A stretch of DNA of 64,000 nucleotides from Rhodospirillaceae bacterium SYSU D60007 (lineage in GTDB: Bacteria > Pseudomonadota > Alphaproteobacteria > Reyranellales > Reyranellaceae), in contig QOCQ01000002.1 of assembly GCA_003574685.1 (NCBI GenBank), positions 1 to 64,000 of the forward strand, given 5' to 3'. The position numbers and the translations under genes are program-made. Shown here piece after piece: positions 1-64,000 of the stretch. Each line of letters starts with the position of its first letter. Position 1 is the stretch's first letter. A model generated the notes under the pieces. That model was not told the origin of the DNA. It searched no databases and worked only from the letters and a program-made list of their open reading frames with translations.

Positions 1-1004
1 CCGAAGCGCTGAGGCGCGAACTGGATGCGGCCCGCCGGACGACCGAGATGCAGACCGCCGCCTCGGGCAAATCAGCCGAGGAAGCGGAGCAGGCCCGGCA
101 GGCCGCAGTACGCGCCGCCGAGGAACTACGGCAGGCCCTGTCGCAGGAGCGCCAGAAGGCCGAAGCGCTGGCGCGCGAACTGGATGCGGCGCGACGGGCC
201 GCCGAGACGCAGACCGCAGCCTCGGGCAAATCGGTTGAGGAAGCGGAACAGGCCAGGCAGGCGGCGGTGCGCATTGCCGCCGAGCTGCGACAGGCCTTGC
301 TGGAGAAGCACAAGCAGGCCGAGGCGCTGGCGCGCGAACTCGACGCCGCGCGACTTGCGGCCGGCACGCAAACGGCAGCCGCCACCCAATCCGCCGATGT
401 GGCGGACCAGGCGCGGCAGGCTGCCGAACGCCTCGTCGCCGAACTGCGGCAGACGCTGCTGGAGGAGCGCAAGAAAACCGAGGTGCTGGCGCAGGAGGTT
501 GACACCGCGCGTCGCGCCGCCGAAGCGCAGACCGCAGCCGCTGCCAAATCCGCCGATGAAGCGGAACAGGCCCGGCAGGCTGCCGCGCGTGCTGCGGAGG
601 ACTTGCGGCAGGCGCTGTTGCAGGAGCGCGAAAGGGCCGAAGCGCTGGCACGCGAGCTGGTTGCGGCCCGCCGTGCGGTCGAGACCCAGACCGCCGCTTC
701 GGGCAAGTCAGCCGATGAGGCACCGCAGGCGCGGCTCGCGGCGGAACGCAGCGCTGAAGAAATGCGCCAGGCGCTCTTGCAGCAGCGCGAGAAAGCCGAG
801 GCTCTGGCGCGCGAGCTGGCGGCTGCGCAGCGCACGATCGAGACACACGCGGCCGCGACACAGGACTCCGATCGCCGGCTCGCCCAGATGCAGGAAGATG
901 TCAGGATGGCGGCAGCCGCCTATCGACAGGCGCTGGCAGAAGAACAGCAGCGGGCCCGCACGCTGCAGGCCGAGCTGGCGATTGCCCGGCGAACGACGAC
1001 GGAG
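1..1004 (+). repeat. Tandem 159-bp in-frame repeats
   Basis: Units starting at 51, 210, 369, 528, 687 and 846 have a constant 159-bp period (53 codons), and part of another unit precedes base 51. Units 1, 2 and 5 share the start CAGACCGC(C/A)GC(C/T)TCGGGCAA. Later units diverge, the last one most. Period and frame are strictly kept, so the array evolved as coding sequence by unequal recombination or slippage. Confidence 0.85.
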
Positions 1005-1376
1005 CCTGCCGCCGCCAGCGGACCGGCACCAAACGTGAGCCAGGCCCGAACCACCGCGCCAGCGAATGCGGCGCAACCGGCTGCCCTGCCACTGGACCCC
1101 GCCAGCAGCGCGGAAGCGGCAAGGCTCATCGCGCGGGCCGGCGAGCTGCTCGCGCAAGGCAATATCGGCGCGGCGCGCATCGTGCTGGAGCGGGCCGTGG
1201 AGCTGGGCAGTGTCCAGGCGGTGTTCGCGCTGGCCGAAACCCATGATCCGCTGGTGCTGACGAAATGGCAGACGCTTGGCACGCAAAGCGATGCGGCCAG
1301 AGCGCGCGAACTCTATGCCCGGGCGCTGGCAGGCGGCATCCAGGATGCGGCGGCCCGGCTGGAGGCATTGCAGTAG
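1..1376 (+). CDS. Long alanine-rich coiled-coil repeat protein with Sel1/TPR-like tail (5' end outside window)
   Basis: The reading frame is open from base 3 to the TAG at 1374-1376, so the start lies upstream. About 330 residues are a 53-residue repeat rich in A, E, Q and R (typical core EEAEQARQAA, ending AEALARELDAAR). This composition predicts a long continuous coiled coil. The last repeat is more diverged, followed by a short A/P-rich linker. The last ~90 residues have the helix pattern of TPR/Sel1-like repeats (AGELLAQGNIGAARIVLERA, later ARELYARALAGG), a domain usually used for protein binding. No signal peptide can be judged because the N-terminus is missing. Function is unknown; a structural or scaffold role is only a guess. 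The TAXI gene follows 54 bp downstream on the same strand. Confidence 0.8.
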   Translation, partial: EALRRELDAARRTTEMQTAASGKSAEEAEQARQAAVRAAEELRQALSQERQKAEALARELDAARRAAETQTAASGKSVEEAEQARQAAVRIAAELRQALLEKHKQAEALARELDAARLAAGTQTAAATQSADVADQARQAAERLVAELRQTLLEERKKTEVLAQEVDTARRAAEAQTAAAAKSADEAEQARQAAARAAEDLRQALLQERERAEALARELVAARRAVETQTAASGKSADEAPQARLAAERSAEEMRQALLQQREKAEALARELAAAQRTIETHAAATQDSDRRLAQMQEDVRMAAAAYRQALAEEQQRARTLQAELAIARRTTTEPAAASGPAPNVSQARTTAPANAAQPAALPLDPASSAEAARLIARAGELLAQGNIGAARIVLERAVELGSVQAVFALAETHDPLVLTKWQTLGTQSDAARARELYARALAGGIQDAAARLEALQ

Positions 1377-1430
1377 CAACCGGTCGGCGTTGCGCCAATG
1401 CAACGGGACCGACACTCGGGGGAGTCATCC

Positions 1431-2453
1431 ATGAAGAGTATCCGCGCACCGCGCCTTTTGCGCCTGCTGGCCGCCGTCTGCGCGCCAGTCATCGTCATGC
1501 TGCAGCCTGTGACCGCCGACGCCCAGGCGCAGGGGCAGCGACGCAACACGAGCTACGACCAGCTCAAGGACAAGGCCAATGCCTGGACCGTAGGCATCGC
1601 CGGCGGGCTGATCGAGGGCACGCCGCTGCGGCTGGCGGCGGAGATGGCGCGGGTTGTCGATGACGGGCCCAACATGCATTTGCTGCCGATCGTCACGCGC
1701 GGGGCGACCGAGAACCTGAACTCGCTGCTCTATCTGCGCGGCGTGGACCTGGCGATCATCAACTCCGACGCGCTTGAGGAGTACAAGGCGCAGATCGCCG
1801 AGATCCAGCGGCACGTCGCCTATCTGCTCAATCTCTTTCCGGCCGAGCTGCATATTTTCGTGCGGCCGGAGATCCGCACGCTGGAGGATCTCGCCGGCAA
1901 GAAGGTGAACTTCAATACGCAGGGCACCGCCGTCGCCTATACCGGCCCGCTGGTCTTCAGCCGGCTTGGCATCGCCATCGAGAAGACCTTCATTCCTCAT
2001 CCGGTCGCCCTCCAGCAGCTACGCAAGGGCGAGATGGACGCCGTCGTCTTCATCACCTCCAAGCCGATCGATGCCTTTCTCAAGGGCAGATGGGAGCCCG
2101 GCTTCAAGTTCCTGCCGCTGGCCTATGACAGGCGGTTCGAGGACTACTATCTGCCGGCGGCGCTCGACAGCAACGACTACCCCAACCTGATCGAAGCCGG
2201 CGGGCGCGTGCCGACGATCGCGGTGCCGACCACGCTCGTCGCCTATAACTGGCCGCCGGGCACGAACCGCTACCAGCGCGTCGCACGATTCACGGATCTG
2301 CTGTTCTCGCGGATCAATCGTCTGCAGGGGCCGGGTTTCGACGCGAAATGGAAATCGATCAACCTCGCCGCGACGGTTCCCGGCCTCACCCGCTTCCCGG
2401 CGGCCCAGGAGTGGCTTGACCGCGAGGCGCGCAAGCCGCAGGCATCGCGATGA
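1431..2453 (+). CDS. TAXI family TRAP-type solute-binding protein
   Basis: This 340-aa protein has an N-terminal signal peptide (basic MKSIRAPRLLR, hydrophobic stretch to about residue 25, alanine-rich cleavage region near 30-33). The mature part matches the TAXI group of periplasmic binding proteins: an early glycine-rich loop, a TRGATENLNSLLYLRGVDLA segment, and later FITSKPIDAFLKG. TAXI proteins normally deliver small carboxylates to a fused TRAP permease (DctQM type). No permease gene lies within the window, so this is an orphan or works with a distant permease. The ATG at 1431 was chosen because CGGGGGA precedes it and the signal peptide starts there. The stop overlaps the next ATG (ATGA). 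The ligand is unknown. Confidence 0.85.
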   Translation: MKSIRAPRLLRLLAAVCAPVIVMLQPVTADAQAQGQRRNTSYDQLKDKANAWTVGIAGGLIEGTPLRLAAEMARVVDDGPNMHLLPIVTRGATENLNSLLYLRGVDLAIINSDALEEYKAQIAEIQRHVAYLLNLFPAELHIFVRPEIRTLEDLAGKKVNFNTQGTAVAYTGPLVFSRLGIAIEKTFIPHPVALQQLRKGEMDAVVFITSKPIDAFLKGRWEPGFKFLPLAYDRRFEDYYLPAALDSNDYPNLIEAGGRVPTIAVPTTLVAYNWPPGTNRYQRVARFTDLLFSRINRLQGPGFDAKWKSINLAATVPGLTRFPAAQEWLDREARKPQASR

Positions 2454-3094
2454 ACCCGATGACGCTGCCGCTGTCGGTCGTGGCGCTGGGCATCATCAGC
2501 CCGGTGGTGCTCGCCGAGGGCGGCAGCGATCCGATGAGCCAGTTGCGTGCCTGCGCGCAGCTCGAGGCCACTGCCCGCCTGCAGTGCCTGGAGAAACTGT
2601 CGAAGGACATTGCACCGCCCCCGCCTGCGGTGCCGCCGGCACGGTCTCCGGCTGCCGACAACTGGCTCATCACCGAAACGACATCGCCGGTCGACTATAC
2701 CCCGATCGTTGTCGCTATCAGGCGCGCGCTCGCAGAACATGATTCTGCGATCGCCCAGCTTTCCGTTCATTGCCGCTCCGGCCGCACCGACCTGGTGCTC
2801 GCCGGCCCGGCCGTGGTGCCTGTCGATGTCGCCGCCATCTCGCTGCGCGCCGGTGCCGGCGAGCCTGTCACCCTGGCAGCCGCAGCGCCGGCATCCGGCC
2901 CCGGTGTCGCCATCAGGGGCGACGTGGTCGCCGTGCTGCGCTCGCTGCCAGAGGGCGGCAACCTGACGGTGCAGATCGCCACCCGGCGCGGCGGGACGTA
3001 CGAAGGACGGTTCTCGCTGCAGGGACTGGCGGTCGTTCGCAACAAGGTGTCGGCTGCGTGCCAGTGGCCCGCCGCTGCACCGCTACGCAACTGA
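2450..3094 (+). CDS. Hypothetical exported protein with N-terminal cysteine pair
   Basis: This 214-aa protein overlaps the TAXI gene by ATGA, so the two are probably translationally coupled. It has a hydrophobic N-terminus (PLSVVALGIISPVVLAEGG) like a signal peptide. A short cysteine pair motif follows (LRACAQLEATARLQCLEKLS), like the C-x(n)-RLxCYD motif at the start of several periplasmic proteins, including VasI-type proteins. A proline-rich linker (PPPPAVPPARSP) leads into a beta-rich C-terminal half with a late cysteine. I do not recognise a named family. Its position suggests a periplasmic partner of the binding protein, but that is inference only. Confidence 0.7.
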   Translation: MNPMTLPLSVVALGIISPVVLAEGGSDPMSQLRACAQLEATARLQCLEKLSKDIAPPPPAVPPARSPAADNWLITETTSPVDYTPIVVAIRRALAEHDSAIAQLSVHCRSGRTDLVLAGPAVVPVDVAAISLRAGAGEPVTLAAAAPASGPGVAIRGDVVAVLRSLPEGGNLTVQIATRRGGTYEGRFSLQGLAVVRNKVSAACQWPAAAPLRN

Positions 3095-3126
3095 TGTTTA
3101 TCGGGCGCTCATCACAGGAGACAGAG

Positions 3127-3630
3127 ATGCATTGTTATCGGAAGGTCACGACGGCAGCGGTTGCCGGAGTCTTTGCGCTGCTCGTCGTTGCGCCGCAGGC
3201 CATCGCGCAGCCGAAGAGCACAGCGCCCGCACAGTCGACCGCCCCGCGGACGACGGTGAAGACGCCGCACCGCCTTGTGCTGCAGGTCAACACCAACGAG
3301 CCGGCAACGATGAATCTGGCGCTGAACAACGCGGCCAACGTCGTGCAGTACTATAAGGATCTCGGCGAAGAGGTGGAGATCGAGATCGTCACCTTCGGTC
3401 CGGGCCTGCACATGCTGCGCGACGACACCTCGCCGGTGAAGGACCGGATCGCGGCCATGGCGCAGCGCATGCCGGCGATCGCGTTCAAGGCCTGCGGCAA
3501 TACGCAGGGCAACATGCAGAAGGCCGAAGAAAAGGAAGTGCGCCTTATCCCGCAGGCAAGCGTCGTGAAGTCGGGCGTGGTGCGCTTGATGGAACGGCAG
3601 GAGCAGGGCTGGACGTACATCCGGCCGTAG
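3127..3630 (+). CDS. DsrE-family protein, exported
   Basis: This 167-aa protein starts at the ATG behind a good CAGGAGAC ribosome site. Residues 1-30 form a signal peptide (hydrophobic AGVFALLVVAPQAIAQ). The mature part has the DsrE/DsrF-like fold pattern: a first beta strand (HRLVLQVNTNEP), an alpha region (NNAANVVQYYKDLGEEVEIE), FGPGLHMLRDD and the conserved cysteine segment FKACGNTQGN. DsrE-like proteins carry or relay sulfur in some pathways; exported relatives of unknown role are common in Proteobacteria. The single cysteine of KACGNT is present. It ends one base before the stop of the convergent DUF2783 gene. Family is well supported; role is not. Confidence 0.85.
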   Translation: MHCYRKVTTAAVAGVFALLVVAPQAIAQPKSTAPAQSTAPRTTVKTPHRLVLQVNTNEPATMNLALNNAANVVQYYKDLGEEVEIEIVTFGPGLHMLRDDTSPVKDRIAAMAQRMPAIAFKACGNTQGNMQKAEEKEVRLIPQASVVKSGVVRLMERQEQGWTYIRP

Positions 3631-3631
3631 G

Positions 3632-3838
3632 TCAGGCCGGCGGCGCTAGGCCGGCACGGGCGGCGGCGATGGCCTCGCGGATGACCGACTCGTCGCCGAC
3701 ATGGTTGGCCAGCAGCAGGATCAGGCGCGCGTCCAGCGCGCGGCACTGCGCCTCGTCGAGGCCTTTGTGCGCATCGACGACCAGGTTGTAGACGTCGTCG
3801 GGGCTGGCCAGGTTCGGCTCGCGCTTCAGGGCCACCAT
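3632..3838 (-). CDS. DUF2783 domain protein
   Basis: This 68-aa protein is last in a four-gene minus-strand operon. The pattern PNLASPDDVYNLVVDAHKGL, then ALDARLILLLANHVGDESVI and a final AIAAAR, matches the short DUF2783 family, which often sits directly after FAD-dependent monooxygenase genes of aromatic breakdown clusters. The ATG at 3838 follows GAGGAA with good spacing and lies 10 bp after the monooxygenase stop. Function is unknown; a small accessory protein of the oxygenase is plausible from context. Confidence 0.85.
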   Translation of the reverse strand: MVALKREPNLASPDDVYNLVVDAHKGLDEAQCRALDARLILLLANHVGDESVIREAIAAARAGLAPPA

Positions 3839-3848
3839 CGCATATTCC

Positions 3849-5504
3849 TCAGTTGCCGGTGGCGCGCCGCAGGGCTTCGGCCAGGGCATGCATATCAAGC
3901 GAGCGCCAGCGGCCGGCGACCACCTGGTCGGGGCGGACAAGGTATGTCGTGCCGGGCCGCGCATCGCAGCGGCGCGCCAGCAGCCTGTCGCGATCGCGCA
4001 GCAGGGTCCAGCCGGCCGGCGCCCGGTCCGCGTCGCCGATCGCGAAACATTCGACCGGAACGGCCGGGCTCGACAGGTCGCGCGGCGCTGCCGGAAGTGC
4101 CGTCGTAGAATCGCTGAAGGCCACGACAGCGAAACGTCCGGCGACCGCTTCCGTCGCCCAGGTCCCGGCACCGTTGGCCAGCGGCGCATCGGGCAGGACG
4201 TCACCCGGAACCGGCGCGGTGCTCCAGTCGCCACCATCACAGCGCGCATGCAGCGGCGACTCGGGACAGCATGTCGGACGCGACAGGCGGCCGCTGTTGA
4301 CCATGGCGCGGGCGAACGGGAAGTCGCGTGCCAGATCGAGGACTGCGTCGCGGAAGGCCTGGCTGGCCGGGAATTTCGGCGTAATGAAATCGGTGCTGCG
4401 CGTGGACTGGCGGATGTTCTCGCGCGCGGCCTGGAGGCGCTCGATGCTGTAGCTCTCCAGCAGCGATGCCGGCGCGGCGCCCTTCAGGACAAGAGCGAGC
4501 TTCCAGCCGAGATTGTCGGCGTCCTGCACGCCCGAGTTGCCACCGCGCGCGCCGAAGGGTGAGACGACGTGTGCGGCATCGCCCGCGAAGATCACCCGGC
4601 CGTGCACGAAGCGCTGCAACGTGCGGCACGTGAACTTGTAGACGCTGGTCCATTCGTGCTCCCACTGCACATCCGGGCCGAACATCATGCGCAGGCGACG
4701 GTCGATGTTCTCGACCTTGCGCTCCTCCTCGGCGTCGGCGTCGCGGCCGAGCTGGAAATCGACGCGATAGACATTGTCGGCCTGGCGGTGCAGCAGCACC
4801 GAGTTTGCAGGATGGAACGGCGGATAGAACCAGTAGCGACGGATGTTGGGCAGGTCGGCCGTCATCCGGATGTCGGCGATCAGGAACTGGTCGTCGAACA
4901 CCTCGCCCTCGTAGGGAAGCTGAAGCTGGCTGCGCACCGTGCTGCGCACGCCATCGCAGGCCACCAGCCAGCCGGCGCGCAGCGTGTAGCGTCCGTCGGG
5001 CGTTTCGACATCGACCGCCACATGGTCGTTGGCCGGCCGCACGCCCGTCACCTTGTTGCGGAAACGCAGGTCGATGCCGGGGACTTCCTGGCAGCGCTCG
5101 ATCAGGAACTGCTCGCAGTAGTATTGCTGGAGGTTGATGAAGGCCGGGAAGCGCTGGCCCGGCTCGGGCTGCATGTTGAAGCTGTAGATCTGGCGGTCGC
5201 CGACATAGACCTCGCCGGTCGTCCAGGTAACACCCTTGGCCACCATGCGGTCGGACACCCCCAACCGGTGCCAGATCTCGAGCGTGCGCTGCGCCTGGCA
5301 GATCGAGCGGCTGCCGACGCTGACCGTATCGTCCTCGTCCAGCACGCAGACCGGGACGTCCTTCAGGGCGAGATCGAGGGCCAGCGTCAGTCCGACGAGG
5401 CCGGCGCCGACAATCACCACCGGGTACGTGTGGCCGGCGCAGGCCGGGACCGAGAGTTCGGGCGGCGGGCTCCAGGCGTACTTGGGATAGACGTAGCTGG
5501 CCAT
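3849..5504 (-). CDS. FAD-dependent aromatic-ring monooxygenase (MhpA/TfdB-like)
   Basis: This 551-aa protein has the three marks of class A flavoprotein hydroxylases: the dinucleotide motif GAGLVG at residues 33-38, the CDGVRS motif near 183-188 and the FAD ribityl-binding GDAAHVVSPFGARGGN near 308-323. The last ~170 residues would be the thioredoxin-like C-terminal domain of the 3-(3-hydroxyphenyl)propionate and phenol hydroxylase group. Such enzymes use NAD(P)H and O2 to hydroxylate phenolic rings. The ATG at 5504 (MASYVYPKYAW) is preferred over the longer frame, which runs into the upstream gene. It sits 10 bp after the MBL gene and 10 bp before DUF2783. The substrate cannot be told from sequence. 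Confidence 0.88.
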   Translation of the reverse strand: MASYVYPKYAWSPPPELSVPACAGHTYPVVIVGAGLVGLTLALDLALKDVPVCVLDEDDTVSVGSRSICQAQRTLEIWHRLGVSDRMVAKGVTWTTGEVYVGDRQIYSFNMQPEPGQRFPAFINLQQYYCEQFLIERCQEVPGIDLRFRNKVTGVRPANDHVAVDVETPDGRYTLRAGWLVACDGVRSTVRSQLQLPYEGEVFDDQFLIADIRMTADLPNIRRYWFYPPFHPANSVLLHRQADNVYRVDFQLGRDADAEEERKVENIDRRLRMMFGPDVQWEHEWTSVYKFTCRTLQRFVHGRVIFAGDAAHVVSPFGARGGNSGVQDADNLGWKLALVLKGAAPASLLESYSIERLQAARENIRQSTRSTDFITPKFPASQAFRDAVLDLARDFPFARAMVNSGRLSRPTCCPESPLHARCDGGDWSTAPVPGDVLPDAPLANGAGTWATEAVAGRFAVVAFSDSTTALPAAPRDLSSPAVPVECFAIGDADRAPAGWTLLRDRDRLLARRCDARPGTTYLVRPDQVVAGRWRSLDMHALAEALRRATGN

Positions 5505-5514
5505 GAGCGGCCCG

Positions 5515-6462
5515 CTATTCCAGCGACTTCCACATCTCGATGTCGCGCTCGGCCGTCCAGATCCGCGGATGCTCGATGCCTTTGGCCTCGTCGTAGGCGC
5601 GGGACACATCGAACGGCATGCAGTGCTGGAAGATCACCCAGTTGCCGTAGCGCGGGCTGAGCTTCGCCATCGCTGCGTCGTAGGCAGCCTTCAGGTCGCC
5701 GCCGGCCTGCGCCCGCTTCTTCACCTCGTCGTAGAGTTCGGTGAGGAAGGCCTGCGTGCCTGCCAGCCCCTGTTCTACAGCTTCCGGCGTCACCAGCGCC
5801 TCACCGCGGCCGGGCACCAGCGCCACGGCCTTCATGTCGCGCAGCTTCTGGAGGGTCTGCGGCCAGTCCTCGAAATAGGCGTCGCCGGCATAGGGTGTGG
5901 CGCCGAACTCGACCAGATCGCCGGAGAACAGCACCTTCTCTTCCGGCAGCCAGGCGATGGTGTCGCCCTTGGTGTGGCCGCGGCCGGCGTGAATGATGTC
6001 GACCTGCAGCTTGCCCAGCCACACTGTCATGCGCTCGCTGAACGTGATCGTGGGCCAGGTCAGGCCCGGGATCGACTCGGCGTCGCGAAACAGCCGCGGG
6101 AAGCGCTGGAACTCCGACTTCCAGTCCTGCATGCCGCGCTCGACGATCAGCTCGCGCGTGGCTTCGCTGGCGATGATGTGCTCGGCGCCGTAGGCCGACG
6201 CTCCCAGCACCCGCACGGCATGGTAGTGGCTCAGCACCACATAGCGGATGGGCTTGTCGCTGACCGTGCGGATGCGTTCGATCACCTGGCGGGCCATGGC
6301 CGGCGTCGCCTGGGTATCCAGCACCATGACGCTGTCATCGCCGATGATGATGCCGGTGTTGGGATCGCCCTCGGCGGTAAACGCGTAGGCATGCTCCGAC
6401 AGCCGGCTGAAGGTGATCTTCTTGTCGTCCAGGTCCGCCTGCGAGGCGAAAGCCTTGGCCAT
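5515..6462 (-). CDS. Metallo-beta-lactamase-fold protein with degenerate metal motif
   Basis: This 315-aa protein starts at the ATG behind AGGAGAAC. The MBL fold is clear: DDSVMVLDTQAT, a strand then SHYHAVRVLG, GRGHTKGD and FSGDLVEFG. The usual HxHxDH motif is replaced by H79-Y-H81-A-V83-R84. H163 and D182 are kept, but the late PGHG motif reads PGRGE near 218-222. So the ligands of the first zinc site (H79, H81, H163) remain, while the second site has lost Asp, His and the late His. It may bind one metal or act on an unusual substrate. It is second in the operon with the monooxygenase. A hydrolase role in a catabolic pathway is inference. Confidence 0.85.
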   Translation of the reverse strand: MAKAFASQADLDDKKITFSRLSEHAYAFTAEGDPNTGIIIGDDSVMVLDTQATPAMARQVIERIRTVSDKPIRYVVLSHYHAVRVLGASAYGAEHIIASEATRELIVERGMQDWKSEFQRFPRLFRDAESIPGLTWPTITFSERMTVWLGKLQVDIIHAGRGHTKGDTIAWLPEEKVLFSGDLVEFGATPYAGDAYFEDWPQTLQKLRDMKAVALVPGRGEALVTPEAVEQGLAGTQAFLTELYDEVKKRAQAGGDLKAAYDAAMAKLSPRYGNWVIFQHCMPFDVSRAYDEAKGIEHPRIWTAERDIEMWKSLE

Positions 6463-6489
6463 CGTCGTTCTCCTCTCTGCCATGCGCCC

Positions 6490-7542
6490 TTACAGCGTGG
6501 GATCGAGCTTCAGGTACTTGTACCGGTCCGTCGAACGCACGAGCACGTCCTCGGGTATGCCGTCCCGCTCGATGCCGAGCTTCACCGTGGAGCCGCTGGT
6601 GCCGGACGCCCACAACTTGCGATAGAAGTCGGCCACCGCCTCGACTTCCGTGCCGGCCACGTCGCGGATGATGTCGCCGCGGCGCAGCCCCGCCAGCTCT
6701 GCCGGGCTGCCTGGCGAGACATAGGCAATGATCAGCCGCCCCTGCACTTCCTGGGTATAGACGCCGATCCATGGCTTGGAGCCCGGCGGGCGCCTGCCCT
6801 CGCGCATGAGATCGTAGATCGGCTTCAGCCGGTTGATGGGAATGAACATGTTTCCCGGCAACGTGCCGCCATGCGCGCGGTAGGCATCGCCGACAAACAG
6901 CGAGCCGATGCCCAGCAGGCTGCCGTCGTCGCCCAGCAGGGCGGCACCGCCGAACAGACCGAACGGCGGTGACGTGAAAACCGCATTCTCAAGCAGATAT
7001 TCCCAGTAGCCGGCGAACTCGCGCCGGTCCACCACAACCGCGCGCTGGGCCATGTCTTCGCCGCCATGCCCCGCAACGGTGACCACGTCCCGGAACTTCA
7101 GCACATCCGAATCGCCGAAAGGCAGGGGTTTGGCACGCAGCGGAATGGCCGTACGCAACAAGCCGAAGCCCGACTCATAGTCGTAGGCGAGCACGGTTGC
7201 CGAGACGCGCCGGCCGCCGGCTTCGATGATCTCGACCGAGTCGGCTTCCATGATCAGGTAGCCGACCGTCAGGACAAGACCTTCCTCGCCAATCACCACC
7301 CCATGCCCGGCCCGCTCGGTACCCAGCTGCTCGGCCGAGCGCGCCGTGGGCGGAATGGCTGCCCGCAGCGCAACCACAGAGGTCAGGGCGCGCTGAACCG
7401 GATCGGGCAGCCGCACGCGCTCGTTCTGCGGACCGCCCGGCTGGTCGGACTGCTGGGCCTCCGCCGATCCGTTCAGGAAGACCGGCACCAGGCTGGCAAT
7501 GGCGATACTGCGCCATTTCGATTTGTTTCCCTGCCGCGGCAT
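6490..7542 (-). CDS. Exported HtrA/DegP-like PDZ protein lacking the catalytic triad
   Basis: This 350-aa protein has a signal peptide (MPRQGNKSKWRSIAIA... cleaved near SAEA, residue 29), a trypsin-like domain at about 45-245 and a PDZ domain at about 255-340 (PWIGVYTQEV, VSPGSPAELAGLRRGDIIRD). The fold landmarks align with DegP-type proteases but the triad is gone: the His position in VLTVGYLI reads Tyr95, the Asp position in DYESGFGLL reads Gly125, and GNSGGAL is GLFGGAAL with Phe197 for Ser. It is thus probably a non-catalytic, peptide-binding protein in the periplasm. The ATG at 7542 follows AGAGGAGGG. It leads the operon; the MBL gene starts 27 bp downstream. Confidence 0.85.
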   Translation of the reverse strand: MPRQGNKSKWRSIAIASLVPVFLNGSAEAQQSDQPGGPQNERVRLPDPVQRALTSVVALRAAIPPTARSAEQLGTERAGHGVVIGEEGLVLTVGYLIMEADSVEIIEAGGRRVSATVLAYDYESGFGLLRTAIPLRAKPLPFGDSDVLKFRDVVTVAGHGGEDMAQRAVVVDRREFAGYWEYLLENAVFTSPPFGLFGGAALLGDDGSLLGIGSLFVGDAYRAHGGTLPGNMFIPINRLKPIYDLMREGRRPPGSKPWIGVYTQEVQGRLIIAYVSPGSPAELAGLRRGDIIRDVAGTEVEAVADFYRKLWASGTSGSTVKLGIERDGIPEDVLVRSTDRYKYLKLDPTL

Positions 7543-7932
7543 CGTGCCCTCCTCTGCCGGCACGGCACTGCTGCACATTAACCGGAACCGGCAAAAGGTT
7601 AGCACGATCGCGGTGCAGTGAAAGATGTTCGGGCCGGCAACACTCGGCGCTGGCACCCCTGCCATTGCAGCAAAGCGAAAGAATTCGGGCAAAAAGCGTC
7701 CGTCAAACTGTTGTCAGTCAGGATCCTTGTCCGCCGCGGCGCTGGCAGGGCCGCAACTTCCGTGGCGGTGGTGCGTTGGCAGATTGCAAGCGCTCTGCAG
7801 CGGGCGCAGGGCTGTCCGGAGCGGCGACCAGACCGGCTCGCCGATATCCGGCTTGCCACGATTGACCAGAAGCCTGCGCACCGGTCCTGCCGGCCGCCGG
7901 CGCGTTCAGTCGCAATATGATGGAGAGAGCCT
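7543..7932. other. Divergent intergenic region, 390 bp
   Basis: This region separates the minus-strand operon (start 7542) from the plus-strand PRC-barrel gene (start 7933), so it should hold promoters in both directions. I see no convincing ORF, RNA gene or repeat in it. The short open frames here overlap in both strands and lack ribosome sites or family features. Confidence 0.5.
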
Positions 7933-8502
7933 ATGAAAACCCGACATGTGACCATTCCGGCAGTCGTTTCGGCGCTGGCCCTGTCGCTTGCGCTGGGCGG
8001 ACCGGCCATCGGTCAGACAACGCCGAGTACGCCAAGTGAGACAAAGCCGCCGGCGCAGACATCGCCGCAGACAGGCACAACGCCGTCCAAGCCCTCCACG
8101 ACCGCGGACAAGGAGGCAGACAAGGCCATGGTGCCGGAGGGCGCTGTGGCGCGCGCAAACGCCCTGATCGGCACGACGGTGCGCAACAGCGCCGGCGACA
8201 AGGTTGGCACGGTGGACGACCTGCTGATGGGCAGCGACTCCAAGGTGAACTATGCTGTGTTGAGCGTCGGCGGCTTCCTGGGCATTGGTGATCGCCTCGT
8301 CGCGGTGCCGATGAGCGACCTGCAGATGGCCAGCGACCATATGGTCATGCCGTCTGCCACCAAGGAGGCGCTGCAGAAGATGCCGAAGTTCGACCGCAGC
8401 GCGGTCTACTATCCAGGCTATACCAAGGACGTGCCGCGCGCGACGCCGGGCGGCACGGGTGGCACCGGCGGCGCGACCACCCCGCCGCGCAAGACCGAGT
8501 AG
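7933..8502 (+). CDS. Exported PRC-barrel domain protein
   Basis: This 189-aa protein has a signal peptide (MKTRHVTIPAVVSALALS..., cleavage near residue 27) and a low-complexity Thr/Pro/Ser/Lys linker to about residue 65. A PRC-barrel-like domain follows at about 78-155 (ANALIGTTVRNSAGDKVGTV, DDLLMG, YAVLSVGGFLGIGDRLVAVP). The tail is Gly/Thr/Pro-rich (GGTGGTGGATTPPRKTE). Exported PRC-barrel proteins are frequent in alphaproteobacteria and often stress related, but their ligands are unknown. GGAGAG precedes the ATG. A strong terminator follows 21 bp after the stop, so it is probably transcribed alone. Confidence 0.85.
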   Translation: MKTRHVTIPAVVSALALSLALGGPAIGQTTPSTPSETKPPAQTSPQTGTTPSKPSTTADKEADKAMVPEGAVARANALIGTTVRNSAGDKVGTVDDLLMGSDSKVNYAVLSVGGFLGIGDRLVAVPMSDLQMASDHMVMPSATKEALQKMPKFDRSAVYYPGYTKDVPRATPGGTGGTGGATTPPRKTE

Positions 8503-8523
8503 CGTTCGCAAGCAGCGTTCAGC

Positions 8524-8557
8524 GAAGAGGATGCCTTCCGGCATCCTCTTCTTTTTT
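8524..8557 (+). terminator. Rho-independent terminator of the PRC-barrel gene
   Basis: A perfect 12-bp stem (8524-8535 with 8540-8551) closes a TTCC tetraloop and is followed by six T residues at 8552-8557. It lies just after the PRC-barrel stop. It is the clearest intrinsic terminator in the window and separates that gene from the convergent oxidoreductase. Confidence 0.92.
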
Positions 8558-8565
8558 CTGCCTAA

Positions 8566-8586
8566 CCTTCCCCCGGAGGGGGAGGG
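8566..8586. repeat. Solitary half copy of palindromic repeat family 1
   Basis: CCTTCCCCCGGAGGGGGAGGG matches one outer arm of the element at 13163-13284 but lacks the paired second arm and the inner sequences. It lies between the terminator and the stop codon of the minus-strand oxidoreductase. Confidence 0.6.
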
Positions 8587-8590
8587 AGTT

Positions 8591-9610
8591 CTACCCGACC
8601 GTGATGCAGACCTTGCCGAAGTGTTTGCCGGCGCTCATGTGGGCCATGGCGTCGGCCCATTTCTCCATCGGGAATGCGGTGTCGACCACCGGCTTCAGGC
8701 GGGCTGTGCCGATGGCGCGCAGCATCTGGTCGAGATCGGCGCGGCTGCCGACGGTGACGCCCTGCAGGCGCAGATTGTTCATGACGATGAGCGCCACCGG
8801 CATTTCGCCGGCAGCACCGCCCAGCACGCCGATCATGCTGAGCGTGCCGCCGAAGCGCGTGGCCCGGATCGACTGCGCCAGCGTGCCGGCGCCGCCGACT
8901 TCCACCACCTGATCGACGCCGCGGCCGCCGGTTGCGGCACGCGCCGCCTTGCCCCATTCCGGCGTGGTCTTGTAGTTGATGGTGACATCGGCGCCGATCG
9001 CCTTCAGCCGCGTGATTTTCTCCTCGCTGGAGGAGGTCGCGATCACCCGGCAGCCGCGCAGCTTGGCGAATTGCAGGGCGAAGACCGACACGCCGCCGGT
9101 GCCTTGCGTGACCACCACATCGCCCGGCTCGGTGGTCGCCTGGGCCACGACCGCGCTCCACGCGGTGAGTCCGGCGCAGGGCAGGCAGGCCGCCTCCTCG
9201 TACGAGAGATGATCAGGGATCACCGACACGCCCTGCTCGTCGAACACGCCGAACTCGCGCAGCGTGCCGTCATGCGGTCCGCCCAGCGGCGCCTTGTCGG
9301 GCACGGCCTGCGGGTCGAGCCGCTGCGCCGGGCCGGCCAGCCATTTCTGGAAGAAGCTCATGACGACGCGATCGCCCGGCTTCACGCGCGTCACGCCCGG
9401 CCCGACTTCGGACACTTCACCAGCGCCGTCCGATACCGGCACGAAGGGCGGCTTGGCGAGCGATCCATACCCACCCTTGACCATGAGCAGATCGCGGTAG
9501 TTCAGCGATGCGGCGCGGATGCGCACCAGCACCTGTCCGGCGGCCGGGCTGGGTGCCGGCAGGTCGCGCAGCTCCAGTTTTCCGAACGATTCGAGCACGA
9601 CAGCTTTCAT
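8591..9610 (-). CDS. Zinc-independent MDR-type NAD(P)-dependent dehydrogenase / quinone reductase-like
   Basis: This 339-aa protein is a full-length medium-chain dehydrogenase/reductase. The N-terminal GroES-like domain carries ASLNYRDLLMVKGGYG (35-49) where zinc alcohol dehydrogenases have a catalytic Cys, so it belongs with the quinone-oxidoreductase side of the family. The Rossmann motif is TQGTGGVSVFALQ (168-180), followed by CRVIATSSSEEK typical of NADPH binding. The usual structural-zinc cysteine cluster is not seen. It probably reduces a quinone, enone or aldehyde using NADPH; the substrate is unknown. It is a single gene, convergent with the PRC-barrel gene and divergent from the lytic transglycosylase. 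Confidence 0.85.
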   Translation of the reverse strand: MKAVVLESFGKLELRDLPAPSPAAGQVLVRIRAASLNYRDLLMVKGGYGSLAKPPFVPVSDGAGEVSEVGPGVTRVKPGDRVVMSFFQKWLAGPAQRLDPQAVPDKAPLGGPHDGTLREFGVFDEQGVSVIPDHLSYEEAACLPCAGLTAWSAVVAQATTEPGDVVVTQGTGGVSVFALQFAKLRGCRVIATSSSEEKITRLKAIGADVTINYKTTPEWGKAARAATGGRGVDQVVEVGGAGTLAQSIRATRFGGTLSMIGVLGGAAGEMPVALIVMNNLRLQGVTVGSRADLDQMLRAIGTARLKPVVDTAFPMEKWADAMAHMSAGKHFGKVCITVG

Positions 9611-9766
9611 GAAACGAGAATCCCGGGTTGCGGCAATGGTCAGGGAAGATGGCCGCGTGCCCCTCTGCCGGCAAGCGGCGGCACGACGGCGGACTTGATC
9701 CGCGGAAATTCCTCGGTTCTAGTCACTGCGGCTGCGCGCTCTGGCGACCGCAAGCAGGAGGCTGCC

Positions 9767-10150
9767 ATGATCCGTCGACACGTGCTTGTGTACGCGTTCG
9801 CGACCGCGTTCGCCTTGTCTTCGCCGGCGCTGGCGCAGGCGCCCAACTCCGCCCTCAACGCGCTGGTGACAAAACACGCACGCGCCAACAATGTGCCCGA
9901 AGCGCTGGTGCACCGGATCATCTTTGAGGAGAGCCGCTATCATCCGCGCGCGGTCGGTCGCGGCGGCGCCATGGGACTGATGCAGATCAAGTACAGCACC
10001 GCTCGCGGGCTGGGGTATCGCGGTTCGCCAGCCGGCCTGCTGGATCCCGACACCAACCTGACATGGGCCGTGCGCTACCTCGCCGGTGCCTGGCGCATGT
10101 CCCAGGGCGATCCTGATGTCGCCCGCATTCTCTATGGTACGGGCTACTGA
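9767..10150 (+). CDS. Small exported lytic transglycosylase (SLT domain)
   Basis: This 127-aa protein starts at the ATG at 9767, right behind AGGAGG. Residues 1-24 form a signal peptide ending ALAQA. The rest is one compact SLT domain: EESRYHP with the likely catalytic Glu at 55, GAMGLMQIKYSTARGLGY (68-84), and DPDTNLTWAVRYLAGAW. These enzymes cleave the peptidoglycan glycan strand non-hydrolytically in the periplasm. It is one of the minimal members, with no extra binding domain. A second, unrelated transglycosylase lies 1.8 kb downstream. Confidence 0.9.
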   Translation: MIRRHVLVYAFATAFALSSPALAQAPNSALNALVTKHARANNVPEALVHRIIFEESRYHPRAVGRGGAMGLMQIKYSTARGLGYRGSPAGLLDPDTNLTWAVRYLAGAWRMSQGDPDVARILYGTGY

Positions 10151-10310
10151 GCCGCCGCGCTGCTGCGCGCCCTGTTCACGGGATCGTGAGCATCTGGTAA
10201 GGGCATCAGCCGTCCAGGGCCATGGCATCGCCGCACTTCTTGGCTGCCGTCGCGTTTGTGTCTAATGACTTCCACAGCGCCGGGAGTCAGGGGCGTGCGG
10301 GAGTTTGCTG

Positions 10311-11942
10311 ATGGCAAGAGCGACAAGGAAGAAGGCGGCCACCAAGAAGCGCACGAGCGCCGCGAAAAAGCCTGTGGCGAAGAAGGCTGCGAAGAAGGCG
10401 AGGGTCGCAACGAAGGCGAAGAAGACAGCCACGACAAAGACGACGGCCAGCCGCAAGCCGGCGCGCGCAAAACCTGCCGGCGGCACGAAAGTCACGAGAC
10501 CACGGACGAACGGCACCGCAGCCTCCGGGAATCAGGAGCGCCGCAAGCCCGCAATCGCGTCTCAGCCGTTGGCGCCGACCATTGTGGCAACACCGGCACC
10601 AGTGCCCGCAAGCGCCGACGCCAACCTCCTGAACGATGTGCTGGCGTGGACGCGCGCCGCGGGCGCGGATGCCGCCGACGCGATTTACGTCGAAGGCACC
10701 CAGCTCTCGGTCAGCCAGCGCCTGGGCGCACGCGAGCAGCTTGAACGCAGCGAGGGTCATGATCTCGGACTGCGCGCCTTCGTCGGCACGCGCCAGGCGA
10801 TCGTCTCCACCACGGACCTGCAGGTGGATGCGCTGAAGGAGCTGGCGGCGCGCGCGGTGGCGATGGCCCGCGCCGTGCCGGAAGATCCCGTGTGCGGCCT
10901 CGCGCCGCCCGAAATGCTGGCGCGCACATGGCCGGAGCTCGATCTCGATGACGGCCGGGAAGCGACTGTCGATCAGCTCGCGGACTGGTGCGCCCGCGCC
11001 GAGGATGCAGCGCGCGCCGTGCCCGGCGTGACCAATTCCGAGGGCGCCGGCGCCTCATGGGGCCGCACGCGCGTGATGCTGGCCGCCAGCAACGGCTTCA
11101 CCGGTGGCTACAGCCGCGGCGGCTATTCGCTCTCCTGCTCGGTGCTGGCCGGCGATGGCACCGGCATGGAGCGCGACTACGACTGGACCACCGGCGTCGG
11201 CGTGGATCAGCTCGAAAGCCCCGAAAAGACCGGCCGCACCGCAGGCGAAAGGGCCGTGCGCCGACTCAATCCGCGCCGCATGAAGAGCACCCGCGCACCG
11301 GTGGTCTACGATCAGCGCGTGGCATCCAGCCTGCTGGGGCATCTTGCCGGCGCCATCAACGGGCGCGCGATCGCGCGCAAGACATCGTTCCTGCTCGACA
11401 GGCTGGGGCAGCGCATCTTCCGGCCAGGCATCCGGGTCGTTGACGATCCCCATCGCAAGCGCGAGTCGGGTTCCCGCCCCTTCGACGGCGAAGGCTTGCC
11501 GACGCGGCGCTGGAACATCATCGACGATGGGGTGCTCACGACCTGGGTGCTCGACCTGGCCTCGGCGCGGCAGCTTGACCTGGCGCCGACCGGCCATGGC
11601 AGCCGCGGCGTCTCGGGCCCGCCGGGGCCGTCCACCAGCAACCTTTATCTGGAGGCCGGGGGCGCGTCGGTCGAGGAGCTGATCGCGGACATCGAGAGCG
11701 GCCTGTACGTGACCGAGCTGATCGGCTTCGGCGTCAACGGTGTCACCGGCGACTACAGCCGCGGTGCTGCCGGATTCTGGATCGAGAACGGCAAGATCGC
11801 CTGGCCCGTTTCGGGCATGACCGTGGCCGGCAATCTGAAGGACATGTTTCTTAACCTGACGCCCGCCAGCGACCTCATCTTCAAGGGCTCGGTCAATGCG
11901 CCCACCGTGCGGATCGATGGCATGACCATCGCCGGAGAGTGA
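10311..11942 (+). CDS. pmbA: PmbA/TldE-type protein with histone-H1-like N-terminal tail
   Basis: This 543-aa protein has about 440 C-terminal residues that are a standard PmbA (TldE) subunit: LLNDVLAWTRAAGADAADAI, SEGHDLGLRAFVG, YDQRVASSLLGHLAGAING, SRGVSGPPGPSTSNLYL and ELIGFGVNGVTGDYSRGAAG. PmbA is the non-catalytic partner of the TldD metalloprotease; tldD is not in the window. Unusually, residues 1 to about 100 are a basic tail (17 Lys and 6 Arg in the first 60) rich in Ala, Thr and Pro, like bacterial H1-type proteins. The ATG at 10311 has GGGAG seven bases upstream; a TTG two codons earlier is too close to that site. No better start lies at the usual PmbA N-terminus. Confidence 0.88.
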   Translation: MARATRKKAATKKRTSAAKKPVAKKAAKKARVATKAKKTATTKTTASRKPARAKPAGGTKVTRPRTNGTAASGNQERRKPAIASQPLAPTIVATPAPVPASADANLLNDVLAWTRAAGADAADAIYVEGTQLSVSQRLGAREQLERSEGHDLGLRAFVGTRQAIVSTTDLQVDALKELAARAVAMARAVPEDPVCGLAPPEMLARTWPELDLDDGREATVDQLADWCARAEDAARAVPGVTNSEGAGASWGRTRVMLAASNGFTGGYSRGGYSLSCSVLAGDGTGMERDYDWTTGVGVDQLESPEKTGRTAGERAVRRLNPRRMKSTRAPVVYDQRVASSLLGHLAGAINGRAIARKTSFLLDRLGQRIFRPGIRVVDDPHRKRESGSRPFDGEGLPTRRWNIIDDGVLTTWVLDLASARQLDLAPTGHGSRGVSGPPGPSTSNLYLEAGGASVEELIADIESGLYVTELIGFGVNGVTGDYSRGAAGFWIENGKIAWPVSGMTVAGNLKDMFLNLTPASDLIFKGSVNAPTVRIDGMTIAGE

Positions 11943-11950
11943 CAGTGGCG

Positions 11951-13147
11951 ATGCGTCCGATCTTCCTTGCCGGATGCCTGCTGGTCGCGGCAGGCGCCGG
12001 GCCGGTGGTCGCGCAGTCCGGTGATTTCCGCCCCTGCCTCGATGCCATCCGCGATACGGCCATCAGCCAGGGCGTGCCCGCGGCGACGGCCGATCAGGCG
12101 CTGCGCGGCATCACGCCCGATCCGCGGGTCGTGGAGCTCGATTCGCGGCAGCCGGAATTCACCCTGACGCTTGGCCGTTATCTGGGCAACGCCGTGAGCC
12201 CCGAGCGCGTGGCAAAGGGCCAACAGATGCTGGCGCGCTACCGCACGCTGCTGGATCCCATCGAACGCGAGTACGGCGTGCAGGCGAGCTATCTCGTTGC
12301 GTTCTGGGGTCTGGAGTCCAACTACGGCAGCTTCACGGGCGACTTCTCCGTCATCCGGTCGCTCGCCACGCTGGCGTGCCAGACCAAGCGGGCAGCGTTC
12401 TTTTCCAACGAGCTGGTGCAGGCGCTCAAGATCCTCGCGCGCAATCACATGACGGCGGCGCAGATGAAGGGTTCCTGGGCCGGCGCCATGGGCAATACGC
12501 AGTTCCTGCCCTCCACCTATGTCGACCACGCCGTCGATCGCGACGGCGACGGGCGGGTCGATCTCTGGAGCAGCCTGCCGGACGTCTTCGCCTCTTCCGC
12601 CAATTTCCTCGCCCGCAGCGGCTGGAAGCGTGGCCAGCCCTCGCATGACGAGGTCGCCCTGCCCTCGAATTTCGACTATGCCCGCACCGATCTGTCGGCC
12701 GAACGGCCGGTGCGCGAGTGGCATGCGCTGGGGGTGCGGCGCGCCGACGGCCGGCCGCTGGTCGACTATGGCGAGCACGCTTCCATCGCCTTGCCCGCCG
12801 GCCACCGCGGACCCGCCTTCCTGCTGTGGCCGAACTACAAGGTGATCCTGATGTGGAACCGTTCGCAGCTCTACGCCCTGTCGGTGGGCGAGCTGGCGCG
12901 GCAGATCAGCGGCGGTGCGGGCCTGATGCGGCCACCGCCGCCCGACGACCAGCCGCTGGCGCGCCATGCGATCTTCGATCTGCAAGCGCGCCTGCAGCGC
13001 CTGGGACACTACACCGACGATATCGACGGCCTGCTGGGCCCGCGCACGCGCGCGGCCCTGCGCGATTTCCAGGTGCGCGCCGGCGTCGTGGCCGACGGCT
13101 ATCCCACCCCCGACACCCTCTCCCGCCTGCGCGCCGCCACGCCGTAG
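11951..13147 (+). CDS. Lytic murein transglycosylase, MltB family, with peptidoglycan-binding domain
   Basis: This 398-aa protein has a signal peptide (residues 1-21), an SLT_2/MltB catalytic domain at about 25-320 with AFWGLESNYG (catalytic Glu122), and a C-terminal peptidoglycan-binding domain (FDLQARLQRLGHYTDDIDGL, then GPRTRAALRDFQ). It cleaves murein glycan strands in the periplasm. GAMGNTQFLPSTY is the MltB counterpart of the substrate-cleft motif. It follows pmbA by a few bases. In-frame GTG codons at 11939 and 11945 are possible starts closer to the GGAGAG; the ATG at 11951 gives a clean signal peptide. Convergent with the lipid kinase across a palindromic repeat. Confidence 0.9.
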   Translation: MRPIFLAGCLLVAAGAGPVVAQSGDFRPCLDAIRDTAISQGVPAATADQALRGITPDPRVVELDSRQPEFTLTLGRYLGNAVSPERVAKGQQMLARYRTLLDPIEREYGVQASYLVAFWGLESNYGSFTGDFSVIRSLATLACQTKRAAFFSNELVQALKILARNHMTAAQMKGSWAGAMGNTQFLPSTYVDHAVDRDGDGRVDLWSSLPDVFASSANFLARSGWKRGQPSHDEVALPSNFDYARTDLSAERPVREWHALGVRRADGRPLVDYGEHASIALPAGHRGPAFLLWPNYKVILMWNRSQLYALSVGELARQISGGAGLMRPPPPDDQPLARHAIFDLQARLQRLGHYTDDIDGLLGPRTRAALRDFQVRAGVVADGYPTPDTLSRLRAATP

Positions 13148-13162
13148 TGACCTCTGTTGTTT

Positions 13163-13284
13163 CCTTCCCCCGGAGGGGGAAGGTGCCCGAAGGGCGGAAG
13201 GGGGATCTCGCAACCAACGTGGCCGTACTTGTTGAGGCATCCCCCTTCCGGCGCTGCGCGCCACCTTCCCCCTCCGGGGGAAGG
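13163..13284. repeat. Palindromic intergenic element, family 1, copy A
   Basis: Outer arms at 13163-13185 and 13262-13284 are perfect reverse complements (23 bp), and each arm is itself almost palindromic. Inside, the left part carries GCCCGAAGGGCGGAAGGGGG and the right part CCCCCTTCCGGCGCTGCGCG. These are two different small hairpins, so the element has a direction. It fills the gap between the convergent mltB-like and lipid kinase genes and could act as a bidirectional terminator. Confidence 0.85.
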
Positions 13285-13293
13285 CAGGGAGGG

Positions 13294-14217
13294 TCACGGT
13301 GGCATCAGCAGACGGAGGCGGCGAGGGGCGAGGGTGACGAGGGCGGGCAGGGCGGCGGTGTGATCGCCGTCGACCTGGACGGGTTCGGTATCGTTGCCGA
13401 TGGCCTCGATGGAAACGCGGCTGGCTTCGATCACCCGATAGCCCGACGTCACCGACAACCGGCCTGTCACCAGCGCCAGGCCATAGCGCACCACCTGCCA
13501 TCGCCCGCCGCGCTCGAACAGGCAGACGGAAAGAACTGGCCGCTGCAGGTCGGCCGCCGGCGCGATGACGAAGGCGCCGCCATACAGGCGTCCGTTGCTG
13601 ACGATCGCGGACGACGCTTCGAAGGTGCTGCCGTCGATCTGCACGCGATAGCGGCGGTCGCGATACGCGATCATCTCGCGCAGGGACTGCCAGACATAGG
13701 CTGCCTTGCCGAAGCGCCGCTTCATGCCGTTATCGACGCGCGCCACGACATGAGCATCGAAGCCGCTGCCGACCATCAGCATGAAGAAGGACTCGGTGCC
13801 GTCCGCCTCCTGCAACCGGCCAATCGTGACCGGCATTGCGGCGCCCGCCGCTAGCGTCGCGGCCACCTTCCTGACCTGCGTGCCGACGCCGATCTCGCGC
13901 GCCAGCACATTGGCGGTGCCCAGCGGAATGATGCCCAGCGCCAGGTCGTCGCCATCGCGCGCCATCAGGCCGTTCACAACCTCGTTGATCGTGCCGTCGC
14001 CGCCGGCGGCAACGATCACGTCGTAGCGTCCCGCATCGGCCTCGCGCGCCAGCCGCAAGGCATCACCGCGCGCGGCGGTGTCGTGCACATCGGCAGCAAA
14101 TCCCTGCGCCCGAAGGTTCGCCAGCACCGCCTCCAGCATCCGGGGGCGGCGCCTTCCGGCCGTGGGATTGCGGATCACGAGCAAGCGACGCGAGGCAGAC
14201 GTGTCAGCGGGATCCAT
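13294..14217 (-). CDS. Diacylglycerol/sphingosine kinase-family lipid kinase (YegS-like)
   Basis: This 307-aa protein has all landmarks of the DAGK catalytic family: an N-terminal strand with IRNPTAGRRR, the nucleotide-binding GGDGTINEVVNGL at 72-84, and IPLGTANVLAREIG at 97-110. The C-terminal beta-sandwich region has VSNGRLYGGAFVIAPAAD and ends in VQVDGD, the usual Q-x-D-G-(D/E) motif. Such enzymes phosphorylate a lipid such as diacylglycerol at the inner membrane. It is divergent from the LpxH-like and glycosyltransferase genes, hinting at a lipid or envelope context. The true lipid substrate is not deducible. Confidence 0.88.
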   Translation of the reverse strand: MDPADTSASRRLLVIRNPTAGRRRPRMLEAVLANLRAQGFAADVHDTAARGDALRLAREADAGRYDVIVAAGGDGTINEVVNGLMARDGDDLALGIIPLGTANVLAREIGVGTQVRKVAATLAAGAAMPVTIGRLQEADGTESFFMLMVGSGFDAHVVARVDNGMKRRFGKAAYVWQSLREMIAYRDRRYRVQIDGSTFEASSAIVSNGRLYGGAFVIAPAADLQRPVLSVCLFERGGRWQVVRYGLALVTGRLSVTSGYRVIEASRVSIEAIGNDTEPVQVDGDHTAALPALVTLAPRRLRLLMPP

Positions 14218-14365
14218 TCCGGGCGGGTCTCAGGGGAGACACTGTCCGGCTGTAATCGAACCGCCGCACAAGCGTCACATCGGCATCATGGAGGAAACGT
14301 ACAACCAACACATTGAATCAATCCTTCGCGCATTGCGCAACGGGAACCGGCAAGGGATTGGTCCT

Positions 14366-15172
14366 ATGACCGCGCTGCGGCCGGCGCCCACCAGATGGCG
14401 GGCGATCTATCTTTCGGACATCCACCTCGGCACGCGCGGTTGCCAGGCAGAGATGCTGCTGGATTTCCTGCGCAACACGGAAAGCGACTATCTCTACCTG
14501 GTCGGCGACATCGTCGATGGCTGGCGGCTGAAGCGCTGGTGGTACTGGCCGCAGACGCATAACGACGTCGTGCAGAAGATTCTGCGAAAGGCGCGCAAGG
14601 GCACCCGCGTGATCTATGTGCCGGGCAATCATGACGAGGCGGCGCGCGACTATTGCGGCCTGCTGTTCGGCGGCGTCGAGGTGTGTGCCGAGGCCATCCA
14701 CGACACCGCCGACGGCCGCAAGCTGCTCGTCCTGCATGGCGACATCTTCGATGGCATCGTCCATCACGCCCGCTGGCTCGCCATCCTCGGCGACTGGGCC
14801 TACGCGCTGGCGCTGAAGCTGAACTACGTCTTCAACACCGTCCGCCGCGCACTGGGGCTGCCCTACTGGTCGTTGTCGGCCTACCTGAAACACAAGGTCA
14901 AGAACGCCGTCGAGTATATCGGCCGCTTCGAGGAGGTGGTGGCGGCCGAAGCTCGCCGCCGGGGCGTGGACGGCGTCGTCTGCGGTCATATCCATCACGC
15001 CGAGATCCGCGACATCGGCGGCGTGCTCTACTGCAACGACGGCGACTGGGTCGAGAGCTGCACGGCGCTGGTCGAGAACGACGATGGCCACATGTCGATC
15101 ATCCGCTGGACCGAAGAGCGCACCCGGCCGCGCGTGGCTGTCTCCATGGCTACCAGGCTGGCGGCCGAATAG
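14366..15172 (+). CDS. LpxH-like UDP-2,3-diacylglucosamine diphosphatase family phosphoesterase
   Basis: This 268-aa protein has the full calcineurin-like metal motif set: SDIHLG with Asp18 and His20, VGDIVDGW with Asp48, PGNHDE with Asn88 and His89, HGDIFDG with His124 and late CGHIHHAE. This matches the LpxH-like subfamily that removes UMP from UDP-diacylglucosamine in lipid A synthesis, though this clade is often paired with glycosyltransferases and its substrate may differ. AAGGGATTGG precedes the ATG at 14366; an upstream in-frame ATG at 14288 lacks a ribosome site. The glycosyltransferase GTG follows 9 bp after the stop, suggesting one operon. Confidence 0.85.
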   Translation: MTALRPAPTRWRAIYLSDIHLGTRGCQAEMLLDFLRNTESDYLYLVGDIVDGWRLKRWWYWPQTHNDVVQKILRKARKGTRVIYVPGNHDEAARDYCGLLFGGVEVCAEAIHDTADGRKLLVLHGDIFDGIVHHARWLAILGDWAYALALKLNYVFNTVRRALGLPYWSLSAYLKHKVKNAVEYIGRFEEVVAAEARRRGVDGVVCGHIHHAEIRDIGGVLYCNDGDWVESCTALVENDDGHMSIIRWTEERTRPRVAVSMATRLAAE

Positions 15173-15181
15173 GCCCCGCGC

Positions 15182-16279
15182 GTGCGCATCGCCATCGTCA
15201 CCGACGCCTGGCTGCCGCAGGTCAACGGCGTGGTGCGCACGCTGGACATGGTGCGCCGCGAGCTGGCCGCGATGGGCCACACCGTCGAGATGTTCGGGCC
15301 CGACCGCTTCCGCACCTGGCCTTGCCCCACCTATCCGGAAATTCGCCTCGCCCTGTTTCCGAAGCGTCGCCTGGGCCTGCTGCTGCGCGGCTTTGCGCCG
15401 GATGCGATCCACATCGCCACCGAGGGTCCGCTGGGGCTTGCCGCGCGCCGGTTTTGCCTCGACCACCGTCTGCCGTTCACCACGGCCTATCACACACGCT
15501 TCCCTGAATATGTACGCGCGCGCTGGCTGTTTCCGCTCGCCTGGACCTACGCCATCCTGCGCCGCTTCCACGCCCCCTCATCGGCAGTGATGGTCTCCAC
15601 CGACAGTATCCGGCGCGATCTTGCGGCGCGCGGTTTTCGCAACATCCGGGCATGGACGCGCGGCGTCGACCTGGAGCTGTTCCGGCCACGACCGCCTGGA
15701 CCGACGCCGGAAGACCGTGACCGGCCGATCTGGCTGCATGTCGGCCGTGTTGCGGTCGAGAAGAATATCGAGGCGTTCCTCGCACTCGATTTGCCTGGCC
15801 GCAAATGGGTGGTCGGCAGCGGCCCGCTGCTGCCGAAGCTGGTGGCGCGCTACCCGGACGTGCGCTTCACCGGCCACCAGCAGAACGCTGAACTGGCGGC
15901 GCTTTATCGCGCGGCCGATGTGTTTGTGTTTCCCAGCCGCACCGATACGTTCGGCCTCGTGCTGCTGGAGGCGCTGGCATCCGGGCTGCCGGTGGCGGCC
16001 TATCCGGTGCCGGGGCCGCGCGACGTGCTGGGCGATGCCCCTGTCGGCGCACTGGACAACGATCTGCGCGCTGCGGCTTTACGCGCGCTGGACACCGACC
16101 GCACGGCCTGCCATGCGCATGCGGCGCGTTACTCATGGCGGCACACGGCGGAAATGTTTCTGGCAAACCTCGCGCCTTTCCCGCCGCCGCCGACAGGACA
16201 CTTGGATATGGCCCTGCAACAGTGCCTTCGTCGTCCTGAGCGAAGCGAAGGACCTTGCGGCGCTTCGGCCAGGGAATGA
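15182..16279 (+). CDS. Family 4 glycosyltransferase with repeat-derived C-terminus
   Basis: This 365-aa GT-B enzyme starts at a GTG 9 bp after the phosphoesterase gene. The N-terminal acceptor domain has IAIVTDAWLPQVNGVVRTL, the donor domain has LHVGRVAVEKNIEAFL, and the sugar-nucleotide region is FVFPSRTDTFGLVLLEALAS with the EX7E-type pattern. It resembles alpha-mannosyl/glucosyltransferases acting on lipid acceptors. The last ~18 residues (LRRPERSEGPCGASARE) are translated from the left arm of a family 2 inverted repeat, so the original stop was probably lost or overrun. Its pairing with an LpxH-like enzyme suggests glycolipid or envelope work. Confidence 0.88.
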   Translation: MRIAIVTDAWLPQVNGVVRTLDMVRRELAAMGHTVEMFGPDRFRTWPCPTYPEIRLALFPKRRLGLLLRGFAPDAIHIATEGPLGLAARRFCLDHRLPFTTAYHTRFPEYVRARWLFPLAWTYAILRRFHAPSSAVMVSTDSIRRDLAARGFRNIRAWTRGVDLELFRPRPPGPTPEDRDRPIWLHVGRVAVEKNIEAFLALDLPGRKWVVGSGPLLPKLVARYPDVRFTGHQQNAELAALYRAADVFVFPSRTDTFGLVLLEALASGLPVAAYPVPGPRDVLGDAPVGALDNDLRAAALRALDTDRTACHAHAARYSWRHTAEMFLANLAPFPPPPTGHLDMALQQCLRRPERSEGPCGASARE

Positions 16280-16353
16280 CAGCTTCGGTGATTCACCGGC
16301 TCCATCGTCACTGATGCGCGACCGCAAGGTCCTTCGCTTCGCTCAGGACGACG
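16229..16353. repeat. Long inverted repeat, family 2, copy 1
   Basis: Arms at 16229-16260 and 16322-16353 are perfect 32-bp reverse complements (left arm starts CGTCGTCCTGAGCGAAGCGA) with a 61-bp spacer. The left arm lies inside the glycosyltransferase coding end; the right arm precedes the stop of the convergent RraA-like gene. The core GAGCGAAGCGA is shared with the repeat at 49140-49227. A stem of this size may end transcription from both sides. Confidence 0.88.
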
Positions 16354-16403
16354 GTAAATCTTGTCGAACCGTGAAGCATTGCACGGTCGGCAGTGCGAGC
16401 CGC

Positions 16404-17141
16404 TCAGCCTGTGGGTTCGCCGGCGGCGACCCAGGTCTCGTAGGCGGCGCGGGTCTCGTCGTTGGGCGGGTAGAGGCCGGGGATGGCCCTGCCCTTCATC
16501 ACCTGTAGCGCGATGAACTTCTCGATGTGCTCCTGGTCGGCGGCATCGCGCGCCACCTCCTCCGCAAGATGACGCGGCACGATGACCACACCATCGGCAT
16601 CCGACACAACCACATCGTTGGGAAATACCGGCACGCCGCCGCAGCCGATCGGCCGTTGAACATCCACCGGATGCAGGCTGGTCATGCTGGGCGGCGCAGT
16701 CGGACACACGGCAAACACCGGCAAGTTCATGGTTGCCAATACAGGCGCGTCGCGCATGGCGCCGTCGGACACGATGCCGGCGACGCCACGCACCATCATG
16801 CGCGCCGCCAGGATGTCGCCGAACGTGCCGCTGCGCAGCTCGCCGCCGGTCGAAACGATGACGACGGAACCCTTCGGCGCCTCCTCGACCGCGATGCGCT
16901 GCGCATTGATCGGATCGCCCGGCCTGGGTGGCTGCGTGAGGTCCTCGCGCGCCGGGATGTAGCGCAGCGTGAATGCCGGCCCCACCATGCGCGTAGCGTT
17001 CGGATTCATCGGGCGGACGTTGATCGCCATCTGGCGAAACCCGCGCTTCATGAGCTGCATGGTGAGCGTGGCGGTGCTGGCCTTGTTGAACAGATCGATG
17101 GTTTGCTGCGCCAGCGGCTTGAAGGCGACATCCTCGCTCAT
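16404..17141 (-). CDS. RraA-family protein
   Basis: This 245-aa protein shows the RraA/HMG-aldolase fold: ATRMVGPAFTLRYIP, GSVVIVSTGGELRSGTFGDI, and VAGIVSDGAMRDAPVL with the conserved G-x(n)-DG-x-RD segment. Members include 4-carboxy-4-hydroxy-2-oxoadipate aldolases, demethylmenaquinone methyltransferase-annotated proteins and the RNase E inhibitor RraA. The R-D pair needed for oxaloacetate decarboxylase/aldolase chemistry is present, so an aldolase or decarboxylase role is more likely than RNase control. The ATG at 17141 follows GGGAGGATC. It lies 24 bp downstream of xseA on the same strand. The real substrate is unknown. Confidence 0.82.
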   Translation of the reverse strand: MSEDVAFKPLAQQTIDLFNKASTATLTMQLMKRGFRQMAINVRPMNPNATRMVGPAFTLRYIPAREDLTQPPRPGDPINAQRIAVEEAPKGSVVIVSTGGELRSGTFGDILAARMMVRGVAGIVSDGAMRDAPVLATMNLPVFAVCPTAPPSMTSLHPVDVQRPIGCGGVPVFPNDVVVSDADGVVIVPRHLAEEVARDAADQEHIEKFIALQVMKGRAIPGLYPPNDETRAAYETWVAAGEPTG

Positions 17142-17165
17142 GTGGGATCCTCCCGCGCGTTGAAT

Positions 17166-18698
17166 TCAGAACAGGCTGCCCTGGGAACCGCCCCCGCGGC
17201 GCGGTTTCGCTGGCGCAGCGGCACTGGTCGCCGGCTTGCCGTCCGGCTGATCGACAGTCGCACCTACAGTGCCGTCGGCGAACTCGATTCGCACGCCGCT
17301 GCCCGGTGGAGCGGCTGTCGCCGAAACGACGGCATGGCCCGCTGCATCGCGCACCAGCGCGAAGCCGCGCGAAAGTGTGCCCTTGAAGGAATAGCTTTCC
17401 AGCAGCTTGCCCAGGCCGTCCACGGAACCCGACCGCTGATCCAGCAGCCCGCGCATGCAACGGGCCATGCGCTCCGACAAGGCGTCGACACGATCTTCCA
17501 CGCGCGCAGTCTTCTGCTGCGTCTCGCCGGCAAAGCGGCGCAGCGCACCGGCAAGCGCCCGCCATTCGCCGGCCAGTTGCTGCGCCTTGGCCTCGATGAC
17601 CTCGCGCGGCGTGCGCAGGCGATCGGCGGCACCGGCGAACTGCGCCCGTCGCAGCGCGACGAGATTGGTGGTCGCGGCCGCCAGCCGCTCGCCGCAGACA
17701 TCGAGCCGCTGGGTGCGCTCCTCGATCAGCCTGACCGGATCGGGCAGACCGCGTGCCAGGCCGGCCAGCTCGGTCTCCGCTTCGCGCAGACGCCGGTTGA
17801 GCGCGTTCAGCAGCCGGCCGTCATGGTCGCGCAGATCGGCCAGCAGCTCCGCCCGCACCGGCACGGCCATCTCGGCCGCCGCGGTCGGCGTGGGCGCGCG
17901 CCGGTCGGACGCGAAGTCGATCAGCGTGGTGTCGGTCTCGTGCCCGACGGCGGAAATCAGCGGGATGGTCGAGGCGGCCGCCGCGCGCACGACGATCTCT
18001 TCGTTGAAGGCCCAGAGGTCCTCAAGGCTGCCCCCGCCGCGCGCCACGATCAGCACATCCGGCCGCGGCACCGGGCCGCCCGGTGTCAGCCGGTTGAACC
18101 CCTCGATCGCGCGCGCCACCTCCGGCGCCGCCGTCGTGCCCTGCACCGCCACCGGCCAGATCAGCACCCGGCGGGGAAAGCGGTCGGCCAGGCGATGCAG
18201 GATGTCGCGAATCACCGCGCCGCTGGGCGAGGTGATGACGCCGATGACCTCAGGCAGGAAGGGCAGCTTGCGCTTGCGGGATGCCTCGAACAGGCCCTCT
18301 GCCTGCAGCTTCTTGCGCCGTTCCTCGAGCTGCTTCAGGAGCGCGCCCTGGCCGGCCATCTCCAGCCGCTCGACGACGATCTGATAGCGCGAGGAACCGG
18401 GATAGGTCGTCAGCCGGCCGGTGGCGATCACCTCCAGCCCTTCCTCGACCTTGAGGCCCAGCCGCGGCAGCGCGCTCTTCCAGACCACGGCATCCAGCAC
18501 GGCATCCGTATCCTTGAGACGGAAGTAGCAGTGGCCCGACCGGGGAAAGGTGGGTTGCGAGATCTCGCCGCGCACGCGCACGCGCGGGAATGCCTGCTCG
18601 ACCTCGCGCTTCAGGGCGAAGGCAAGTTCCGAAACCGTGTACTCCGGCACGTTGTGGCGGGGGGCTTCGGAAACCGTCGCGGACTCGCTGCTCGCCAT
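17166..18698 (-). CDS. xseA: Exodeoxyribonuclease VII large subunit
   Basis: This 510-aa protein matches XseA: an N-terminal OB fold ([40 protein letters not shown]), the catalytic core with [53 protein letters not shown] and [10 protein letters not shown], then long helical coiled regions and a C-terminal [15 protein letters not shown]. With XseB it degrades single-stranded DNA to short acid-soluble oligonucleotides. xseB is not nearby. The longer open frame extends through the divergent spacer toward purD; the ATG at 18698 ([11 protein letters not shown]) fits the family start. Confidence 0.95.
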
Positions 18699-18807
18699 GG
18701 CGCACCATATCGGGGGCAAGGCGTGGAAAACCACCCCGAAGCGGCTTTGCAGGCATCCATTTCCATGGTTCTTTCCGCCCGCCCGCGAAGAGGTCGGAGA
18801 CGGTTCG

Positions 18808-20100
18808 ATGCGCATTCTGGTGGTCGGCAGCGGCGGACGCGAGCACGCGCTGTGCTGGGCGATCGCGGCCTCGCCGCTCTGCGACACGCTCTACTGTGCG
18901 CCGGGCAATGCCGGCATTGCGGAAGTCGCCGAATGCGTGCCGATCGGCCAGGAGGATTTGCCGGCCCTGGTCGCCTTCGCGCAGCGCGAGAGGATCGATT
19001 TCGTGGTCATCGGACCGGAGGGGCCGCTGGTCGCGGGCCTGGCGGACCTGCTGGCGCAAGCCGGCATCAAGGTCTTCGGCCCCTCGGCGGCGGCGGCGCG
19101 ACTGGAAGGCTCCAAGGGCTTCACCAAGGATCTATGCCGCAAGTATGGCATCCCGACGGGTGCCTACGAGCGCTTCACCGATGTCGAGGCCGCGACCGAC
19201 TATATCCGCCGGCAGGGCAATGTCTGGAAGGACCAGCCGATCGTCGTCAAGGCGGATGGGCTGGCGGCGGGCAAGGGCGTCATTATCGCCACCAGCGAGG
19301 CGGAAGCGATTGCCGCGGCCAGGGACATGCTGTCGGGCAACCGTTTCGGCGCGGCCGGCAGCTCGGTGGTAGTCGAGGAATTCCTGGCGGGCGAGGAAGC
19401 GAGCTTCTTCGCGCTGGTCGATGGCACGCATGCGTTGCCACTGGTCGCGGCACAGGACCACAAGCGCGTGGGCGACGGCGATACCGGCCCGAACACCGGC
19501 GGCATGGGCGCCTATTCGCCGGCCCCCTGCATGACCTCCGAGCTCGATCAGCGGGTGATGGAGGACATCATCCGGCCGACCGTGCGGGCGATGGCGGCCG
19601 AAGGTGCGCCCTTTCGCGGCGTGCTGTTTGCGGGGCTGATGCTGACGCCGGCCGGGCCGAAGCTGATCGAGTACAATTGCCGCTTCGGCGACCCCGAATG
19701 CCAGGTGCTGATGATGCGCCTGAAATCGGACCTGCTGCCGGCGCTGATCGCCTCCGCCGACGGCGCGCTGGCGCACTTCGACCTGCGCTGGCATGCCGAG
19801 ACGGCGCTGACAGTAGTCATGGCCGCAAAGGGCTACCCGGACGCACCGCAGAAGGGCAGCGAGATTCGCGGCCTCGCGGCGGCCGCCGAAGTGGAGGGCG
19901 TCACCATCTTCCATGCCGGCACCACGCGCGAGGGCGAGCGCATCCTGGCGAGCGGCGGGCGGGTGCTGAATGTCACGGCAATGGCGCCCACGGTCGAGGA
20001 GGCCCGCCGCCGCGCCTACGCCGCCATCGATCGCATCGACTGGCCGGAAGGTTTCTGCCGCCGCGATATCGCATGGCGGGCACTTGCTGCGCGCGGATAG
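18808..20100 (+). CDS. purD: Phosphoribosylamine-glycine ligase (GAR synthetase)
   Basis: This 430-aa protein is typical Pur[18 protein letters not shown] at the start, then [15 protein letters not shown], the ATP-grasp region [34 protein letters not shown] and [14 protein letters not shown]. It makes glycinamide ribonucleotide from phosphoribosylamine, glycine and ATP in purine synthesis. It is divergent from xseA over about 110 bp; that pairing is frequent in alphaproteobacteria. Start at 18808 follows GAGGTCGGAGA. The next gene starts 62 bp downstream. Confidence 0.96.
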
Positions 20101-20162
20101 ACAGGGGGCCGCGTCGTCCCTACCCTTTTCGCAGCGCACAAAATTCAATTCCGGATTGCAGA

Positions 20163-21284
20163 ATGCCCGATTCGCTCGATCATGCGCAGCGCCTGCTGGC
20201 GCAGTTGCGCTTCCCCAGCGGTGATCCGCCGCCGTCAGGCACGCTCAAGAACGTGGCGCCGGCGATCTGGTGGCTGCGCATGCCCCTGCCCTTCCAGCTC
20301 AACCACATCAATCTGTGGATGATCGAGGAAGCCGACGGATGGGTGATCGTCGATACCGGCATCAACATGGACGAGACCCGGCAGCACTGGGAGACCATCT
20401 TCGCCCGCGAGCTGCGCGGCAAGCCGGTCACGAAGGTGGTCGTCACCCATATGCATCCCGACCATGTAGGGCTGGCCGGCTGGCTGTGCGCGCGCTGGAA
20501 CGCGCCGCTGCACATGACGCTGGGCGACTACATGAGCGCGCAGGCGATCCGCAACGGCATCGTCGATCAGGCCGACACGCGCGGCGCCCACCTGCTGGGC
20601 AACGGCGTGCCGGCCGACAAGGTCGAAACCTTCGCCCGTCACCGCGGCGGCTACAGCAAGGGCGTCGGGCCGCTGCCGCCCAGCTTCGACCGGCTGATCC
20701 ATGGCCATCCCCTCGTCATGGGCGGACGCCGCTGGCAGGTGATCGTCGGGCGCGGCCATGCGCCGGAGCACGCCTCGCTCTGGTGTCCCGACCTCAACGT
20801 GCTGATCTCCGGCGACCAGGTGCTGCCCAAGATCAGCACCAATGTGGGGGTGTGGTCCAACGAGCCGCGGGCCGATTCGCTGACCTGGTTCCTGGACGGT
20901 TTTGCCCGCTTCCGTGCCCTGCCGGCCGATGCGCTGGTGCTGCCTTCGCACGGTTTCCCGTTCGTCGGCCTGCACACGCGGCTGGACCAGCTTGTCGCGC
21001 ATCATGACGCGCGCCTGGCCGAGATCGCCGCCGCCACTGCAGCGCGCGGCGAGAAGGGCGCTACGGCCTGGGAGATGGTGCCGGTCCTCTTTCCGCGCCA
21101 TCTCGACAACAACCAGGTGGTGTTCGCCTTCGCCGAAACGCTGGCGCACATGCATTGCCTGGAGACGCGCGGCTATGTCGAGCGCCGCACCGGCAGCGAC
21201 GGCGTGCATCGCTTCGTTATCGTCAAGCCCATGTCCGCTGCGGCCGCACCGGACGACGATACGGAGGTGTTTGACGTCGTCTGA
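20163..21284 (+). CDS. MBL-fold metallohydrolase with intact metal site
   Basis: This 373-aa protein carries the complete metallo-beta-lactamase motif THMHPDH (His96, His98, Asp100, His101), GRGHAPEHASLW, ISGDQVLPKIS and LPSHGFPF. The C-terminal helical extension (AAWEM-like FPRHLDNNQVVFAFAETLAHMH) resembles the glyoxalase II-like group with a winged C-terminal domain seen in MBL proteins near fatty acid metabolism. A thioester or ester substrate is likely but unproven. It has the usual residues that the 5515-6462 protein lacks, making it a useful comparison. It is probably transcribed with or after purD. Confidence 0.88.
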   Translation: MPDSLDHAQRLLAQLRFPSGDPPPSGTLKNVAPAIWWLRMPLPFQLNHINLWMIEEADGWVIVDTGINMDETRQHWETIFARELRGKPVTKVVVTHMHPDHVGLAGWLCARWNAPLHMTLGDYMSAQAIRNGIVDQADTRGAHLLGNGVPADKVETFARHRGGYSKGVGPLPPSFDRLIHGHPLVMGGRRWQVIVGRGHAPEHASLWCPDLNVLISGDQVLPKISTNVGVWSNEPRADSLTWFLDGFARFRALPADALVLPSHGFPFVGLHTRLDQLVAHHDARLAEIAAATAARGEKGATAWEMVPVLFPRHLDNNQVVFAFAETLAHMHCLETRGYVERRTGSDGVHRFVIVKPMSAAAAPDDDTEVFDVV

Positions 21285-21299
21285 CCGCGGTCCGGCACC

Positions 21300-21704
21300 T
21301 CAGTCTTCGGATAGCAGGTTCGGATCACGCAGGCTCGTGTCCTGGCCGCGGACAGGATCGCGGATCGCCTCGGCCAGGCTCTTCGCGCCTTTCCATTCAT
21401 GCGCCGGCCGCACGTGGCCGCCGACGTGATGCAGCTCGGTACTGCGCGAGGGCTGTTGCATGCCGCCGACGAGCGCGATGCCGTGATGATCGGGATTGCA
21501 GCGCAGGAAGACCATGCCGCCCGGCATCATCGTTTCCGGGTAGACATCCGATATCCGGAAGCCCAGCACCTCGGCATAGAACTTCACGGACCGTTCAAGG
21601 TCGGTGACGTTCAGCACGACATGACCGATCTTCGTGATCCGGAACGGCAGCCCCTGCGGCCGGTCATAGCCCCTGATCCGCTCCGGATCGACCTTTTCGG
21701 TCAT
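21300..21704 (-). CDS. VOC-family protein, apparently missing part of the second half
   Basis: This 134-aa protein begins as a normal vicinal oxygen chelate domain: RITKIGHVVLNVTDLERSVKFYAEVLGF, then MVFLRCNPDHHGIALVG and STELHHVGGHV. In single-domain VOC enzymes the HHV strand starts the second beta-alpha-beta-beta-beta module, which ends with the third metal ligand (Glu). Here the sequence passes directly to a tail like the usual ending (WKGAKSLAEAIRDPVRGQDTSL). About 40-60 residues seem absent, in frame. It may be inactive. Alternatively it is an unusual short family. The ATG at 21704 was chosen because the longer frame has no ribosome site. Confidence 0.7.
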   Translation of the reverse strand: MTEKVDPERIRGYDRPQGLPFRITKIGHVVLNVTDLERSVKFYAEVLGFRISDVYPETMMPGGMVFLRCNPDHHGIALVGGMQQPSRSTELHHVGGHVRPAHEWKGAKSLAEAIRDPVRGQDTSLRDPNLLSED

Positions 21705-21812
21705 CGCCGCTTCTCCGATTGAGAGCGCCACCACCATAGCCAATTCGGCCGCTGTGGCCTATAAGCCGGCCGCCCGCCGGCCTGTGCCGCCGGAAGGGGC
21801 TGGAGGCAGACA

Positions 21813-22394
21813 ATGACGCGCAGCTTCCGCGGCATGGCCATCGCCATTGCCGCCATGGTCGGCGTGGTAGCGCTCAGCAACTACGTCGTGCAGTTCGAGA
21901 TCCTGACGGCTGCCGTTATCGGCACCATCACCTGGGGCGCGCTCACCTATCCCGCGACTTTCCTGGTCACGGACCTGTCCAACCGCGCCTGGGGTCCGGG
22001 ACGGGCCCGGCAGGTTGTCTATGCCGGCTTCGCCGCCGGTGTGCTGGTTTCCCTGCTGGTCGCGCCATGGCGTATCGCGGCGGCGTCAGGCACCGCCTTT
22101 CTGGTGGGCCAACTCCTCGACATCGTGGTCTTCGACCGGCTGCGGCGAGCCACCTGGTGGAAAGCGCCTCTCGCAAGCTCGGTGGCCGGCTCGATCGTCG
22201 ACACCGTGCTCTTCTTTGGCATCGCCTTCGCCGGCGTCTTTCCGCTACTGCCGGAAGGAACCGGGCCATCGGTGCTGTCGCTGATCCAGGGCGACCTGAT
22301 CATCAAGCTGGCGTTCGCGCTGGTGTTCCTGGCGCCGTTCCGGGCGCTGATGGGTATCGTCCGGCCGATGGTGCCGTCCGCAACGCCGCGCTGA
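21813..22394 (+). CDS. yhhQ: Queuosine precursor transporter (YhhQ/VUT family)
   Basis: This 193-aa membrane protein has about six hydrophobic segments and the family signature ALTYPATFLVTDLSNRAWGP at about 43-62, with the conserved TDL region, and FLVGQLLDIVVFDRLR with a Q-x(2)-D pattern. YhhQ-type proteins import preQ0 or preQ1. It lies 10 bp upstream of queA, which supports the assignment. The ATG follows CCGGAAGGGGCTGGAGGC. Confidence 0.88.
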   Translation: MTRSFRGMAIAIAAMVGVVALSNYVVQFEILTAAVIGTITWGALTYPATFLVTDLSNRAWGPGRARQVVYAGFAAGVLVSLLVAPWRIAAASGTAFLVGQLLDIVVFDRLRRATWWKAPLASSVAGSIVDTVLFFGIAFAGVFPLLPEGTGPSVLSLIQGDLIIKLAFALVFLAPFRALMGIVRPMVPSATPR

Positions 22395-22404
22395 TAGCAG
22401 GCAC

Positions 22405-23451
22405 ATGCGCGTCGAGCTGTTCGATTTCGCCCTGCCCGAGCGGCTGATCGCGCAGCGGCCGGCCGTGCCGCGCGACTCCGCGCGCCTGCTCTACCTGCCA
22501 CGGCACGGCGACTGTGCCGAGCACGTTGTCGCCGACCTGCCGCGGCTGCTGAGACCAGGCGATCTGCTGGTGTTCAACGACACCCGCGTCATTCCGGCGC
22601 GGATTTATGGCCGGCGCGACAGCGGCGGCCAGGTGGAGGCGCTGTTATTGCATTCCACCGGCACCGGGGTCTGGCGTGCCATGGCACGCGGCGTCAAACG
22701 GCTGCGGACCGGGGCACGGCTGGCGTTCGACGGCGATCTGTCCGCCACGGCGGCAGCCATTCACAACGACGGCACGATCGACCTCGATTTCGGCCTGCCC
22801 GACGCAGAGCTCCTGGGCTGGCTGCGCGGGCACGGCCATATGCCGCTGCCCCCCTATATCCGCGGCGGCCAGGACGATGCGCGCGACCGGGACGACTACC
22901 AGACCGTCATGGCGCGGCGCGACGGCGCCATCGCCGCCCCCACAGCAGCACTGCATTTCACGGACACACTGTTGCAACGTCTGGCGGTGGCGGAGATCGC
23001 TGTGACGACGCTGACGCTGCATGTCGGCGCCGGCACCTTCCAGCCGGTGCGTGCCGCCGACACGTCAGCACACAGCATGCACACGGAGCGCGGCGAACTG
23101 CCGCCCGAAGCGGTGGCGGCGCTCGATGCCTGCCGCGCGCGCGGCGGACGCATCGTGGCCGTGGGCACCACCAGCCTGCGTGTGCTGGAAACGGTGGCCC
23201 ATCGTCATGACGGCCGCTTTGTGCCCTGGTGCGGCGAAACAAATCTCTTCATCACGCCGGGTTTCCGCTTCCGGGCGGTGGACCTGCTGCTCACCAACTT
23301 CCACCTGCCGCGCTCGACGCTCTTCATGCTGGTGTCCGCCTTCGCCGGCCTCGAACGCATGCAGGCCCTCTACGCCCACGCGATCGCACGGTCGTTCCGC
23401 TTCTACTCATATGGCGATGCCTGCCTGCTGGAACGGCAGGAGGCGGCATGA
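22405..23451 (+). CDS. queA: S-adenosylmethionine:tRNA ribosyltransferase-isomerase
   Basis: This 348-aa protein is typical QueA: MRVELFDFALPERLIAQRP, PGDLLVFNDTRVIPARIYGR, MPLPPYIRG, TAALHFTD, LHVGAGTFQPVRAAD, MHTERGELP and TNFHLPRSTLFMLVSAFAG. It transfers the ribosyl part of SAM to preQ1 in tRNA to form epoxyqueuosine. It lies between the transporter and, after an opposite-strand gene, tgt. Its stop is two bases from the stop of the minus-strand hypothetical gene. Confidence 0.96.
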   Translation: MRVELFDFALPERLIAQRPAVPRDSARLLYLPRHGDCAEHVVADLPRLLRPGDLLVFNDTRVIPARIYGRRDSGGQVEALLLHSTGTGVWRAMARGVKRLRTGARLAFDGDLSATAAAIHNDGTIDLDFGLPDAELLGWLRGHGHMPLPPYIRGGQDDARDRDDYQTVMARRDGAIAAPTAALHFTDTLLQRLAVAEIAVTTLTLHVGAGTFQPVRAADTSAHSMHTERGELPPEAVAALDACRARGGRIVAVGTTSLRVLETVAHRHDGRFVPWCGETNLFITPGFRFRAVDLLLTNFHLPRSTLFMLVSAFAGLERMQALYAHAIARSFRFYSYGDACLLERQEAA

Positions 23452-23453
23452 GG

Positions 23454-23942
23454 CTATCTGTAGCGCCGCACGCAGGCCATCAGCTCGTTGAGCGCCACCG
23501 AGGTGCCGATCAGCGTGATCGAGAACCCGTCGGCGCCTTCGGGCTCGAAGAACATCTTGTTGCCGCCGCGGATCTGATGGAAGAGCTGCTGCGAATCGGC
23601 CAGCAGCACCAGCAGCCGGGTCGGCGCCACGGCGCGGGCGGTGCTGCTGAAGCGGCCATAGGAATCCACCCAGTACGAAATGCGCCCCTGCGAGCCGGTG
23701 CGCCAGTTCCAGCGCGGATTGTTGATGGCGACACCCCAGACGACGTCGCGGGTCAGCATGAACAGCACCGAGGCGCCGCCGCCATAGCTGCCGGTCGCGG
23801 TGCAGTTCTGAAAGCTGCCGCGTTCGGCGTTTGCCTCGATGACCCATCTTCCGGTGTTGTAGCGCTGCAAAACCTCGGCACCGGCAATCTCGGGCGCCAG
23901 AAGCGCCACCATCCCCATGATGGCTGCCAATATCCTTCGCAT
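23454..23942 (-). CDS. Hypothetical exported protein inserted between queA and tgt
   Basis: This 162-aa protein has a signal peptide (MRRILAAIMGMVALLAPEIAGA). The mature part has WVIEANAERGSFQNCTATGS, GVAINNPRWNW, later SITLIGTSVALNELMACVRR with a second cysteine near the end. The N-terminal FQNCTA and C-terminal ACVR cysteines could form a disulfide. This layout is like small exported proteins of the invasion-associated or inhibitor-like type, but I cannot assign a family. It breaks the queA-tgt direction, being convergent with queA and divergent from tgt. Confidence 0.75.
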   Translation of the reverse strand: MRRILAAIMGMVALLAPEIAGAEVLQRYNTGRWVIEANAERGSFQNCTATGSYGGGASVLFMLTRDVVWGVAINNPRWNWRTGSQGRISYWVDSYGRFSSTARAVAPTRLLVLLADSQQLFHQIRGGNKMFFEPEGADGFSITLIGTSVALNELMACVRRYR

Positions 23943-24146
23943 AACCCTTCACCCCGTTCTTCGACTTCGCTGCTGGTTGCGCATGGGCAGCGTCGGCAGA
24001 AGACCGCTCGCGCTGCTACGCGCGCGGCCGCTGCTTGCCTGGCAGAATTTGCAGGAACTCCCCCCTTGGCGCCCCCGATGGCCGGCATCCCAATGCTGCC
24101 AAACCGGCAGTCATTCTACTCCAAATCCCGCTCCAACTGAATTGCG

Positions 24147-25271
24147 ATGACGACCGAGTTCGCCCTGCTACACGCGCGTGGTGCTGCGCGGCGTGGCCGC
24201 CTGCTGACCGCCCATGGCGCCATCGACACGCCCGCTTTCATGCCGGTCGGCACGGCGGCCACGGTCAAGGCGATGCTGCCGGAGTCGGTCGCTGTGACCG
24301 GGGCGCAGATCGTGCTGGGGAACACCTATCACCTGATGCTGCGGCCGGGCGCAGACCGCATTGAGCGGCTGGGTGGTTTGCACCGGTTCATGAACTGGTC
24401 GGGGCCGATCCTGACCGATTCCGGCGGCTTCCAGGTGATGTCGCTCGCGAAGCTGCGTCAGATCGACGAGAACGGCGTGGATTTCCAGTCGCATATCGAC
24501 GGCTCCCGCCAGCGGCTCACGTCGGAGAGCTCGATCGAGATTCAGCGCCAGCTCGGCGCCGACATCAGCATGAGTTTCGACGAATGCACGCCCTTTCCGG
24601 CGACGCACGCCGAGGCGGCCGCTTCCATGCGTCTGTCCATGCGCTGGGCCGAGCGTGGCAAGCGGGCGTTTGCCGCGCGTCCCGGGCACGGCCTGTTCGG
24701 GATTGTCCAGGGCAGCGTCTACGAGGATTTGCGGCTGGAATCTGCACGTACGCTGACGGATATCGGTTTCGATGGATATGCCATCGGCGGGCTGGCGGTC
24801 GGTGAAGGCCAGGCGGCGATGTTCAGGGTGCTGGACAGCACGGTTCCTGCCCTCCCGGCGGACCGGCCGCGCTACCTGATGGGCGTGGGCCGACCGGCGG
24901 ACATCGTCGGCGCCGTCCTGCGGGGCATCGACCTGTTCGACTGCGTGATGCCGACGCGCGCCGGACGCACGGCGCAAGCCTTCACCTGGCGCGGCGAGCT
25001 CAACCTGCGCAACGCCCGCCACAGGGATGATCCGCGCCCCTTGTCAGAGAGCTGCGCCTGCCCGGCCTGCAGCAGCTATAGCCGCGCCTACCTGCATCAC
25101 CTGATCAGGAGCGATGAAATCCTCGGCGCCATGCTGCTGACCTGGCACAACCTACACTTCTATCAGGACGTCATGCGCGGCCTGCGCGGCGCCATCGAAG
25201 CCGGCACGCTTGACGACTGGAGCGTCTCCTTCGGCGAGCAACAGGCCAAAGGCGATATCGATCCGCTGTGA
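24147..25271 (+). CDS. tgt: tRNA-guanine(34) transglycosylase
   Basis: This 374-aa protein has the hallmarks of bacterial Tgt: [49 protein letters not shown] with the catalytic-site Asp, [45 protein letters not shown] with the nucleophile Asp, and the zinc site [17 protein letters not shown]. It exchanges guanine 34 for preQ1 in tRNA(Asp, Asn, His, Tyr). Its stop lies 3 bp from the stop of the convergent azlD. Confidence 0.96.
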
Positions 25272-25274
25272 CAT

Positions 25275-25577
25275 TCAGCCGGCGAGCGCCCGCAACGCGA
25301 CGACGGCGGCCACGCCCACGGCCACGGTGGCCAGCAGCGGCAGGCGCGTCGCGGCGACAACGGTCACGGCGGCCGCCGCGGTTTCGGGCCAGCCCGTCGC
25401 CAGTGCCGACGGGGCGATCACGGCTACCAGAACGGCCGGCGGGATGGCGTCGAACGCGGCCTTGGCGCGACCGCGCAGCACCAGCCGGCCGCCGATGAGA
25501 AAGCCGGCGATGCGGGTCAGCCAGGTTGCCGCTGCCATCGCCAGGATGGCCGCCAGCGTCGCCGGATCGACCGTCAT
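25275..25577 (-). CDS. azlD: AzlD-type branched-chain amino acid exporter small subunit
   Basis: This 100-aa hydrophobic protein has about four membrane segments and the pattern MAAATWLTRIAGFLIGGRL and FDAIPPAVLVAVIAPSAL, typical of AzlD. It overlaps azlC by ATGA. With AzlC it forms a small exporter for branched-chain amino acids or similar compounds. Confidence 0.88.
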   Translation of the reverse strand: MTVDPATLAAILAMAAATWLTRIAGFLIGGRLVLRGRAKAAFDAIPPAVLVAVIAPSALATGWPETAAAAVTVVAATRLPLLATVAVGVAAVVALRALAG

Positions 25578-26293
25578 GGTGAACTGCGCTCCGGCGGCGC
25601 GGCACACCAGGCTGCGGCGATGCCGGCGAACGCACCCGCGGCGACATGCCAAGGCGGGCCCAGCCACACGTAAGCCAGCGCCGACGTGACCGCGCTGACA
25701 ATCACCGTGATGGCCGTATCGCGCCCGCGCCACAGGCCGGCGACAAGTCCGATGAACAGGGCGGTGAAGGCGAAATCGGCTCCCAGCGCCCGCGGCTCGC
25801 CGAGGAATGAGCCCAGCCAGGCGCCCAGGAAGGTGCATCCCACCCATAGCGGCGGCAAGGTTGCCGCCACGGCGAACCAGTAGGCCGGGGTGAGCTGGCG
25901 CCGCAATGCACAGCGCTCGGCCAGCGCCCAGGCCTCGTCCGTCAGGACGGATGCCCCAAGCAGGCGCTGGAACAGCGAGAATTCGCCGAATTTGGGCGCA
26001 AGCGACGCTCCCATCAGGACATGGCGCGCATTGATCAGCAGGGTCGAGAACGCCAGGGCCAGCACCGGCACCGGCCAGGTCCACAATTCCAGCGCCGCGA
26101 ATTGCGCGCCGCCGGCGAAGACGAGGATGGACATCAGCCCCGCTTCAAGGACAGACAGGCCCTTGCCGACACTGAGAGCGCCAAACAGCAGCCCGATGGG
26201 TATGCAGGCGATCATCGCCGGCAGGATGTCTCGCAGGCCTTCTGCTGCCGTGGCGCCCGTCGCCTCCCGCTCGAGAACCAGAGTTCGGCTCAT
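25574..26293 (-). CDS. azlC: AzlC-type branched-chain amino acid exporter large subunit
   Basis: This 239-aa membrane protein matches the AzlC family: GLRDILPAMIACIPIGLLFG near the start, LEAGLMSILVFAGGAQFAAL, LLINARHVLMGASLAPKF and ASVLTDEAWALA. It has seven to eight hydrophobic segments. The start ATG overlaps the stop of the araC gene (ATGA), and its own stop overlaps azlD the same way, so all three genes are probably coupled. Confidence 0.92.
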   Translation of the reverse strand: MSRTLVLEREATGATAAEGLRDILPAMIACIPIGLLFGALSVGKGLSVLEAGLMSILVFAGGAQFAALELWTWPVPVLALAFSTLLINARHVLMGASLAPKFGEFSLFQRLLGASVLTDEAWALAERCALRRQLTPAYWFAVAATLPPLWVGCTFLGAWLGSFLGEPRALGADFAFTALFIGLVAGLWRGRDTAITVIVSAVTSALAYVWLGPPWHVAAGAFAGIAAAWCAAPPERSSP

Positions 26294-27153
26294 GCGGCAG
26301 CGGCCGCACGATAGACGCCGGGGGTGACGCCGACGCGAGCCTTGAACACGCGCGTCAAATGAGGCTGGTCGCAAAAGCCGGTGGCGGTCGCGACATCCAC
26401 CGGCGCCTCGCCGCGCCGCAAAAGGATCTTGGCGCGCTCCACACGCACGCTCATCAGCCAGGCATGCGGCGTCAGGCCCGTTTCGCGGCGGAACGCGCGA
26501 ATGAGATGATGCGGCGAGAGGCGCGCCTCGGCCGCCAGCATGCTGAGGGGGAGATCTTCTCCATAGCGCGCCGCAAGCAGGTCCTTGACCCGCGCCACAG
26601 CCATTGGTTCCCGGCCGATCGGCGTTGCTGCGAGCCGCGCATGATGCATCAGGCAATGTCCATAGGCGCGCGACAGCAGCTCGTCGGCAGCCAGTGTATC
26701 CTGCCCGGCTTCGAGCGCCTGGTGGGCGGCAACGACCAGCGCTGCTCCCTGTGGATCATGCACCACCGGCTCCGCGAAGAAGGGCGAACCGTGCACCAAC
26801 CGGCCGGCAATATCCGCCGCCAGGCCCTGCAGCAGCGCGGCTGACGGATAGGTCATGCGATAGGCATAGCCCGCGCCGAAAGGCTCGCCGTCGTGAACCT
26901 CATGCGGATGCACAAAGACAAGGTCCCCGGGACAGGCGTAGTGGCGGTCGCCGCGCACCGTCCAGGTTTCGCACCCCGCGACGATGGCACCGATCACGTA
27001 GGTATCGTGGGTGTGCGGCGCATAGCGGTGCGTACGAAAGGTTGCCGCCAGACATTCCAGCCCGTCGAACCGCTCCGCCATGAAAAAACGTGCCCGCTCG
27101 CCGCCCGCCAGCGGTGCCACACTCAAGGCTTCGGCCTGCGTGATCCCGTCCAT
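26290..27153 (-). CDS. AraC-family regulator of the azlCD exporter
   Basis: This 287-aa protein has an N-terminal cupin-like sensing domain (HRYAPHTHDTYVIGAIVAG, LVFVHPHEVHDGEPF) and a C-terminal double helix-turn-helix at about 185-283 (LSMLAAEARLSPHHLIRAFR, GLTPHAWL, DVATATGFCDQPHLTRVFKA). This layout is shared by AraC regulators next to azlCD in many Proteobacteria. It is first in the operon and probably controls it in response to an amino acid. The ATG at 27153 (MDGITQAE) was chosen because the longer frame enters the repeat-rich spacer. Confidence 0.88.
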   Translation of the reverse strand: MDGITQAEALSVAPLAGGERARFFMAERFDGLECLAATFRTHRYAPHTHDTYVIGAIVAGCETWTVRGDRHYACPGDLVFVHPHEVHDGEPFGAGYAYRMTYPSAALLQGLAADIAGRLVHGSPFFAEPVVHDPQGAALVVAAHQALEAGQDTLAADELLSRAYGHCLMHHARLAATPIGREPMAVARVKDLLAARYGEDLPLSMLAAEARLSPHHLIRAFRRETGLTPHAWLMSVRVERAKILLRRGEAPVDVATATGFCDQPHLTRVFKARVGVTPGVYRAAAAA

Positions 27154-27325
27154 CGTCCGAGTGTAAAGCGCATGAAAACGCGCCCGTCTTGAAGAAAATT
27201 GTCCTGCCTTTCTGTAGAGAGGACATTCGCATACCTGATTACCCGGCTGGCTCCGCTGGCCTATGCACCACATGCCCTTCTCCCCGCGAAGGCGCTACGG
27301 CGTGGACACATCTCTGGAGGATTCC

Positions 27326-27480
27326 CCTTCTCCCCGCGCAGGCGGGGAGAAGGTGGCGCGCAGCGCCGGATGAGGGGCTTGGCGGCGCTGCAACCCAGCA
27401 CGATGGCTCTGAGGGGAGAGGCCGCAAAAGCCCCTCATCCGCCCTTCGGGCACCTTCTCCCCGCCTTCGCGGGGAGAAGG
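27326..27480. repeat. Palindromic intergenic element, family 1, copy B (reversed)
   Basis: The left arm at 27326-27353 (CCTTCTCCCCGCGCAGGCGG onward) pairs with the right arm ending at 27480. The inner left part reads GGCGCGCAGCGCCGGATGAG and the inner right part CTCATCCGCCCTTCGGGCAC, the reverse order of copies A and C. So this copy is inverted. Confidence 0.85.
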
Positions 27481-27567
27481 GAAGACGCTCTGGAAGATGT
27501 GTCCACGCCGTAGCGCCTGCGCGGGGAGAAGGGAAGACGCTCCGAAGATGTGTCCACGCGGTAGCGC
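27469..27567 (+). repeat. Tandem duplicate of a 48-bp unit
   Basis: Units at 27469-27516 and 27521-27567 share GCGGGGAGAAGGGAAGACGC, then CT(C)(T)GGAAGATGTGTCCACG and GGTAGCGC/CCGTAGCGC with two or three changes. They are separated by 4 bp. The unit begins with the right arm end of family 1 copy B. Confidence 0.8.
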
Positions 27568-27603
27568 GAAGGCAGGGGGAAGGATTTTTGCCAAGGAGAA
27601 CGC

Positions 27604-27987
27604 CTACAGCGGTTGCTCCGGCATATCGAGCGGGGCGGCAGGGGGCAGCGGTCGCGGCAGGGCGCGCCGCAGCGCTTCCCCGAAAGCGGGATCCGTCGGC
27701 GATTCCAGGAACTGGCCGGACCAGCGGTGCGCGCCCTCTACAGAGAGGAAAGCGGCCCGCAGCGCGTCCTGTGTCACGGGTCCGTCAATGGCGAGGCGCG
27801 CCGCCCATTGCGATACGAGGCTGGCCATCGCCTCCGCTACTGCCTCTTTAGGCTGCCGGGACGGCGATCTTGCGGAGACGGCTCCTGTCTCGGCGAGGAT
27901 GCGACTGACGAGCCGGCGCCGGCACTCTGGCGGAAAACTCCCCCATTCCGCCAGCAGCCGTTCGGCCCAGAGCGACGGTCGGGCCAT
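27604..27987 (-). CDS. Hypothetical protein downstream of opgH
   Basis: This 127-aa protein starts 3 bp after the opgH stop and reads on the same strand, so it is likely co-transcribed with opgGH. It has no signal peptide or membrane segment. It is rich in Ala, Arg and Leu, with a helical first half (SLWAERLLAEWGSFPPECRR) and a proline-rich C-terminus (RALPRPLPPAAPLDMPEQPL). No family is recognised. It could be a small cytosolic accessory factor for the glucosyltransferase, but nothing proves this. Confidence 0.6.
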   Translation of the reverse strand: MARPSLWAERLLAEWGSFPPECRRRLVSRILAETGAVSARSPSRQPKEAVAEAMASLVSQWAARLAIDGPVTQDALRAAFLSVEGAHRWSGQFLESPTDPAFGEALRRALPRPLPPAAPLDMPEQPL

Positions 27988-27990
27988 GAT

Positions 27991-30027
27991 CTAGGCCGCA
28001 CGTCGCGGAGGCCGTTGGTCGGCCGTCCGCAGGGCATGCTGCAGCGCCGCGGCATTGGCCAGCAGCGCGCGCCGCTCCGCTGCCGCCAGCCCATCAGACC
28101 CGATCGCCGCGCGCTCGGCCGAGTCAATCAGCACGCTGTCGGCTGGAGACCGTTCCGCCAGCATCGCCAAATGCAAGGCTGCCAAACGCCGTTCCCGCAG
28201 CACATCCGCAAAATTCGGCAGGGGGCGGTCTGCCGGCGCTCGCAGCTCCCTAGCCAGTATCTGCAATGATGGCGCCGGATGGGTTTCCTCAGGGGTCCAG
28301 AACAGGCCACGACGCTGCAAGGCGAGCCCGGCCCCCACCCGGCTTGAGAGCACGTTGAGCGGAATGGCGGCGGCCATGCCCACCACAACGGGCAGGACCC
28401 ACCACAGGAAGTCCGGCGCATACCAGAACACCAGCCCGCCCCAGGCGAGACCGATCAGGCTGTGCACGCCGTGACGGCGCACCGCCTCCCGCCAGGTCAC
28501 GCCGCGATCGTCCCGAGGCTGCGCACTCCAGCCGACGCTGCGCCCGGCCAGGATCGTGAACACGAAAGTGCTGTGGAACAGCATCATGACCGGCGCCAGC
28601 AGCATGGAAAAGACCAGCTCCGCCATGGCGCTTGCCAGCATGCGCAGCGCCCCGCCGAAACGCTGCCGCCGCCGGCGGCTGGCCAGCGCCAGTGTCAGGC
28701 TGAAGAACTTGGGCAGGAACAGCACAGCGACCGTGACAGCGAGCAGCGTGTAGCTCTCCAGCGGCCGGAACTCCGGCCAGATGGGAAAGAGGTTGTGGCC
28801 GGGCTCGAAATAGGCATGGCCGGTGACGGCCTGCTGGATCACCACGGCGCTGCTGAGGATCAGCAGCAACAACCACAACGGCGACACGACAAACGCCTGG
28901 ACTCCCATTGCGAGATGCAGGCGGCTGATCCAGTGCAAGCCCTTCGCCATCACGATGCGGGCGTGCTGCAGGTTGCCTTGCGACCAGCGCCGGTCGCGCA
29001 CCGCATAGTCGATGATGTTCGAGGGGATCTCCTCGAAGCTGCCGCGCAGTTCGGGCAGGAACCAGACATGCCAGCCGCCGCGGCGCATGCAGGCCGCCTC
29101 GACGAAATCGTGGCTCATGATCTCGCCACCCAGCGGCGCCTTGCCCGGCAGCTTCGGCAGACCGCAATGAGCGGCGAAGGCCCGCGTGCGCAGGATGGCG
29201 TTGTGGCCGTAGTAGTTGCCCTCGCCCACCCACCAGAAGCTGTGGCCGATCGCCAGCAGCGGACCGTAGAGACGGCTGGCGAACTGCAGCCAGCGGGCGA
29301 ACAGCGTCGTGCGGTTGGCCGCGACCGCGAGAGTCTGAATGATGCCGGCGCGCGGATTGGCTTCCATCAGCGCTGCCAGACGTACGAGCGTATCGCCTTC
29401 CATGACGCTGTCGGCATCGAGCACCACCATGCACTCGTAGGCGCCGCCATGGCTGCGCACCCAGTCGGCGATATTGCCCGCCTTGCGGCCGGTGTTGGCG
29501 GCACGATGGCGATAGAACAGCCTTCCCGTGGCGTCGAGCGCGCGGCAGGTATCGTGCCAGAGCGCTTCCTCGGCTACCCATACGTCGGGGTCCGTGGTGT
29601 CGCTGAGCACGAAGAAGTCGAAATGCGCCAGCCCGCCGGTAGCCTCCAGCGATCTGTACGTGGCGGTCAGGCCGGCGAAGACGCGCCGCGTATCCTCGTT
29701 ATAGATGGGCATGACGACGGCCGTGCGCGTACGCAGCGCCGGCACGGGCCCGTCGGCAGCGTTCTCGCGCCGCAGCGTGACCGGATGCAGGCCAAACACG
29801 GACAGCAGGAACCCGGCAGCGGCCGCCCAGAAGGAAAGCGCGATCCAGCCGAAGGCCAGAGCGAACACCGCCAGCACGCCGGCCTCGGCGATCGTCATCG
29901 TGTTGGTCCCCAGCACGACCGCCATCAGCCAGGTGGCTCCGGCCGCACTGGTGAGGACCGTGCCCAGCAACAGGCCCCGGCGCCAGAAAGCCCATCGCGC
30001 GTGCGGTTCAAGGTGCAGCATCGTCAC
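27991..30027 (-). CDS. opgH: Membrane glucosyltransferase of periplasmic glucan synthesis
   Basis: This 678-aa inner membrane protein matches MdoH/OpgH. It has N-terminal membrane helices, a family 2 glycosyltransferase core (RTAVVMPIYNEDTRRVFAG, VVLDADSVMEGDTLVRLAAL with DxD, GEIMSHDFVEAACMRRGGWH, DRRWSQGNLQH with the RW motif), and several C-terminal helices. It polymerises UDP-glucose into the beta-glucan backbone. It is shorter than the E. coli protein (about 850 aa), mainly at the N-terminus. The GTG at 30027 overlaps the opgG stop (GTGA); an ATG at 30021 is an alternative start. Confidence 0.94.
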   Translation of the reverse strand: MTMLHLEPHARWAFWRRGLLLGTVLTSAAGATWLMAVVLGTNTMTIAEAGVLAVFALAFGWIALSFWAAAAGFLLSVFGLHPVTLRRENAADGPVPALRTRTAVVMPIYNEDTRRVFAGLTATYRSLEATGGLAHFDFFVLSDTTDPDVWVAEEALWHDTCRALDATGRLFYRHRAANTGRKAGNIADWVRSHGGAYECMVVLDADSVMEGDTLVRLAALMEANPRAGIIQTLAVAANRTTLFARWLQFASRLYGPLLAIGHSFWWVGEGNYYGHNAILRTRAFAAHCGLPKLPGKAPLGGEIMSHDFVEAACMRRGGWHVWFLPELRGSFEEIPSNIIDYAVRDRRWSQGNLQHARIVMAKGLHWISRLHLAMGVQAFVVSPLWLLLLILSSAVVIQQAVTGHAYFEPGHNLFPIWPEFRPLESYTLLAVTVAVLFLPKFFSLTLALASRRRRQRFGGALRMLASAMAELVFSMLLAPVMMLFHSTFVFTILAGRSVGWSAQPRDDRGVTWREAVRRHGVHSLIGLAWGGLVFWYAPDFLWWVLPVVVGMAAAIPLNVLSSRVGAGLALQRRGLFWTPEETHPAPSLQILARELRAPADRPLPNFADVLRERRLAALHLAMLAERSPADSVLIDSAERAAIGSDGLAAAERRALLANAAALQHALRTADQRPPRRAA

Positions 30028-31601
30028 GGCCGCCAGCGATATGTCCAGGTCTCGGTCAGGGCTTCATCGTAGAGCCGCAGAAAGGCCCGCATCTCGATCG
30101 GCTTCTTGCCATCCGGCTCGACATCGGCAACCAGCCGCCAGGCGCGGGTGGCGGCGATCGGCAGCAGCTCCGCTTTCAGCAGCTTGCCCACCGAGACGCT
30201 CACCTGCGCGGTGACCGGATGCTCCGGCTGCAGGTTGACGAGATCGCCGCCGGCAAAATCCACCATCACGCGGCGCGCCGTTTTGGAAGGCTTGCCTGTT
30301 CCATAGAGATCGGACACGCCCACACGTGTCGCGACCGCCCGGCCGCCCGGCGGAAAGCGGTCTGCTTCCGAGAAGGAATGGAGGCGGTAGCGCAACTGCA
30401 CCTGCTGGCCGCCTTTGACCGGTTCGCGTCCCATCCAGAAAGCAACGATGTTGTCGTGGATCTCCGAGTCAGTCGGAATCTGGATCAGGCGCACTTCACC
30501 CTCGCCCCATTCTCCCATCGGCTCGACCCAGAGGCTCGGCCGCTGGTGATAGAGCGCCTGCAGATCCTGATACTGGTCGAAGGCGCGTTCCCGCTGGATC
30601 AGGCCGAAGCCGCGCGGGTTGCGGTCTCCGAAGCTGGCAATGTCCAGCTCCGCCGGGTTGCTGAGCGGACGCCAGATCCACTCGCCCGCGCCGGTTTCGA
30701 GCAGCAGGCCGTCGGAATCATGGACCTCCGGCCGATAGTCACCGGGCGCGCGCCGGTCGCTGTTCTTGCCGGCGAGAAACATGCTGGTCAGTGGCGCGAT
30801 GCCCAGCAAGCCCACGCCATGCCGCAGAAACAGCGTCGCCGTGACTTCAAGTCGCGTCTCGGTGCCGGGCCGTAACGTGAACTGGTACGCACCAGCGAGC
30901 GCCGGGCTGTCCAGCAGCGCATAGAACGTGATCTCCCGCGCCTTCGGGTCAGGCGTTACCAGCCAGAACGCACGGAAGGTCGGGAACTCCTCCTGGCGCT
31001 GCAGGCCGGTATCGATGGCGAGACCACGCGCCGAGATGCCGTAGACCTGATTGCGGCCCAGCAGGCGGAAGTAGCTGGCGCCGAGAAAGACGGCGACCTC
31101 GTCGACAGGCTCGGGGCCGTGCAGGGGATAGTGCAGGCGAAATCCCGCCAGCGGGATCCGCTCGGGCGGCGGCTCCTTGAGCTTGATGTCGCTCCAGTCG
31201 AACAACTCGCGACTGGCCACGAAGGGATTCGACGTACCCTCGGTCACCACGTTGATGTCCACGGGCGTGCTGTAGATGAAGCCCGCCGCGAAGAACTGGG
31301 CGCGGAAGAAGGCCTTGCGGTCGCTCCATAGCGAGGCTGCCGGCCGATAGCGGATCTGCTGATACTGGTCGTAGGAGAACTTGCGCCACTCGGCGGGCAG
31401 TTCGGCCGGTGCGGGCGCCTGATAAGGCGCCGCCGCGCGCCGTCGTGCTTCCTCCAGAACGTTCTCGTAACCGAACCCGCTTGGGGGCGGTACGGGAATT
31501 TCGCCAACCGGCTTGGGCAATTGCGCGCGCGCCGCTGACATCGGCGCAAGTGCGGTCAGGAGGGCGCCCATGGCGGCGTCGCGCCGTCTGAGTTTTTGCA
31601 T
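30024..31601 (-). CDS. opgG: Periplasmic glucan biosynthesis protein, MdoG/OpgG family
   Basis: This 525-aa exported protein has a signal with an RRR run (KLRRRDAAMGALLTALAP), which may be Tat-type. The mature part matches OpgG/OpgD: FGYENVLEEARRRAA, YDQYQQIRYRP, FSPV-like STPVDINVV, FLGASYFRLLGRNQVYGISARGLAI, DPKAREITFYALLDSPALAGAY and RNPRGFGLIQRERAFDQYQD. It acts in the periplasm on the glucans made by OpgH, likely in branching or release. The ATG at 31601 was chosen by the signal peptide. Length is close to the family norm (about 510). Confidence 0.94.
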   Translation of the reverse strand: MQKLRRRDAAMGALLTALAPMSAARAQLPKPVGEIPVPPPSGFGYENVLEEARRRAAAPYQAPAPAELPAEWRKFSYDQYQQIRYRPAASLWSDRKAFFRAQFFAAGFIYSTPVDINVVTEGTSNPFVASRELFDWSDIKLKEPPPERIPLAGFRLHYPLHGPEPVDEVAVFLGASYFRLLGRNQVYGISARGLAIDTGLQRQEEFPTFRAFWLVTPDPKAREITFYALLDSPALAGAYQFTLRPGTETRLEVTATLFLRHGVGLLGIAPLTSMFLAGKNSDRRAPGDYRPEVHDSDGLLLETGAGEWIWRPLSNPAELDIASFGDRNPRGFGLIQRERAFDQYQDLQALYHQRPSLWVEPMGEWGEGEVRLIQIPTDSEIHDNIVAFWMGREPVKGGQQVQLRYRLHSFSEADRFPPGGRAVATRVGVSDLYGTGKPSKTARRVMVDFAGGDLVNLQPEHPVTAQVSVSVGKLLKAELLPIAATRAWRLVADVEPDGKKPIEMRAFLRLYDEALTETWTYRWRP

Positions 31602-31695
31602 GAATCCAACCGGCCCGGAACTGCGGCAGTGAATAATAACGCCCGTTCGCGGAACGGGTTTCACCGCTACGTGCACGCTGTCTCGTCCGGCAAAA

Positions 31696-32124
31696 CTATT
31701 GCCGACGCTGCAGGTTCGCCGCCCGGCGGCAGGGACCTTCTGTTTCCGCGATCCGCAGTGTGGATGCCGTTGCTTCGCCGGCCCAGCGGGAATGCTGGCG
31801 TTGACGTTCGACCATGGACCGCAAACCTATGATGGTCACCCTGCCGTCAGATTGAACCTGGCCATTGAGCTGCCACAGCGCCGGCGGTGGCGGCCGTCGT
31901 TCCCCCTTCTTGCCCTGAACGCGTGCCGGTCCGGTGTCTGGCTCGGTGGCGGTCCCGTCCAGAAGCCCGCTTTCGACCGTGATCTGCACGTCCAGAGGCG
32001 CACAAGTGCCGCCCTGCGCCTGTCCCCTCCAGACGCCATCCCATGGCGCCCGTTGCGGCATTTGCGCCCAGGCAGGCGCCATCAGCAGGAGCCAGCCCGC
32101 AATGACAGGGAGTTTCAAGCGCAC
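31696..32124 (-). CDS. Hypothetical exported protein downstream of mutL
   Basis: This 142-aa protein has a signal peptide (LKLPVIAGWLLLMAPAWAQM). The mature part has GVWRGQAQGGTCAPLDVQIT and later GRVTIIGLRS and ETEGPCRRAANLQR, with two cysteines and a beta-strand-rich pattern. The family is not recognised. Three in-frame GTG codons (32130, 32127, 32124) lie just after the mutL stop; GTG 32124 has the best spacing to AGAGG. Transcription with mutL is likely. Confidence 0.65.
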   Translation of the reverse strand: MRLKLPVIAGWLLLMAPAWAQMPQRAPWDGVWRGQAQGGTCAPLDVQITVESGLLDGTATEPDTGPARVQGKKGERRPPPPALWQLNGQVQSDGRVTIIGLRSMVERQRQHSRWAGEATASTLRIAETEGPCRRAANLQRRQ

Positions 32125-32132
32125 CACCACCT

Positions 32133-33920
32133 CTACCGCCGGCCGAAGAGACGCTCGATGTCCGCCAGTTTCAACTCGACGTATGTCGGCCGCCCATGGT
32201 TGCACTGACCCGAATGTGGCGTTGCTTCCATCTGGCGCAGCAGCGCGTTCATCTCGTCGATCGAGAGCCGCCGGCCGGCGCGCACACTGCCGTGACAGGC
32301 GAGCGTGCCACAGACGTCTTCCAGCTTCTCCTTCAGGGAGAGGTGCTCGCCAAATTCGGCCAGCTCGTCAGCAAGATCGCGCACGAGGCCTGCAACGTCA
32401 GTGTCGCCCAGCAAGGCGGGTGTTTCGCGCACCGCCACTGCACCGGGTCCGAACGGTTCGACGATCAGCCCCAGCTCGCCAAGCTGACCGGCGCGTGCGA
32501 GCAACCGGCGGGCCGCATCCTCGCCCAGCTCGACGATCTCGGGGATCAGCAGCGCCTGTCGCCTGACGCCCTGCGCGGCGAGCGACTCCTTCATGCGCTC
32601 GTAGACCAGCCTTTCGTGGGCGGCGTGCTGATCGACGATCACGACGCCGTCATCGGTCTGGGCGACGATATAGGTTTCATGGACCTGCGCCCGGGCCGCA
32701 CCCAGCGGATAACGGCGCAGATCCTCGACGGGAGCCGCGCCATCAGCCTCCGGCGGCCGGGAATGCGGGGCGAAGAACGCGGCTGCGGCCTCCGCGAAAC
32801 CGGGCGAAGGACGGGCCGCCGGCGATTGCGGCAAGGGCCATGCCGGCGTGCTTCGCGCGGCCCCCAGCGCGGCCTGGGCAACCGTCGTGCTGGCGCGATG
32901 GCCCGCCGCCGCCAGGGCGTTGCGGATCGCACCGACAATCAGGCCGCGCACGATGCCAGCGTCGCGGAACCGCACCTCTGTCTTGGCGGGATGGACATTC
33001 ACATCGACCATGCCGCGCGGCGCTTCCAGAAACAGCGCCACCAGAGGATGACGGTCGCGCGCCAGGAAATCCTGATAGGCACCGCGCACCGCACCCACCA
33101 GCAACTTGTCGCGCACCGGCCGGCCGTTGACGAACAGGTACTGATGCTGCGCCGTGCCGCGGTTGAACGTCGGCAGGCCGACATGGCCGCTAAGGAGGAA
33201 GCCTTCGCGCTGGGCACGGATCGGCAGGCTGTTCTGCGCGAACTCGCGGCCCATGATTGCGGCCAGGCGTTCCAGACGCGCCGCGTCCTCCCCATCCTCG
33301 ACCAGCGACGGCGCGATCGAGGGATAGCTGAAAACGGTCCGGTCCTCGTCTTCCAGCGAGAACGCGATATGTGGATGCGCCATCGCCAGCCGCCGGATCG
33401 CGTCGGCGACCTGGGCTGCCTCGGTGCGCGGTTCCTTCAGAAACTTCAGCCGTGCCGGTACTGCATAGAAGAGATCGCGTACCTCCACGCGTGTGCCGGG
33501 CGGATGCGCCGCTGGCTGCGGCTGGCCCTTGCCGCCGCCATCGACGCGCAGCATCCAGGCGCTGTCGGCGCCTTTGGGGCGCGAGGTAATCGAGAAGCGG
33601 CTGACCGACGCGATCGAGGGCAGCGCCTCGCCGCGGAAGCCCAGCGTGCGGATATCGAGCAGGTCTTCGTCACCGGCGAGCTTGGAGGTGCAATGGCGAT
33701 CGACCGCCATCACCAGCTCGTCCGGTGTCATGCCGGCGCCATCGTCGCCTACCGCAATCAGGCTGCGGCCGCCTTCGACCAGCGTCACGGCGATGCGGGT
33801 GGCGCCTGCGTCGATGGCGTTCTCCACCAGCTCCTTGACCGCGGAGGCCGGCCGCTCGACCACTTCGCCCGCCGCAATGCGGTTCACCAGCGTCGGCGGC
33901 AAGCGGCGGATGGCGCTCAT
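32133..33920 (-). CDS. mutL: DNA mismatch repair protein MutL with endonuclease motif
   Basis: This 595-aa protein has the GHKL ATPase core: [20 protein letters not shown] (18-37), DDGAGM (59-64), [12 protein letters not shown] (92-103) and [20 protein letters not shown]. Residues 340-410 are a variable linker. The C-terminal domain has D430-QHAAHE436-RLVYE441, the full DQHA(X)2E(X)4E metal endonuclease motif, plus ACHGSVRAG and CNHGRPT near the end. Such MutL nicks DNA itself, fitting bacteria without MutH. The small exported gene starts just after its stop, and pgi lies 28 bp upstream. Confidence 0.95.
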
Positions 33921-33948
33921 GGATCAGCCCGGTGCGGCGGCGTCAATT

Positions 33949-35250
33949 TCACGCCTTGCCTGCCAGATACTGTCGCGTCAGCACCTTGCCTTCCTCGACG
34001 GCAGGCTGGTCGAAGGCATCAACGCGCAGCAGGTCGGCGGCGATGATCGTTTCCAGCATGAAGTGCATCAGCAGCGCGCCCATGACCCGCTCGTCGAGCC
34101 TGTCGATGCGCATCACGCGCGTGGGCCGGCCGTTCTTCGCCAGCGTTGCTGCAGTGGCGTTGGCCTCGGCCAGCAGCAGGTCGCCCAGCGAATGTCCGGC
34201 GAGGTAGTCGAGCGACTTGTCGCCGTCCAGTGATTCCCGCCGTATCGCGGTGCCCTCGCCCTTCGTTTCACGGATGATGAGGGTGAAGAGCTTGTCGGCC
34301 GGTCCGTCGAGATAAAGCTGGAGCTGGCTGTGCTGATCGACGGTGCCCATGGCGCGGATTGGTGTCGTGCCGCGGCCCCTCTTGCCCAGGCTCTCCGCCC
34401 AGAGCTGGCGATACCACAGCCCGAAGTAAGCCAGGCGATCGACGTAGGGCATCAGCACCGTGGTGGCGATACCGCGCTCGCGCCAGAGGGCCACCGACAG
34501 CGCCGCGCCCACGGCAGGCGCGCTGCTCTCGGCATCGTTCGCCGCCAGTGCCGGATCGAGCACCGACGCAGCACCCTCGCGGATCGCCACCGCATCGAGA
34601 CCAGCCGCCATGGCGGGCAACAGTCCGACCAGCGACAGCACGGAGAACCGTCCGCCCACGCCGGGATCATGATCCAGGATCGGACAGCCGACCCGCCGGG
34701 CGATGCGGCGCAGCGCGTTGTCCTTCGGTTCGGTGATGGCGAGCAAATGGTCAGCCACCTTCGCCTTGCCGAGCCTCGCCTCCAGCGCATCGAGCACGAC
34801 CAAAAGCTGGCTCAGCGTCTCGGCCGTACCGCCCGACTTCGAAATCGGCACAAAAGCGGTCCTGGCGAGATCAAGCCGGCTCAGCAGCTCGGCAAAGGTC
34901 GCAGGATCAACGTTGTCCATGAACCACAGCTTCGGCGTCCCCGGCGGCGACCCGAAGCCGATATCCGTGAGCGCCGCCAGCGTCTGGCCGCCCAGACTCG
35001 ATCCACCGGTGCCGAGGATCACCACATGCGCGAAACCGCGCAGCCTGTCGGCATGCGGCTTCAGCGCTACCAGATCGTCGCGCGCCGCCGGCAGACGCAG
35101 CAACGGCAGCGATCCGTCGTGGTGACGACGCTTTACGGCGCGCAGGGCGGGAAGCGCCTGCTCGATCTCGCGTTCATAGGCGCGGCGTGACAGCCCGTTG
35201 CCGCCAATGGCGTCGGAAAAGATGTCGTCGGTTTGATGTTGGTAGAGCAT
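33949..35250 (-). CDS. pgi: Glucose-6-phosphate isomerase
   Basis: This 433-aa protein has the sugar isomerase domains of PGI: VVILGTGGSSLGGQTLAAL, VPISKSGGTAETLSQLLVV, GVGGRFSVLSLVGLLP, and MGTVDQHSQLQLYLDGPADK with the conserved GTxxQHS. It is a short alphaproteobacterial type (E. coli about 550 aa). It interconverts glucose-6-P and fructose-6-P. The ATG at 35250 was chosen because the longer frame lies in the spacer. Confidence 0.93.
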   Translation of the reverse strand: MLYQHQTDDIFSDAIGGNGLSRRAYEREIEQALPALRAVKRRHHDGSLPLLRLPAARDDLVALKPHADRLRGFAHVVILGTGGSSLGGQTLAALTDIGFGSPPGTPKLWFMDNVDPATFAELLSRLDLARTAFVPISKSGGTAETLSQLLVVLDALEARLGKAKVADHLLAITEPKDNALRRIARRVGCPILDHDPGVGGRFSVLSLVGLLPAMAAGLDAVAIREGAASVLDPALAANDAESSAPAVGAALSVALWRERGIATTVLMPYVDRLAYFGLWYRQLWAESLGKRGRGTTPIRAMGTVDQHSQLQLYLDGPADKLFTLIIRETKGEGTAIRRESLDGDKSLDYLAGHSLGDLLLAEANATAATLAKNGRPTRVMRIDRLDERVMGALLMHFMLETIIAADLLRVDAFDQPAVEEGKVLTRQYLAGKA

Positions 35251-35353
35251 GAGGGGAACGTGTTGTTGGTCAGAGAGTAGAGGAGCACCCCGCCGGGCGA
35301 AAGCACCCGGCGGCACGATGTGCCTGTGGATTCCGGCGGATTGGCGGCACCGG

Positions 35354-35995
35354 TCAGACGCCCAGCGATGCCAGCGTAGTGAGCTTCACACCGGCTTTCG
35401 TCATGGCGGCAGATTGTGCGGCCTTGCTGCCCTCCAGATCAATCGCGGCGCAAGCATCCGCCGCAACCGCCACGTCGAAACCGAGGCGCCGCGCGTCCAG
35501 CGCGGAATACGCCACACAGAAATCGAACGCCAGCCCGCAGCATACGAGCCGCGAGACGCCGCGCACCCGCAGCCAGCCGTCAAGCCCGGTGGTCGTTGCG
35601 TGATCATCCTCGAAGAACGCCGAATAGGAATCGACCATCGGCCGCATGCCCTTGCGCACGATGAGCGCGGCGCGGTCGGTCAGCAGCTCCTCGTGGAACG
35701 CCGCACCTGATGTGCCCTGCACGCAGTGATCGGGCCACAGGGTTTGCGCCCCGTAGGAAACCTCGATCGTTTCGAACGGCGCCTTGCCCTTGTGCACCGA
35801 CGCGAACGAACCATGCTTGCGCGGATGCCAGTCCTGGGTCAGCACGACAAGATCGGCGGCAGCGATGAGGCGGTTCACCGCCGGCAGGATCGTATCGCCG
35901 CCCGGCACTGCCAGCGCGCCCCCGGGGCAGAAATCATTCTGCACATCGATCACGAGCAGGGCTGATGATGGCCCGAGCCATGTCCTGTCGCTCAT
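35354..35995 (-). CDS. pncA: Nicotinamidase (isochorismatase-like hydrolase)
   Basis: This 213-aa protein shows the nicotinamidase active site: LLVIDVQNDFCPGGALAV with Asp17, VLTQDWHPRKHGSF with metal ligands Asp55 and His57, WPDHCVQG with His90, a Lys115 region and GLAFDFCVAYSALDA with the catalytic Cys160. It deaminates nicotinamide to nicotinic acid for NAD salvage. The ATG at 35995 lies 32 bp downstream of tadA. Length matches E. coli PncA (213). Confidence 0.92.
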   Translation of the reverse strand: MSDRTWLGPSSALLVIDVQNDFCPGGALAVPGGDTILPAVNRLIAAADLVVLTQDWHPRKHGSFASVHKGKAPFETIEVSYGAQTLWPDHCVQGTSGAAFHEELLTDRAALIVRKGMRPMVDSYSAFFEDDHATTTGLDGWLRVRGVSRLVCCGLAFDFCVAYSALDARRLGFDVAVAADACAAIDLEGSKAAQSAAMTKAGVKLTTLASLGV

Positions 35996-36027
35996 GTGCA
36001 GAACATGGGCGCCGCAACCGCGCTTGT

Positions 36028-36474
36028 CTACCGGCGGGCGCGAAAGAAGGCCTTCAGCAGCGCGGCTGCTTCCGTCTCGGCGATACCTGAATAGATCTCC
36101 GGTGCGTGATGGCAGGTGGGTTGCGCGAAGATGTGCGGTCCGTGCTCGACGCCACCGCCCTTGGGATCGCTGGCGCCGTAATAGAGCCGCCGGATGCGTG
36201 CGAAGGAGATTGCCTGCGCGCACATGGGACAAGGTTCGAGCGTAACGTAGAGATCGCAATCGACCAGGCGCGGCGCACCGCTCTTCGCGGCCGCCACGCG
36301 GATCGCCAGCAGCTCGGCATGAGCGGTGGGATCGTTGAGCGCCTCGACGCGATTGCCTTCGGAAGCGAGCAAGTTGCCATCCGGACCAACGATGACCGCA
36401 CCCACCGGCACCTCGCCCCGCGCCGCCGCCAGCCGCGCCTGCTCCAGCGCCAGGCTCATCGGCGAATCCCTCAT
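36028..36474 (-). CDS. tadA: tRNA adenosine(34) deaminase
   Basis: This 148-aa protein has the deaminase zinc motifs PTAHAELLAI with His52 and the proton-shuttle Glu54, and TLEPCPMCAQA with Cys82 and Cys85. Other marks are EVPVGAVIVGPDGNLLASEG and RIRRLYYGASDPKGGGVEH. It converts A34 to inosine in tRNA-Arg. It could in principle be another nucleoside deaminase, but the PCPMCAGA-type context and length favour TadA. An in-frame ATG at 36459 is an alternative start. Confidence 0.9.
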   Translation of the reverse strand: MRDSPMSLALEQARLAAARGEVPVGAVIVGPDGNLLASEGNRVEALNDPTAHAELLAIRVAAAKSGAPRLVDCDLYVTLEPCPMCAQAISFARIRRLYYGASDPKGGGVEHGPHIFAQPTCHHAPEIYSGIAETEAAALLKAFFRARR

Positions 36475-36563
36475 CGCCGCCCCCGATGTTGCGCATATGC
36501 AGCTTCATGGCCTTCCCCCGGTGGGGGAAACATCGTTTTTGGCCATACGCCCTTGCTCTTCTG

Positions 36564-36745
36564 CCTTCTCCCCGCGAAGGCGGGGAGAAGGTGCCCGAAG
36601 GGCGGATGAGGGGCTTCGCGGCCTCGCGTCTCGCGATACGTGCGGATGGTGGGAGTGGTGCCGCGGAGCCATGCCTGCCGCGGCGCCGCCAAGCCCCTCA
36701 TCCGGCGCTGCGCGCCACCTTCTCCCCGCCTTCGCGGGGAGAAGG
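36564..36745. repeat. Palindromic intergenic element, family 1, copy C
   Basis: The gap between tadA and queF (about 320 bp) holds this element and no gene. The left arm at 36564-36591 (CCTTCTCCCCGCGAAGGCGG onward) is paired with the right arm ending at 36745. The left inner part is GCCCGAAGGGCGGATGAGGG; the right inner part is CCCCTCATCCGGCGCTGCGC. This is the same order as copy A. A G/C-rich spacer of about 50 bp sits between the halves. Confidence 0.87.
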
Positions 36746-36798
36746 GAATTCGATGCAAGCTGCACCTCAGAATCATCAGTCGTGTGGCGCACACGGCC

Positions 36799-37257
36799 TC
36801 AGCCTCGGCCGCGGTAGGGGGCGACGCCCTGGTCGGGGAGCCACAGGCCGCGTGGCGGTTGGCCGGTCTGCCAGAAGACGTCGATCGGCATGCCGCCGCG
36901 CGGATACCAATAGCCGCCGATGCGCAGCCATTTTGGTTTGAGCGCGGTCACCAGGCGTTTGGCGATCAGCAGCGTGCAGTCCTCGTGGAAGGCGCCGTGA
37001 TTTCGGAAGCTGGCAAGGAACAGCTTCAGCGACTTGCTTTCCACCAGCTTTGTGGCTGGCACATAGTCGATGACGAGGTGCGCGAAATCGGGCTGTCCGG
37101 TCAGCGGGCACAGCGAAGTGAACTCGGGCTGGGTGAAGCGCACGAGGTAGAGCGTGCCGGGGTGCGGGTTCGGGACGGTCTCGAGAATCGCCGCGTCGGG
37201 CGTTGCGGGGATCGTCGACTTGCGGCCGAGCTGCGTGAGATGCCGGTATCGCGCCAT
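36799..37257 (-). CDS. queF: NADPH-dependent 7-cyano-7-deazaguanine reductase
   Basis: This 152-aa protein is a unimodular Que[21 protein letters not shown] with the nucleophile Cys50 and the proton donor Asp57, [17 protein letters not shown] with the ESKSLK motif at 73-78, and FHEDC. It reduces preQ0 to preQ1 for queuosine. It lies 14 bp after the rsmD-side block start and is separated from the other que genes. Confidence 0.95.
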
Positions 37258-37271
37258 CGCTGCCTCAGGGA

Positions 37272-37904
37272 TCAGGCTGCCGCCTGATAGCGCAGAAAGA
37301 CGATCCGGGCAGCCCCGTAGCGCCGCTCGTCCACGACCGCGAAGCCGGACACAGGCTCCAGCTCCTCGCGTGCCCCGACCTCGACAACACAGAGCGCGCC
37401 CGGCGCCAGCCAGCCGGTGCGCGCCAGTGCCGCAAGCGCGCGCGAACCGAGGCCGGACTTATAGGGTGGATCAAGGAACGCCAGTACACAGCCCGCACCG
37501 GCGGGCGCGGGCTGTGGCTGTGTGACGTCGGTGCGGATCACCCGCGCATTGCCTGACTCATTGAGAGTGCGCAGGTTCTCGCCGATGGCACGCACCGCCT
37601 CGGCGGAGCTGTCGAGAAAGGTCGCGTGCGCCGCCCCGCGCGAAAGCGCCTCGATGCCGAGCGCACCGCTGCCGGCAAAGGCATCGAGCACGCGCGCGCC
37701 GGGCAGCGGCGAGGTGCCGTCACCGCCCAAATCGGCGTGCATGAGAATGTTGAACAGCGATTCGCGCGCACGCGAGGCGGTGGGCCGCACTTCCAGTCCT
37801 GGCGGCACGACCAGAGGCCGCCCCCGGTGCCTGCCCGCAACAATGCGCGGCGGCACCGGCACGGACTCGCGCCGGCTGCGCGCGGGCGACGGCCGGCGGG
37901 TCAT
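37272..37904 (-). CDS. rsmD: 16S rRNA (guanine(966)-N2)-methyltransferase
   Basis: This 210-aa protein has [26 protein letters not shown], the SAM motif [20 protein letters not shown] and the catalytic [13 protein letters not shown]. This is the RsmD pattern. It methylates G966 of 16S rRNA. Its ATG overlaps the stop of the upstream pseudouridine synthase (ATGA). Confidence 0.92.
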
Positions 37905-38758
37905 CGTGCCACACCACGTGACTGCACACCGGGGCTGCCGCCGGCCTTGCGCCGGCCCTGCCGCGGAGCGCGCGGCCGGGGCCTGGCCCAGCCCGGCTTG
38001 CGGCCACTTCCGCCTTCGCCCGATACCCTGGCTACCAGCCTGGGACTGGCCTCAATGACTTCACCCGGCGGCAGGTCATCCAGCGTGAATGGGCCATAGG
38101 CGACACGAATCAGGCGGTTCACGCCCAGCCCAAGATACGCCATCACGCGCCGGACCTCCCGGTTGCGCCCTTCCGTCAGCGCCACGGCCAGCCAGACGTT
38201 GCTGCGCTGCTGGCGTTCGATATGGGCTTCGATCGCACCATAGGACACCCCGTCGATGGTGACTCCTTCCCGCAGGCGATCGAGCGCGGCCTGATCTATA
38301 TGGCCGTGCGCGCGCACCCGGTAGCGGCGTACCCAGCCGCTGGCGGGCAGTTCCAGCCGTCGTGCCAATGCCCCGTCATTGGTGAGAAGCAGCAATCCCT
38401 CGGAGTTCAGGTCGAGCCGACCTACCGATACTACCCGTGGCATTTCCCGCGGCAGCGCCTGGAACACGGTCGGGCGGCCCTCCGGATCGCGGGCTGTCAC
38501 CACCAAGCCGACGGGCTTGTGGTACAGCCACAACCTTGTCTTTTCCGGCGCGGCCACGGGCTTGCCATCCACGCGGATGTCGCTGGCGGACGTGACCAGC
38601 GTCGCGGGGCTGTCGATGCGCCGGCCGTCCACCATGATCCGGCCCTCGGCGATCCAGCGTTCCGCCTCTCGACGCGAGCACAGCCCCGCCCGCGCCAGAC
38701 GCTTGGCAATACGCTCGCCGCGGGTCGTGTCTGCCGTATGTTGGCCGGGGCGATCCAC
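37901..38758 (-). CDS. rRNA pseudouridine synthase, RsuA/RluB family
   Basis: This 285-aa protein has an N-terminal S4 domain (RIAKRLARAGLCSRREAERW, IMVDGRRIDSPAT) and the synthase core with GRLDLNSEGLLLLTNDG holding the catalytic Asp, ALTEGRNREVRRV and LGLGVNRLIRVAYGPF. The C-terminal ~45 residues are basic and low-complexity (RPRPRAPRQGRRKAGG). It modifies a uridine in rRNA, probably 23S (RluB-like). The start used is the GTG at 38758, 2 bp after the upstream stop; longer frames run into that gene. Confidence 0.87.
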   Translation of the reverse strand: MDRPGQHTADTTRGERIAKRLARAGLCSRREAERWIAEGRIMVDGRRIDSPATLVTSASDIRVDGKPVAAPEKTRLWLYHKPVGLVVTARDPEGRPTVFQALPREMPRVVSVGRLDLNSEGLLLLTNDGALARRLELPASGWVRRYRVRAHGHIDQAALDRLREGVTIDGVSYGAIEAHIERQQRSNVWLAVALTEGRNREVRRVMAYLGLGVNRLIRVAYGPFTLDDLPPGEVIEASPRLVARVSGEGGSGRKPGWARPRPRAPRQGRRKAGGSPGVQSRGVAR

Positions 38759-38760
38759 GG

Positions 38761-39474
38761 TCAGCGACGGCAGGCGGCCACGAATGCGGCAAAGATCTGG
38801 CGGTCGCCCTGGCTGATGTGAAATTCCGGATGCCACTGCACGCCCAGGCAGAACCGCCGCCCGGTCGCTTCGATGCCTTCGATCACCCCATCGTCGGCTA
38901 CGGCATTGACGATGACACCTGAAGGCTCGTCGAGCGCCGCCTGGTGATGGGCGCTGTTGACGGGCAGGCGATCGACGCCCACCAGACGGTGCAGCAGCGT
39001 GCCGCGCTTGACCGTCACCTCGTGGCCTGCCTGGTCGCGCGGATTGGCCTGCTCGTGCGCCAGCGCCTCGGGAATGGCATCGGGGATGTGCTGAATGAGC
39101 TTGCCGCCCAGAACCACATGCAGGAGCTGCTGGCCGCCGCAGATGCCCAGCATCGGCATGTCGCGTTCCATGGCGCCGCGTGTAATCGCAAACTCGAAGG
39201 CGGTGCGGCGGTCCTTGGTCACGACGGTGGCATGACGCGCACCGCCATCGTAATAAACGGGATCGACATCGAAGGCACCGCCGGTCACCAGCACGCCATC
39301 CACTGCGCCGAGGTAGTCGGCCACCTGCTCCGGCTCGTGCGGCAGCGCGACCGGCAGGCCGCCAGCCGTCACGACGGCTTCGAAGTAGTTCTGGCGCGCG
39401 GCATACCAGGGAAACCGGGAATAGCCGCCGGGTTGCTCGGCGTCGAGGGTCACGCCGATCACGGGTCTGTTCAT
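38761..39474 (-). CDS. Class I glutamine amidotransferase-like hydrolase (gamma-glutamyl-GABA hydrolase family)
   Basis: This 237-aa protein has PVIGVTLDAEQPGGYSRFPW at its start, DGVLVTGGAFDVDPVYY, the nucleophile elbow MLGICGGQQLLHVVLGG with the catalytic Cys, SAHHQAALDEP and LGVQWHPEFH with the His-Glu pair. This is the PuuD-like peptidase C26 group, which cleaves gamma-glutamyl amides. The exact substrate may differ from gamma-glutamyl-GABA. It is co-directional with, and immediately upstream of, the pseudouridine synthase. Confidence 0.88.
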   Translation of the reverse strand: MNRPVIGVTLDAEQPGGYSRFPWYAARQNYFEAVVTAGGLPVALPHEPEQVADYLGAVDGVLVTGGAFDVDPVYYDGGARHATVVTKDRRTAFEFAITRGAMERDMPMLGICGGQQLLHVVLGGKLIQHIPDAIPEALAHEQANPRDQAGHEVTVKRGTLLHRLVGVDRLPVNSAHHQAALDEPSGVIVNAVADDGVIEGIEATGRRFCLGVQWHPEFHISQGDRQIFAAFVAACRR

Positions 39475-39526
39475 GCCTTCAGCATAGTCGCCGGCATCTG
39501 CCGCCGAAAGGCCGCAGACGCCATGG

Positions 39527-39817
39527 CTACTGGCATTTGACCTCTTCCTTGAACTCGCCGTCCTTCTTCCACTCGCGTTTGACCTCGCAGCCGCCGTGCC
39601 GAAACTCCTCCTTTCCTTCGCCACGCCAGGCAGGATAGAGGCCGTCACGATAACCACGTTTGCACTCCACCTTCTTTTCGAACTTGCCGTCCTCGTCGTA
39701 CTTCCGCTCGATCTCGCAACCGCCGCTGCGGTACTTCTCTGTGCGGGAGTCAGCCACGGCCTGGGTTGCCCACCCGAAGAGCGCGATGGTGAATGCGCCG
39801 GCGACAAGGGCTTTCAT
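39527..39817 (-). CDS. Small exported protein of two cysteine-containing repeats
   Basis: This 96-aa protein has a signal peptide (residues 1-22, ending AVADS). The mature part is two copies of a 25-residue unit at 29-53 and 72-96: a (Y/F)R(S/H)GGCE start, charged middle and (K/E)V(E/K)C(K/Q) end. Each copy has two cysteines 18 residues apart (34/52 and 77/95), and the copies are 43 residues apart. The mature protein is rich in Lys and Glu. I know no function; the layout suggests two small disulfide-closed modules in the periplasm. Confidence 0.75.
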   Translation of the reverse strand: MKALVAGAFTIALFGWATQAVADSRTEKYRSGGCEIERKYDEDGKFEKKVECKRGYRDGLYPAWRGEGKEEFRHGGCEVKREWKKDGEFKEEVKCQ

Positions 39818-39948
39818 GACAGCCTCCAGCTTTCCTTGCGTAGCTTCCGGTGCAATTGTGCGATCCGGGCGGCGCAATTCGGGCAAAAACGGCGGCCTCC
39901 CGGGACACAGGCTTGTGCGGTATCGCAGCCGGCCCCACCTTGCGCCTC

Positions 39949-41142
39949 ATGACGAAGGGTGCACCCGGCGATCCGTTCGCGATCCGAGAGGAAATCCGGG
40001 CGGAAGCGCTGCGGCTGGGCTTCGACGCCGTCGGTTTCGCACCGGCCGAGGCGCCACCTGAGCAGCATGAGGCGCTGGCGGCCTATCTGCGCGCCGGCTG
40101 GCATGGCGCCATGACGTGGCTGGCGGAACGTGTCGAACAGCGCGCCGATCCCGTGCGGCTCTGGCCGGGTGCGCGGACCCTGATTGCGCTCGGGATGAAC
40201 TATGCCCCACCGCATGATCCGCTGCCGCTGCTGACCGAACGCGACCGCGCGGTGATCTCCGTCTATGCCCACGGCCGGGACTATCATCTGGTGGTGAAGT
40301 CGCGGTTGAAGGCGTTGGGGCAGTGGATGTGGCGGCGCTGGGGCCGCGACCTGAAGGTCTTCGTCGATACCGCGCCGGTCATGGAACGGCCGGCCGCGGC
40401 CCGCGCCGGCATCGGCTGGCAGGGCAAGCACACCAACCTGGTGTCGCGTAGCCACGGCTCCTGGCTCTTCCTCGGCGAGATCCTGACCGCGCTTGAGCTG
40501 CCGCCGGATGCGCCCGAGCACGATCACTGCGGCACTTGCCAGGCCTGCCTCGACATCTGCCCGACAGCCGCATTCCCCGCGCCCGGCCGCCTCGATGCCC
40601 GGCGCTGCATCTCGTATCTGACGATCGAGCATCCCGGGCCCATTCCCCGGGAGTTCCGCGCGGCCATGGGCAATCGCGTCTACGGCTGTGACGACTGCCT
40701 CGCCATCTGCCCATGGAACAAGTTCGCGCAACAGGCAAAGGAATCAGCCTTCGCACCGCGTGCGGCGCTTTCTGCACCGCGGCTGGTCGATCTCGCCAGC
40801 CTCGACGATGCCGGTTTCCGTGCGCTGTTCGCCGGCACCGCGATCAAGCGCACCGGCCGCGACCGGTTCGTGCGCAACGTGGCCATTGCGCTGGGCAATT
40901 CGGCTGACGCCGCCACGTCCCTGCCCGCGATCCGCAAGCTGCTGGATGATGCGAGCCCGCTGGTGCGCGGCGCGGCGGTCTGGGCGCTGTCGCGGTTGTC
41001 ACCCGCCGAGTTTGCGAGGGAACGCGACCAGCGTATCGACAGCGAAACCGATGCCGACGTGCGCAGCGAGTGGCTTGCCGGCACCGCTCACTCTGTCGGC
41101 GTAACGCCCTCCGGCTTTCCCACCACCACCGTGACCGCGTAA
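39949..41142 (+). CDS. queG: Epoxyqueuosine reductase
   Basis: This 397-aa protein has the QueG pattern: ALGMNYAPP, VDTAPVMERPAAARAGIGWQ, GKHTNLVSRSHGSWLFLGEI, and two ferredoxin-like 4Fe-4S motifs (CGTCQACLDICPTAAF and GCDDCLAICPWNKF), and a C-terminal HEAT-like part (DDASPLVRGAAVWALSRL). It reduces epoxyqueuosine in tRNA to queuosine with cobalamin. Its last 55 bp overlap the end of the convergent M16 gene. The ATG at 39949 gives the family N-terminus. Confidence 0.95.
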   Translation: MTKGAPGDPFAIREEIRAEALRLGFDAVGFAPAEAPPEQHEALAAYLRAGWHGAMTWLAERVEQRADPVRLWPGARTLIALGMNYAPPHDPLPLLTERDRAVISVYAHGRDYHLVVKSRLKALGQWMWRRWGRDLKVFVDTAPVMERPAAARAGIGWQGKHTNLVSRSHGSWLFLGEILTALELPPDAPEHDHCGTCQACLDICPTAAFPAPGRLDARRCISYLTIEHPGPIPREFRAAMGNRVYGCDDCLAICPWNKFAQQAKESAFAPRAALSAPRLVDLASLDDAGFRALFAGTAIKRTGRDRFVRNVAIALGNSADAATSLPAIRKLLDDASPLVRGAAVWALSRLSPAEFARERDQRIDSETDADVRSEWLAGTAHSVGVTPSGFPTTTVTA

Positions 41143-42443
41143 TCCGGGCGCAGGATGCGCTGCGCCACACGCAGGACGTCCTCCTGCGTCACGCGCTCGA
41201 TGAGCTCCTTGCGGCGCACCAGATGTTCGGGCGGCAGTCCGTCGACCTGCATCGAATGCAGGAGGCCAGCAATCGAGCCTGTCGAGTCGAGCGACAGTGC
41301 AAGAGAGCCGATCAGGTAGGTCTGCGCATTGGCCAGCTCGGTTTCCGAAACGCCCTCCTGCGCCATCAGCGCAAGCTGTTCGCGAATGATTCGTATGGAC
41401 TCCGCGACACGCTCGTTGGCCGTGGCGACCGACGCGATCAGCAGGCCGGCTTCGCGGTAGGTGGCGAGCTGGGTGTAGGCGCCGTAGGCCAGACCTCGTT
41501 TCTCGCGCACCTCGGTCATCAGGCGGCCGGCGAAACCGCCGCCCCCCAGCACGTGGTTCATGACCGCAGCGGCATACCAGTCCGGATCATCCCGCTTGAT
41601 GCCCGGCAGGGAAATCAGTGCGACGCTTTGCGGATAGTCGCGCTGGATCACCAGCGTGCGCCCCCCCGGCTGGCCGGCTTCGGGCGTCCAGGCCGGTGCC
41701 ACGGCGGGTCCGGTGCTTGCAGGCAGATCGCCGAAAGCGCGTTCAATCAGGGCGATGGCCTCCTGCGCATCGACCGCGCCCACAATCGCTACGCGCAGGC
41801 GGTCGCGCGCGAACTGCCGGCGCGCCTGCATGCGCAGGTCTTCCACGGTGACCGCTTCGACGCCGGAGATCGTGCCGTCGGACGGCCGCGCATAGGGATG
41901 CGGGCTGAACGTCGCACGCAGCAAGGTGCGCCAGGCGACCGAGTTGGCCGATTGCTCCTTGCGCCGCAGATGGCTCACGAACTGCCGCTGTACGCGCTGG
42001 ACCGCTTCGGCGTCGAAGCGCGGCTCCATCAGCGCCAGCCGCAGCAGGTCGATCGATTCGTTGCGGTACTCGCGCAGCATGCGCACCGAGCCGCTGAACC
42101 GGTCTACGGAAACACCGAAACCAAGGCGAACCGCGATTTCATCCTGCCTGGCCTTGAACGCGGCAGCGTCGTAGGGACCCGCACCCTGGTCGAGCAGAGC
42201 CGCCATCATCTGGGCCAGCCCTTCCTTGCCTTTGGGATCCTGCGCGGAACCGCCTTCGAAGGAATAGCTGATCGAGATCACGGGCGCGGTGCGATCTTCG
42301 ACCAGCCATAGCGTGATGCCGCCGGGCGATTTCAGCACCTTGATGTCAATCGCCGCGGCGGCGGTCGCAAGCAGCGGTGCCATCAGCAACAGGCCAACCG
42401 CGGCGGTCGCGAGCCGGCGCAGAAAACCAGCGGCAATGCGCAT
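41088..42443 (-). CDS. M16-family peptidase subunit without zinc motif
   Basis: This 451-aa exported protein has a signal peptide (FLRRLATAAVGLLLMAPLLA) and the M16 fold (VISISYSFEGGSAQDPKGKE, VMNHVLGGGGFAGRLMTEVREKRGLAYGAY). The position of the HxxEH zinc motif is GLAQMMAALL, so it cannot bind the catalytic zinc. It is likely the non-catalytic partner of the upstream gene, with which it shares a TGATG junction. M16 pairs of this kind are common in alphaproteobacteria. Its 3' end overlaps queG. Confidence 0.9.
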   Translation of the reverse strand: MRIAAGFLRRLATAAVGLLLMAPLLATAAAAIDIKVLKSPGGITLWLVEDRTAPVISISYSFEGGSAQDPKGKEGLAQMMAALLDQGAGPYDAAAFKARQDEIAVRLGFGVSVDRFSGSVRMLREYRNESIDLLRLALMEPRFDAEAVQRVQRQFVSHLRRKEQSANSVAWRTLLRATFSPHPYARPSDGTISGVEAVTVEDLRMQARRQFARDRLRVAIVGAVDAQEAIALIERAFGDLPASTGPAVAPAWTPEAGQPGGRTLVIQRDYPQSVALISLPGIKRDDPDWYAAAVMNHVLGGGGFAGRLMTEVREKRGLAYGAYTQLATYREAGLLIASVATANERVAESIRIIREQLALMAQEGVSETELANAQTYLIGSLALSLDSTGSIAGLLHSMQVDGLPPEHLVRRKELIERVTQEDVLRVAQRILRPDYAVTVVVGKPEGVTPTE

Positions 42444-43813
42444 CAGCCTGCCCCCTCGGGCAGCAGCAGCGAGGTCACGCACTGCTTGCTCTCCAGCACG
42501 GCGTGGGCCGCCGCCATGACCTCTTTGCGGGTTACGGCCGCAATGCGGTCCGGCCACTGATCGACATCGGCCATGGTCCCGCCGGTGGTGAGCGTCGAGC
42601 CATACATGCGCGGCCCACTCGACAACGAATCGCGAGCATAGATCGCCGCGGCCAGCAGCCGGCGCTTGGCGCGATCAATCTCGTCCTCGCTGATGCCCTC
42701 GCGCAGGGCCTGGTCGAGCAGCGCCTGCACCGCATCGGCGATTTCCGCCATTGTGCGCTGCGGCGCCAGCGATACGCCAATCCCGAAGGTGCCGAGGCCC
42801 AAAGCCTGGGGCGAGTAGCCGGCGTTCGCATCCAGCGCCAGCTTGCGATCCAGAACCAGGGTCCGATACAGCCGGCCGCTCTGGCCGCCGCCCAGCGCCT
42901 GGGCCACCACCTGCAGCGCGTACGCGTGCTGCGTCTCGCCCATGCGATAGCTCGGCGCCACGTAGTCGCGCGACCATTCTGGCTGGGCCACGCGCTTGTC
43001 GCGACGCTCCACCGTGCGCGGCAAACCGGCGCCGACCTCGGCCGAACGTCGCCGCGGCGGTACATCCTTGCGGGCAGCCGGTCCGTAGTACTTCCCGGCA
43101 AGATCGCGGACAGCCTGTGCAGTCGTGTCGCCTGCGATGATCAGCACGGCGTTGTTGGGCGCGTAATGGTGATCGTAGAACGCGCGGGCATCGGCCACGT
43201 CGAGTTTGCGGATCTCCTCGGGATAGCCGATGACGGGGATACCATAGTCCCGCCGGCCGAACAGCGCCTCGCGGGTCACCTCATCGAGCAGCGCCGACGG
43301 GCGGCTTTCGACCACCTGCCGCCGCTCTTCGAGGATGACGTCGCGCTCCGGCAACAGCTCCTTTTCGGTGATGTTCAGGTTGGTCATGCGGTCGGCCTCC
43401 ATCCGCATGACAAGCTCCAGATGATCGGCGCCAACTGTCTGGTGGTAGGCCGTGTAGTCGTAGCTTGTGAAGGCGTTGTCCTGGCCGCCCACGCGCGAGA
43501 TGATCTTGGAGAACTCGCCGGCCGGCACGCTGGGCGTGCCCTTGAACATCAGGTGTTCGAAGAAATGCGCGATGCCCGACTTGCCCGGCGGCTCGTCGGC
43601 GCTGCCTACCTTGTACCAGAGCATCTGCGTGACGATGGGCGCGCGTGCCGAGGGCAGCACGACGACAAACAGGCCGTTGTCCAGCTCGAAGGTCTCGGAT
43701 GCCGGAATCGGCGGCAGGGTCGGCATCGCGACCCGGGTCTGCGCCCGGCCCGCTACCGGTGCGACCAGCGTGGCGAGCGATCCGGCAGCAAGCAGATGGC
43801 GGCGCGAGAGCAT
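42443..43813 (-). CDS. M16-family zinc peptidase, catalytic subunit
   Basis: This 456-aa exported protein has an RR-type signal (MLSRRHLLAAGSLATLVA) and the active-site motif GIAHFFEHLMFKG with His83, Glu86 and His87, plus later ERDVILEERR with the third zinc ligand region. It would cleave peptides in the periplasm together with the zinc-less partner. A GTG three codons upstream (43822) is an alternative start. Confidence 0.92.
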   Translation of the reverse strand: MLSRRHLLAAGSLATLVAPVAGRAQTRVAMPTLPPIPASETFELDNGLFVVVLPSARAPIVTQMLWYKVGSADEPPGKSGIAHFFEHLMFKGTPSVPAGEFSKIISRVGGQDNAFTSYDYTAYHQTVGADHLELVMRMEADRMTNLNITEKELLPERDVILEERRQVVESRPSALLDEVTREALFGRRDYGIPVIGYPEEIRKLDVADARAFYDHHYAPNNAVLIIAGDTTAQAVRDLAGKYYGPAARKDVPPRRRSAEVGAGLPRTVERRDKRVAQPEWSRDYVAPSYRMGETQHAYALQVVAQALGGGQSGRLYRTLVLDRKLALDANAGYSPQALGLGTFGIGVSLAPQRTMAEIADAVQALLDQALREGISEDEIDRAKRRLLAAAIYARDSLSSGPRMYGSTLTTGGTMADVDQWPDRIAAVTRKEVMAAAHAVLESKQCVTSLLLPEGAG

Positions 43814-43897
43814 GCGGCTCACTGTATGCCGAAGCCGGCAGCGCGCATCATCACGAAGCCGTTGCCCAACGGGAGTGCACGTGCGGGCCCGTCCGCC

Positions 43898-44509
43898 TCA
43901 GAAGATGCCTTCGAGCAGGCCGCGCTTGCGCCGTTCGATGGTGGGAATGCCGCCTTGCGGCTGTGTTCCGGTTGCCTGCGCCTCGCGCAGACGCTGCTGT
44001 TCCCTCACCGGATCCAGCACAACGCCGGGCGGCGACGGTTCCTGCCAGAAGATCAGGCTGTCGATGATGGAACGGTTGCTGTCGGCGATGACCTTGCTCT
44101 CGCGATTGATCTTGGAGCGGATCTCCGGATCGACAGAGCTTCCGCTGGCGGAAACCTTGGACAGCAGGGCTGTCTCGCCAGCGCTGGGACCCGCCGCTGC
44201 CGGCGCACCACCCCGGGCCGTTCCCCGGCCGGGCGCGGCCGCAGGGCTCGTCCCGCCAGTGCCGCCGCCGGCGCCGGTCACGATGTTCCGTGCCTCTGCC
44301 TGCGGCGTCAGTTCCTGCGGTCGCGGCGCTCCTGGCCGCGGCGGCCGCAGGTCGGCATTCGGCGGCATCGCCAGCGGTGCATGGGAAACGATACGGAATT
44401 CGTCCGGCGACACCTTCTTTGCGCCGCCAAGGTTTTCAATCGCAGAACAGGCGCCGAGCGCCGACAGCGCGCCTGCCAGCACTACGCCCCGCACGATAGT
44501 CGCTGTCAT
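43898..44509 (-). CDS. DUF3035 lipoprotein
   Basis: This 203-aa protein has a lipobox (SALGACSAIENL) with the lipid Cys at residue 21. The following VSPDEFRIVSHAPLAMPPNA and LRPPRPGAPRPQE is the DUF3035 signature. The middle is Gly/Ala/Pro-rich; the end is charged (PTIERRKRGLLEGIF). This family usually lies next to lspA in alphaproteobacteria, as here (15 bp away). Outer membrane role is unknown. Confidence 0.9.
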   Translation of the reverse strand: MTATIVRGVVLAGALSALGACSAIENLGGAKKVSPDEFRIVSHAPLAMPPNADLRPPRPGAPRPQELTPQAEARNIVTGAGGGTGGTSPAAAPGRGTARGGAPAAAGPSAGETALLSKVSASGSSVDPEIRSKINRESKVIADSNRSIIDSLIFWQEPSPPGVVLDPVREQQRLREAQATGTQPQGGIPTIERRKRGLLEGIF

Positions 44510-44524
44510 TTTCTTGCTTTCCTC

Positions 44525-45025
44525 TTAACCTTCCCTGTCTTGCCCCTGCTGCGCTGAACCTGGCCGGAACAGCGACTCCAGCAGAAGTGCCGCCACCCCC
44601 AGCACGATGGCCGCGTCGGCTACGTTGAACGCCGGCCAGTGCCATGTGCCGACGTAAAAGTCGGCAAAGTCGAAGACGGCACCCCAGAGCGCCCGGTCGA
44701 TAACATTGCCGACAGCGCCGCCAATGACAAGGCCGATGGCGATCGCGCTCCAGCGCAGCGTCACCCGCCGCAGCCATAGAAAAAGCGCAATGCTGATGAC
44801 GACCGATACCATCGACAGCACCCAGGGTGGCAGGGCGCCGTCGCCACCCAGCATGCCGAAACTGACCCCGCGGTTCCAGACGACCACGAGGTTAAAGAAG
44901 CCAGGAATCACCTCGATGCCGCCGGGCTGGTGCACCAGCACGCTCTTCAGCAGATGCTTGGAGAGCTGGTCGATGATGGTGATCCCAAGCGCCACCAGCA
45001 GTCCCAGCCGGATCAGCGGCGGCAT
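44525..45025 (-). CDS. lspA: Lipoprotein signal peptidase
   Basis: This 166-aa membrane protein has four membrane helices and the catalytic aspartates in VGNVIDRALWGAVFDFADF and FNVADAAIVLG. Early ITIIDQLSKHLLK and VVWNRGVSFGML match LspA. It removes the signal peptide from lipidated prolipoproteins. Its ATG immediately follows the ileS stop (TGAATG). Confidence 0.95.
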   Translation of the reverse strand: MPPLIRLGLLVALGITIIDQLSKHLLKSVLVHQPGGIEVIPGFFNLVVVWNRGVSFGMLGGDGALPPWVLSMVSVVISIALFLWLRRVTLRWSAIAIGLVIGGAVGNVIDRALWGAVFDFADFYVGTWHWPAFNVADAAIVLGVAALLLESLFRPGSAQQGQDREG

Positions 45026-47896
45026 TCATGCCGCCCTGGGAACGGTGCCGACGGCGTCCTCGCAGCGATGGCAGAGATCAGGATGCTGCGACGATCTGCC
45101 CACCTCGGGCAACACCTGCCAGCACCGCGCGCACTTGCTGCCTGTCGCCAGCCGGGGCACGACGCCGACCCCCGCCACATCGGGCAGTGTGAATGCGTCC
45201 GCGGGCGGCTCACCTTCCTGTAGCGTTGCAGCCGAGGTGATGCAGATTTCGGCGAGATCCAGCCCCGCAAGAGCCGTCACGTAGTCGGCCGTCGCATAGG
45301 CGGTCGGCGCCGCCTGAAGCGACGAGCCGATGCGCTTTTCGCCGCGTTCGATCTCCAGCGCACCGGTGACGACCCGGCGCAGGGCCCGAACCTTGCGCCA
45401 TTTCTCACCCAGCGAATCGTCGCGCCAGGTTGCCGGGATTTCCGGATAGAGCCGCAGATGCACGCTTTGCGGTCCGCCGTCGCTTGCGGCACCGGGACGC
45501 GCCAGCCAGGCCTCCTCCGCCGTGAAGCAGGCAAACGGCGCCAGCCAGGCCGTGATGAAGGAGAACAGCTCGGCCATCACCGTGCGCACGGCACGGCGGC
45601 GGCGCGCATCGGGCCGGTCGCAGTAGATCGCGTCCTTGCGGATGTCGAAATAGAAGGCGCTGAGATCGACGGCGCAGAAATTATGCAGCGCAGTCGAGAT
45701 GCGGTGGAAATCGAAATCCTCCACCGCCTGCCGCCAGTCGGCATCCAGCTCGGCCATGCGGTGCAGGACCCAGCGCTCCAGCTCCGGCATCTCCGCGATG
45801 GGCAGGCGCTCGGCCGGCGTGAAACCGGACAGGCTGCCCAGCAGGTATCTGAGCGTGTTGCGCAGACGCCGGTAAGCGTCGGCATGGTGCTTCAGGATCT
45901 CGGGACCGATGCGCAGGTCTTCCGAGTAGTCGGAGCCCACGACCCACAGCCGCAGGATGTCGGCGCCGGACTGGTCGCAGACCTCCTGCGGCGCCGTGAT
46001 GTTGCCCAGCGACTTGGACATCTTGCGGCCCTGCTCGTCGAGCACGAAGCCGTGGGTCAACACCGATTCGTAGGGCGCCCGGCCGCGCGTGCCGCAACTC
46101 TCCAGCAGCGAGGAATGGAACCAGCCGCGGTGCTGGTCGGAACCTTCGAGGTACATCGACGCCGGCCATTTCAGGTCCGAACGCCCCTCCAGCGTGAAGC
46201 TGTGCGTCGAGCCGGAATCGAACCAGACATCAAGAATGTCGGTGACCGCTTCGTAGCGCGCCGGATCGTAGTCTTCGCCAAGGAACTGGAGCGGGTCCTC
46301 GAACCAGACATCCGCGCCGTGCTGCCGGAAGGCGGCCACGATGCGATCCATCACCTTCTGGTCGCGCAGCGGCTCGCCCGTCTGCTTGTCGACGAAAACA
46401 GCAATCGGAACGCCCCATGCGCGCTGGCGCGAAACGCACCAGTCCGGCCGCAGCTCGATCATCGACCGCAGACGGATCTGGCCGGCCGGCGGCACGAAGC
46501 GCGTCGCGTCGATCGCCCGCAGCGCCACCTCGCGCAAGGTGCCGTCGATTCCCTTGATCGGCCGGTCCATGGCGATGAACCATTGCGGGGTGCAACGGAA
46601 GATCACCGGCGCTTTCGACCGCCACGAGTGCGGATAGGAGTGCACCAGAGAGCCCTTGGCCAGCAGGGTACCGGCCTCCGCCAGCTTGGTGATGACGGCG
46701 CCGTTGGCGTCACCCGGTCCGCCGACCGAGGTATAGACCTTCTTGCCGGCAAAGAGCGCAACGCGCGGGAAGTAGGCGCCGTCGTCGGCCACGTAGTCCT
46801 CGGCCGGAATGCCGTGCTTGCGGCCCAGCTCGAAATCGTCGGCACCATGGCTGGGTGCGATATGCACGATGCCGGTCCCGGCGTCTGTCGTGACAAATTC
46901 GGCCGTGAATACCGGCGTTTCGCGATCGTAGAACGGATCCAGCTTCGCCAGCGGATGGCTGCACACGCTGCCCACGAGATCGACGCCCTTGAACGTGGCG
47001 TGTCGCGTCAGCCTCTCGATGCGCAGTGCCGCCTTGACGCTGTCGAACAGCGCCGGCGCGAACACCAGCGTCTCCCCCGCCACCGCCATCGAGCCGCCGA
47101 TGACCTCATCCACATGGTAAACGGCGTACTCCACGTCGGCTGCCACGGCCAGCGCGCGGTTGGCAGGCATCGTCCACGGTGTGGTGGTCCAGATGATGAT
47201 CGACGCACCCTGCAGGGCTTCATGCGATGTGCGGATCACCGGGAAGCGGACGTGCACCGTCGTCGATTTGTGGTCGTGGTACTCGACCTCGGCCTCGGCC
47301 AGCGCGGTTTTCTCCACCACCGACCACATGACCGGCTTGGCGCCCTTGTAGAGGCCGCCATTCATCAGGAACTTGCCGAGCTCGGCGACGATCGCGGCCT
47401 CGGCCTCGTAGGCCATCGTCGTATAGGGATTCTCCCAGTCGCCGATCACGCCCAGACGCTTGAACTCCTCGCGCTGTACGCCGATCCAGTGCTCGGCGAA
47501 GGCACGGCACTGGCGGCGGAACTCGACCACCGGCACCTGGTCCTTGTCCTGGTTGCGTGCGCGATATTCCTCCTCGATCTTCCACTCGATCGGCAGGCCA
47601 TGGCAGTCCCAGCCCGGCACGTAGTGCGAGTCCTTGCCCAGCATCTGCTGACTGCGGGTGACCACGTCCTTGAGAATCTTGTTCAGGGCGTGGCCGATAT
47701 GCAGGTTGCCATTGGCGTAGGGCGGACCGTCATGCAGGACGAACTTTTCCCGGCCCTTTGAGTCATTACGAAGCTGCCCGAAGAGGCCGATGCGCTCCCA
47801 GAAGGCCAGCAGCTCGGGTTCCTTCTTCGGCAGCCCGCCACGCATCGGAAATTCCGTTGCGGGCAGGAATACGGTCGATTTGTAGTCGGCGCTCAC
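45026..47896 (-). CDS. ileS: Isoleucyl-tRNA synthetase
   Basis: This 956-aa class I synthetase has GNLHIGHALNKILKD (HIGH), KMSKSLGNI (KMSKS), WDCHGLPIEWKIEEEY, editing domain sequences around TTPWTMPANRAL, and a C-terminal zinc-binding segment (KCARCWQVLPEVG, LCHRCEDAVG). It charges tRNA-Ile. The GTG at 47896 gives SADYKSTVFLPATEFPM, the usual alphaproteobacterial start; an ATG at 47932 is possible. Confidence 0.96.
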   Translation of the reverse strand: MSADYKSTVFLPATEFPMRGGLPKKEPELLAFWERIGLFGQLRNDSKGREKFVLHDGPPYANGNLHIGHALNKILKDVVTRSQQMLGKDSHYVPGWDCHGLPIEWKIEEEYRARNQDKDQVPVVEFRRQCRAFAEHWIGVQREEFKRLGVIGDWENPYTTMAYEAEAAIVAELGKFLMNGGLYKGAKPVMWSVVEKTALAEAEVEYHDHKSTTVHVRFPVIRTSHEALQGASIIIWTTTPWTMPANRALAVAADVEYAVYHVDEVIGGSMAVAGETLVFAPALFDSVKAALRIERLTRHATFKGVDLVGSVCSHPLAKLDPFYDRETPVFTAEFVTTDAGTGIVHIAPSHGADDFELGRKHGIPAEDYVADDGAYFPRVALFAGKKVYTSVGGPGDANGAVITKLAEAGTLLAKGSLVHSYPHSWRSKAPVIFRCTPQWFIAMDRPIKGIDGTLREVALRAIDATRFVPPAGQIRLRSMIELRPDWCVSRQRAWGVPIAVFVDKQTGEPLRDQKVMDRIVAAFRQHGADVWFEDPLQFLGEDYDPARYEAVTDILDVWFDSGSTHSFTLEGRSDLKWPASMYLEGSDQHRGWFHSSLLESCGTRGRAPYESVLTHGFVLDEQGRKMSKSLGNITAPQEVCDQSGADILRLWVVGSDYSEDLRIGPEILKHHADAYRRLRNTLRYLLGSLSGFTPAERLPIAEMPELERWVLHRMAELDADWRQAVEDFDFHRISTALHNFCAVDLSAFYFDIRKDAIYCDRPDARRRRAVRTVMAELFSFITAWLAPFACFTAEEAWLARPGAASDGGPQSVHLRLYPEIPATWRDDSLGEKWRKVRALRRVVTGALEIERGEKRIGSSLQAAPTAYATADYVTALAGLDLAEICITSAATLQEGEPPADAFTLPDVAGVGVVPRLATGSKCARCWQVLPEVGRSSQHPDLCHRCEDAVGTVPRAA

Positions 47897-48081
47897 GGCG
47901 GAAGCTCGTCGTTGGAAACCGATGCGGGGCATCGATGCAGCATCGGATAGGTGAGACGAATCAGGAGGTTACCCGGCCCTCTCAATGGACCGGGCGGCTA
48001 ATTCGCCCGCCGCGGGCGAGATCGCACGTTATGACGCGCCGCAACAACATGGCCGCAAGATACGGACCGGCCGGCAGGGGG

Positions 48082-49038
48082 TCAAGGCAGCCGGATCACC
48101 GCAAGCACAGGCCGATGATCCGATCCGATGTCCGGCCCGACCCGGAACCCTGCCACGGTACAGCCCTTGCCCAGCATGATGTGGTCGATCTTGATGCCCA
48201 GCCACCGCGGCACGAAGGTCGGCCAGGTCGTCGCCGCCAGATCGGCGTAGCGCAGCGGCGAGGAGCGCACCAGCCGGCGCATCGGCGCGCTCCAGGGCGT
48301 GGCGTTGAAATCGCCCATGGCCGCCACGGGGCCGGGCGCCGCCGCTGCCAGCCGGCCGATCACCGCGAGCTCGGCATCCCGGCTCGGGACCCAACGCGGG
48401 TTGACCGGCGAGGCCGGGTGCGCCCCGATCACGGTCAGGACCTTGCCGGCGATCTCGAAGCGCGCCACCAGGATTCCCTGCTGCAGTCGCGGGCCCGCCG
48501 CCACCTCCAGGGAGGCCCAGGGCCGCCGCGACAGCATGGTGACGAAGTTCGTGCGGCCGATGGCGCGGTGCGGATAGAGATCGGCCAGTCCTTCCAGCGT
48601 GCCAAGCCACGGCCGGTCGACTTCCGTGATCACGACCACGTCCGGCCGCTCCGTCCGAATCCATCTCTCGACGCGGTCGAACTCGCGGTTCAGGAAGTTG
48701 AGATTGATCGACGCGATTGTCCATGTGTTCGCACCGGCAATCGTTGCCGCCGGCGCGCGGAAGCGGCTTTCTCCCACAATCACGACAGCATTGACGATGA
48801 AGACGAGCGCCGCCAGCGAGGCGGGCAACAGGCTCCGCTGAGCGGGAAATACCAGCAAGGCGACCGCGATCGCGATCAGTGCCGCCGCAGCAAGATGAGG
48901 GCGGAAATGCGCGGCATAGTCCAGCCAGCCGCTGATCGAACCGAAGAACCCCGCGACCGTGATCGCCGCCAGCCCGACCGCGGCAAGCCACCATCCAGCC
49001 TGCAAGACCGTCAGTGCCGATTCCATGCGCGCCCGCAT
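48082..49038 (-). CDS. Membrane-anchored endonuclease/exonuclease/phosphatase-family protein
   Basis: This 318-aa protein begins with two or three membrane helices (residues about 10-90) and then an EEP domain: TWTIASINLNFLNREFDRV, RPDVVVITEVD with the catalytic Glu, IGAHPASPVNPRW, GPVAAMGDFNATPWS with DFN, and IDHIMLGKG and IGSDHRPVLAVI with the final SDH. All core catalytic residues appear present. Such proteins hydrolyse phosphodiesters; substrate and side of the membrane are unclear. Confidence 0.87.
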   Translation of the reverse strand: MRARMESALTVLQAGWWLAAVGLAAITVAGFFGSISGWLDYAAHFRPHLAAAALIAIAVALLVFPAQRSLLPASLAALVFIVNAVVIVGESRFRAPAATIAGANTWTIASINLNFLNREFDRVERWIRTERPDVVVITEVDRPWLGTLEGLADLYPHRAIGRTNFVTMLSRRPWASLEVAAGPRLQQGILVARFEIAGKVLTVIGAHPASPVNPRWVPSRDAELAVIGRLAAAAPGPVAAMGDFNATPWSAPMRRLVRSSPLRYADLAATTWPTFVPRWLGIKIDHIMLGKGCTVAGFRVGPDIGSDHRPVLAVIRLP

Positions 49039-49139
49039 GCGGCGAAGGATGGCCTGCTCATGTGGCGATCACGTGCAGGGCTGTGCCAGCCGCGTTCGCA
49101 AGGCAAGGCATTTTCCGGACGGAGTGCCCATGACACTCT

Positions 49140-49227
49140 TGTCATCCCGAGCGAAGCGAGGGATCTTTCGGCCGCCATCTGGTAACGCAAGGCCGCTTAA
49201 AGATCCGTCGCTTCGCTCGGGATGACA
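49140..49227. repeat. Long inverted repeat, family 2, copy 2
   Basis: Arms at 49140-49167 and 49200-49227 (28 bp, one mismatch) flank a 32-bp spacer. The left arm starts TGTCATCCCGAGCGAAGCGA. It shares the GAGCGAAGCGA core and flanks with copy 1. It lies upstream of the EEP gene and downstream of ribF. Confidence 0.88.
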
Positions 49228-49251
49228 GATGCTATTTTCCGGGGCACGACG

Positions 49252-50199
49252 CTAACCGCCCGCGAGGATCTTGCGTGCGGCGGCGGCGTCGGCGGCGATT
49301 TGCGCCTTCAGCGCGTCGAGCCCGGCGAACTTCATCTCCGGACGGATGAAGTCGATGAGTTGCGTGCGCAGGGTCTTGCCGTAGAGATCGCCGTCGAAAT
49401 CGAAAACGTGCACCTCGAAGTTTTCGACCGGCTTGCCGATGGTCGGCCGGCGCCCAAGGTTGGCCACGCCCTCGCGCCAGACGACGCTGCCATTCTCCGC
49501 CACGCCGGTGCGCACGGCATAGACGCCGAAGCGCGGCCGCAAATGTGCCCCTAGCGCCACGTTGGCAGTCGGAAAGCCGATCGTGCGCCCGCGCCGGTCG
49601 CCCTCCTCGACCACACCCTCGATTTCCCATGGCCGGCCCAGCAGCTCGGCCGCCTCCCCCACCATGCCCAGCCGCAGCGCCTCGCGGATGCCGGTCGAGG
49701 AATAGATCTCGCCCTCGCGCATCACCGGCTCGAGCACCTCGACGCCGAAGCCCAGCGACTCGCCAAGCTCGCGCAGCCGTTCGACGTTGCCGCCACGGCG
49801 CGCACCAAAGGTGAAGTCATAGCCGCATACCACATGCCGTGCGCCCAGCCCCACCGCCAGCACCTCGCGCGCAAACGCTTCGGCCGGCAGCGCCGCGAAG
49901 GCAGCATCGAAGCGCTGCGCCAGCACGGCCCCCACACCATGCTCCGCCAGCAGCCGGGCCTTGGCCGGCAGCAGCGTCAGGCGGAACGGACCGGTCGTCG
50001 GCACAAAGAATGCACGCGGGTGGGGTTCGAACGTGAGCGCCACCACCGGTCCGCTGACCGGCCGTGCCAGTGCCGCCACCCTGTCGAGCAGCGCCTGGTG
50101 GCCGCGATGCACGCCATCGAAGTTGCCCATCCCGACGACCGCGCCACGCCAGGCCGCAGGCACAGCGCGCCAGTCGTCGAAGATCGGGATCGGGCCCAT
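49252..50199 (-). CDS. ribF: Bifunctional riboflavin kinase/FAD synthetase
   Basis: This 315-aa protein has an N-terminal nucleotidyltransferase domain (VGMGNFDGVHRGHQALLDRV, TFEPHPRAFFVP, YDFTFGARRGGNVERL, and SSTGIREAL) and a C-terminal riboflavin kinase domain (GRTIGFPTANVAL, GVYAVRTGV, NLGRRPTIG, EVHVFDFDGDLYG). It makes FMN and FAD. The ATG at 50199 starts the conserved N-terminus. Confidence 0.95.
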   Translation of the reverse strand: MGPIPIFDDWRAVPAAWRGAVVGMGNFDGVHRGHQALLDRVAALARPVSGPVVALTFEPHPRAFFVPTTGPFRLTLLPAKARLLAEHGVGAVLAQRFDAAFAALPAEAFAREVLAVGLGARHVVCGYDFTFGARRGGNVERLRELGESLGFGVEVLEPVMREGEIYSSTGIREALRLGMVGEAAELLGRPWEIEGVVEEGDRRGRTIGFPTANVALGAHLRPRFGVYAVRTGVAENGSVVWREGVANLGRRPTIGKPVENFEVHVFDFDGDLYGKTLRTQLIDFIRPEMKFAGLDALKAQIAADAAAARKILAGG

Positions 50200-50219
50200 G
50201 CTTGCCTGACCGGCAGGCG

Positions 50220-50663
50220 CTATGCGGCGGCAGGCCGGCGGGGTGCCATCACCACCGCCTCGCCGTCGATCACCACGGTATCGCCGCAGCGGCATTCGGT
50301 GTGCAGCCGGACCCGGCGGCGCTGCGGGTCAATCTCCACAATCTCCACCCGCGCCGTTACCGTGTCGCCGATCTTCACCGGCGCGCGGAAGTTGAGGGTC
50401 TGGGAGATGTAGAGCGAACCCGGTCCGGGCAGCTTGGTACCGATCACGGTGGAGATGAAGCTGCCGCCCAGCATCCCGTGCGCAATGCGCTCGCCGAAGC
50501 GCGTGGTCTTCGCGAAACCATCATGTAGATGGATCGGGTTGGTGTCACCCGAGACGCCGGCGAAGGCCGTGATATCCGCCTCGCTCACGGTCTTGCCGAA
50601 CACGGCCGACATGCCGACCTTCAGATCATCGATGTAATGGCCGTGCATCTCGCTGAAGCTCAT
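50220..50663 (-). CDS. MaoC-like hydratase
   Basis: This 147-aa hotdog protein has the hydratase 2 motif SGDTNPIHLHDGFAKTTRFG with Asp and His, then RIAHGMLGGSFISTVIG. It likely hydrates enoyl thioesters. It is between the amidase and ribF on the same strand. Confidence 0.9.
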   Translation of the reverse strand: MSFSEMHGHYIDDLKVGMSAVFGKTVSEADITAFAGVSGDTNPIHLHDGFAKTTRFGERIAHGMLGGSFISTVIGTKLPGPGSLYISQTLNFRAPVKIGDTVTARVEIVEIDPQRRRVRLHTECRCGDTVVIDGEAVVMAPRRPAAA

Positions 50664-50693
50664 TCCCGATACCCCTTCCTCTGGCGCCAGACC

Positions 50694-52118
50694 TCAGTGC
50701 CGCACGACAGGATCGATCGGCAGCCGGCGGTGCAGGCCGGCCATGTCCTCGAACAGCTTCGCGGCCGACAGCAGCGCTGCCTCGCCGCGCGGGCGGCCGA
50801 CGAGCATCAGGCCCACCGGCAAACCGGATTTTGTGAAGCCGGCCGGCAGGGAAACAGAAGGCAGACCGGTCATGGTGACGATCGACGTTACCAGCACCCA
50901 GTCGATGTAGCTCGGCATCTGCTGGCCGTTGATGCTTTCCACGTAGCGCATCTCCACCGGGAACGGCGGTACCGGCGCGGCGGGCACGGCGAGAACGTCG
51001 AATTCGGTCATGAAGCGCGCGAAGCGACTGTAGAGCTGCCCCTGCAGCAGGGCCGCACGCCGCAAACCCTCGCCCGTCAGCGACAGGCCGTACTCGATGT
51101 TCCAGATAACCTCCGGCTTCAGCAGTTCGCGGTGGCTCTCAAGCAGCGCACCGCTGGCCGCGGCCATGTTGTGTCCGCGATAAACCTGGAAAGCCTCGCG
51201 CGCGCCCTGCGGGTCGGGCGCCTTCTCCTCGACCGCGGCGCCGATCTCGGCAAAGCGCAGCGTGGCGCGGCGGCAGATTTCCTCGACCTCCGGATCGAGC
51301 GGGCAGGCGCCGTTGAACCCGCCACCCCAGGCCACCTTCTTCGGCGCGGTGGGCTCGTCTACGGCCCTGGTGTAGGGCACCGCCGGCGCATCCCAGGACA
51401 GCGGATCGAGCGGATGCAGCCTGCCGGCCGCATCCAGCATCAGAGCCACATCGGCCACGCAGCGCCCCATCGGGCCGTTTACGGGGAACGTGTTCAGCGG
51501 CAGCACCGAGGGACCGAACGGCACACGGCCCGGGCTGGGCCGAAAGCCGACGACGCCGCAGAAGCTGGCCGGTGTGCGCAACGAACCACCCAGATCGGAG
51601 CCGGTTGCCAGCCAGACCTGTCCCGTCGCCAGCGCCACTGCCGAACCGCCGGAAGAGCCGGCGCACGTCATGCGCGTGTCCCAGGGATTGCGGGTGATAC
51701 CGAACACCTCGTTGAACGTCTGCGCGCCGGCGCCGAATTCAGGCGTGTTGGTCTTGCCGATCACCAGCCCGCCCATGGCTTCCATGTGCTGCACGAAGAG
51801 GCAACTGCGCTGCGAGATGTTGTTGCTGTAGACGCGCGAACCAAAGGTGGTGCGGACGCCCTCGACGTCGTTGAGGTCCTTGACCGCAAACGGCAGGCCG
51901 CCCAGCCAGCCGGGCGTTTCGGGATCGGGCAGGCGCAGCGCCTTCGCCTGCTGGCGCGCGCGATCGAAGGTACGCGTCACCATCGCGTTCACCGCACCGT
52001 CGGTGACCGCGATGCGCGCCTCGGCCGCATCGACTAGCTCGAGCGGCGATACCTTGCGGCGTTTCAGAAGATCGACCGCTTCCACGGCAGTGAGACGCCA
52101 AAGTCCGCTGTCGGCCAC
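50694..52118 (-). CDS. Amidase (amidase signature family)
   Basis: This 474-aa protein has the Ser-cisSer-Lys amidase triad: PFAVKDLNDVEG with the Lys, MTCAGSSGGSAVALATGQ, and TGSDLGGSLRTPASFCGVVG with the serine nucleophile. The GTG at 52118 follows GGAGG with ideal spacing; the much longer open frame has no such start. It hydrolyses an amide; the substrate is unknown. Confidence 0.9.
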   Translation of the reverse strand: MADSGLWRLTAVEAVDLLKRRKVSPLELVDAAEARIAVTDGAVNAMVTRTFDRARQQAKALRLPDPETPGWLGGLPFAVKDLNDVEGVRTTFGSRVYSNNISQRSCLFVQHMEAMGGLVIGKTNTPEFGAGAQTFNEVFGITRNPWDTRMTCAGSSGGSAVALATGQVWLATGSDLGGSLRTPASFCGVVGFRPSPGRVPFGPSVLPLNTFPVNGPMGRCVADVALMLDAAGRLHPLDPLSWDAPAVPYTRAVDEPTAPKKVAWGGGFNGACPLDPEVEEICRRATLRFAEIGAAVEEKAPDPQGAREAFQVYRGHNMAAASGALLESHRELLKPEVIWNIEYGLSLTGEGLRRAALLQGQLYSRFARFMTEFDVLAVPAAPVPPFPVEMRYVESINGQQMPSYIDWVLVTSIVTMTGLPSVSLPAGFTKSGLPVGLMLVGRPRGEAALLSAAKLFEDMAGLHRRLPIDPVVRH

Positions 52119-52277
52119 GCATCCTCCTTCGCGACGGCGCGTCCCCTTATCATGGCCCCCGCCCGCCCGCCACCTGCCGCGCTCCGCTCTGCGGAGCGGA
52201 ATGATGGCTTGGATGGCGGCAGAGGGCGTGCTGGAATGGCATGAACAGCCGTTCATACAGCCTGTGAGGGAACGGGC

Positions 52278-53330
52278 ATGGAACAACCGCCGGAGACGGG
52301 CGATCTGGCGCCGGCCGAACTGGCGCGCCGGCTCACCGCGGCTTGCGCCCGCCATTTCGGCTGCACGGTCCGCGTCGAAGGGCTGTTCCGACATTCCGGC
52401 GGCGCCTCGCGGCAGACATGGGGCTTCGACGCGACGCTGGAGCATGCCGGCAGCCCGCAACGAGACGCGCTGGTGCTGCGGCGCGATCCGCCGCGCAGCG
52501 CGGGTACGGGTGCGCTGACCGGCGAAACCTCTCTGGCGCTGGACCGCGGCCTGGAGTTCGAGCTGCTGCAGGTGGCGCAGCGCCACGGCGTACCGGTGCC
52601 CGCGCCGCTCTTCGCGCTGACCCCTGGCGACGGGCTGGGCGAAGGGTTTGTCATGCGGCACGTGCCGGGCACCGCCATCGCGCGCGAGCTGCTGCGCGAT
52701 CCACGCTATGCCCGGACGCGCGCGAACATCGTGCCGCAACTCGGCGGCATTCTGGCACGCCTGCATGCGATTCCCCTGCCCGAGCTGCCGGCGCTGCGGC
52801 GCACCACGCCCGCGGAAGCGATCGCTCAGCAACGCCACGTGCTTGACACCATTGGCGAACCGCATCCTGTCTACGAGCTCGCGTTCACCTGGCTGGAGCG
52901 GCGCCTGCCGGCCGTGGATGTGGCGCCACGCTTCGTGCACGGGGACTTCCGCACCGGCAACTTCCTGGCCGCCGAAGAAGGTGTCACGGCTATCCTCGAC
53001 TGGGAAATCGCGCACACGGGCGACCCGCTGGAGGATCTCGGCTGGATGTGCATCAAGTCATGGCGCTTCGGAGCCGTCGAGAATCCGGCCGGCGGCTTCG
53101 GCTCGCGCGAAGCGCTTTTTGCCGCCTATGAAGCGGCAGGCGGCGAGAAAGTGGATGTGGCGCGGGCGCGCTGGTGGGAGATCTTCGGGACTGCACGCTG
53201 GGGCGTGATCTGCATGGCGCAAGCGTGGAAGCACCTCTCGGGCGCCGAGCATTCGGTCGAGCTGGCATCCATCGGCCGGCGCTGCGCCGAAACCGAAGTC
53301 GATCTGCTGCAGCTACTGGCGGAGGCGTGA
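52278..53330 (+). CDS. Phosphotransferase-family protein (APH-like)
   Basis: This 350-aa protein has the kinase-like fold with the Brenner motif FVHGDFRTGNFLAAEE and ILDWEIAHTGDPLEDLGWMC. The N-terminal half has SGGASRQTWGFDA. This is the acyl-CoA-metabolism-associated branch rather than an antibiotic kinase. DUF6285 follows at once (stop at 53330, ATG at 53331), a known pairing. Confidence 0.87.
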   Translation: MEQPPETGDLAPAELARRLTAACARHFGCTVRVEGLFRHSGGASRQTWGFDATLEHAGSPQRDALVLRRDPPRSAGTGALTGETSLALDRGLEFELLQVAQRHGVPVPAPLFALTPGDGLGEGFVMRHVPGTAIARELLRDPRYARTRANIVPQLGGILARLHAIPLPELPALRRTTPAEAIAQQRHVLDTIGEPHPVYELAFTWLERRLPAVDVAPRFVHGDFRTGNFLAAEEGVTAILDWEIAHTGDPLEDLGWMCIKSWRFGAVENPAGGFGSREALFAAYEAAGGEKVDVARARWWEIFGTARWGVICMAQAWKHLSGAEHSVELASIGRRCAETEVDLLQLLAEA

Positions 53331-53681
53331 ATGGCCCAGGACCGACCGCACGCGCCGGAGTTGCTGCGCGCCATACGCGAGTTCCTCGCTGCCGACGTGC
53401 TGCCGAAGCTGGAGGGCCGTACGCAGTTCCATCTCAAGGTGGCGATCAATTCGCTGGCGATCCTGGAACGCGAGACGACGAACGCTGCCACGGCGGATGC
53501 CGCGGAACTGGCGCGGCTGAAGGCGTTGCTGGGCCGCGACGGCAGCCTGCCCGAGCTCAATGCCGAGCTGGCGCGCCAGCTCCGCGCCGGCCTGCGCGAC
53601 GAGACCGACGCAGCGCTGATGGCCCACCTGCGCGCCACCATCGCCGACAAGATCGCCATCTCCAACCCGAAGTGGCGGTAG
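53331..53681 (+). CDS. DUF6285 protein
   Basis: This 116-aa protein matches DUF6285: RPHAPELLRAIREFLAADVL, GRTQFHLKVAINSLAILERE and the end TIADKIAISNPKW. Its genes regularly follow APH-like phosphotransferase genes in operons with acyl-CoA dehydrogenases; no dehydrogenase is adjacent here. It starts at the base after the upstream stop. Confidence 0.88.
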   Translation: MAQDRPHAPELLRAIREFLAADVLPKLEGRTQFHLKVAINSLAILERETTNAATADAAELARLKALLGRDGSLPELNAELARQLRAGLRDETDAALMAHLRATIADKIAISNPKWR

Positions 53682-53721
53682 GGAGATGAGCCGTCCACGT
53701 CGAAGTGGCAGGATTGGGCTG

Positions 53722-54135
53722 TTAGTTGCGAAAGGGATCGAACACGCTTGCACCGGTGCGCGCGAGATCGGCAGTATTCCGAGTGACGACGGTCAAACCA
53801 TGCACAAGCGCCGTCGCGCCTATCAGACCGTCGACTGGTGACACAGGATTGGGAATGCCGAGCCTGCCCCATGCCTCGGCCACCCGCTCGTCAACTGCAA
53901 GGATGCGCGCGCCCATCCCGGCACGCACGTTGTCCAGCCATGCATCAAGCATCGCAGCCTGCGCTGGATCAGTGCGGCGTTTGAGCTCAATGCCATGTCG
54001 GATCTCACCAACAACGAGGACGCTCGTGTATAGATCGGACGGCTGGACCGAATCAGCCCAGCGAATAACGCCGGGATGACCGCGCTCGCGTTTTCGCAGC
54101 TCAGAGATGACATTGGTGTCGATCAGATAAGTCAA
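53722..54135 (-). CDS. VapC-type PIN-domain toxin
   Basis: This 137-aa protein has the PIN-domain acidic residues: YLIDTNVISELRKR with Asp6, VVGEIRHGIE with Glu44, SPVDGLIGATAL with Asp102 and VVTRNTADL with Asp123. It is an RNase toxin of a type II pair. Its start overlaps the stop of the antitoxin gene upstream on the same strand (ATGA). Confidence 0.92.
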   Translation of the reverse strand: MTYLIDTNVISELRKRERGHPGVIRWADSVQPSDLYTSVLVVGEIRHGIELKRRTDPAQAAMLDAWLDNVRAGMGARILAVDERVAEAWGRLGIPNPVSPVDGLIGATALVHGLTVVTRNTADLARTGASVFDPFRN

Positions 54136-54452
54136 AGCTCGACATCACGCGCCTTGCCACGATGCCGATCCTGATCGAACACCCCGTCAAAATAGTAATC
54201 GGGAAGATCCGAACCAAAGATATCGAACACGGACATGCCGGGACGCCTATCGGCTACGGCGGAGCGCAACTGTGCTCGCACGGCTTCTGCTCTCACGGGT
54301 TCACCCCGAAGAATTGCAGCCACTTCGCGCACCACACCGGCGTCGACCTCGGGGACCTGGACTTCGACGCGGACCACGCCCCTGTCGCGCCGCCGGCGCC
54401 GATGGGCGGCCAGTGCTTTACGCTGTGCACCTGACATGGATTTCTGAGACAT
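54132..54452 (-). CDS. Antitoxin of the MazE-like type paired with VapC
   Basis: This 106-aa protein has a basic N-terminus (SMSGAQRKALAAHRRRRRDRG) and the segment VVRVEVQVPEVDAGVVREVA, like short MazE/ribbon-helix-helix-like antitoxins. The C-terminus is acidic and aromatic (FGSDLPDYYFDGVFD), which usually blocks the toxin. The ATG at 54452 gives a compact N-terminus. With the overlapping VapC it forms a toxin-antitoxin operon, which such antitoxins usually repress themselves. Confidence 0.82.
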   Translation of the reverse strand: MSQKSMSGAQRKALAAHRRRRRDRGVVRVEVQVPEVDAGVVREVAAILRGEPVRAEAVRAQLRSAVADRRPGMSVFDIFGSDLPDYYFDGVFDQDRHRGKARDVEL

Positions 54453-54555
54453 GGCGCCCGGTATAGCCGGAAATATTCCCGGCGACAAGATCCCCGGTGA
54501 AGTTTTGGCTCTGCCTGCTTCGACCGCGACCGAAGCGTCTGCGCGTGGCGGGAGC

Positions 54556-54561
54556 TATACT
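54556..54561 (+). promoter_or_regulatory. Candidate -10 box within a short inverted repeat upstream of the ArsR-type gene
   Basis: TATACT at 54556-54561 is close to the consensus -10 box. It is flanked by GGAG (54551-54554) and CTCC, making a small palindrome. It lies 29 bp upstream of the start at 54590. No good -35 box is seen at the proper distance, so this is a weak call. A regulator-binding site overlapping the promoter would fit autoregulation. Confidence 0.35.
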
Positions 54562-54589
54562 CCGGACATCGTTCGATGGAGGCCGAACC

Positions 54590-55327
54590 ATGATTTCGAC
54601 GAATGCGCTGGCCGAGATCGCCGCCCTGATCGGCGATCCGGCGCGGGCCGGCATGCTGCTGGCGCTGATGGATGGCCGCGCGCGGCCGGCCAGCGAACTG
54701 GCGCTGGAGGCGCGGATCATGCCGCAGACGGCCAGCGGCCATCTCGCCAAGCTGGTGGCGGCGGGCCTGCTCGAGGTGAATCCCGAGGGGCGTAACCGCT
54801 TTTACCGCATCGCCGGGCCGGCTGTGGCCGATGCCATCGAGGCGATCGGCGTGGTTGCAGCGGGACTCGACCGTGCGGCCGCGCCGCCGGCGCCCGCCAG
54901 CGCCGCGTGGCGGCGCGATCCCGACCTGCGTTTCTGCCGCACCTGCTACGACCATCTTGCCGGTCAGGTCGGCATGGCTGTCACGGATGCGCTCACGCAG
55001 GGCAACGTCATCGAGCCGGCGCCGGGCAAGGACTGGCATGTCACGGCGCATGGCGAGCAATTCTGCCGGCGCGTCGGTATCGACATCGAAGCCGCCCGCA
55101 CTGCTGCTTCCGCCGGTCGGCGCTATTTCGCGCGCCAGTGCCTGGACTGGAGCGAGCGGCGGCCGCATATCGCGGGCGCTTTCGGTGCGGCCATCGCCGA
55201 GTTGTTCTTCCGCAAGGGCTGGGCGGTGCGTAGCCGCCGCGGACGCACCGTGCGGCTCACGCCCGAGGGCCAACGCGCCCTGGTACGCGTATTCGGCGCG
55301 GTTGATCCGCTGCGCGTGGCCGCTTAG
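54590..55327 (+). CDS. ArsR-type helix-turn-helix regulator with cysteine-containing C-terminal domain
   Basis: This 245-aa protein has a winged helix at about 8-78 (IAALIGDPARAGMLLALMDG, ASELALEARIMPQTASGHLA). A long C-terminal domain follows with FCRTCYDHLAGQVGMAVTDA (Cys116, Cys119, His122) and HGEQFCRRVGID (Cys159). This subfamily is known in Proteobacteria, but the ligand is unknown; Cys and His could bind metal or sense redox. GGAGG precedes the ATG. Confidence 0.87.
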   Translation: MISTNALAEIAALIGDPARAGMLLALMDGRARPASELALEARIMPQTASGHLAKLVAAGLLEVNPEGRNRFYRIAGPAVADAIEAIGVVAAGLDRAAAPPAPASAAWRRDPDLRFCRTCYDHLAGQVGMAVTDALTQGNVIEPAPGKDWHVTAHGEQFCRRVGIDIEAARTAASAGRRYFARQCLDWSERRPHIAGAFGAAIAELFFRKGWAVRSRRGRTVRLTPEGQRALVRVFGAVDPLRVAA

Positions 55328-55334
55328 TCCCCAG

Positions 55335-55856
55335 CTACTCCCGATCGTTCGGCCCGCGGCCCTGGTCGGCCATCCAGCCTTCGCCCGAGGGCACCTTTAC
55401 GATGCAGCTTGCGCGCAGGATTTTGGTGTCGCCGACGGTCAGGTAGATGTGCGTGAAGAGCAGCGAGCGCGTGGCCCGCACCAGCTCGCCGCGGCCTTCG
55501 ACCCAGTCGCCCGCGCGCGCCGGGGCGACAAAGTCGAAGGTCATGCTGACGGTGGGTACGAACTTGCCGCGAATGCCCGCCAGCGCCATGGCGCCCATGC
55601 CGCCCATCAGGTCGGCGAAGGTCATCATCATGCCGCCATGCAGGGTGCCCGCCGGGTTGCAATGCCACGGCTGAACGCGAAAGCCCATAACGAACTCGTC
55701 GCGCGTGCCCTTCTCGCCACGCCGGTAGTAGAGCGGCCCGACATGGGTGTTGAAATTGACGACGGTACTGCCGCGCTGGAAATCGATCAGCCGGAAGCCC
55801 TCGGGCGGCTCCACGCGGATGGATTTCAGCTCAAGGCCAGAAGCGGGTGCGTTCAT
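55335..55856 (-). CDS. PaaI-type hotdog thioesterase, first copy
   Basis: This 173-aa protein has the hotdog thioesterase pattern HCNPAGTLHGGMMMTFADLMGG with the catalytic Asp, then PTVSMTFDFVAPARAGDWVEG. It likely hydrolyses acyl-CoA thioesters. It follows the second thioesterase gene by a 4-bp gap. Confidence 0.9.
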   Translation of the reverse strand: MNAPASGLELKSIRVEPPEGFRLIDFQRGSTVVNFNTHVGPLYYRRGEKGTRDEFVMGFRVQPWHCNPAGTLHGGMMMTFADLMGGMGAMALAGIRGKFVPTVSMTFDFVAPARAGDWVEGRGELVRATRSLLFTHIYLTVGDTKILRASCIVKVPSGEGWMADQGRGPNDRE

Positions 55857-55860
55857 CTCT

Positions 55861-56322
55861 CTAGTCCTGCGACGTCTCGCTGTCGGACGGCAGGGCCTTT
55901 AACGCGCGGCCGGGACGCAGCAGCGCGAACAGCCCCTGTCCGGTCATGATCGAGTGGCGGCGACCATAAAGGCGGCCGTTGACATGCGCCACCTGCGAAT
56001 CGAAGCCGGTACAGGTGCACTCGGCCTCGATCCAGTCGCCCGGCCGGCCATGGCTGAGAAAATCCACGCTGAGCGACAGGGTGACGCACCGCCGGCCCGA
56101 GGCGCGCCATGCCGCCGCGCCCATCGCGGCGTCGAGGAACGCCGTCAGCAACCCGCCATGCACGATGCCCAGCGCATTGAGATGCCGCGGCAGAATGCGG
56201 AGGCCGCGCAGCACACGGCCATCGGTCTCGGTCTTCTCGAACCATGGCCCGTTGCGTTCCGTGAAGCCGCCGCGCGCGGGCAGCGCGACGAAACCGGGCG
56301 GGACTTCGGCTGCGTCGGACAA
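55861..56322 (-). CDS. PaaI-type hotdog thioesterase, second copy
   Basis: This 153-aa hotdog protein has RHLNALGIVHGGLLTAFLDA with the Asp position and TLSLSVDFLSHGRPGDWIEA. It is diverged from its neighbour at 55335. Both lie downstream of the SDR gene, probably in one operon that acts on acyl-CoA compounds. Confidence 0.9.
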   Translation of the reverse strand: MSDAAEVPPGFVALPARGGFTERNGPWFEKTETDGRVLRGLRILPRHLNALGIVHGGLLTAFLDAAMGAAAWRASGRRCVTLSLSVDFLSHGRPGDWIEAECTCTGFDSQVAHVNGRLYGRRHSIMTGQGLFALLRPGRALKALPSDSETSQD

Positions 56323-56334
56323 GCGTGCCTCGTC

Positions 56335-57246
56335 TCAGCGATAGCCTGTGGCGTCGGCGGGCTTGCCGGCCTCCTGCACCTCGATCATGTAGCGCCAGCA
56401 ATCCGGGCGCGAGCCGTCAACGTCCGTGAAGCCGTAAGCCTTGGCCAGCCCGCCGCTGGACAGCGACTGGCCGTTCCAGCGCGCGCGATCCGGATCTGCG
56501 GCCAGCGCCGCCACCGCGCGGCCCACGAACCGCGGCGATTCGGAGATGATGAAATGCGGCGAGATCTTCGTGGCGTCGCGCCAGTTCGCCTCGCTGACCT
56601 TGTAGTTGTCCAGCATCTGCTCCGAGCGCATCCAGCCGGGCGTGATGGCCACCGCCGTCGCGCCATGCGGCGCAAGGTCTTTCGCATGCCCCCAGGCCAT
56701 GCGGATCGCCGATGTCTTGGCAAGATCGTAGAACACCGACAGGCGGTAGTGGCCGGCGTTGTATTCGGCCGTCCCGTCGGTGACCTCGACCAACAGACCG
56801 CCTGGCCTTGCTATCAGCAGCGGCAGCATATGGTGGGCCGTGATGAGGTGCGTCTCGACGGCCAGCCGCAGCAGGCGCAGCCCATTCTCAAGGTTGTGCG
56901 CCCAGACGGGCTTGTTCCACTCGAAGAGATGCTCGCCGCCCCAGATGTCGTTCACGAGGATATCGACCGCGCCCTGCTCGGCCTTGATTCGCGCGGCAAG
57001 CGCTTCGACCTCCTGCGGCACGAGATGATCGACGCGCACGGCGATGCCCTCGCCGCCCAGTTCGCTGACCAGCGCCGCGGTTTCCTCGATGGTCTCGGCG
57101 CGGCCGATCTCCGAGGGGCGGCCCGCGATACTGCGCCCCGTCACGTAAACCGTGGCGCCGGCGGCGCCCAGCTCGGCCGCAATCCCGCGCCCCGCGCCCC
57201 GGGTGGCGCCGGCCACAAGCGCGACCTTCCCTGCCAGCGGTTTCAT
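56335..57246 (-). CDS. Short-chain dehydrogenase/reductase
   Basis: This 303-aa Rossmann protein has AGATRGAGRGIAAELGAAGA (glycine-rich motif), DILVNDIWGGE and the catalytic FYDLAKTS with Tyr and Lys. The ATG at 57246 follows AAAGGATCGG. It oxidises or reduces an unknown alcohol or ketone. It is upstream of the two thioesterase genes. Confidence 0.9.
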   Translation of the reverse strand: MKPLAGKVALVAGATRGAGRGIAAELGAAGATVYVTGRSIAGRPSEIGRAETIEETAALVSELGGEGIAVRVDHLVPQEVEALAARIKAEQGAVDILVNDIWGGEHLFEWNKPVWAHNLENGLRLLRLAVETHLITAHHMLPLLIARPGGLLVEVTDGTAEYNAGHYRLSVFYDLAKTSAIRMAWGHAKDLAPHGATAVAITPGWMRSEQMLDNYKVSEANWRDATKISPHFIISESPRFVGRAVAALAADPDRARWNGQSLSSGGLAKAYGFTDVDGSRPDCWRYMIEVQEAGKPADATGYR

Positions 57247-57266
57247 GTTCCGATCCTTTGACAAGA

Positions 57267-57296
57267 CAAGGCGGGGCTTGTGACGGCCCCGCCTTG
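57267..57296 (-). terminator. Hairpin between amidohydrolase and SDR genes
   Basis: An 11-bp perfect stem (CAAGGCGGGGC at 57267-57277 with GCCCCGCCTTG at 57286-57296) lies just after the amidohydrolase stop. No T run follows in the minus direction, so it may be a pause, processing or Rho-linked site rather than a strict intrinsic terminator. Confidence 0.5.
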
Positions 57297-57325
57297 CCAG
57301 TTAGTCCTGCAAAATCCCTTCGCGT

Positions 57326-58822
57326 TCAACCCCGTGCCACGTAACCGTAGGCGGCGTTGTCGCGCACGCCCTCGACGGCGGCGTAGTCGCGCTTCAGCTT
57401 CGCCATCCGGTCATGCGAAAGCGATTCGACCTCGGTGCGCAGGTTCATGTTGAACAGGCGCGCGGAATTGTGGCCGAAGATCGTGCTCTTCACGAAGCCG
57501 TCGGCCGGACCCAGCGGCTTGAAACCGTGCTTCTTCTGCATGTCCTCGGGGATCTCGAGCCGCCGCAGCGCCTCGATCTGCCATTGCGGTGAGCCGTACC
57601 ACACCGAGTCCGTACCCCACACGACATGGTCCGCGCCCATGCCCTTGATGTAGGTACCCAGCAGCGCCGCCGCGAAGCGCGGATTGGCTGTTGCGCAGGT
57701 CGCGAACGACGTGCCGAGCTCGGCGTAGACGTTGGAAACGCCATACTCCTCGGGGATGCGCGCCAGATGCGTCGCCCACTTGATCTCGCCGCTCTTGTCG
57801 AACTCGGCCATCACGCGCTCGGGCGACTCCATGAAGGGCTGCAGGCAACCGTGATAGAAGATGAAGTTGATCTGCGGCCAGTCCTTGGCGGCCTTTCCGA
57901 TATCCCAGTGGGTGTTGTACTCCCACACCTTGGCCCAGCTCTTCTCGTAGTCAGCCGGCATCAGACCCTTGTGGATCGCGATCTGGCGGATGCCCGATTT
58001 CACGACCTTCTCGTAGAAGGGATACATCAGCTTCTCGTCGTCCAGACGCCACGGAAACTGCGTCTTGGGCGACAGCGGATCGCCGATGGTGTAGCCCTTC
58101 CACGCCTGGTGCCCCGGCTTCTCGAGCGCCTTGTCGACCGCCTCCATCCATCCCTTCTGGCCGGGTGTGAAGACGAAATGGCCCAGCATGCGGCGCGCGC
58201 CGGCCATGCGGTTGACGGCCTCGACCGTGTCGGCGATCTGGTCATTGGGAATGAGCCACCATGACGGGTCGTCGAACGGTGCCCCCGACAGCAGTGCGAT
58301 CTTCGTATCGCTGTTGAGGAAGATCTGGCGCACGTAGTTCTCGAACTTGTAGTAGGCGAGCGTGAGCTGCTTGCCCTTGAGGTCCTTGTTCCAGTGATCG
58401 GCGGCGTATTTCGCAAGGCCCAGCAGATCCTCCTGCTTGAAGCCGTCGTGCACGAAATGCGTCTGGATGTCGAAGATGAACTGGCCGGCCAGCGCATCGG
58501 CGCGCGCCTTGGCAACGTCCGGCTCGGCAGCCTCCGCCTTGCTCACCTCGAAGACGGGACCGAACACATCGTTCATGGCGAGGAACGCCGTCGCCATGCC
58601 CGAAGCTGTTGTCAGGAAACTGCGACGGCTCATGCCCAGCCGCCGGCCATACTGTGCCGCCAGCTCCTTGATGCGGGCCTCGACCTTGCGTTGCTGCTCG
58701 CTCTGCGGCAACGGCGTGAACTCGCCGTTGGAGATCATCTGCGTCGGAACCGGCGAGCGGAACGCGTCCTGCTGTGCCGGCCGCAAGCGCTGCAACTCCG
58801 CCTCACTCAACAGGTGAACCAT
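57326..58822 (-). CDS. Tat-exported amidohydrolase
   Basis: This 498-aa protein has a twin-arginine signal placed inside: GMSRRSFLTTASGMATAFLA at 63-82 after about 60 hydrophilic residues. The mature part is an amidohydrolase_2-like domain with FDIQTHFVHDGF (His122, His125), IAIHKGL, FIFYHGC and WGTDSVWYGSPQ with an Asp. This group includes decarboxylases and lactone hydrolases of aromatic acids. GGGAGG precedes the ATG. Substrate is unknown. Confidence 0.87.
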   Translation of the reverse strand: MVHLLSEAELQRLRPAQQDAFRSPVPTQMISNGEFTPLPQSEQQRKVEARIKELAAQYGRRLGMSRRSFLTTASGMATAFLAMNDVFGPVFEVSKAEAAEPDVAKARADALAGQFIFDIQTHFVHDGFKQEDLLGLAKYAADHWNKDLKGKQLTLAYYKFENYVRQIFLNSDTKIALLSGAPFDDPSWWLIPNDQIADTVEAVNRMAGARRMLGHFVFTPGQKGWMEAVDKALEKPGHQAWKGYTIGDPLSPKTQFPWRLDDEKLMYPFYEKVVKSGIRQIAIHKGLMPADYEKSWAKVWEYNTHWDIGKAAKDWPQINFIFYHGCLQPFMESPERVMAEFDKSGEIKWATHLARIPEEYGVSNVYAELGTSFATCATANPRFAAALLGTYIKGMGADHVVWGTDSVWYGSPQWQIEALRRLEIPEDMQKKHGFKPLGPADGFVKSTIFGHNSARLFNMNLRTEVESLSHDRMAKLKRDYAAVEGVRDNAAYGYVARG

Positions 58823-58980
58823 GGCTTCCTCCCGGGATGTCCGCGATTTGCGTCGTGCCGTTATCTCCCTGAAACGCCTACAACGAACGCGCCAACTCTA
58901 GGCCGCGGCCGCGCCGGGCCCAACGCCAATCTGTCCGCAATTCGTGCGCTTGAATGCAACGATGCCGGGCGGCGGCACAC

Positions 58981-60480
58981 CTAGCCGGTACGGACCCGCC
59001 AGTAGCGGAACAACCGCAGGACCGCCGGCAGCACGATCAGGCCGATCATCAGCACGCCCAACGTGCCCGCGATCGGCCGCTCGAAGAAGGCCGATACGCG
59101 GCCTTCCGCCTTGATCATCGAGGTAACGAAATGCTCCTCCAGCAGCGTGCCCAGCACCATGCCAAGGATGGCCGGCGCCACGGGGAAACCGTTCTCCTCC
59201 ATCAGCCAGGCCAGCACGCCGAAGCCCAGCATCATGGCGATGCCGACCACCGAGTTGTTGATGGCGAAGGCGCCAAGAATGCAGAACACCAGGATGCAGG
59301 GCAGCAGCGCGCGGCGCGGCAATCTCAGGATCTGCTTGTAGCCCTTGATCGCCGCCCAGCCCAGCGGCAGCAGCAGCAGGTTCGCCAGAATGAAGAGAAG
59401 AAAAACGGCATAGACGCTGGGCGCGTTGTTGAGGAACAGCGTCGGCCCCGGATTGAGGTTCTTCATGTAGAGCACGCCGATCACGATGGCCGTGATCGAA
59501 TCGCCGGGAATGCCGAACACCATCGCCGGAATCCACGCGCCCGCCAGCGCGCTGTTGTTGGAGGCGCCCGCCTCGACAATGCCCTCGACATGGCCGGTGC
59601 CGAACTTCTCCGGCTCGCGCGAGAAGCGCTTGCTCATGCCGTAGGACATCCACGCCGCAATGTCGGCACCCGCGCCCGGCAATGCTCCCACCGCGGTGCC
59701 CAGCACGCTGCCGCGCAGGGTCTGCACCGGATATCGTTTGCACAGCCGCCACATGCCACGGAAGACATTGCCGATCGAGGTCTGCGCCGTCTCCAGCGGC
59801 GCATCGACGGTGATCGTCGATCGCATCACTTCGGACACTGCGAACATGCCGACCATGATGGGGATGAGCTCGGCGCCGCCCATCAGCTCCGTCAGGCCGA
59901 ACGTGAAGCGCGGGTAGGCGGCGGGATTGTCGAGGCCGACGCTGGCCACCAGCAGCCCGATCAGCAGCGAAATGAGGCCTTTCAGCTTGTCACCGGTGGC
60001 GATGAACACCGCGCAGGACAAGCCCACCAACGTCAGCCAGAAATACTCGAACGAGCTGAAGCGCAGCGCGAATTCAGCCAGCACCGGCGCGGCGGCGATC
60101 AGCACAGCGGTGCCGAACAGGCCGCCGATCACCGAGAACACCAGGCTGCAGCCCAGCGACAGCTCTCCCTGTCCCTTGCGGGTGAGCGCATAGGCCTCGT
60201 CGGTGTAGGCGGCCGATGCGGGCGTCCCGGGAATCCGCAGAAGGCAGCTTGGAATGTCGCCGGCGAAGATCGCCATGGCCGTCGCCGTCACCATGCTGGC
60301 AATGGCCGGGATCGGCGGCATGAAGAAGGTCGCCGGCACAAGAAGCGCCGTTGCCATGGTGGCGGTCAGACCCGGCACGGCGCCGACAAACAGGCCGAAC
60401 AGCGCCGACATGACCACCACCACAATCACGTGCGGGTCGAGCACCAGCGCAAACGCCTGGGCAAGCACGTCGGCAGTCAC
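58981..60480 (-). CDS. tctA: Tripartite tricarboxylate transporter permease, TctA
   Basis: This 499-aa membrane protein has TctA signatures: FVGAVPGLTATMATALLVPA, IPSCLLRIPGTPASAAYTDE, GAVPGAGAD-like GALPGAGADIAAWMSYGMSK and EAGASNNSALAGAWIPAM, FGIPGDSITAI. The GTG start overlaps the TctB stop (GTGA). It transports organic acids across the inner membrane with TctB and TctC. Confidence 0.95.
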   Translation of the reverse strand: MTADVLAQAFALVLDPHVIVVVVMSALFGLFVGAVPGLTATMATALLVPATFFMPPIPAIASMVTATAMAIFAGDIPSCLLRIPGTPASAAYTDEAYALTRKGQGELSLGCSLVFSVIGGLFGTAVLIAAAPVLAEFALRFSSFEYFWLTLVGLSCAVFIATGDKLKGLISLLIGLLVASVGLDNPAAYPRFTFGLTELMGGAELIPIMVGMFAVSEVMRSTITVDAPLETAQTSIGNVFRGMWRLCKRYPVQTLRGSVLGTAVGALPGAGADIAAWMSYGMSKRFSREPEKFGTGHVEGIVEAGASNNSALAGAWIPAMVFGIPGDSITAIVIGVLYMKNLNPGPTLFLNNAPSVYAVFLLFILANLLLLPLGWAAIKGYKQILRLPRRALLPCILVFCILGAFAINNSVVGIAMMLGFGVLAWLMEENGFPVAPAILGMVLGTLLEEHFVTSMIKAEGRVSAFFERPIAGTLGVLMIGLIVLPAVLRLFRYWRVRTG

Positions 60481-60956
60481 GGGAAGACGATCCTTTCCAG
60501 CACACCCCAGGGCAGCGGCACCCGCAGGAGCTTGTAGAAGGCCAGATGCATCAGGACGGGGAAGCCGATAGCCATTGCGACGGCCGGCAGCAGCCGCACG
60601 CCGAACAGCAGCAGCCAGGCGAGCATGGCAAGACCCGCTGCGACGTGAAAGCCCAGCACGCCGCTCGCCAGCACGTAGAACAGCAAGCCCGCCGGCACGC
60701 TGGCGAAGCGCAGCACCGTCAGGGGATTGCGTACCCAGGGATCGAGCGCAACCGCACGAGCGCCATGTGCCATGGTGACTACGCCGCGGGCCGCCAGCAG
60801 CAGGCCGCACAGCAGCAAGCCTGCCGCGACGACGCCGGGAAACAGCGCCGCGCCGAAATTCTGGCCGGGGATCGGCGGGAAGCTGCGGACATGCCACAGC
60901 GTCACCGCGCCGAGGAGCGCAATCAGCGCTCCAAGGATCGCGTCGCTGATCTTCAT
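60477..60956 (-). CDS. tctB: Tripartite tricarboxylate transporter small subunit, TctB
   Basis: This 159-aa protein has four membrane segments and the early FPPIPGQNFGAALFPGVVAA typical of TctB. It lies 11 bp after TctC and overlaps TctA. Confidence 0.92.
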   Translation of the reverse strand: MKISDAILGALIALLGAVTLWHVRSFPPIPGQNFGAALFPGVVAAGLLLCGLLLAARGVVTMAHGARAVALDPWVRNPLTVLRFASVPAGLLFYVLASGVLGFHVAAGLAMLAWLLLFGVRLLPAVAMAIGFPVLMHLAFYKLLRVPLPWGVLERIVFP

Positions 60957-60967
60957 CGAGAGAGGCG

Positions 60968-61945
60968 CTACTTGGCGATACCGACCGCCTTCATCACAGC
61001 GCCCAGATCGCTGCTCGACTTCTCCATGAAGCGGGCGAACTCATCGGCTGGCGCCCAGGTCACGCCGTAGCCGCGCTGCTTCATGAAATCGTTGAACTCG
61101 GCGCTCTTGTGCACCTTCTCCAGCGCCGCCAGCAGGCGGCCGCGAATATCCGCCGGCAACCCCTTGGGCGCGACGATGCCGCGCCAGGCGGCCAGCGTCC
61201 AGTCGCTGCCGGTGGCGGCCTTCAGCGTCGGAACATTGGGATAAAGCGCCGACGGCTTCTCATCCATGATGGCGAGGCTGCGCACCTTGCCCGCGTCGAT
61301 CAGCGAACGCGCCTCCGGCAGCGAGCACGGCACGATCTCTACACCGCCGGCCACGAGGTCCTGCAGGCCCGGCGCCGCGCCGTTGGATGGCACCCAGGGC
61401 GAAGCGGCCGGATCTATCTGGAGCGATTTCAGCATGCCGGCGATGGCCAGATGCCAGATGCCGCCCTGGCCCGTGCCGCTCGACTTCAGCTTGCCGGGGT
61501 TGGCCTTGATGGCCTCGACCAGGTCCTTCGCGGTCTTGTACGGCGCGTCGGCGCGCACCTGGAGGCCGGCGGGGTCGGCATTCACCAGCGCGATCGGCGT
61601 ATAGGACGAGCCCTTCAGCTCGGTCAGTCCCTGCCAGTGCATCATGCCGATCTCGACGGTGGCGATGCCGATGGTGTAGCCGTCCGGGGCGGCACTGGCG
61701 ATCGCCTGGTGGCCGACGACCCCGGAGCCGCCGGTGCGGTTCACGACGTTGACCGGCTGCTTCAGCTCCTTCTCGAGCAAACTGCCGATGATGCGCGCGG
61801 TGGCATCCGTGCCGCCCCCGGCACCCCACGGCACGATCAGCGTAATGGGCCGTTCGGGCCAGGCGGCCTGCGCACCGCCGGCGGCAGTCGTTGCCGCCAG
61901 ACCGGCGAACAGGGAAACAGCATGGCGTCTGGTGATGGTGATCAT
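60968..61945 (-). CDS. tctC: Tripartite tricarboxylate transporter binding protein, TctC/Bug family
   Basis: This 325-aa exported protein has a signal with RR (MITITRRHAVSLFAGLAA) and the Bug pattern: WPERPITLIVPWGAGGGTDA, NRTGGSGVVGHQAIASAAPD and KTAKDLVEAIKANPGKLKSS. It binds a carboxylate in the periplasm for TctAB. Start at 61945 has GGAGGG at good spacing; the ATG at 61951 is too close to it. Confidence 0.93.
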   Translation of the reverse strand: MITITRRHAVSLFAGLAATTAAGGAQAAWPERPITLIVPWGAGGGTDATARIIGSLLEKELKQPVNVVNRTGGSGVVGHQAIASAAPDGYTIGIATVEIGMMHWQGLTELKGSSYTPIALVNADPAGLQVRADAPYKTAKDLVEAIKANPGKLKSSGTGQGGIWHLAIAGMLKSLQIDPAASPWVPSNGAAPGLQDLVAGGVEIVPCSLPEARSLIDAGKVRSLAIMDEKPSALYPNVPTLKAATGSDWTLAAWRGIVAPKGLPADIRGRLLAALEKVHKSAEFNDFMKQRGYGVTWAPADEFARFMEKSSSDLGAVMKAVGIAK

Positions 61946-62041
61946 CGGCATCCCTCCCGAATTCAGGTGGCGCGAACATGGCATGGCACATGACCGACTG
62001 CCACGTGGACGTATGCCGACCCTGCCATGTGCCTGAGGAGC

Positions 62042-62116
62042 TGGCTGGGGCGCCAGGATTCGAACCTGGGAATGGCGGAATCAAAATCCGCTGCCTTACC
62101 ACTTGGCTACGCCCCA
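62042..62116 (-). tRNA. tRNA-Gln (anticodon UUG)
   Basis: The minus strand folds into a 75-nt tRNA with acceptor TGGGGCG/CGCCCCA, T-arm CCAGGTTCGAATCCTGG, anticodon loop TTTTGAT and an encoded CCA. The anticodon TTG (62082-62084) reads CAA and, by wobble, CAG. No integrase or repeat lies next to it. Confidence 0.97.
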
Positions 62117-62130
62117 TCGCGCGGGCGGAC

Positions 62131-62158
62131 ACCTAACGTAGATCGTCCGCCCCCTCAA
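62131..62158 (-). promoter_or_regulatory. Candidate promoter of the tRNA-Gln gene
   Basis: On the minus strand TTGAGG (62153-62158) is followed 16 bases later by TTAGGT (62131-62136), about 15 bases before the tRNA. The match is modest. The segment is otherwise GC-rich. Confidence 0.35.
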
Positions 62159-62361
62159 GGGCCACGGCTCCCCCGGCGCGCCGGCAGTTGACCGGTGTCG
62201 GGTTTGCCGGCACCTTTGGCCGGCGGCACATCCCGGCCGACCCAACCGTTCCGGCCTTTGGCGGGCCGAAACGCGAATATCCAGCGGAGAGTTCAATCGG
62301 GTAAACGCAAGCCCACATAGCCAGTTTCGGCCCAAACAACCATTACATGGGAGGCGACGTC

Positions 62362-63984
62362 ATGCACGACGAAGCAAAAAAGAAGGGCACCGAACAGACA
62401 CGGCGTGAGTTCCTGGCGACAACCGCACTGGCAGGTGCGGCACTGGTCGCAGCGCCGGGCATTGCCCGGGCGGAGAAGAAACGGCATCCCAAACGCGCCG
62501 GCACGGTGCGGTTCGGGACGCGCGATGATTCGCGCGGTCTGGATACCCATCGCAACTTCATTTACTTCGTCTCCCATCCGCTCGCCGGCATCACCGGAGG
62601 GCTGCTCGATTTCGACGGCGAGACGAACGTGACCCCCGGCATCGCCAGCGAATGGGATGCCTCGAAGGATCTGAAGACCTGGACCTTCAAGCTCCGGCGC
62701 GGGGCGGAGTTCCACAACGGCGAGACGATCGACGCCAACGCCGTCAAGTGGAACCTGGAGCGCATCCTGGACCCGAAGATCGGCCATTCCTTCACCCGCT
62801 CGGCGCTGACCGACCTCGAGCGCGTCACGGTGGACGACAAGTACACCGTGCAATGCCATCTGAAGGAGCCGAGCGCCGCCTTCGACGCCAACGTCATATA
62901 CTATCCGGTCAACCTCATGGCCCCCGGCGCAGTGGACAAGGCGGACACCCATCCGGTGAACTGCGGTCCCTTCAAGTTCAAGTCGTGGAAGCGCTTTGGC
63001 ACCACCGAGCTGGTGCGTTTCGAGAACTTCTGGGAGACCGACGCCGAAGGCAACACGCTGCCCTATCTGGACAGCATCATCGGCAAGCCGATGAAGGAGG
63101 ATCGCGTCCGGCTGACGGCGTTGCGCGCACACGAGGTGGACCTCATCGACAATATGGCCTACGCCGATGCGCCGAGCTTCGTGAAGGACTACGGCAAGGA
63201 GTTCCACACCTGGCCGGTGCCGCAGGGCGGCACCGCGTTCATCGCCTTCAACCTGAAGAACGGGCCTTTCTCCGAGAAGGACAATCCGGACGCCCGCATG
63301 TTGCGCACGGCGGCGGCGCATGCCATCGACCACGAAGGCATCCACCAGGCGGTGTTCAACGGACAGGGGAGCATCGCCAGGGGTTTCTACGGCGAGGCGA
63401 GCCCGTGGCACTCGAAGGATATCGTGTCGTGGCCGCAGTACGATCCCGACAAGGCCAGGGCGCTGCGCAAGAAGGCGAAGGACGGCGACGCCAGGCTCCT
63501 GCTCATCGCCAATGACAGCTACTCCTACATGCAGCAGTCGGGCGAGCTGGTGCACGCCATGCTGCAGGATGCCGGCTTCAACGTCGTCTTCGAGATCCAT
63601 CCGACGCCGGTGATACAGGACATGTACACCAAGGGCGCGTTCGACATCGATTCATCGGCCAACAGCTACCGCATCGATCCCGACGGCTGGTACTCCCGGT
63701 CCATCCTGTCTACGGCGCCAGAGACCAGGCGGCGCCACGGCTACGTGAACGAGAAGGTCGACCAGCTGATCCGCGCGGCCAAGGTCGAGCGCGACAGGGC
63801 GAAGCGGCTGCAGATGTACGGCGAGGTCGATTCGCTGATTAACCAGGACCTGCCGCTGGTTTACACACACTACATACCGTACGTGCAGGCGGGCATCAGG
63901 AAGGTGCACGGCTACACGCCGTCCTTTACTGGCCCCTGGAACTATACCGGCGGCGGCCTGCGCAGAGCCTGGATGGAAAACTAG
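62362..63984 (+). CDS. Tat-exported ABC transporter substrate-binding protein, family 5
   Basis: This 540-aa protein has a twin-arginine signal (TRREFLATTALAGAALVAAP, RR at 14-15) and a family 5 (DppA/OppA-like) body: FGTRDDSRGLDTHRNF, ASEWDASKDLKTWTFKLRRG, FHNGETIDANAVKWNLERIL and the late NQDLPLVYTHYIPYVQAG. It would deliver peptides or other solutes to an ABC permease, whose genes may follow past the window end. The ATG at 62362 has GGGAGG at good spacing; the ATG at 62347 precedes that site. Confidence 0.93.
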   Translation: MHDEAKKKGTEQTRREFLATTALAGAALVAAPGIARAEKKRHPKRAGTVRFGTRDDSRGLDTHRNFIYFVSHPLAGITGGLLDFDGETNVTPGIASEWDASKDLKTWTFKLRRGAEFHNGETIDANAVKWNLERILDPKIGHSFTRSALTDLERVTVDDKYTVQCHLKEPSAAFDANVIYYPVNLMAPGAVDKADTHPVNCGPFKFKSWKRFGTTELVRFENFWETDAEGNTLPYLDSIIGKPMKEDRVRLTALRAHEVDLIDNMAYADAPSFVKDYGKEFHTWPVPQGGTAFIAFNLKNGPFSEKDNPDARMLRTAAAHAIDHEGIHQAVFNGQGSIARGFYGEASPWHSKDIVSWPQYDPDKARALRKKAKDGDARLLLIANDSYSYMQQSGELVHAMLQDAGFNVVFEIHPTPVIQDMYTKGAFDIDSSANSYRIDPDGWYSRSILSTAPETRRRHGYVNEKVDQLIRAAKVERDRAKRLQMYGEVDSLINQDLPLVYTHYIPYVQAGIRKVHGYTPSFTGPWNYTGGGLRRAWMEN

Positions 63985-64000
63985 CGGCGGTTCGTCCCAA

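Follow-up and report, generated by a model that had tools for sequence, protein, structure and literature searches.

A charge-constrained N-terminal tail of graded length on PmbA in Reyranellales as a candidate polyanion tether for TldD/E

The PmbA/TldE protein encoded in the window, that is, in the whole 64,000-nucleotide stretch of DNA analysed here, begins with a basic tail of 102 residues. Comparison with relatives indicates that this tail is a trait of a whole order, Reyranellales (a clade name that rests on the genome names and kinship labels of the relatives), and that it is graded in length. The constraint on the tail, as read from these sequences, is strong for charge and loose for sequence. 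In our analysis there is about an even chance that the tail is a charge-selected, variable-length polyanion tether for TldD/E.

The gene lies on the forward strand at window positions 10311-11942 and encodes 543 residues; both the ORF and its coordinates were verified. The 441-residue core begins at about residue 103 and is that of a normal PmbA, as identified with Pfam, phmmer and Foldseek (residues 103-543; 10617-11942 on the forward strand, stop codon included). It has three Pfam matches in order, all above the curated cut-off: PF01523 (PmbA_TldD_1st, residues 122-186), PF19290 (PmbA_TldD_2nd, 216-319) and PF19289 (PmbA_TldD_3rd, 327-542), which together span residues 122-542. The best solved relative is E. 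coli TldE (5nj5_B; phmmer, 2e-87), with which the AlphaFold2 model aligns in Foldseek at an E value of 3.6e-45, a TM-score (target) of 0.93 and an rmsd of 1.9 over 442 columns. The window core shares fold and domain order throughout with E. coli TldE (PDB 5NJ5). Matches to PDB entries begin in the core. Window residue 116 is paired with residue 29 of E. coli TldE, and about 87 residues have therefore been added in front of the window protein. The window protein lacks HExxxH, the zinc motif characteristic of TldD, and a separate TldD partner gene elsewhere in the window genome (L134:10851-12287, contig C3) carries HEAVGH. The top NCBIfam match is the equivalog PRK11040.1, at 341.5 bits under a cut-off of 438 bits that probably fits only closer kin of E. 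coli PmbA. By homology, the window gene encodes TldE/PmbA, which in the TldD/E metallopeptidase is the structural subunit and has no catalytic role.

The tail (residues 1-102; 10311-10616, forward strand) is rich in Lys, Ala, Thr, Pro and Arg and is predicted to be disordered, an annotation drawn from composition, the AlphaFold2 model and the matching tails of 61 relatives. It has 18 Lys, 10 Arg, 26 Ala and 10 Pro, and only one Asp or Glu. The AlphaFold2 pLDDT is below 50 throughout residues 1-101, and intrinsic disorder is what the model predicts for the tail. The histone H1-like, Lys/Ala/Thr/Pro-rich stretch of about 100 residues before a normal PmbA core, as given in a preliminary description, is real: the tail stands before three Pfam domains with the fold of TldE. 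Among 341 ORFs of the same genome, called by a simple method from a 434-kb sample in which some runners-up are probably spurious frames, the tail holds the top 80-residue segment both for Lys (18, against 11 in the runner-up) and for charge (+27). The tail alone gave zero matches to Pfam and NCBIfam, and hence no homology to a histone or linker-histone domain was found; queried against its own genome, it gave weak matches only (E 0.08 or worse), most of them interrupted by stops. Elsewhere in the genome, the protein encoded at L124:13532-14296 ends in a short C-terminal tail rich in Ala and Lys (PKRAAKKAPARKKAAAKRRR). In the ORF at window positions 48-1376, a coiled-coil-like unit of Ala, Glu and Arg (EEAEQARQAAVRAAEELRQAL) recurs several times in nearly the same form.

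The strength of the ribosome-binding site, the conservation of the start within the genus and protein-level selection on the homologous tails make translation from near residue 100, set beforehand as the finding that would overturn the tail, unlikely. A GGGAG ribosome-binding site (10299-10303, forward strand), identified from the sequence, a genus-invariant GGAGTT and the anti-Shine-Dalgarno energy, stands 7 nt 5' of the ATG at 10311. The anti-Shine-Dalgarno duplex at this ATG has an energy of -6.9 kcal/mol, which is matched by 3.3% of random positions and is the strongest among the candidate starts; for the in-frame internal GTG/TTG codons at 10374, 10569, 10584, 10602 and 10638 the energy is -2.2 to +1.2. 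A downstream start that would remove the tail was rejected, given the weak pairing of these internal codons and the conservation of an in-frame tail. The TTG at 10305, which shares the ribosome-binding region, is a possible alternative start that would lengthen the protein by just two residues. Three other genomes of the genus retain the ATG, the GGAGTT and a block further upstream, whose sequence in these relatives is TCGCTTCCG..TTTGTGTCCTATTA. This block (10240-10268, forward strand), conserved in the alignment of four same-genus loci, is a candidate promoter and reads TTGGCT-17-TAATGA in the window; we call it putative because a scan for the sigma-70 consensus gave no match. Fusion with an upstream H1-like gene was also rejected, as the neighbour is a short lytic transglycosylase-like gene (9767-10150) and tail length is graded from the MAKAKK start. 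So was a sequencing or assembly artefact, as 61 other loci also have tails. Matches upstream of the gene that cross stop codons in some relatives look like low-complexity search extension, and the MAKAKK start sits 3' of a stop codon in those relatives whose upstream sequence was read.

The relatives of the window found in a scan of named genomes come from Vineibacter terrae (L040, same genus), Reyranella sp. CPCC 100927 and many Reyranella and Enhydrobacter genomes. The presence of the tail in homologues, which had been proposed as a check, is borne out: 62 of 62 Reyranellales PmbA proteins, window included, have a basic MAKAKK-like N-terminus. In this set the tail is 9-149 residues long, with a median of 23.5. 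The longest tails, of 102-149 residues, are in the window's genus, Vineibacter, where all three other genomes are long-tailed. Tails of 70-117 residues occur in one Reyranella group and a tail of 71 residues in another family of the same order (L084/L140), while many Reyranella have 9-14 residues only. At 16 alphaproteobacterial loci outside the clade the segment is 3-22 residues long and mostly acidic or neutral. The preliminary description had called such a tail unexpected on a protease subunit. The tail is there, but it is not the oddity of one protein, and the subunit that carries it is the non-catalytic one; TldD has no tail in the window genome or in two same-genus genomes.

Outside the clade, a 150-genome phylum sample gave no stop-free match through the tail region, with a filter that would miss dissimilar compositions. 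A survey of the class (289 genomes), followed by reading of candidate starts, found a 125-residue Lys/Ala/Pro tail in G114, from another alphaproteobacterial family (L186, G114:C8:73900-75200). Relatives in that family with readable starts have just 10-11 residues, and the tail of G114 is therefore probably a separate gain, independent of and convergent with that of Reyranellales. In the same family, three genomes each have two adjacent PmbA-like matches (G454, L208/L215; G456, L214/L213; G457, L210/L216), possibly the result of tandem duplication.

The tails are almost free of acidic residues. Pooled over the 62 tails the composition is 25% Lys, 26% Ala and 15% Pro, and Asp and Glu make up 7 of 2332 residues (0.3%), against 9.3 +/- 0.4% expected from nucleotide shuffling within codon positions. 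From a Lys codon, Glu and Arg are each one A-G transition away. In 110 close pairs, Lys-Glu differences number 0 in the tails and 58 in the cores (48 of them one-step), and one-step Lys-Arg differences number 30 in the tails and 179 in the cores. By the NG86 method mean pN and pS over 74 pairs are 0.17 and 0.42 in the tail and 0.03 and 0.29 in the core. Protein-guided alignment of repeats depresses apparent dN, a bias from which a frame-blind test is free. In frame-blind nucleotide alignments of the tails of 38 pairs, the differences at codon positions 1, 2 and 3 number 367, 342 and 753, and in-phase bases number 7647 of the 7662 aligned, against 15 out of phase; the third-position excess is absent from one gap-free pair (L087/L096). 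Tail indels among Reyranella relatives are in-frame. These tests cover mostly Reyranella and use pairs that are phylogenetically non-independent; the tails of the window's genus have diverged too far for codons to be compared in this way. Together, the acidic deficit, the absence of Lys-Glu differences, pN below pS and the in-phase third-position excess indicate that the tail is translated and constrained.

The growth of the tail can be read in part from its repeats. Within the window tail there are short imperfect 9/12-bp repeats (GCGAAGAAG / GCGAAGAAGGCT; 10377-10424, forward strand), a possible trace of in-frame expansion; regular KPAA repeats of the AlgP/PhaF type were not found in it. A PmbA tail from the Reyranella clade (L050:2362-2508) consists of 15/30-bp tandem repeats with KKAAP-like units, an array that suggests in-frame expansion. 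The extension probably goes back to a short MAKAKK start that the ancestor of Reyranellales had, and was probably lengthened, in Vineibacter and some Reyranella, by in-frame expansion of Lys, Ala and Pro codons. Alternatively, GC-rich AAG/GCC/CCG repeats might have expanded in frame and left the tail as a nearly neutral by-product, tolerated on an exposed N-terminus of the core and with no specific function beyond sparing folding or solubility. We regard this as rather unlikely. The wide range in length, the tandem arrays of L050 and the weak repeats of the window, and the sufficiency of short versions in many species are all consistent with it, as is the low conservation of tail sequence, which is barely detectable between species of the window's genus. 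Neutrality does not predict so large a deficit of acidic residues, nor that Lys-Glu differences should be absent from tails and present in cores, and the third-position excess, the in-phase indels and the independent gain in the family of G114 also argue against it. Repeat expansion could contribute, by descent, to the scarcity of acidic residues. Neutral expansion accounts for the variation in length, not for the constraint on charge.

PmbA has no known DNA-binding activity and TldD/E no known localisation signal, and the physiological substrates and location of TldD/E are poorly known. From the sequences we infer that the tail binds nucleic acid or another polyanion; what is conserved is charge, not sequence or length. 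Lys-rich low-complexity regions have been associated with nonspecific DNA binding (PMC6821194). The closest functional parallel is PhaF/AlgP of Pseudomonas, which also have a disordered Lys/Ala/Pro-rich tail on a non-packaging protein (PMC9239181, PMC3574117). Their KPAA-repeat tails are C-terminal and reportedly bind DNA and help organise and position PHA or polyphosphate granules (PMC9239181), whereas the PmbA tail is N-terminal, less regular and placed on a peptidase subunit. Streptomyces topoisomerase I and bacterial HU homologues likewise have a Lys-rich disordered extension, thought to give a nonspecific electrostatic grip (cited in PMC6821194), although their cores, unlike that of PmbA, already act on DNA. 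Chlamydial Hc2 (HctB) is also Lys-rich and has a size set by the number of repeated pentamers (PMC2848022); it is a stand-alone histone-like DNA-binding protein, whereas in PmbA the tail is on an enzyme subunit.

In the simplest mechanism, by analogy with PhaF/AlgP, the tail would work as a sequence-nonspecific electrostatic tether. It would keep the TldD/E heterodimer close to a polyanion and thereby close to substrates with unfolded N-termini; the likeliest polyanion is DNA of the nucleoid or RNA, with polyphosphate as a further possibility. Because versions of 9-14 residues persist in many species, tail length would tune affinity and would not be an on/off switch of function. The same short tails of many Reyranella speak against a tether, being too short for strong DNA binding. 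Composition alone cannot name the polyanion, and basic disordered regions also aid solubility and bind acidic protein surfaces or lipids.

The partner of the tail might also be a different anionic surface, either anionic phospholipid of the membrane or an acidic protein surface, ribosomal or envelope-associated. Basic disordered segments generally bind anionic surfaces, and an MltB-type lytic transglycosylase gene (SLT_2 + PG_binding_1 by Pfam/NCBIfam; 11939-13147, forward strand) lies directly 3' of pmbA across the order. The two genes are within 130 nt of each other at 58 of 61 Reyranellales loci and about 2 kb apart at two more; within the sequence examined at each of 16 other alphaproteobacterial loci, no MltB-type gene was found. 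The pair is clade-specific, in the same clade as the tail, and gives no mechanism. Gene adjacency by itself is weak evidence, the transglycosylase is presumably exported whereas PmbA is presumably cytoplasmic, and the tail is very poor in hydrophobic residues able to insert in a membrane. We consider a partner of this kind very improbable.

The most specific alternative is that TldD/E itself takes the tail as a substrate, in a regulatory or sacrificial way. The disordered N-terminus of TldE could enter the channel of the complex to which it belongs, or that of a neighbour, and act there as an autoinhibitory plug or a timer or be trimmed after synthesis. TldD/E has an access channel between the TldD domains, into which at least 15 unfolded residues are threaded N-terminus first with little sequence preference; an acidic loop has been proposed as a plug, and basic residues surround the channel mouth (PMC5810440). 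This structure and biochemistry fit a tail that is N-terminal, predicted to be disordered and, in the window's genus, far longer than 15 residues. On the estimate of about 15 residues, the tails of 9-14 residues in many relatives would not extend as far as the active site, which argues against a plug or self-substrate as the general role, and such a role alone leaves the near-lack of acidic residues unexplained. We judge this reading improbable, if less so than a membrane or acidic protein partner.

Returning to the polyanion tether, TldD/E digests unfolded N-termini and has been linked with CcdA and with the maturation of microcin B17, each of them gyrase-connected, and E. coli screens connected tldD/tldE with CcdB and microcin B17, both of them gyrase inhibitors (PMC5810440). 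We searched the literature for PmbA together with Reyranella and found no papers; for TldD with the nucleoid, nothing relevant was found in titles or abstracts. We speculate, with low confidence, that the charge-selected tail on the non-catalytic subunit, tunable in length, tethers TldD/E of Reyranellales to the nucleoid (or to polyphosphate) and so limits its trimming of unfolded N-termini to substrates bound to DNA, for example antitoxins or peptides that target gyrase. If the nucleoid reading is true, Reyranellales would have a spatially restricted version of the TldD/E peptidase. The lineage also shows how an H1-like extension can be gained step by step on a protein for which no role at DNA is known, and its removable, charge-constrained and graded tail offers a direct route to asking whether TldD/E acts at the nucleoid.
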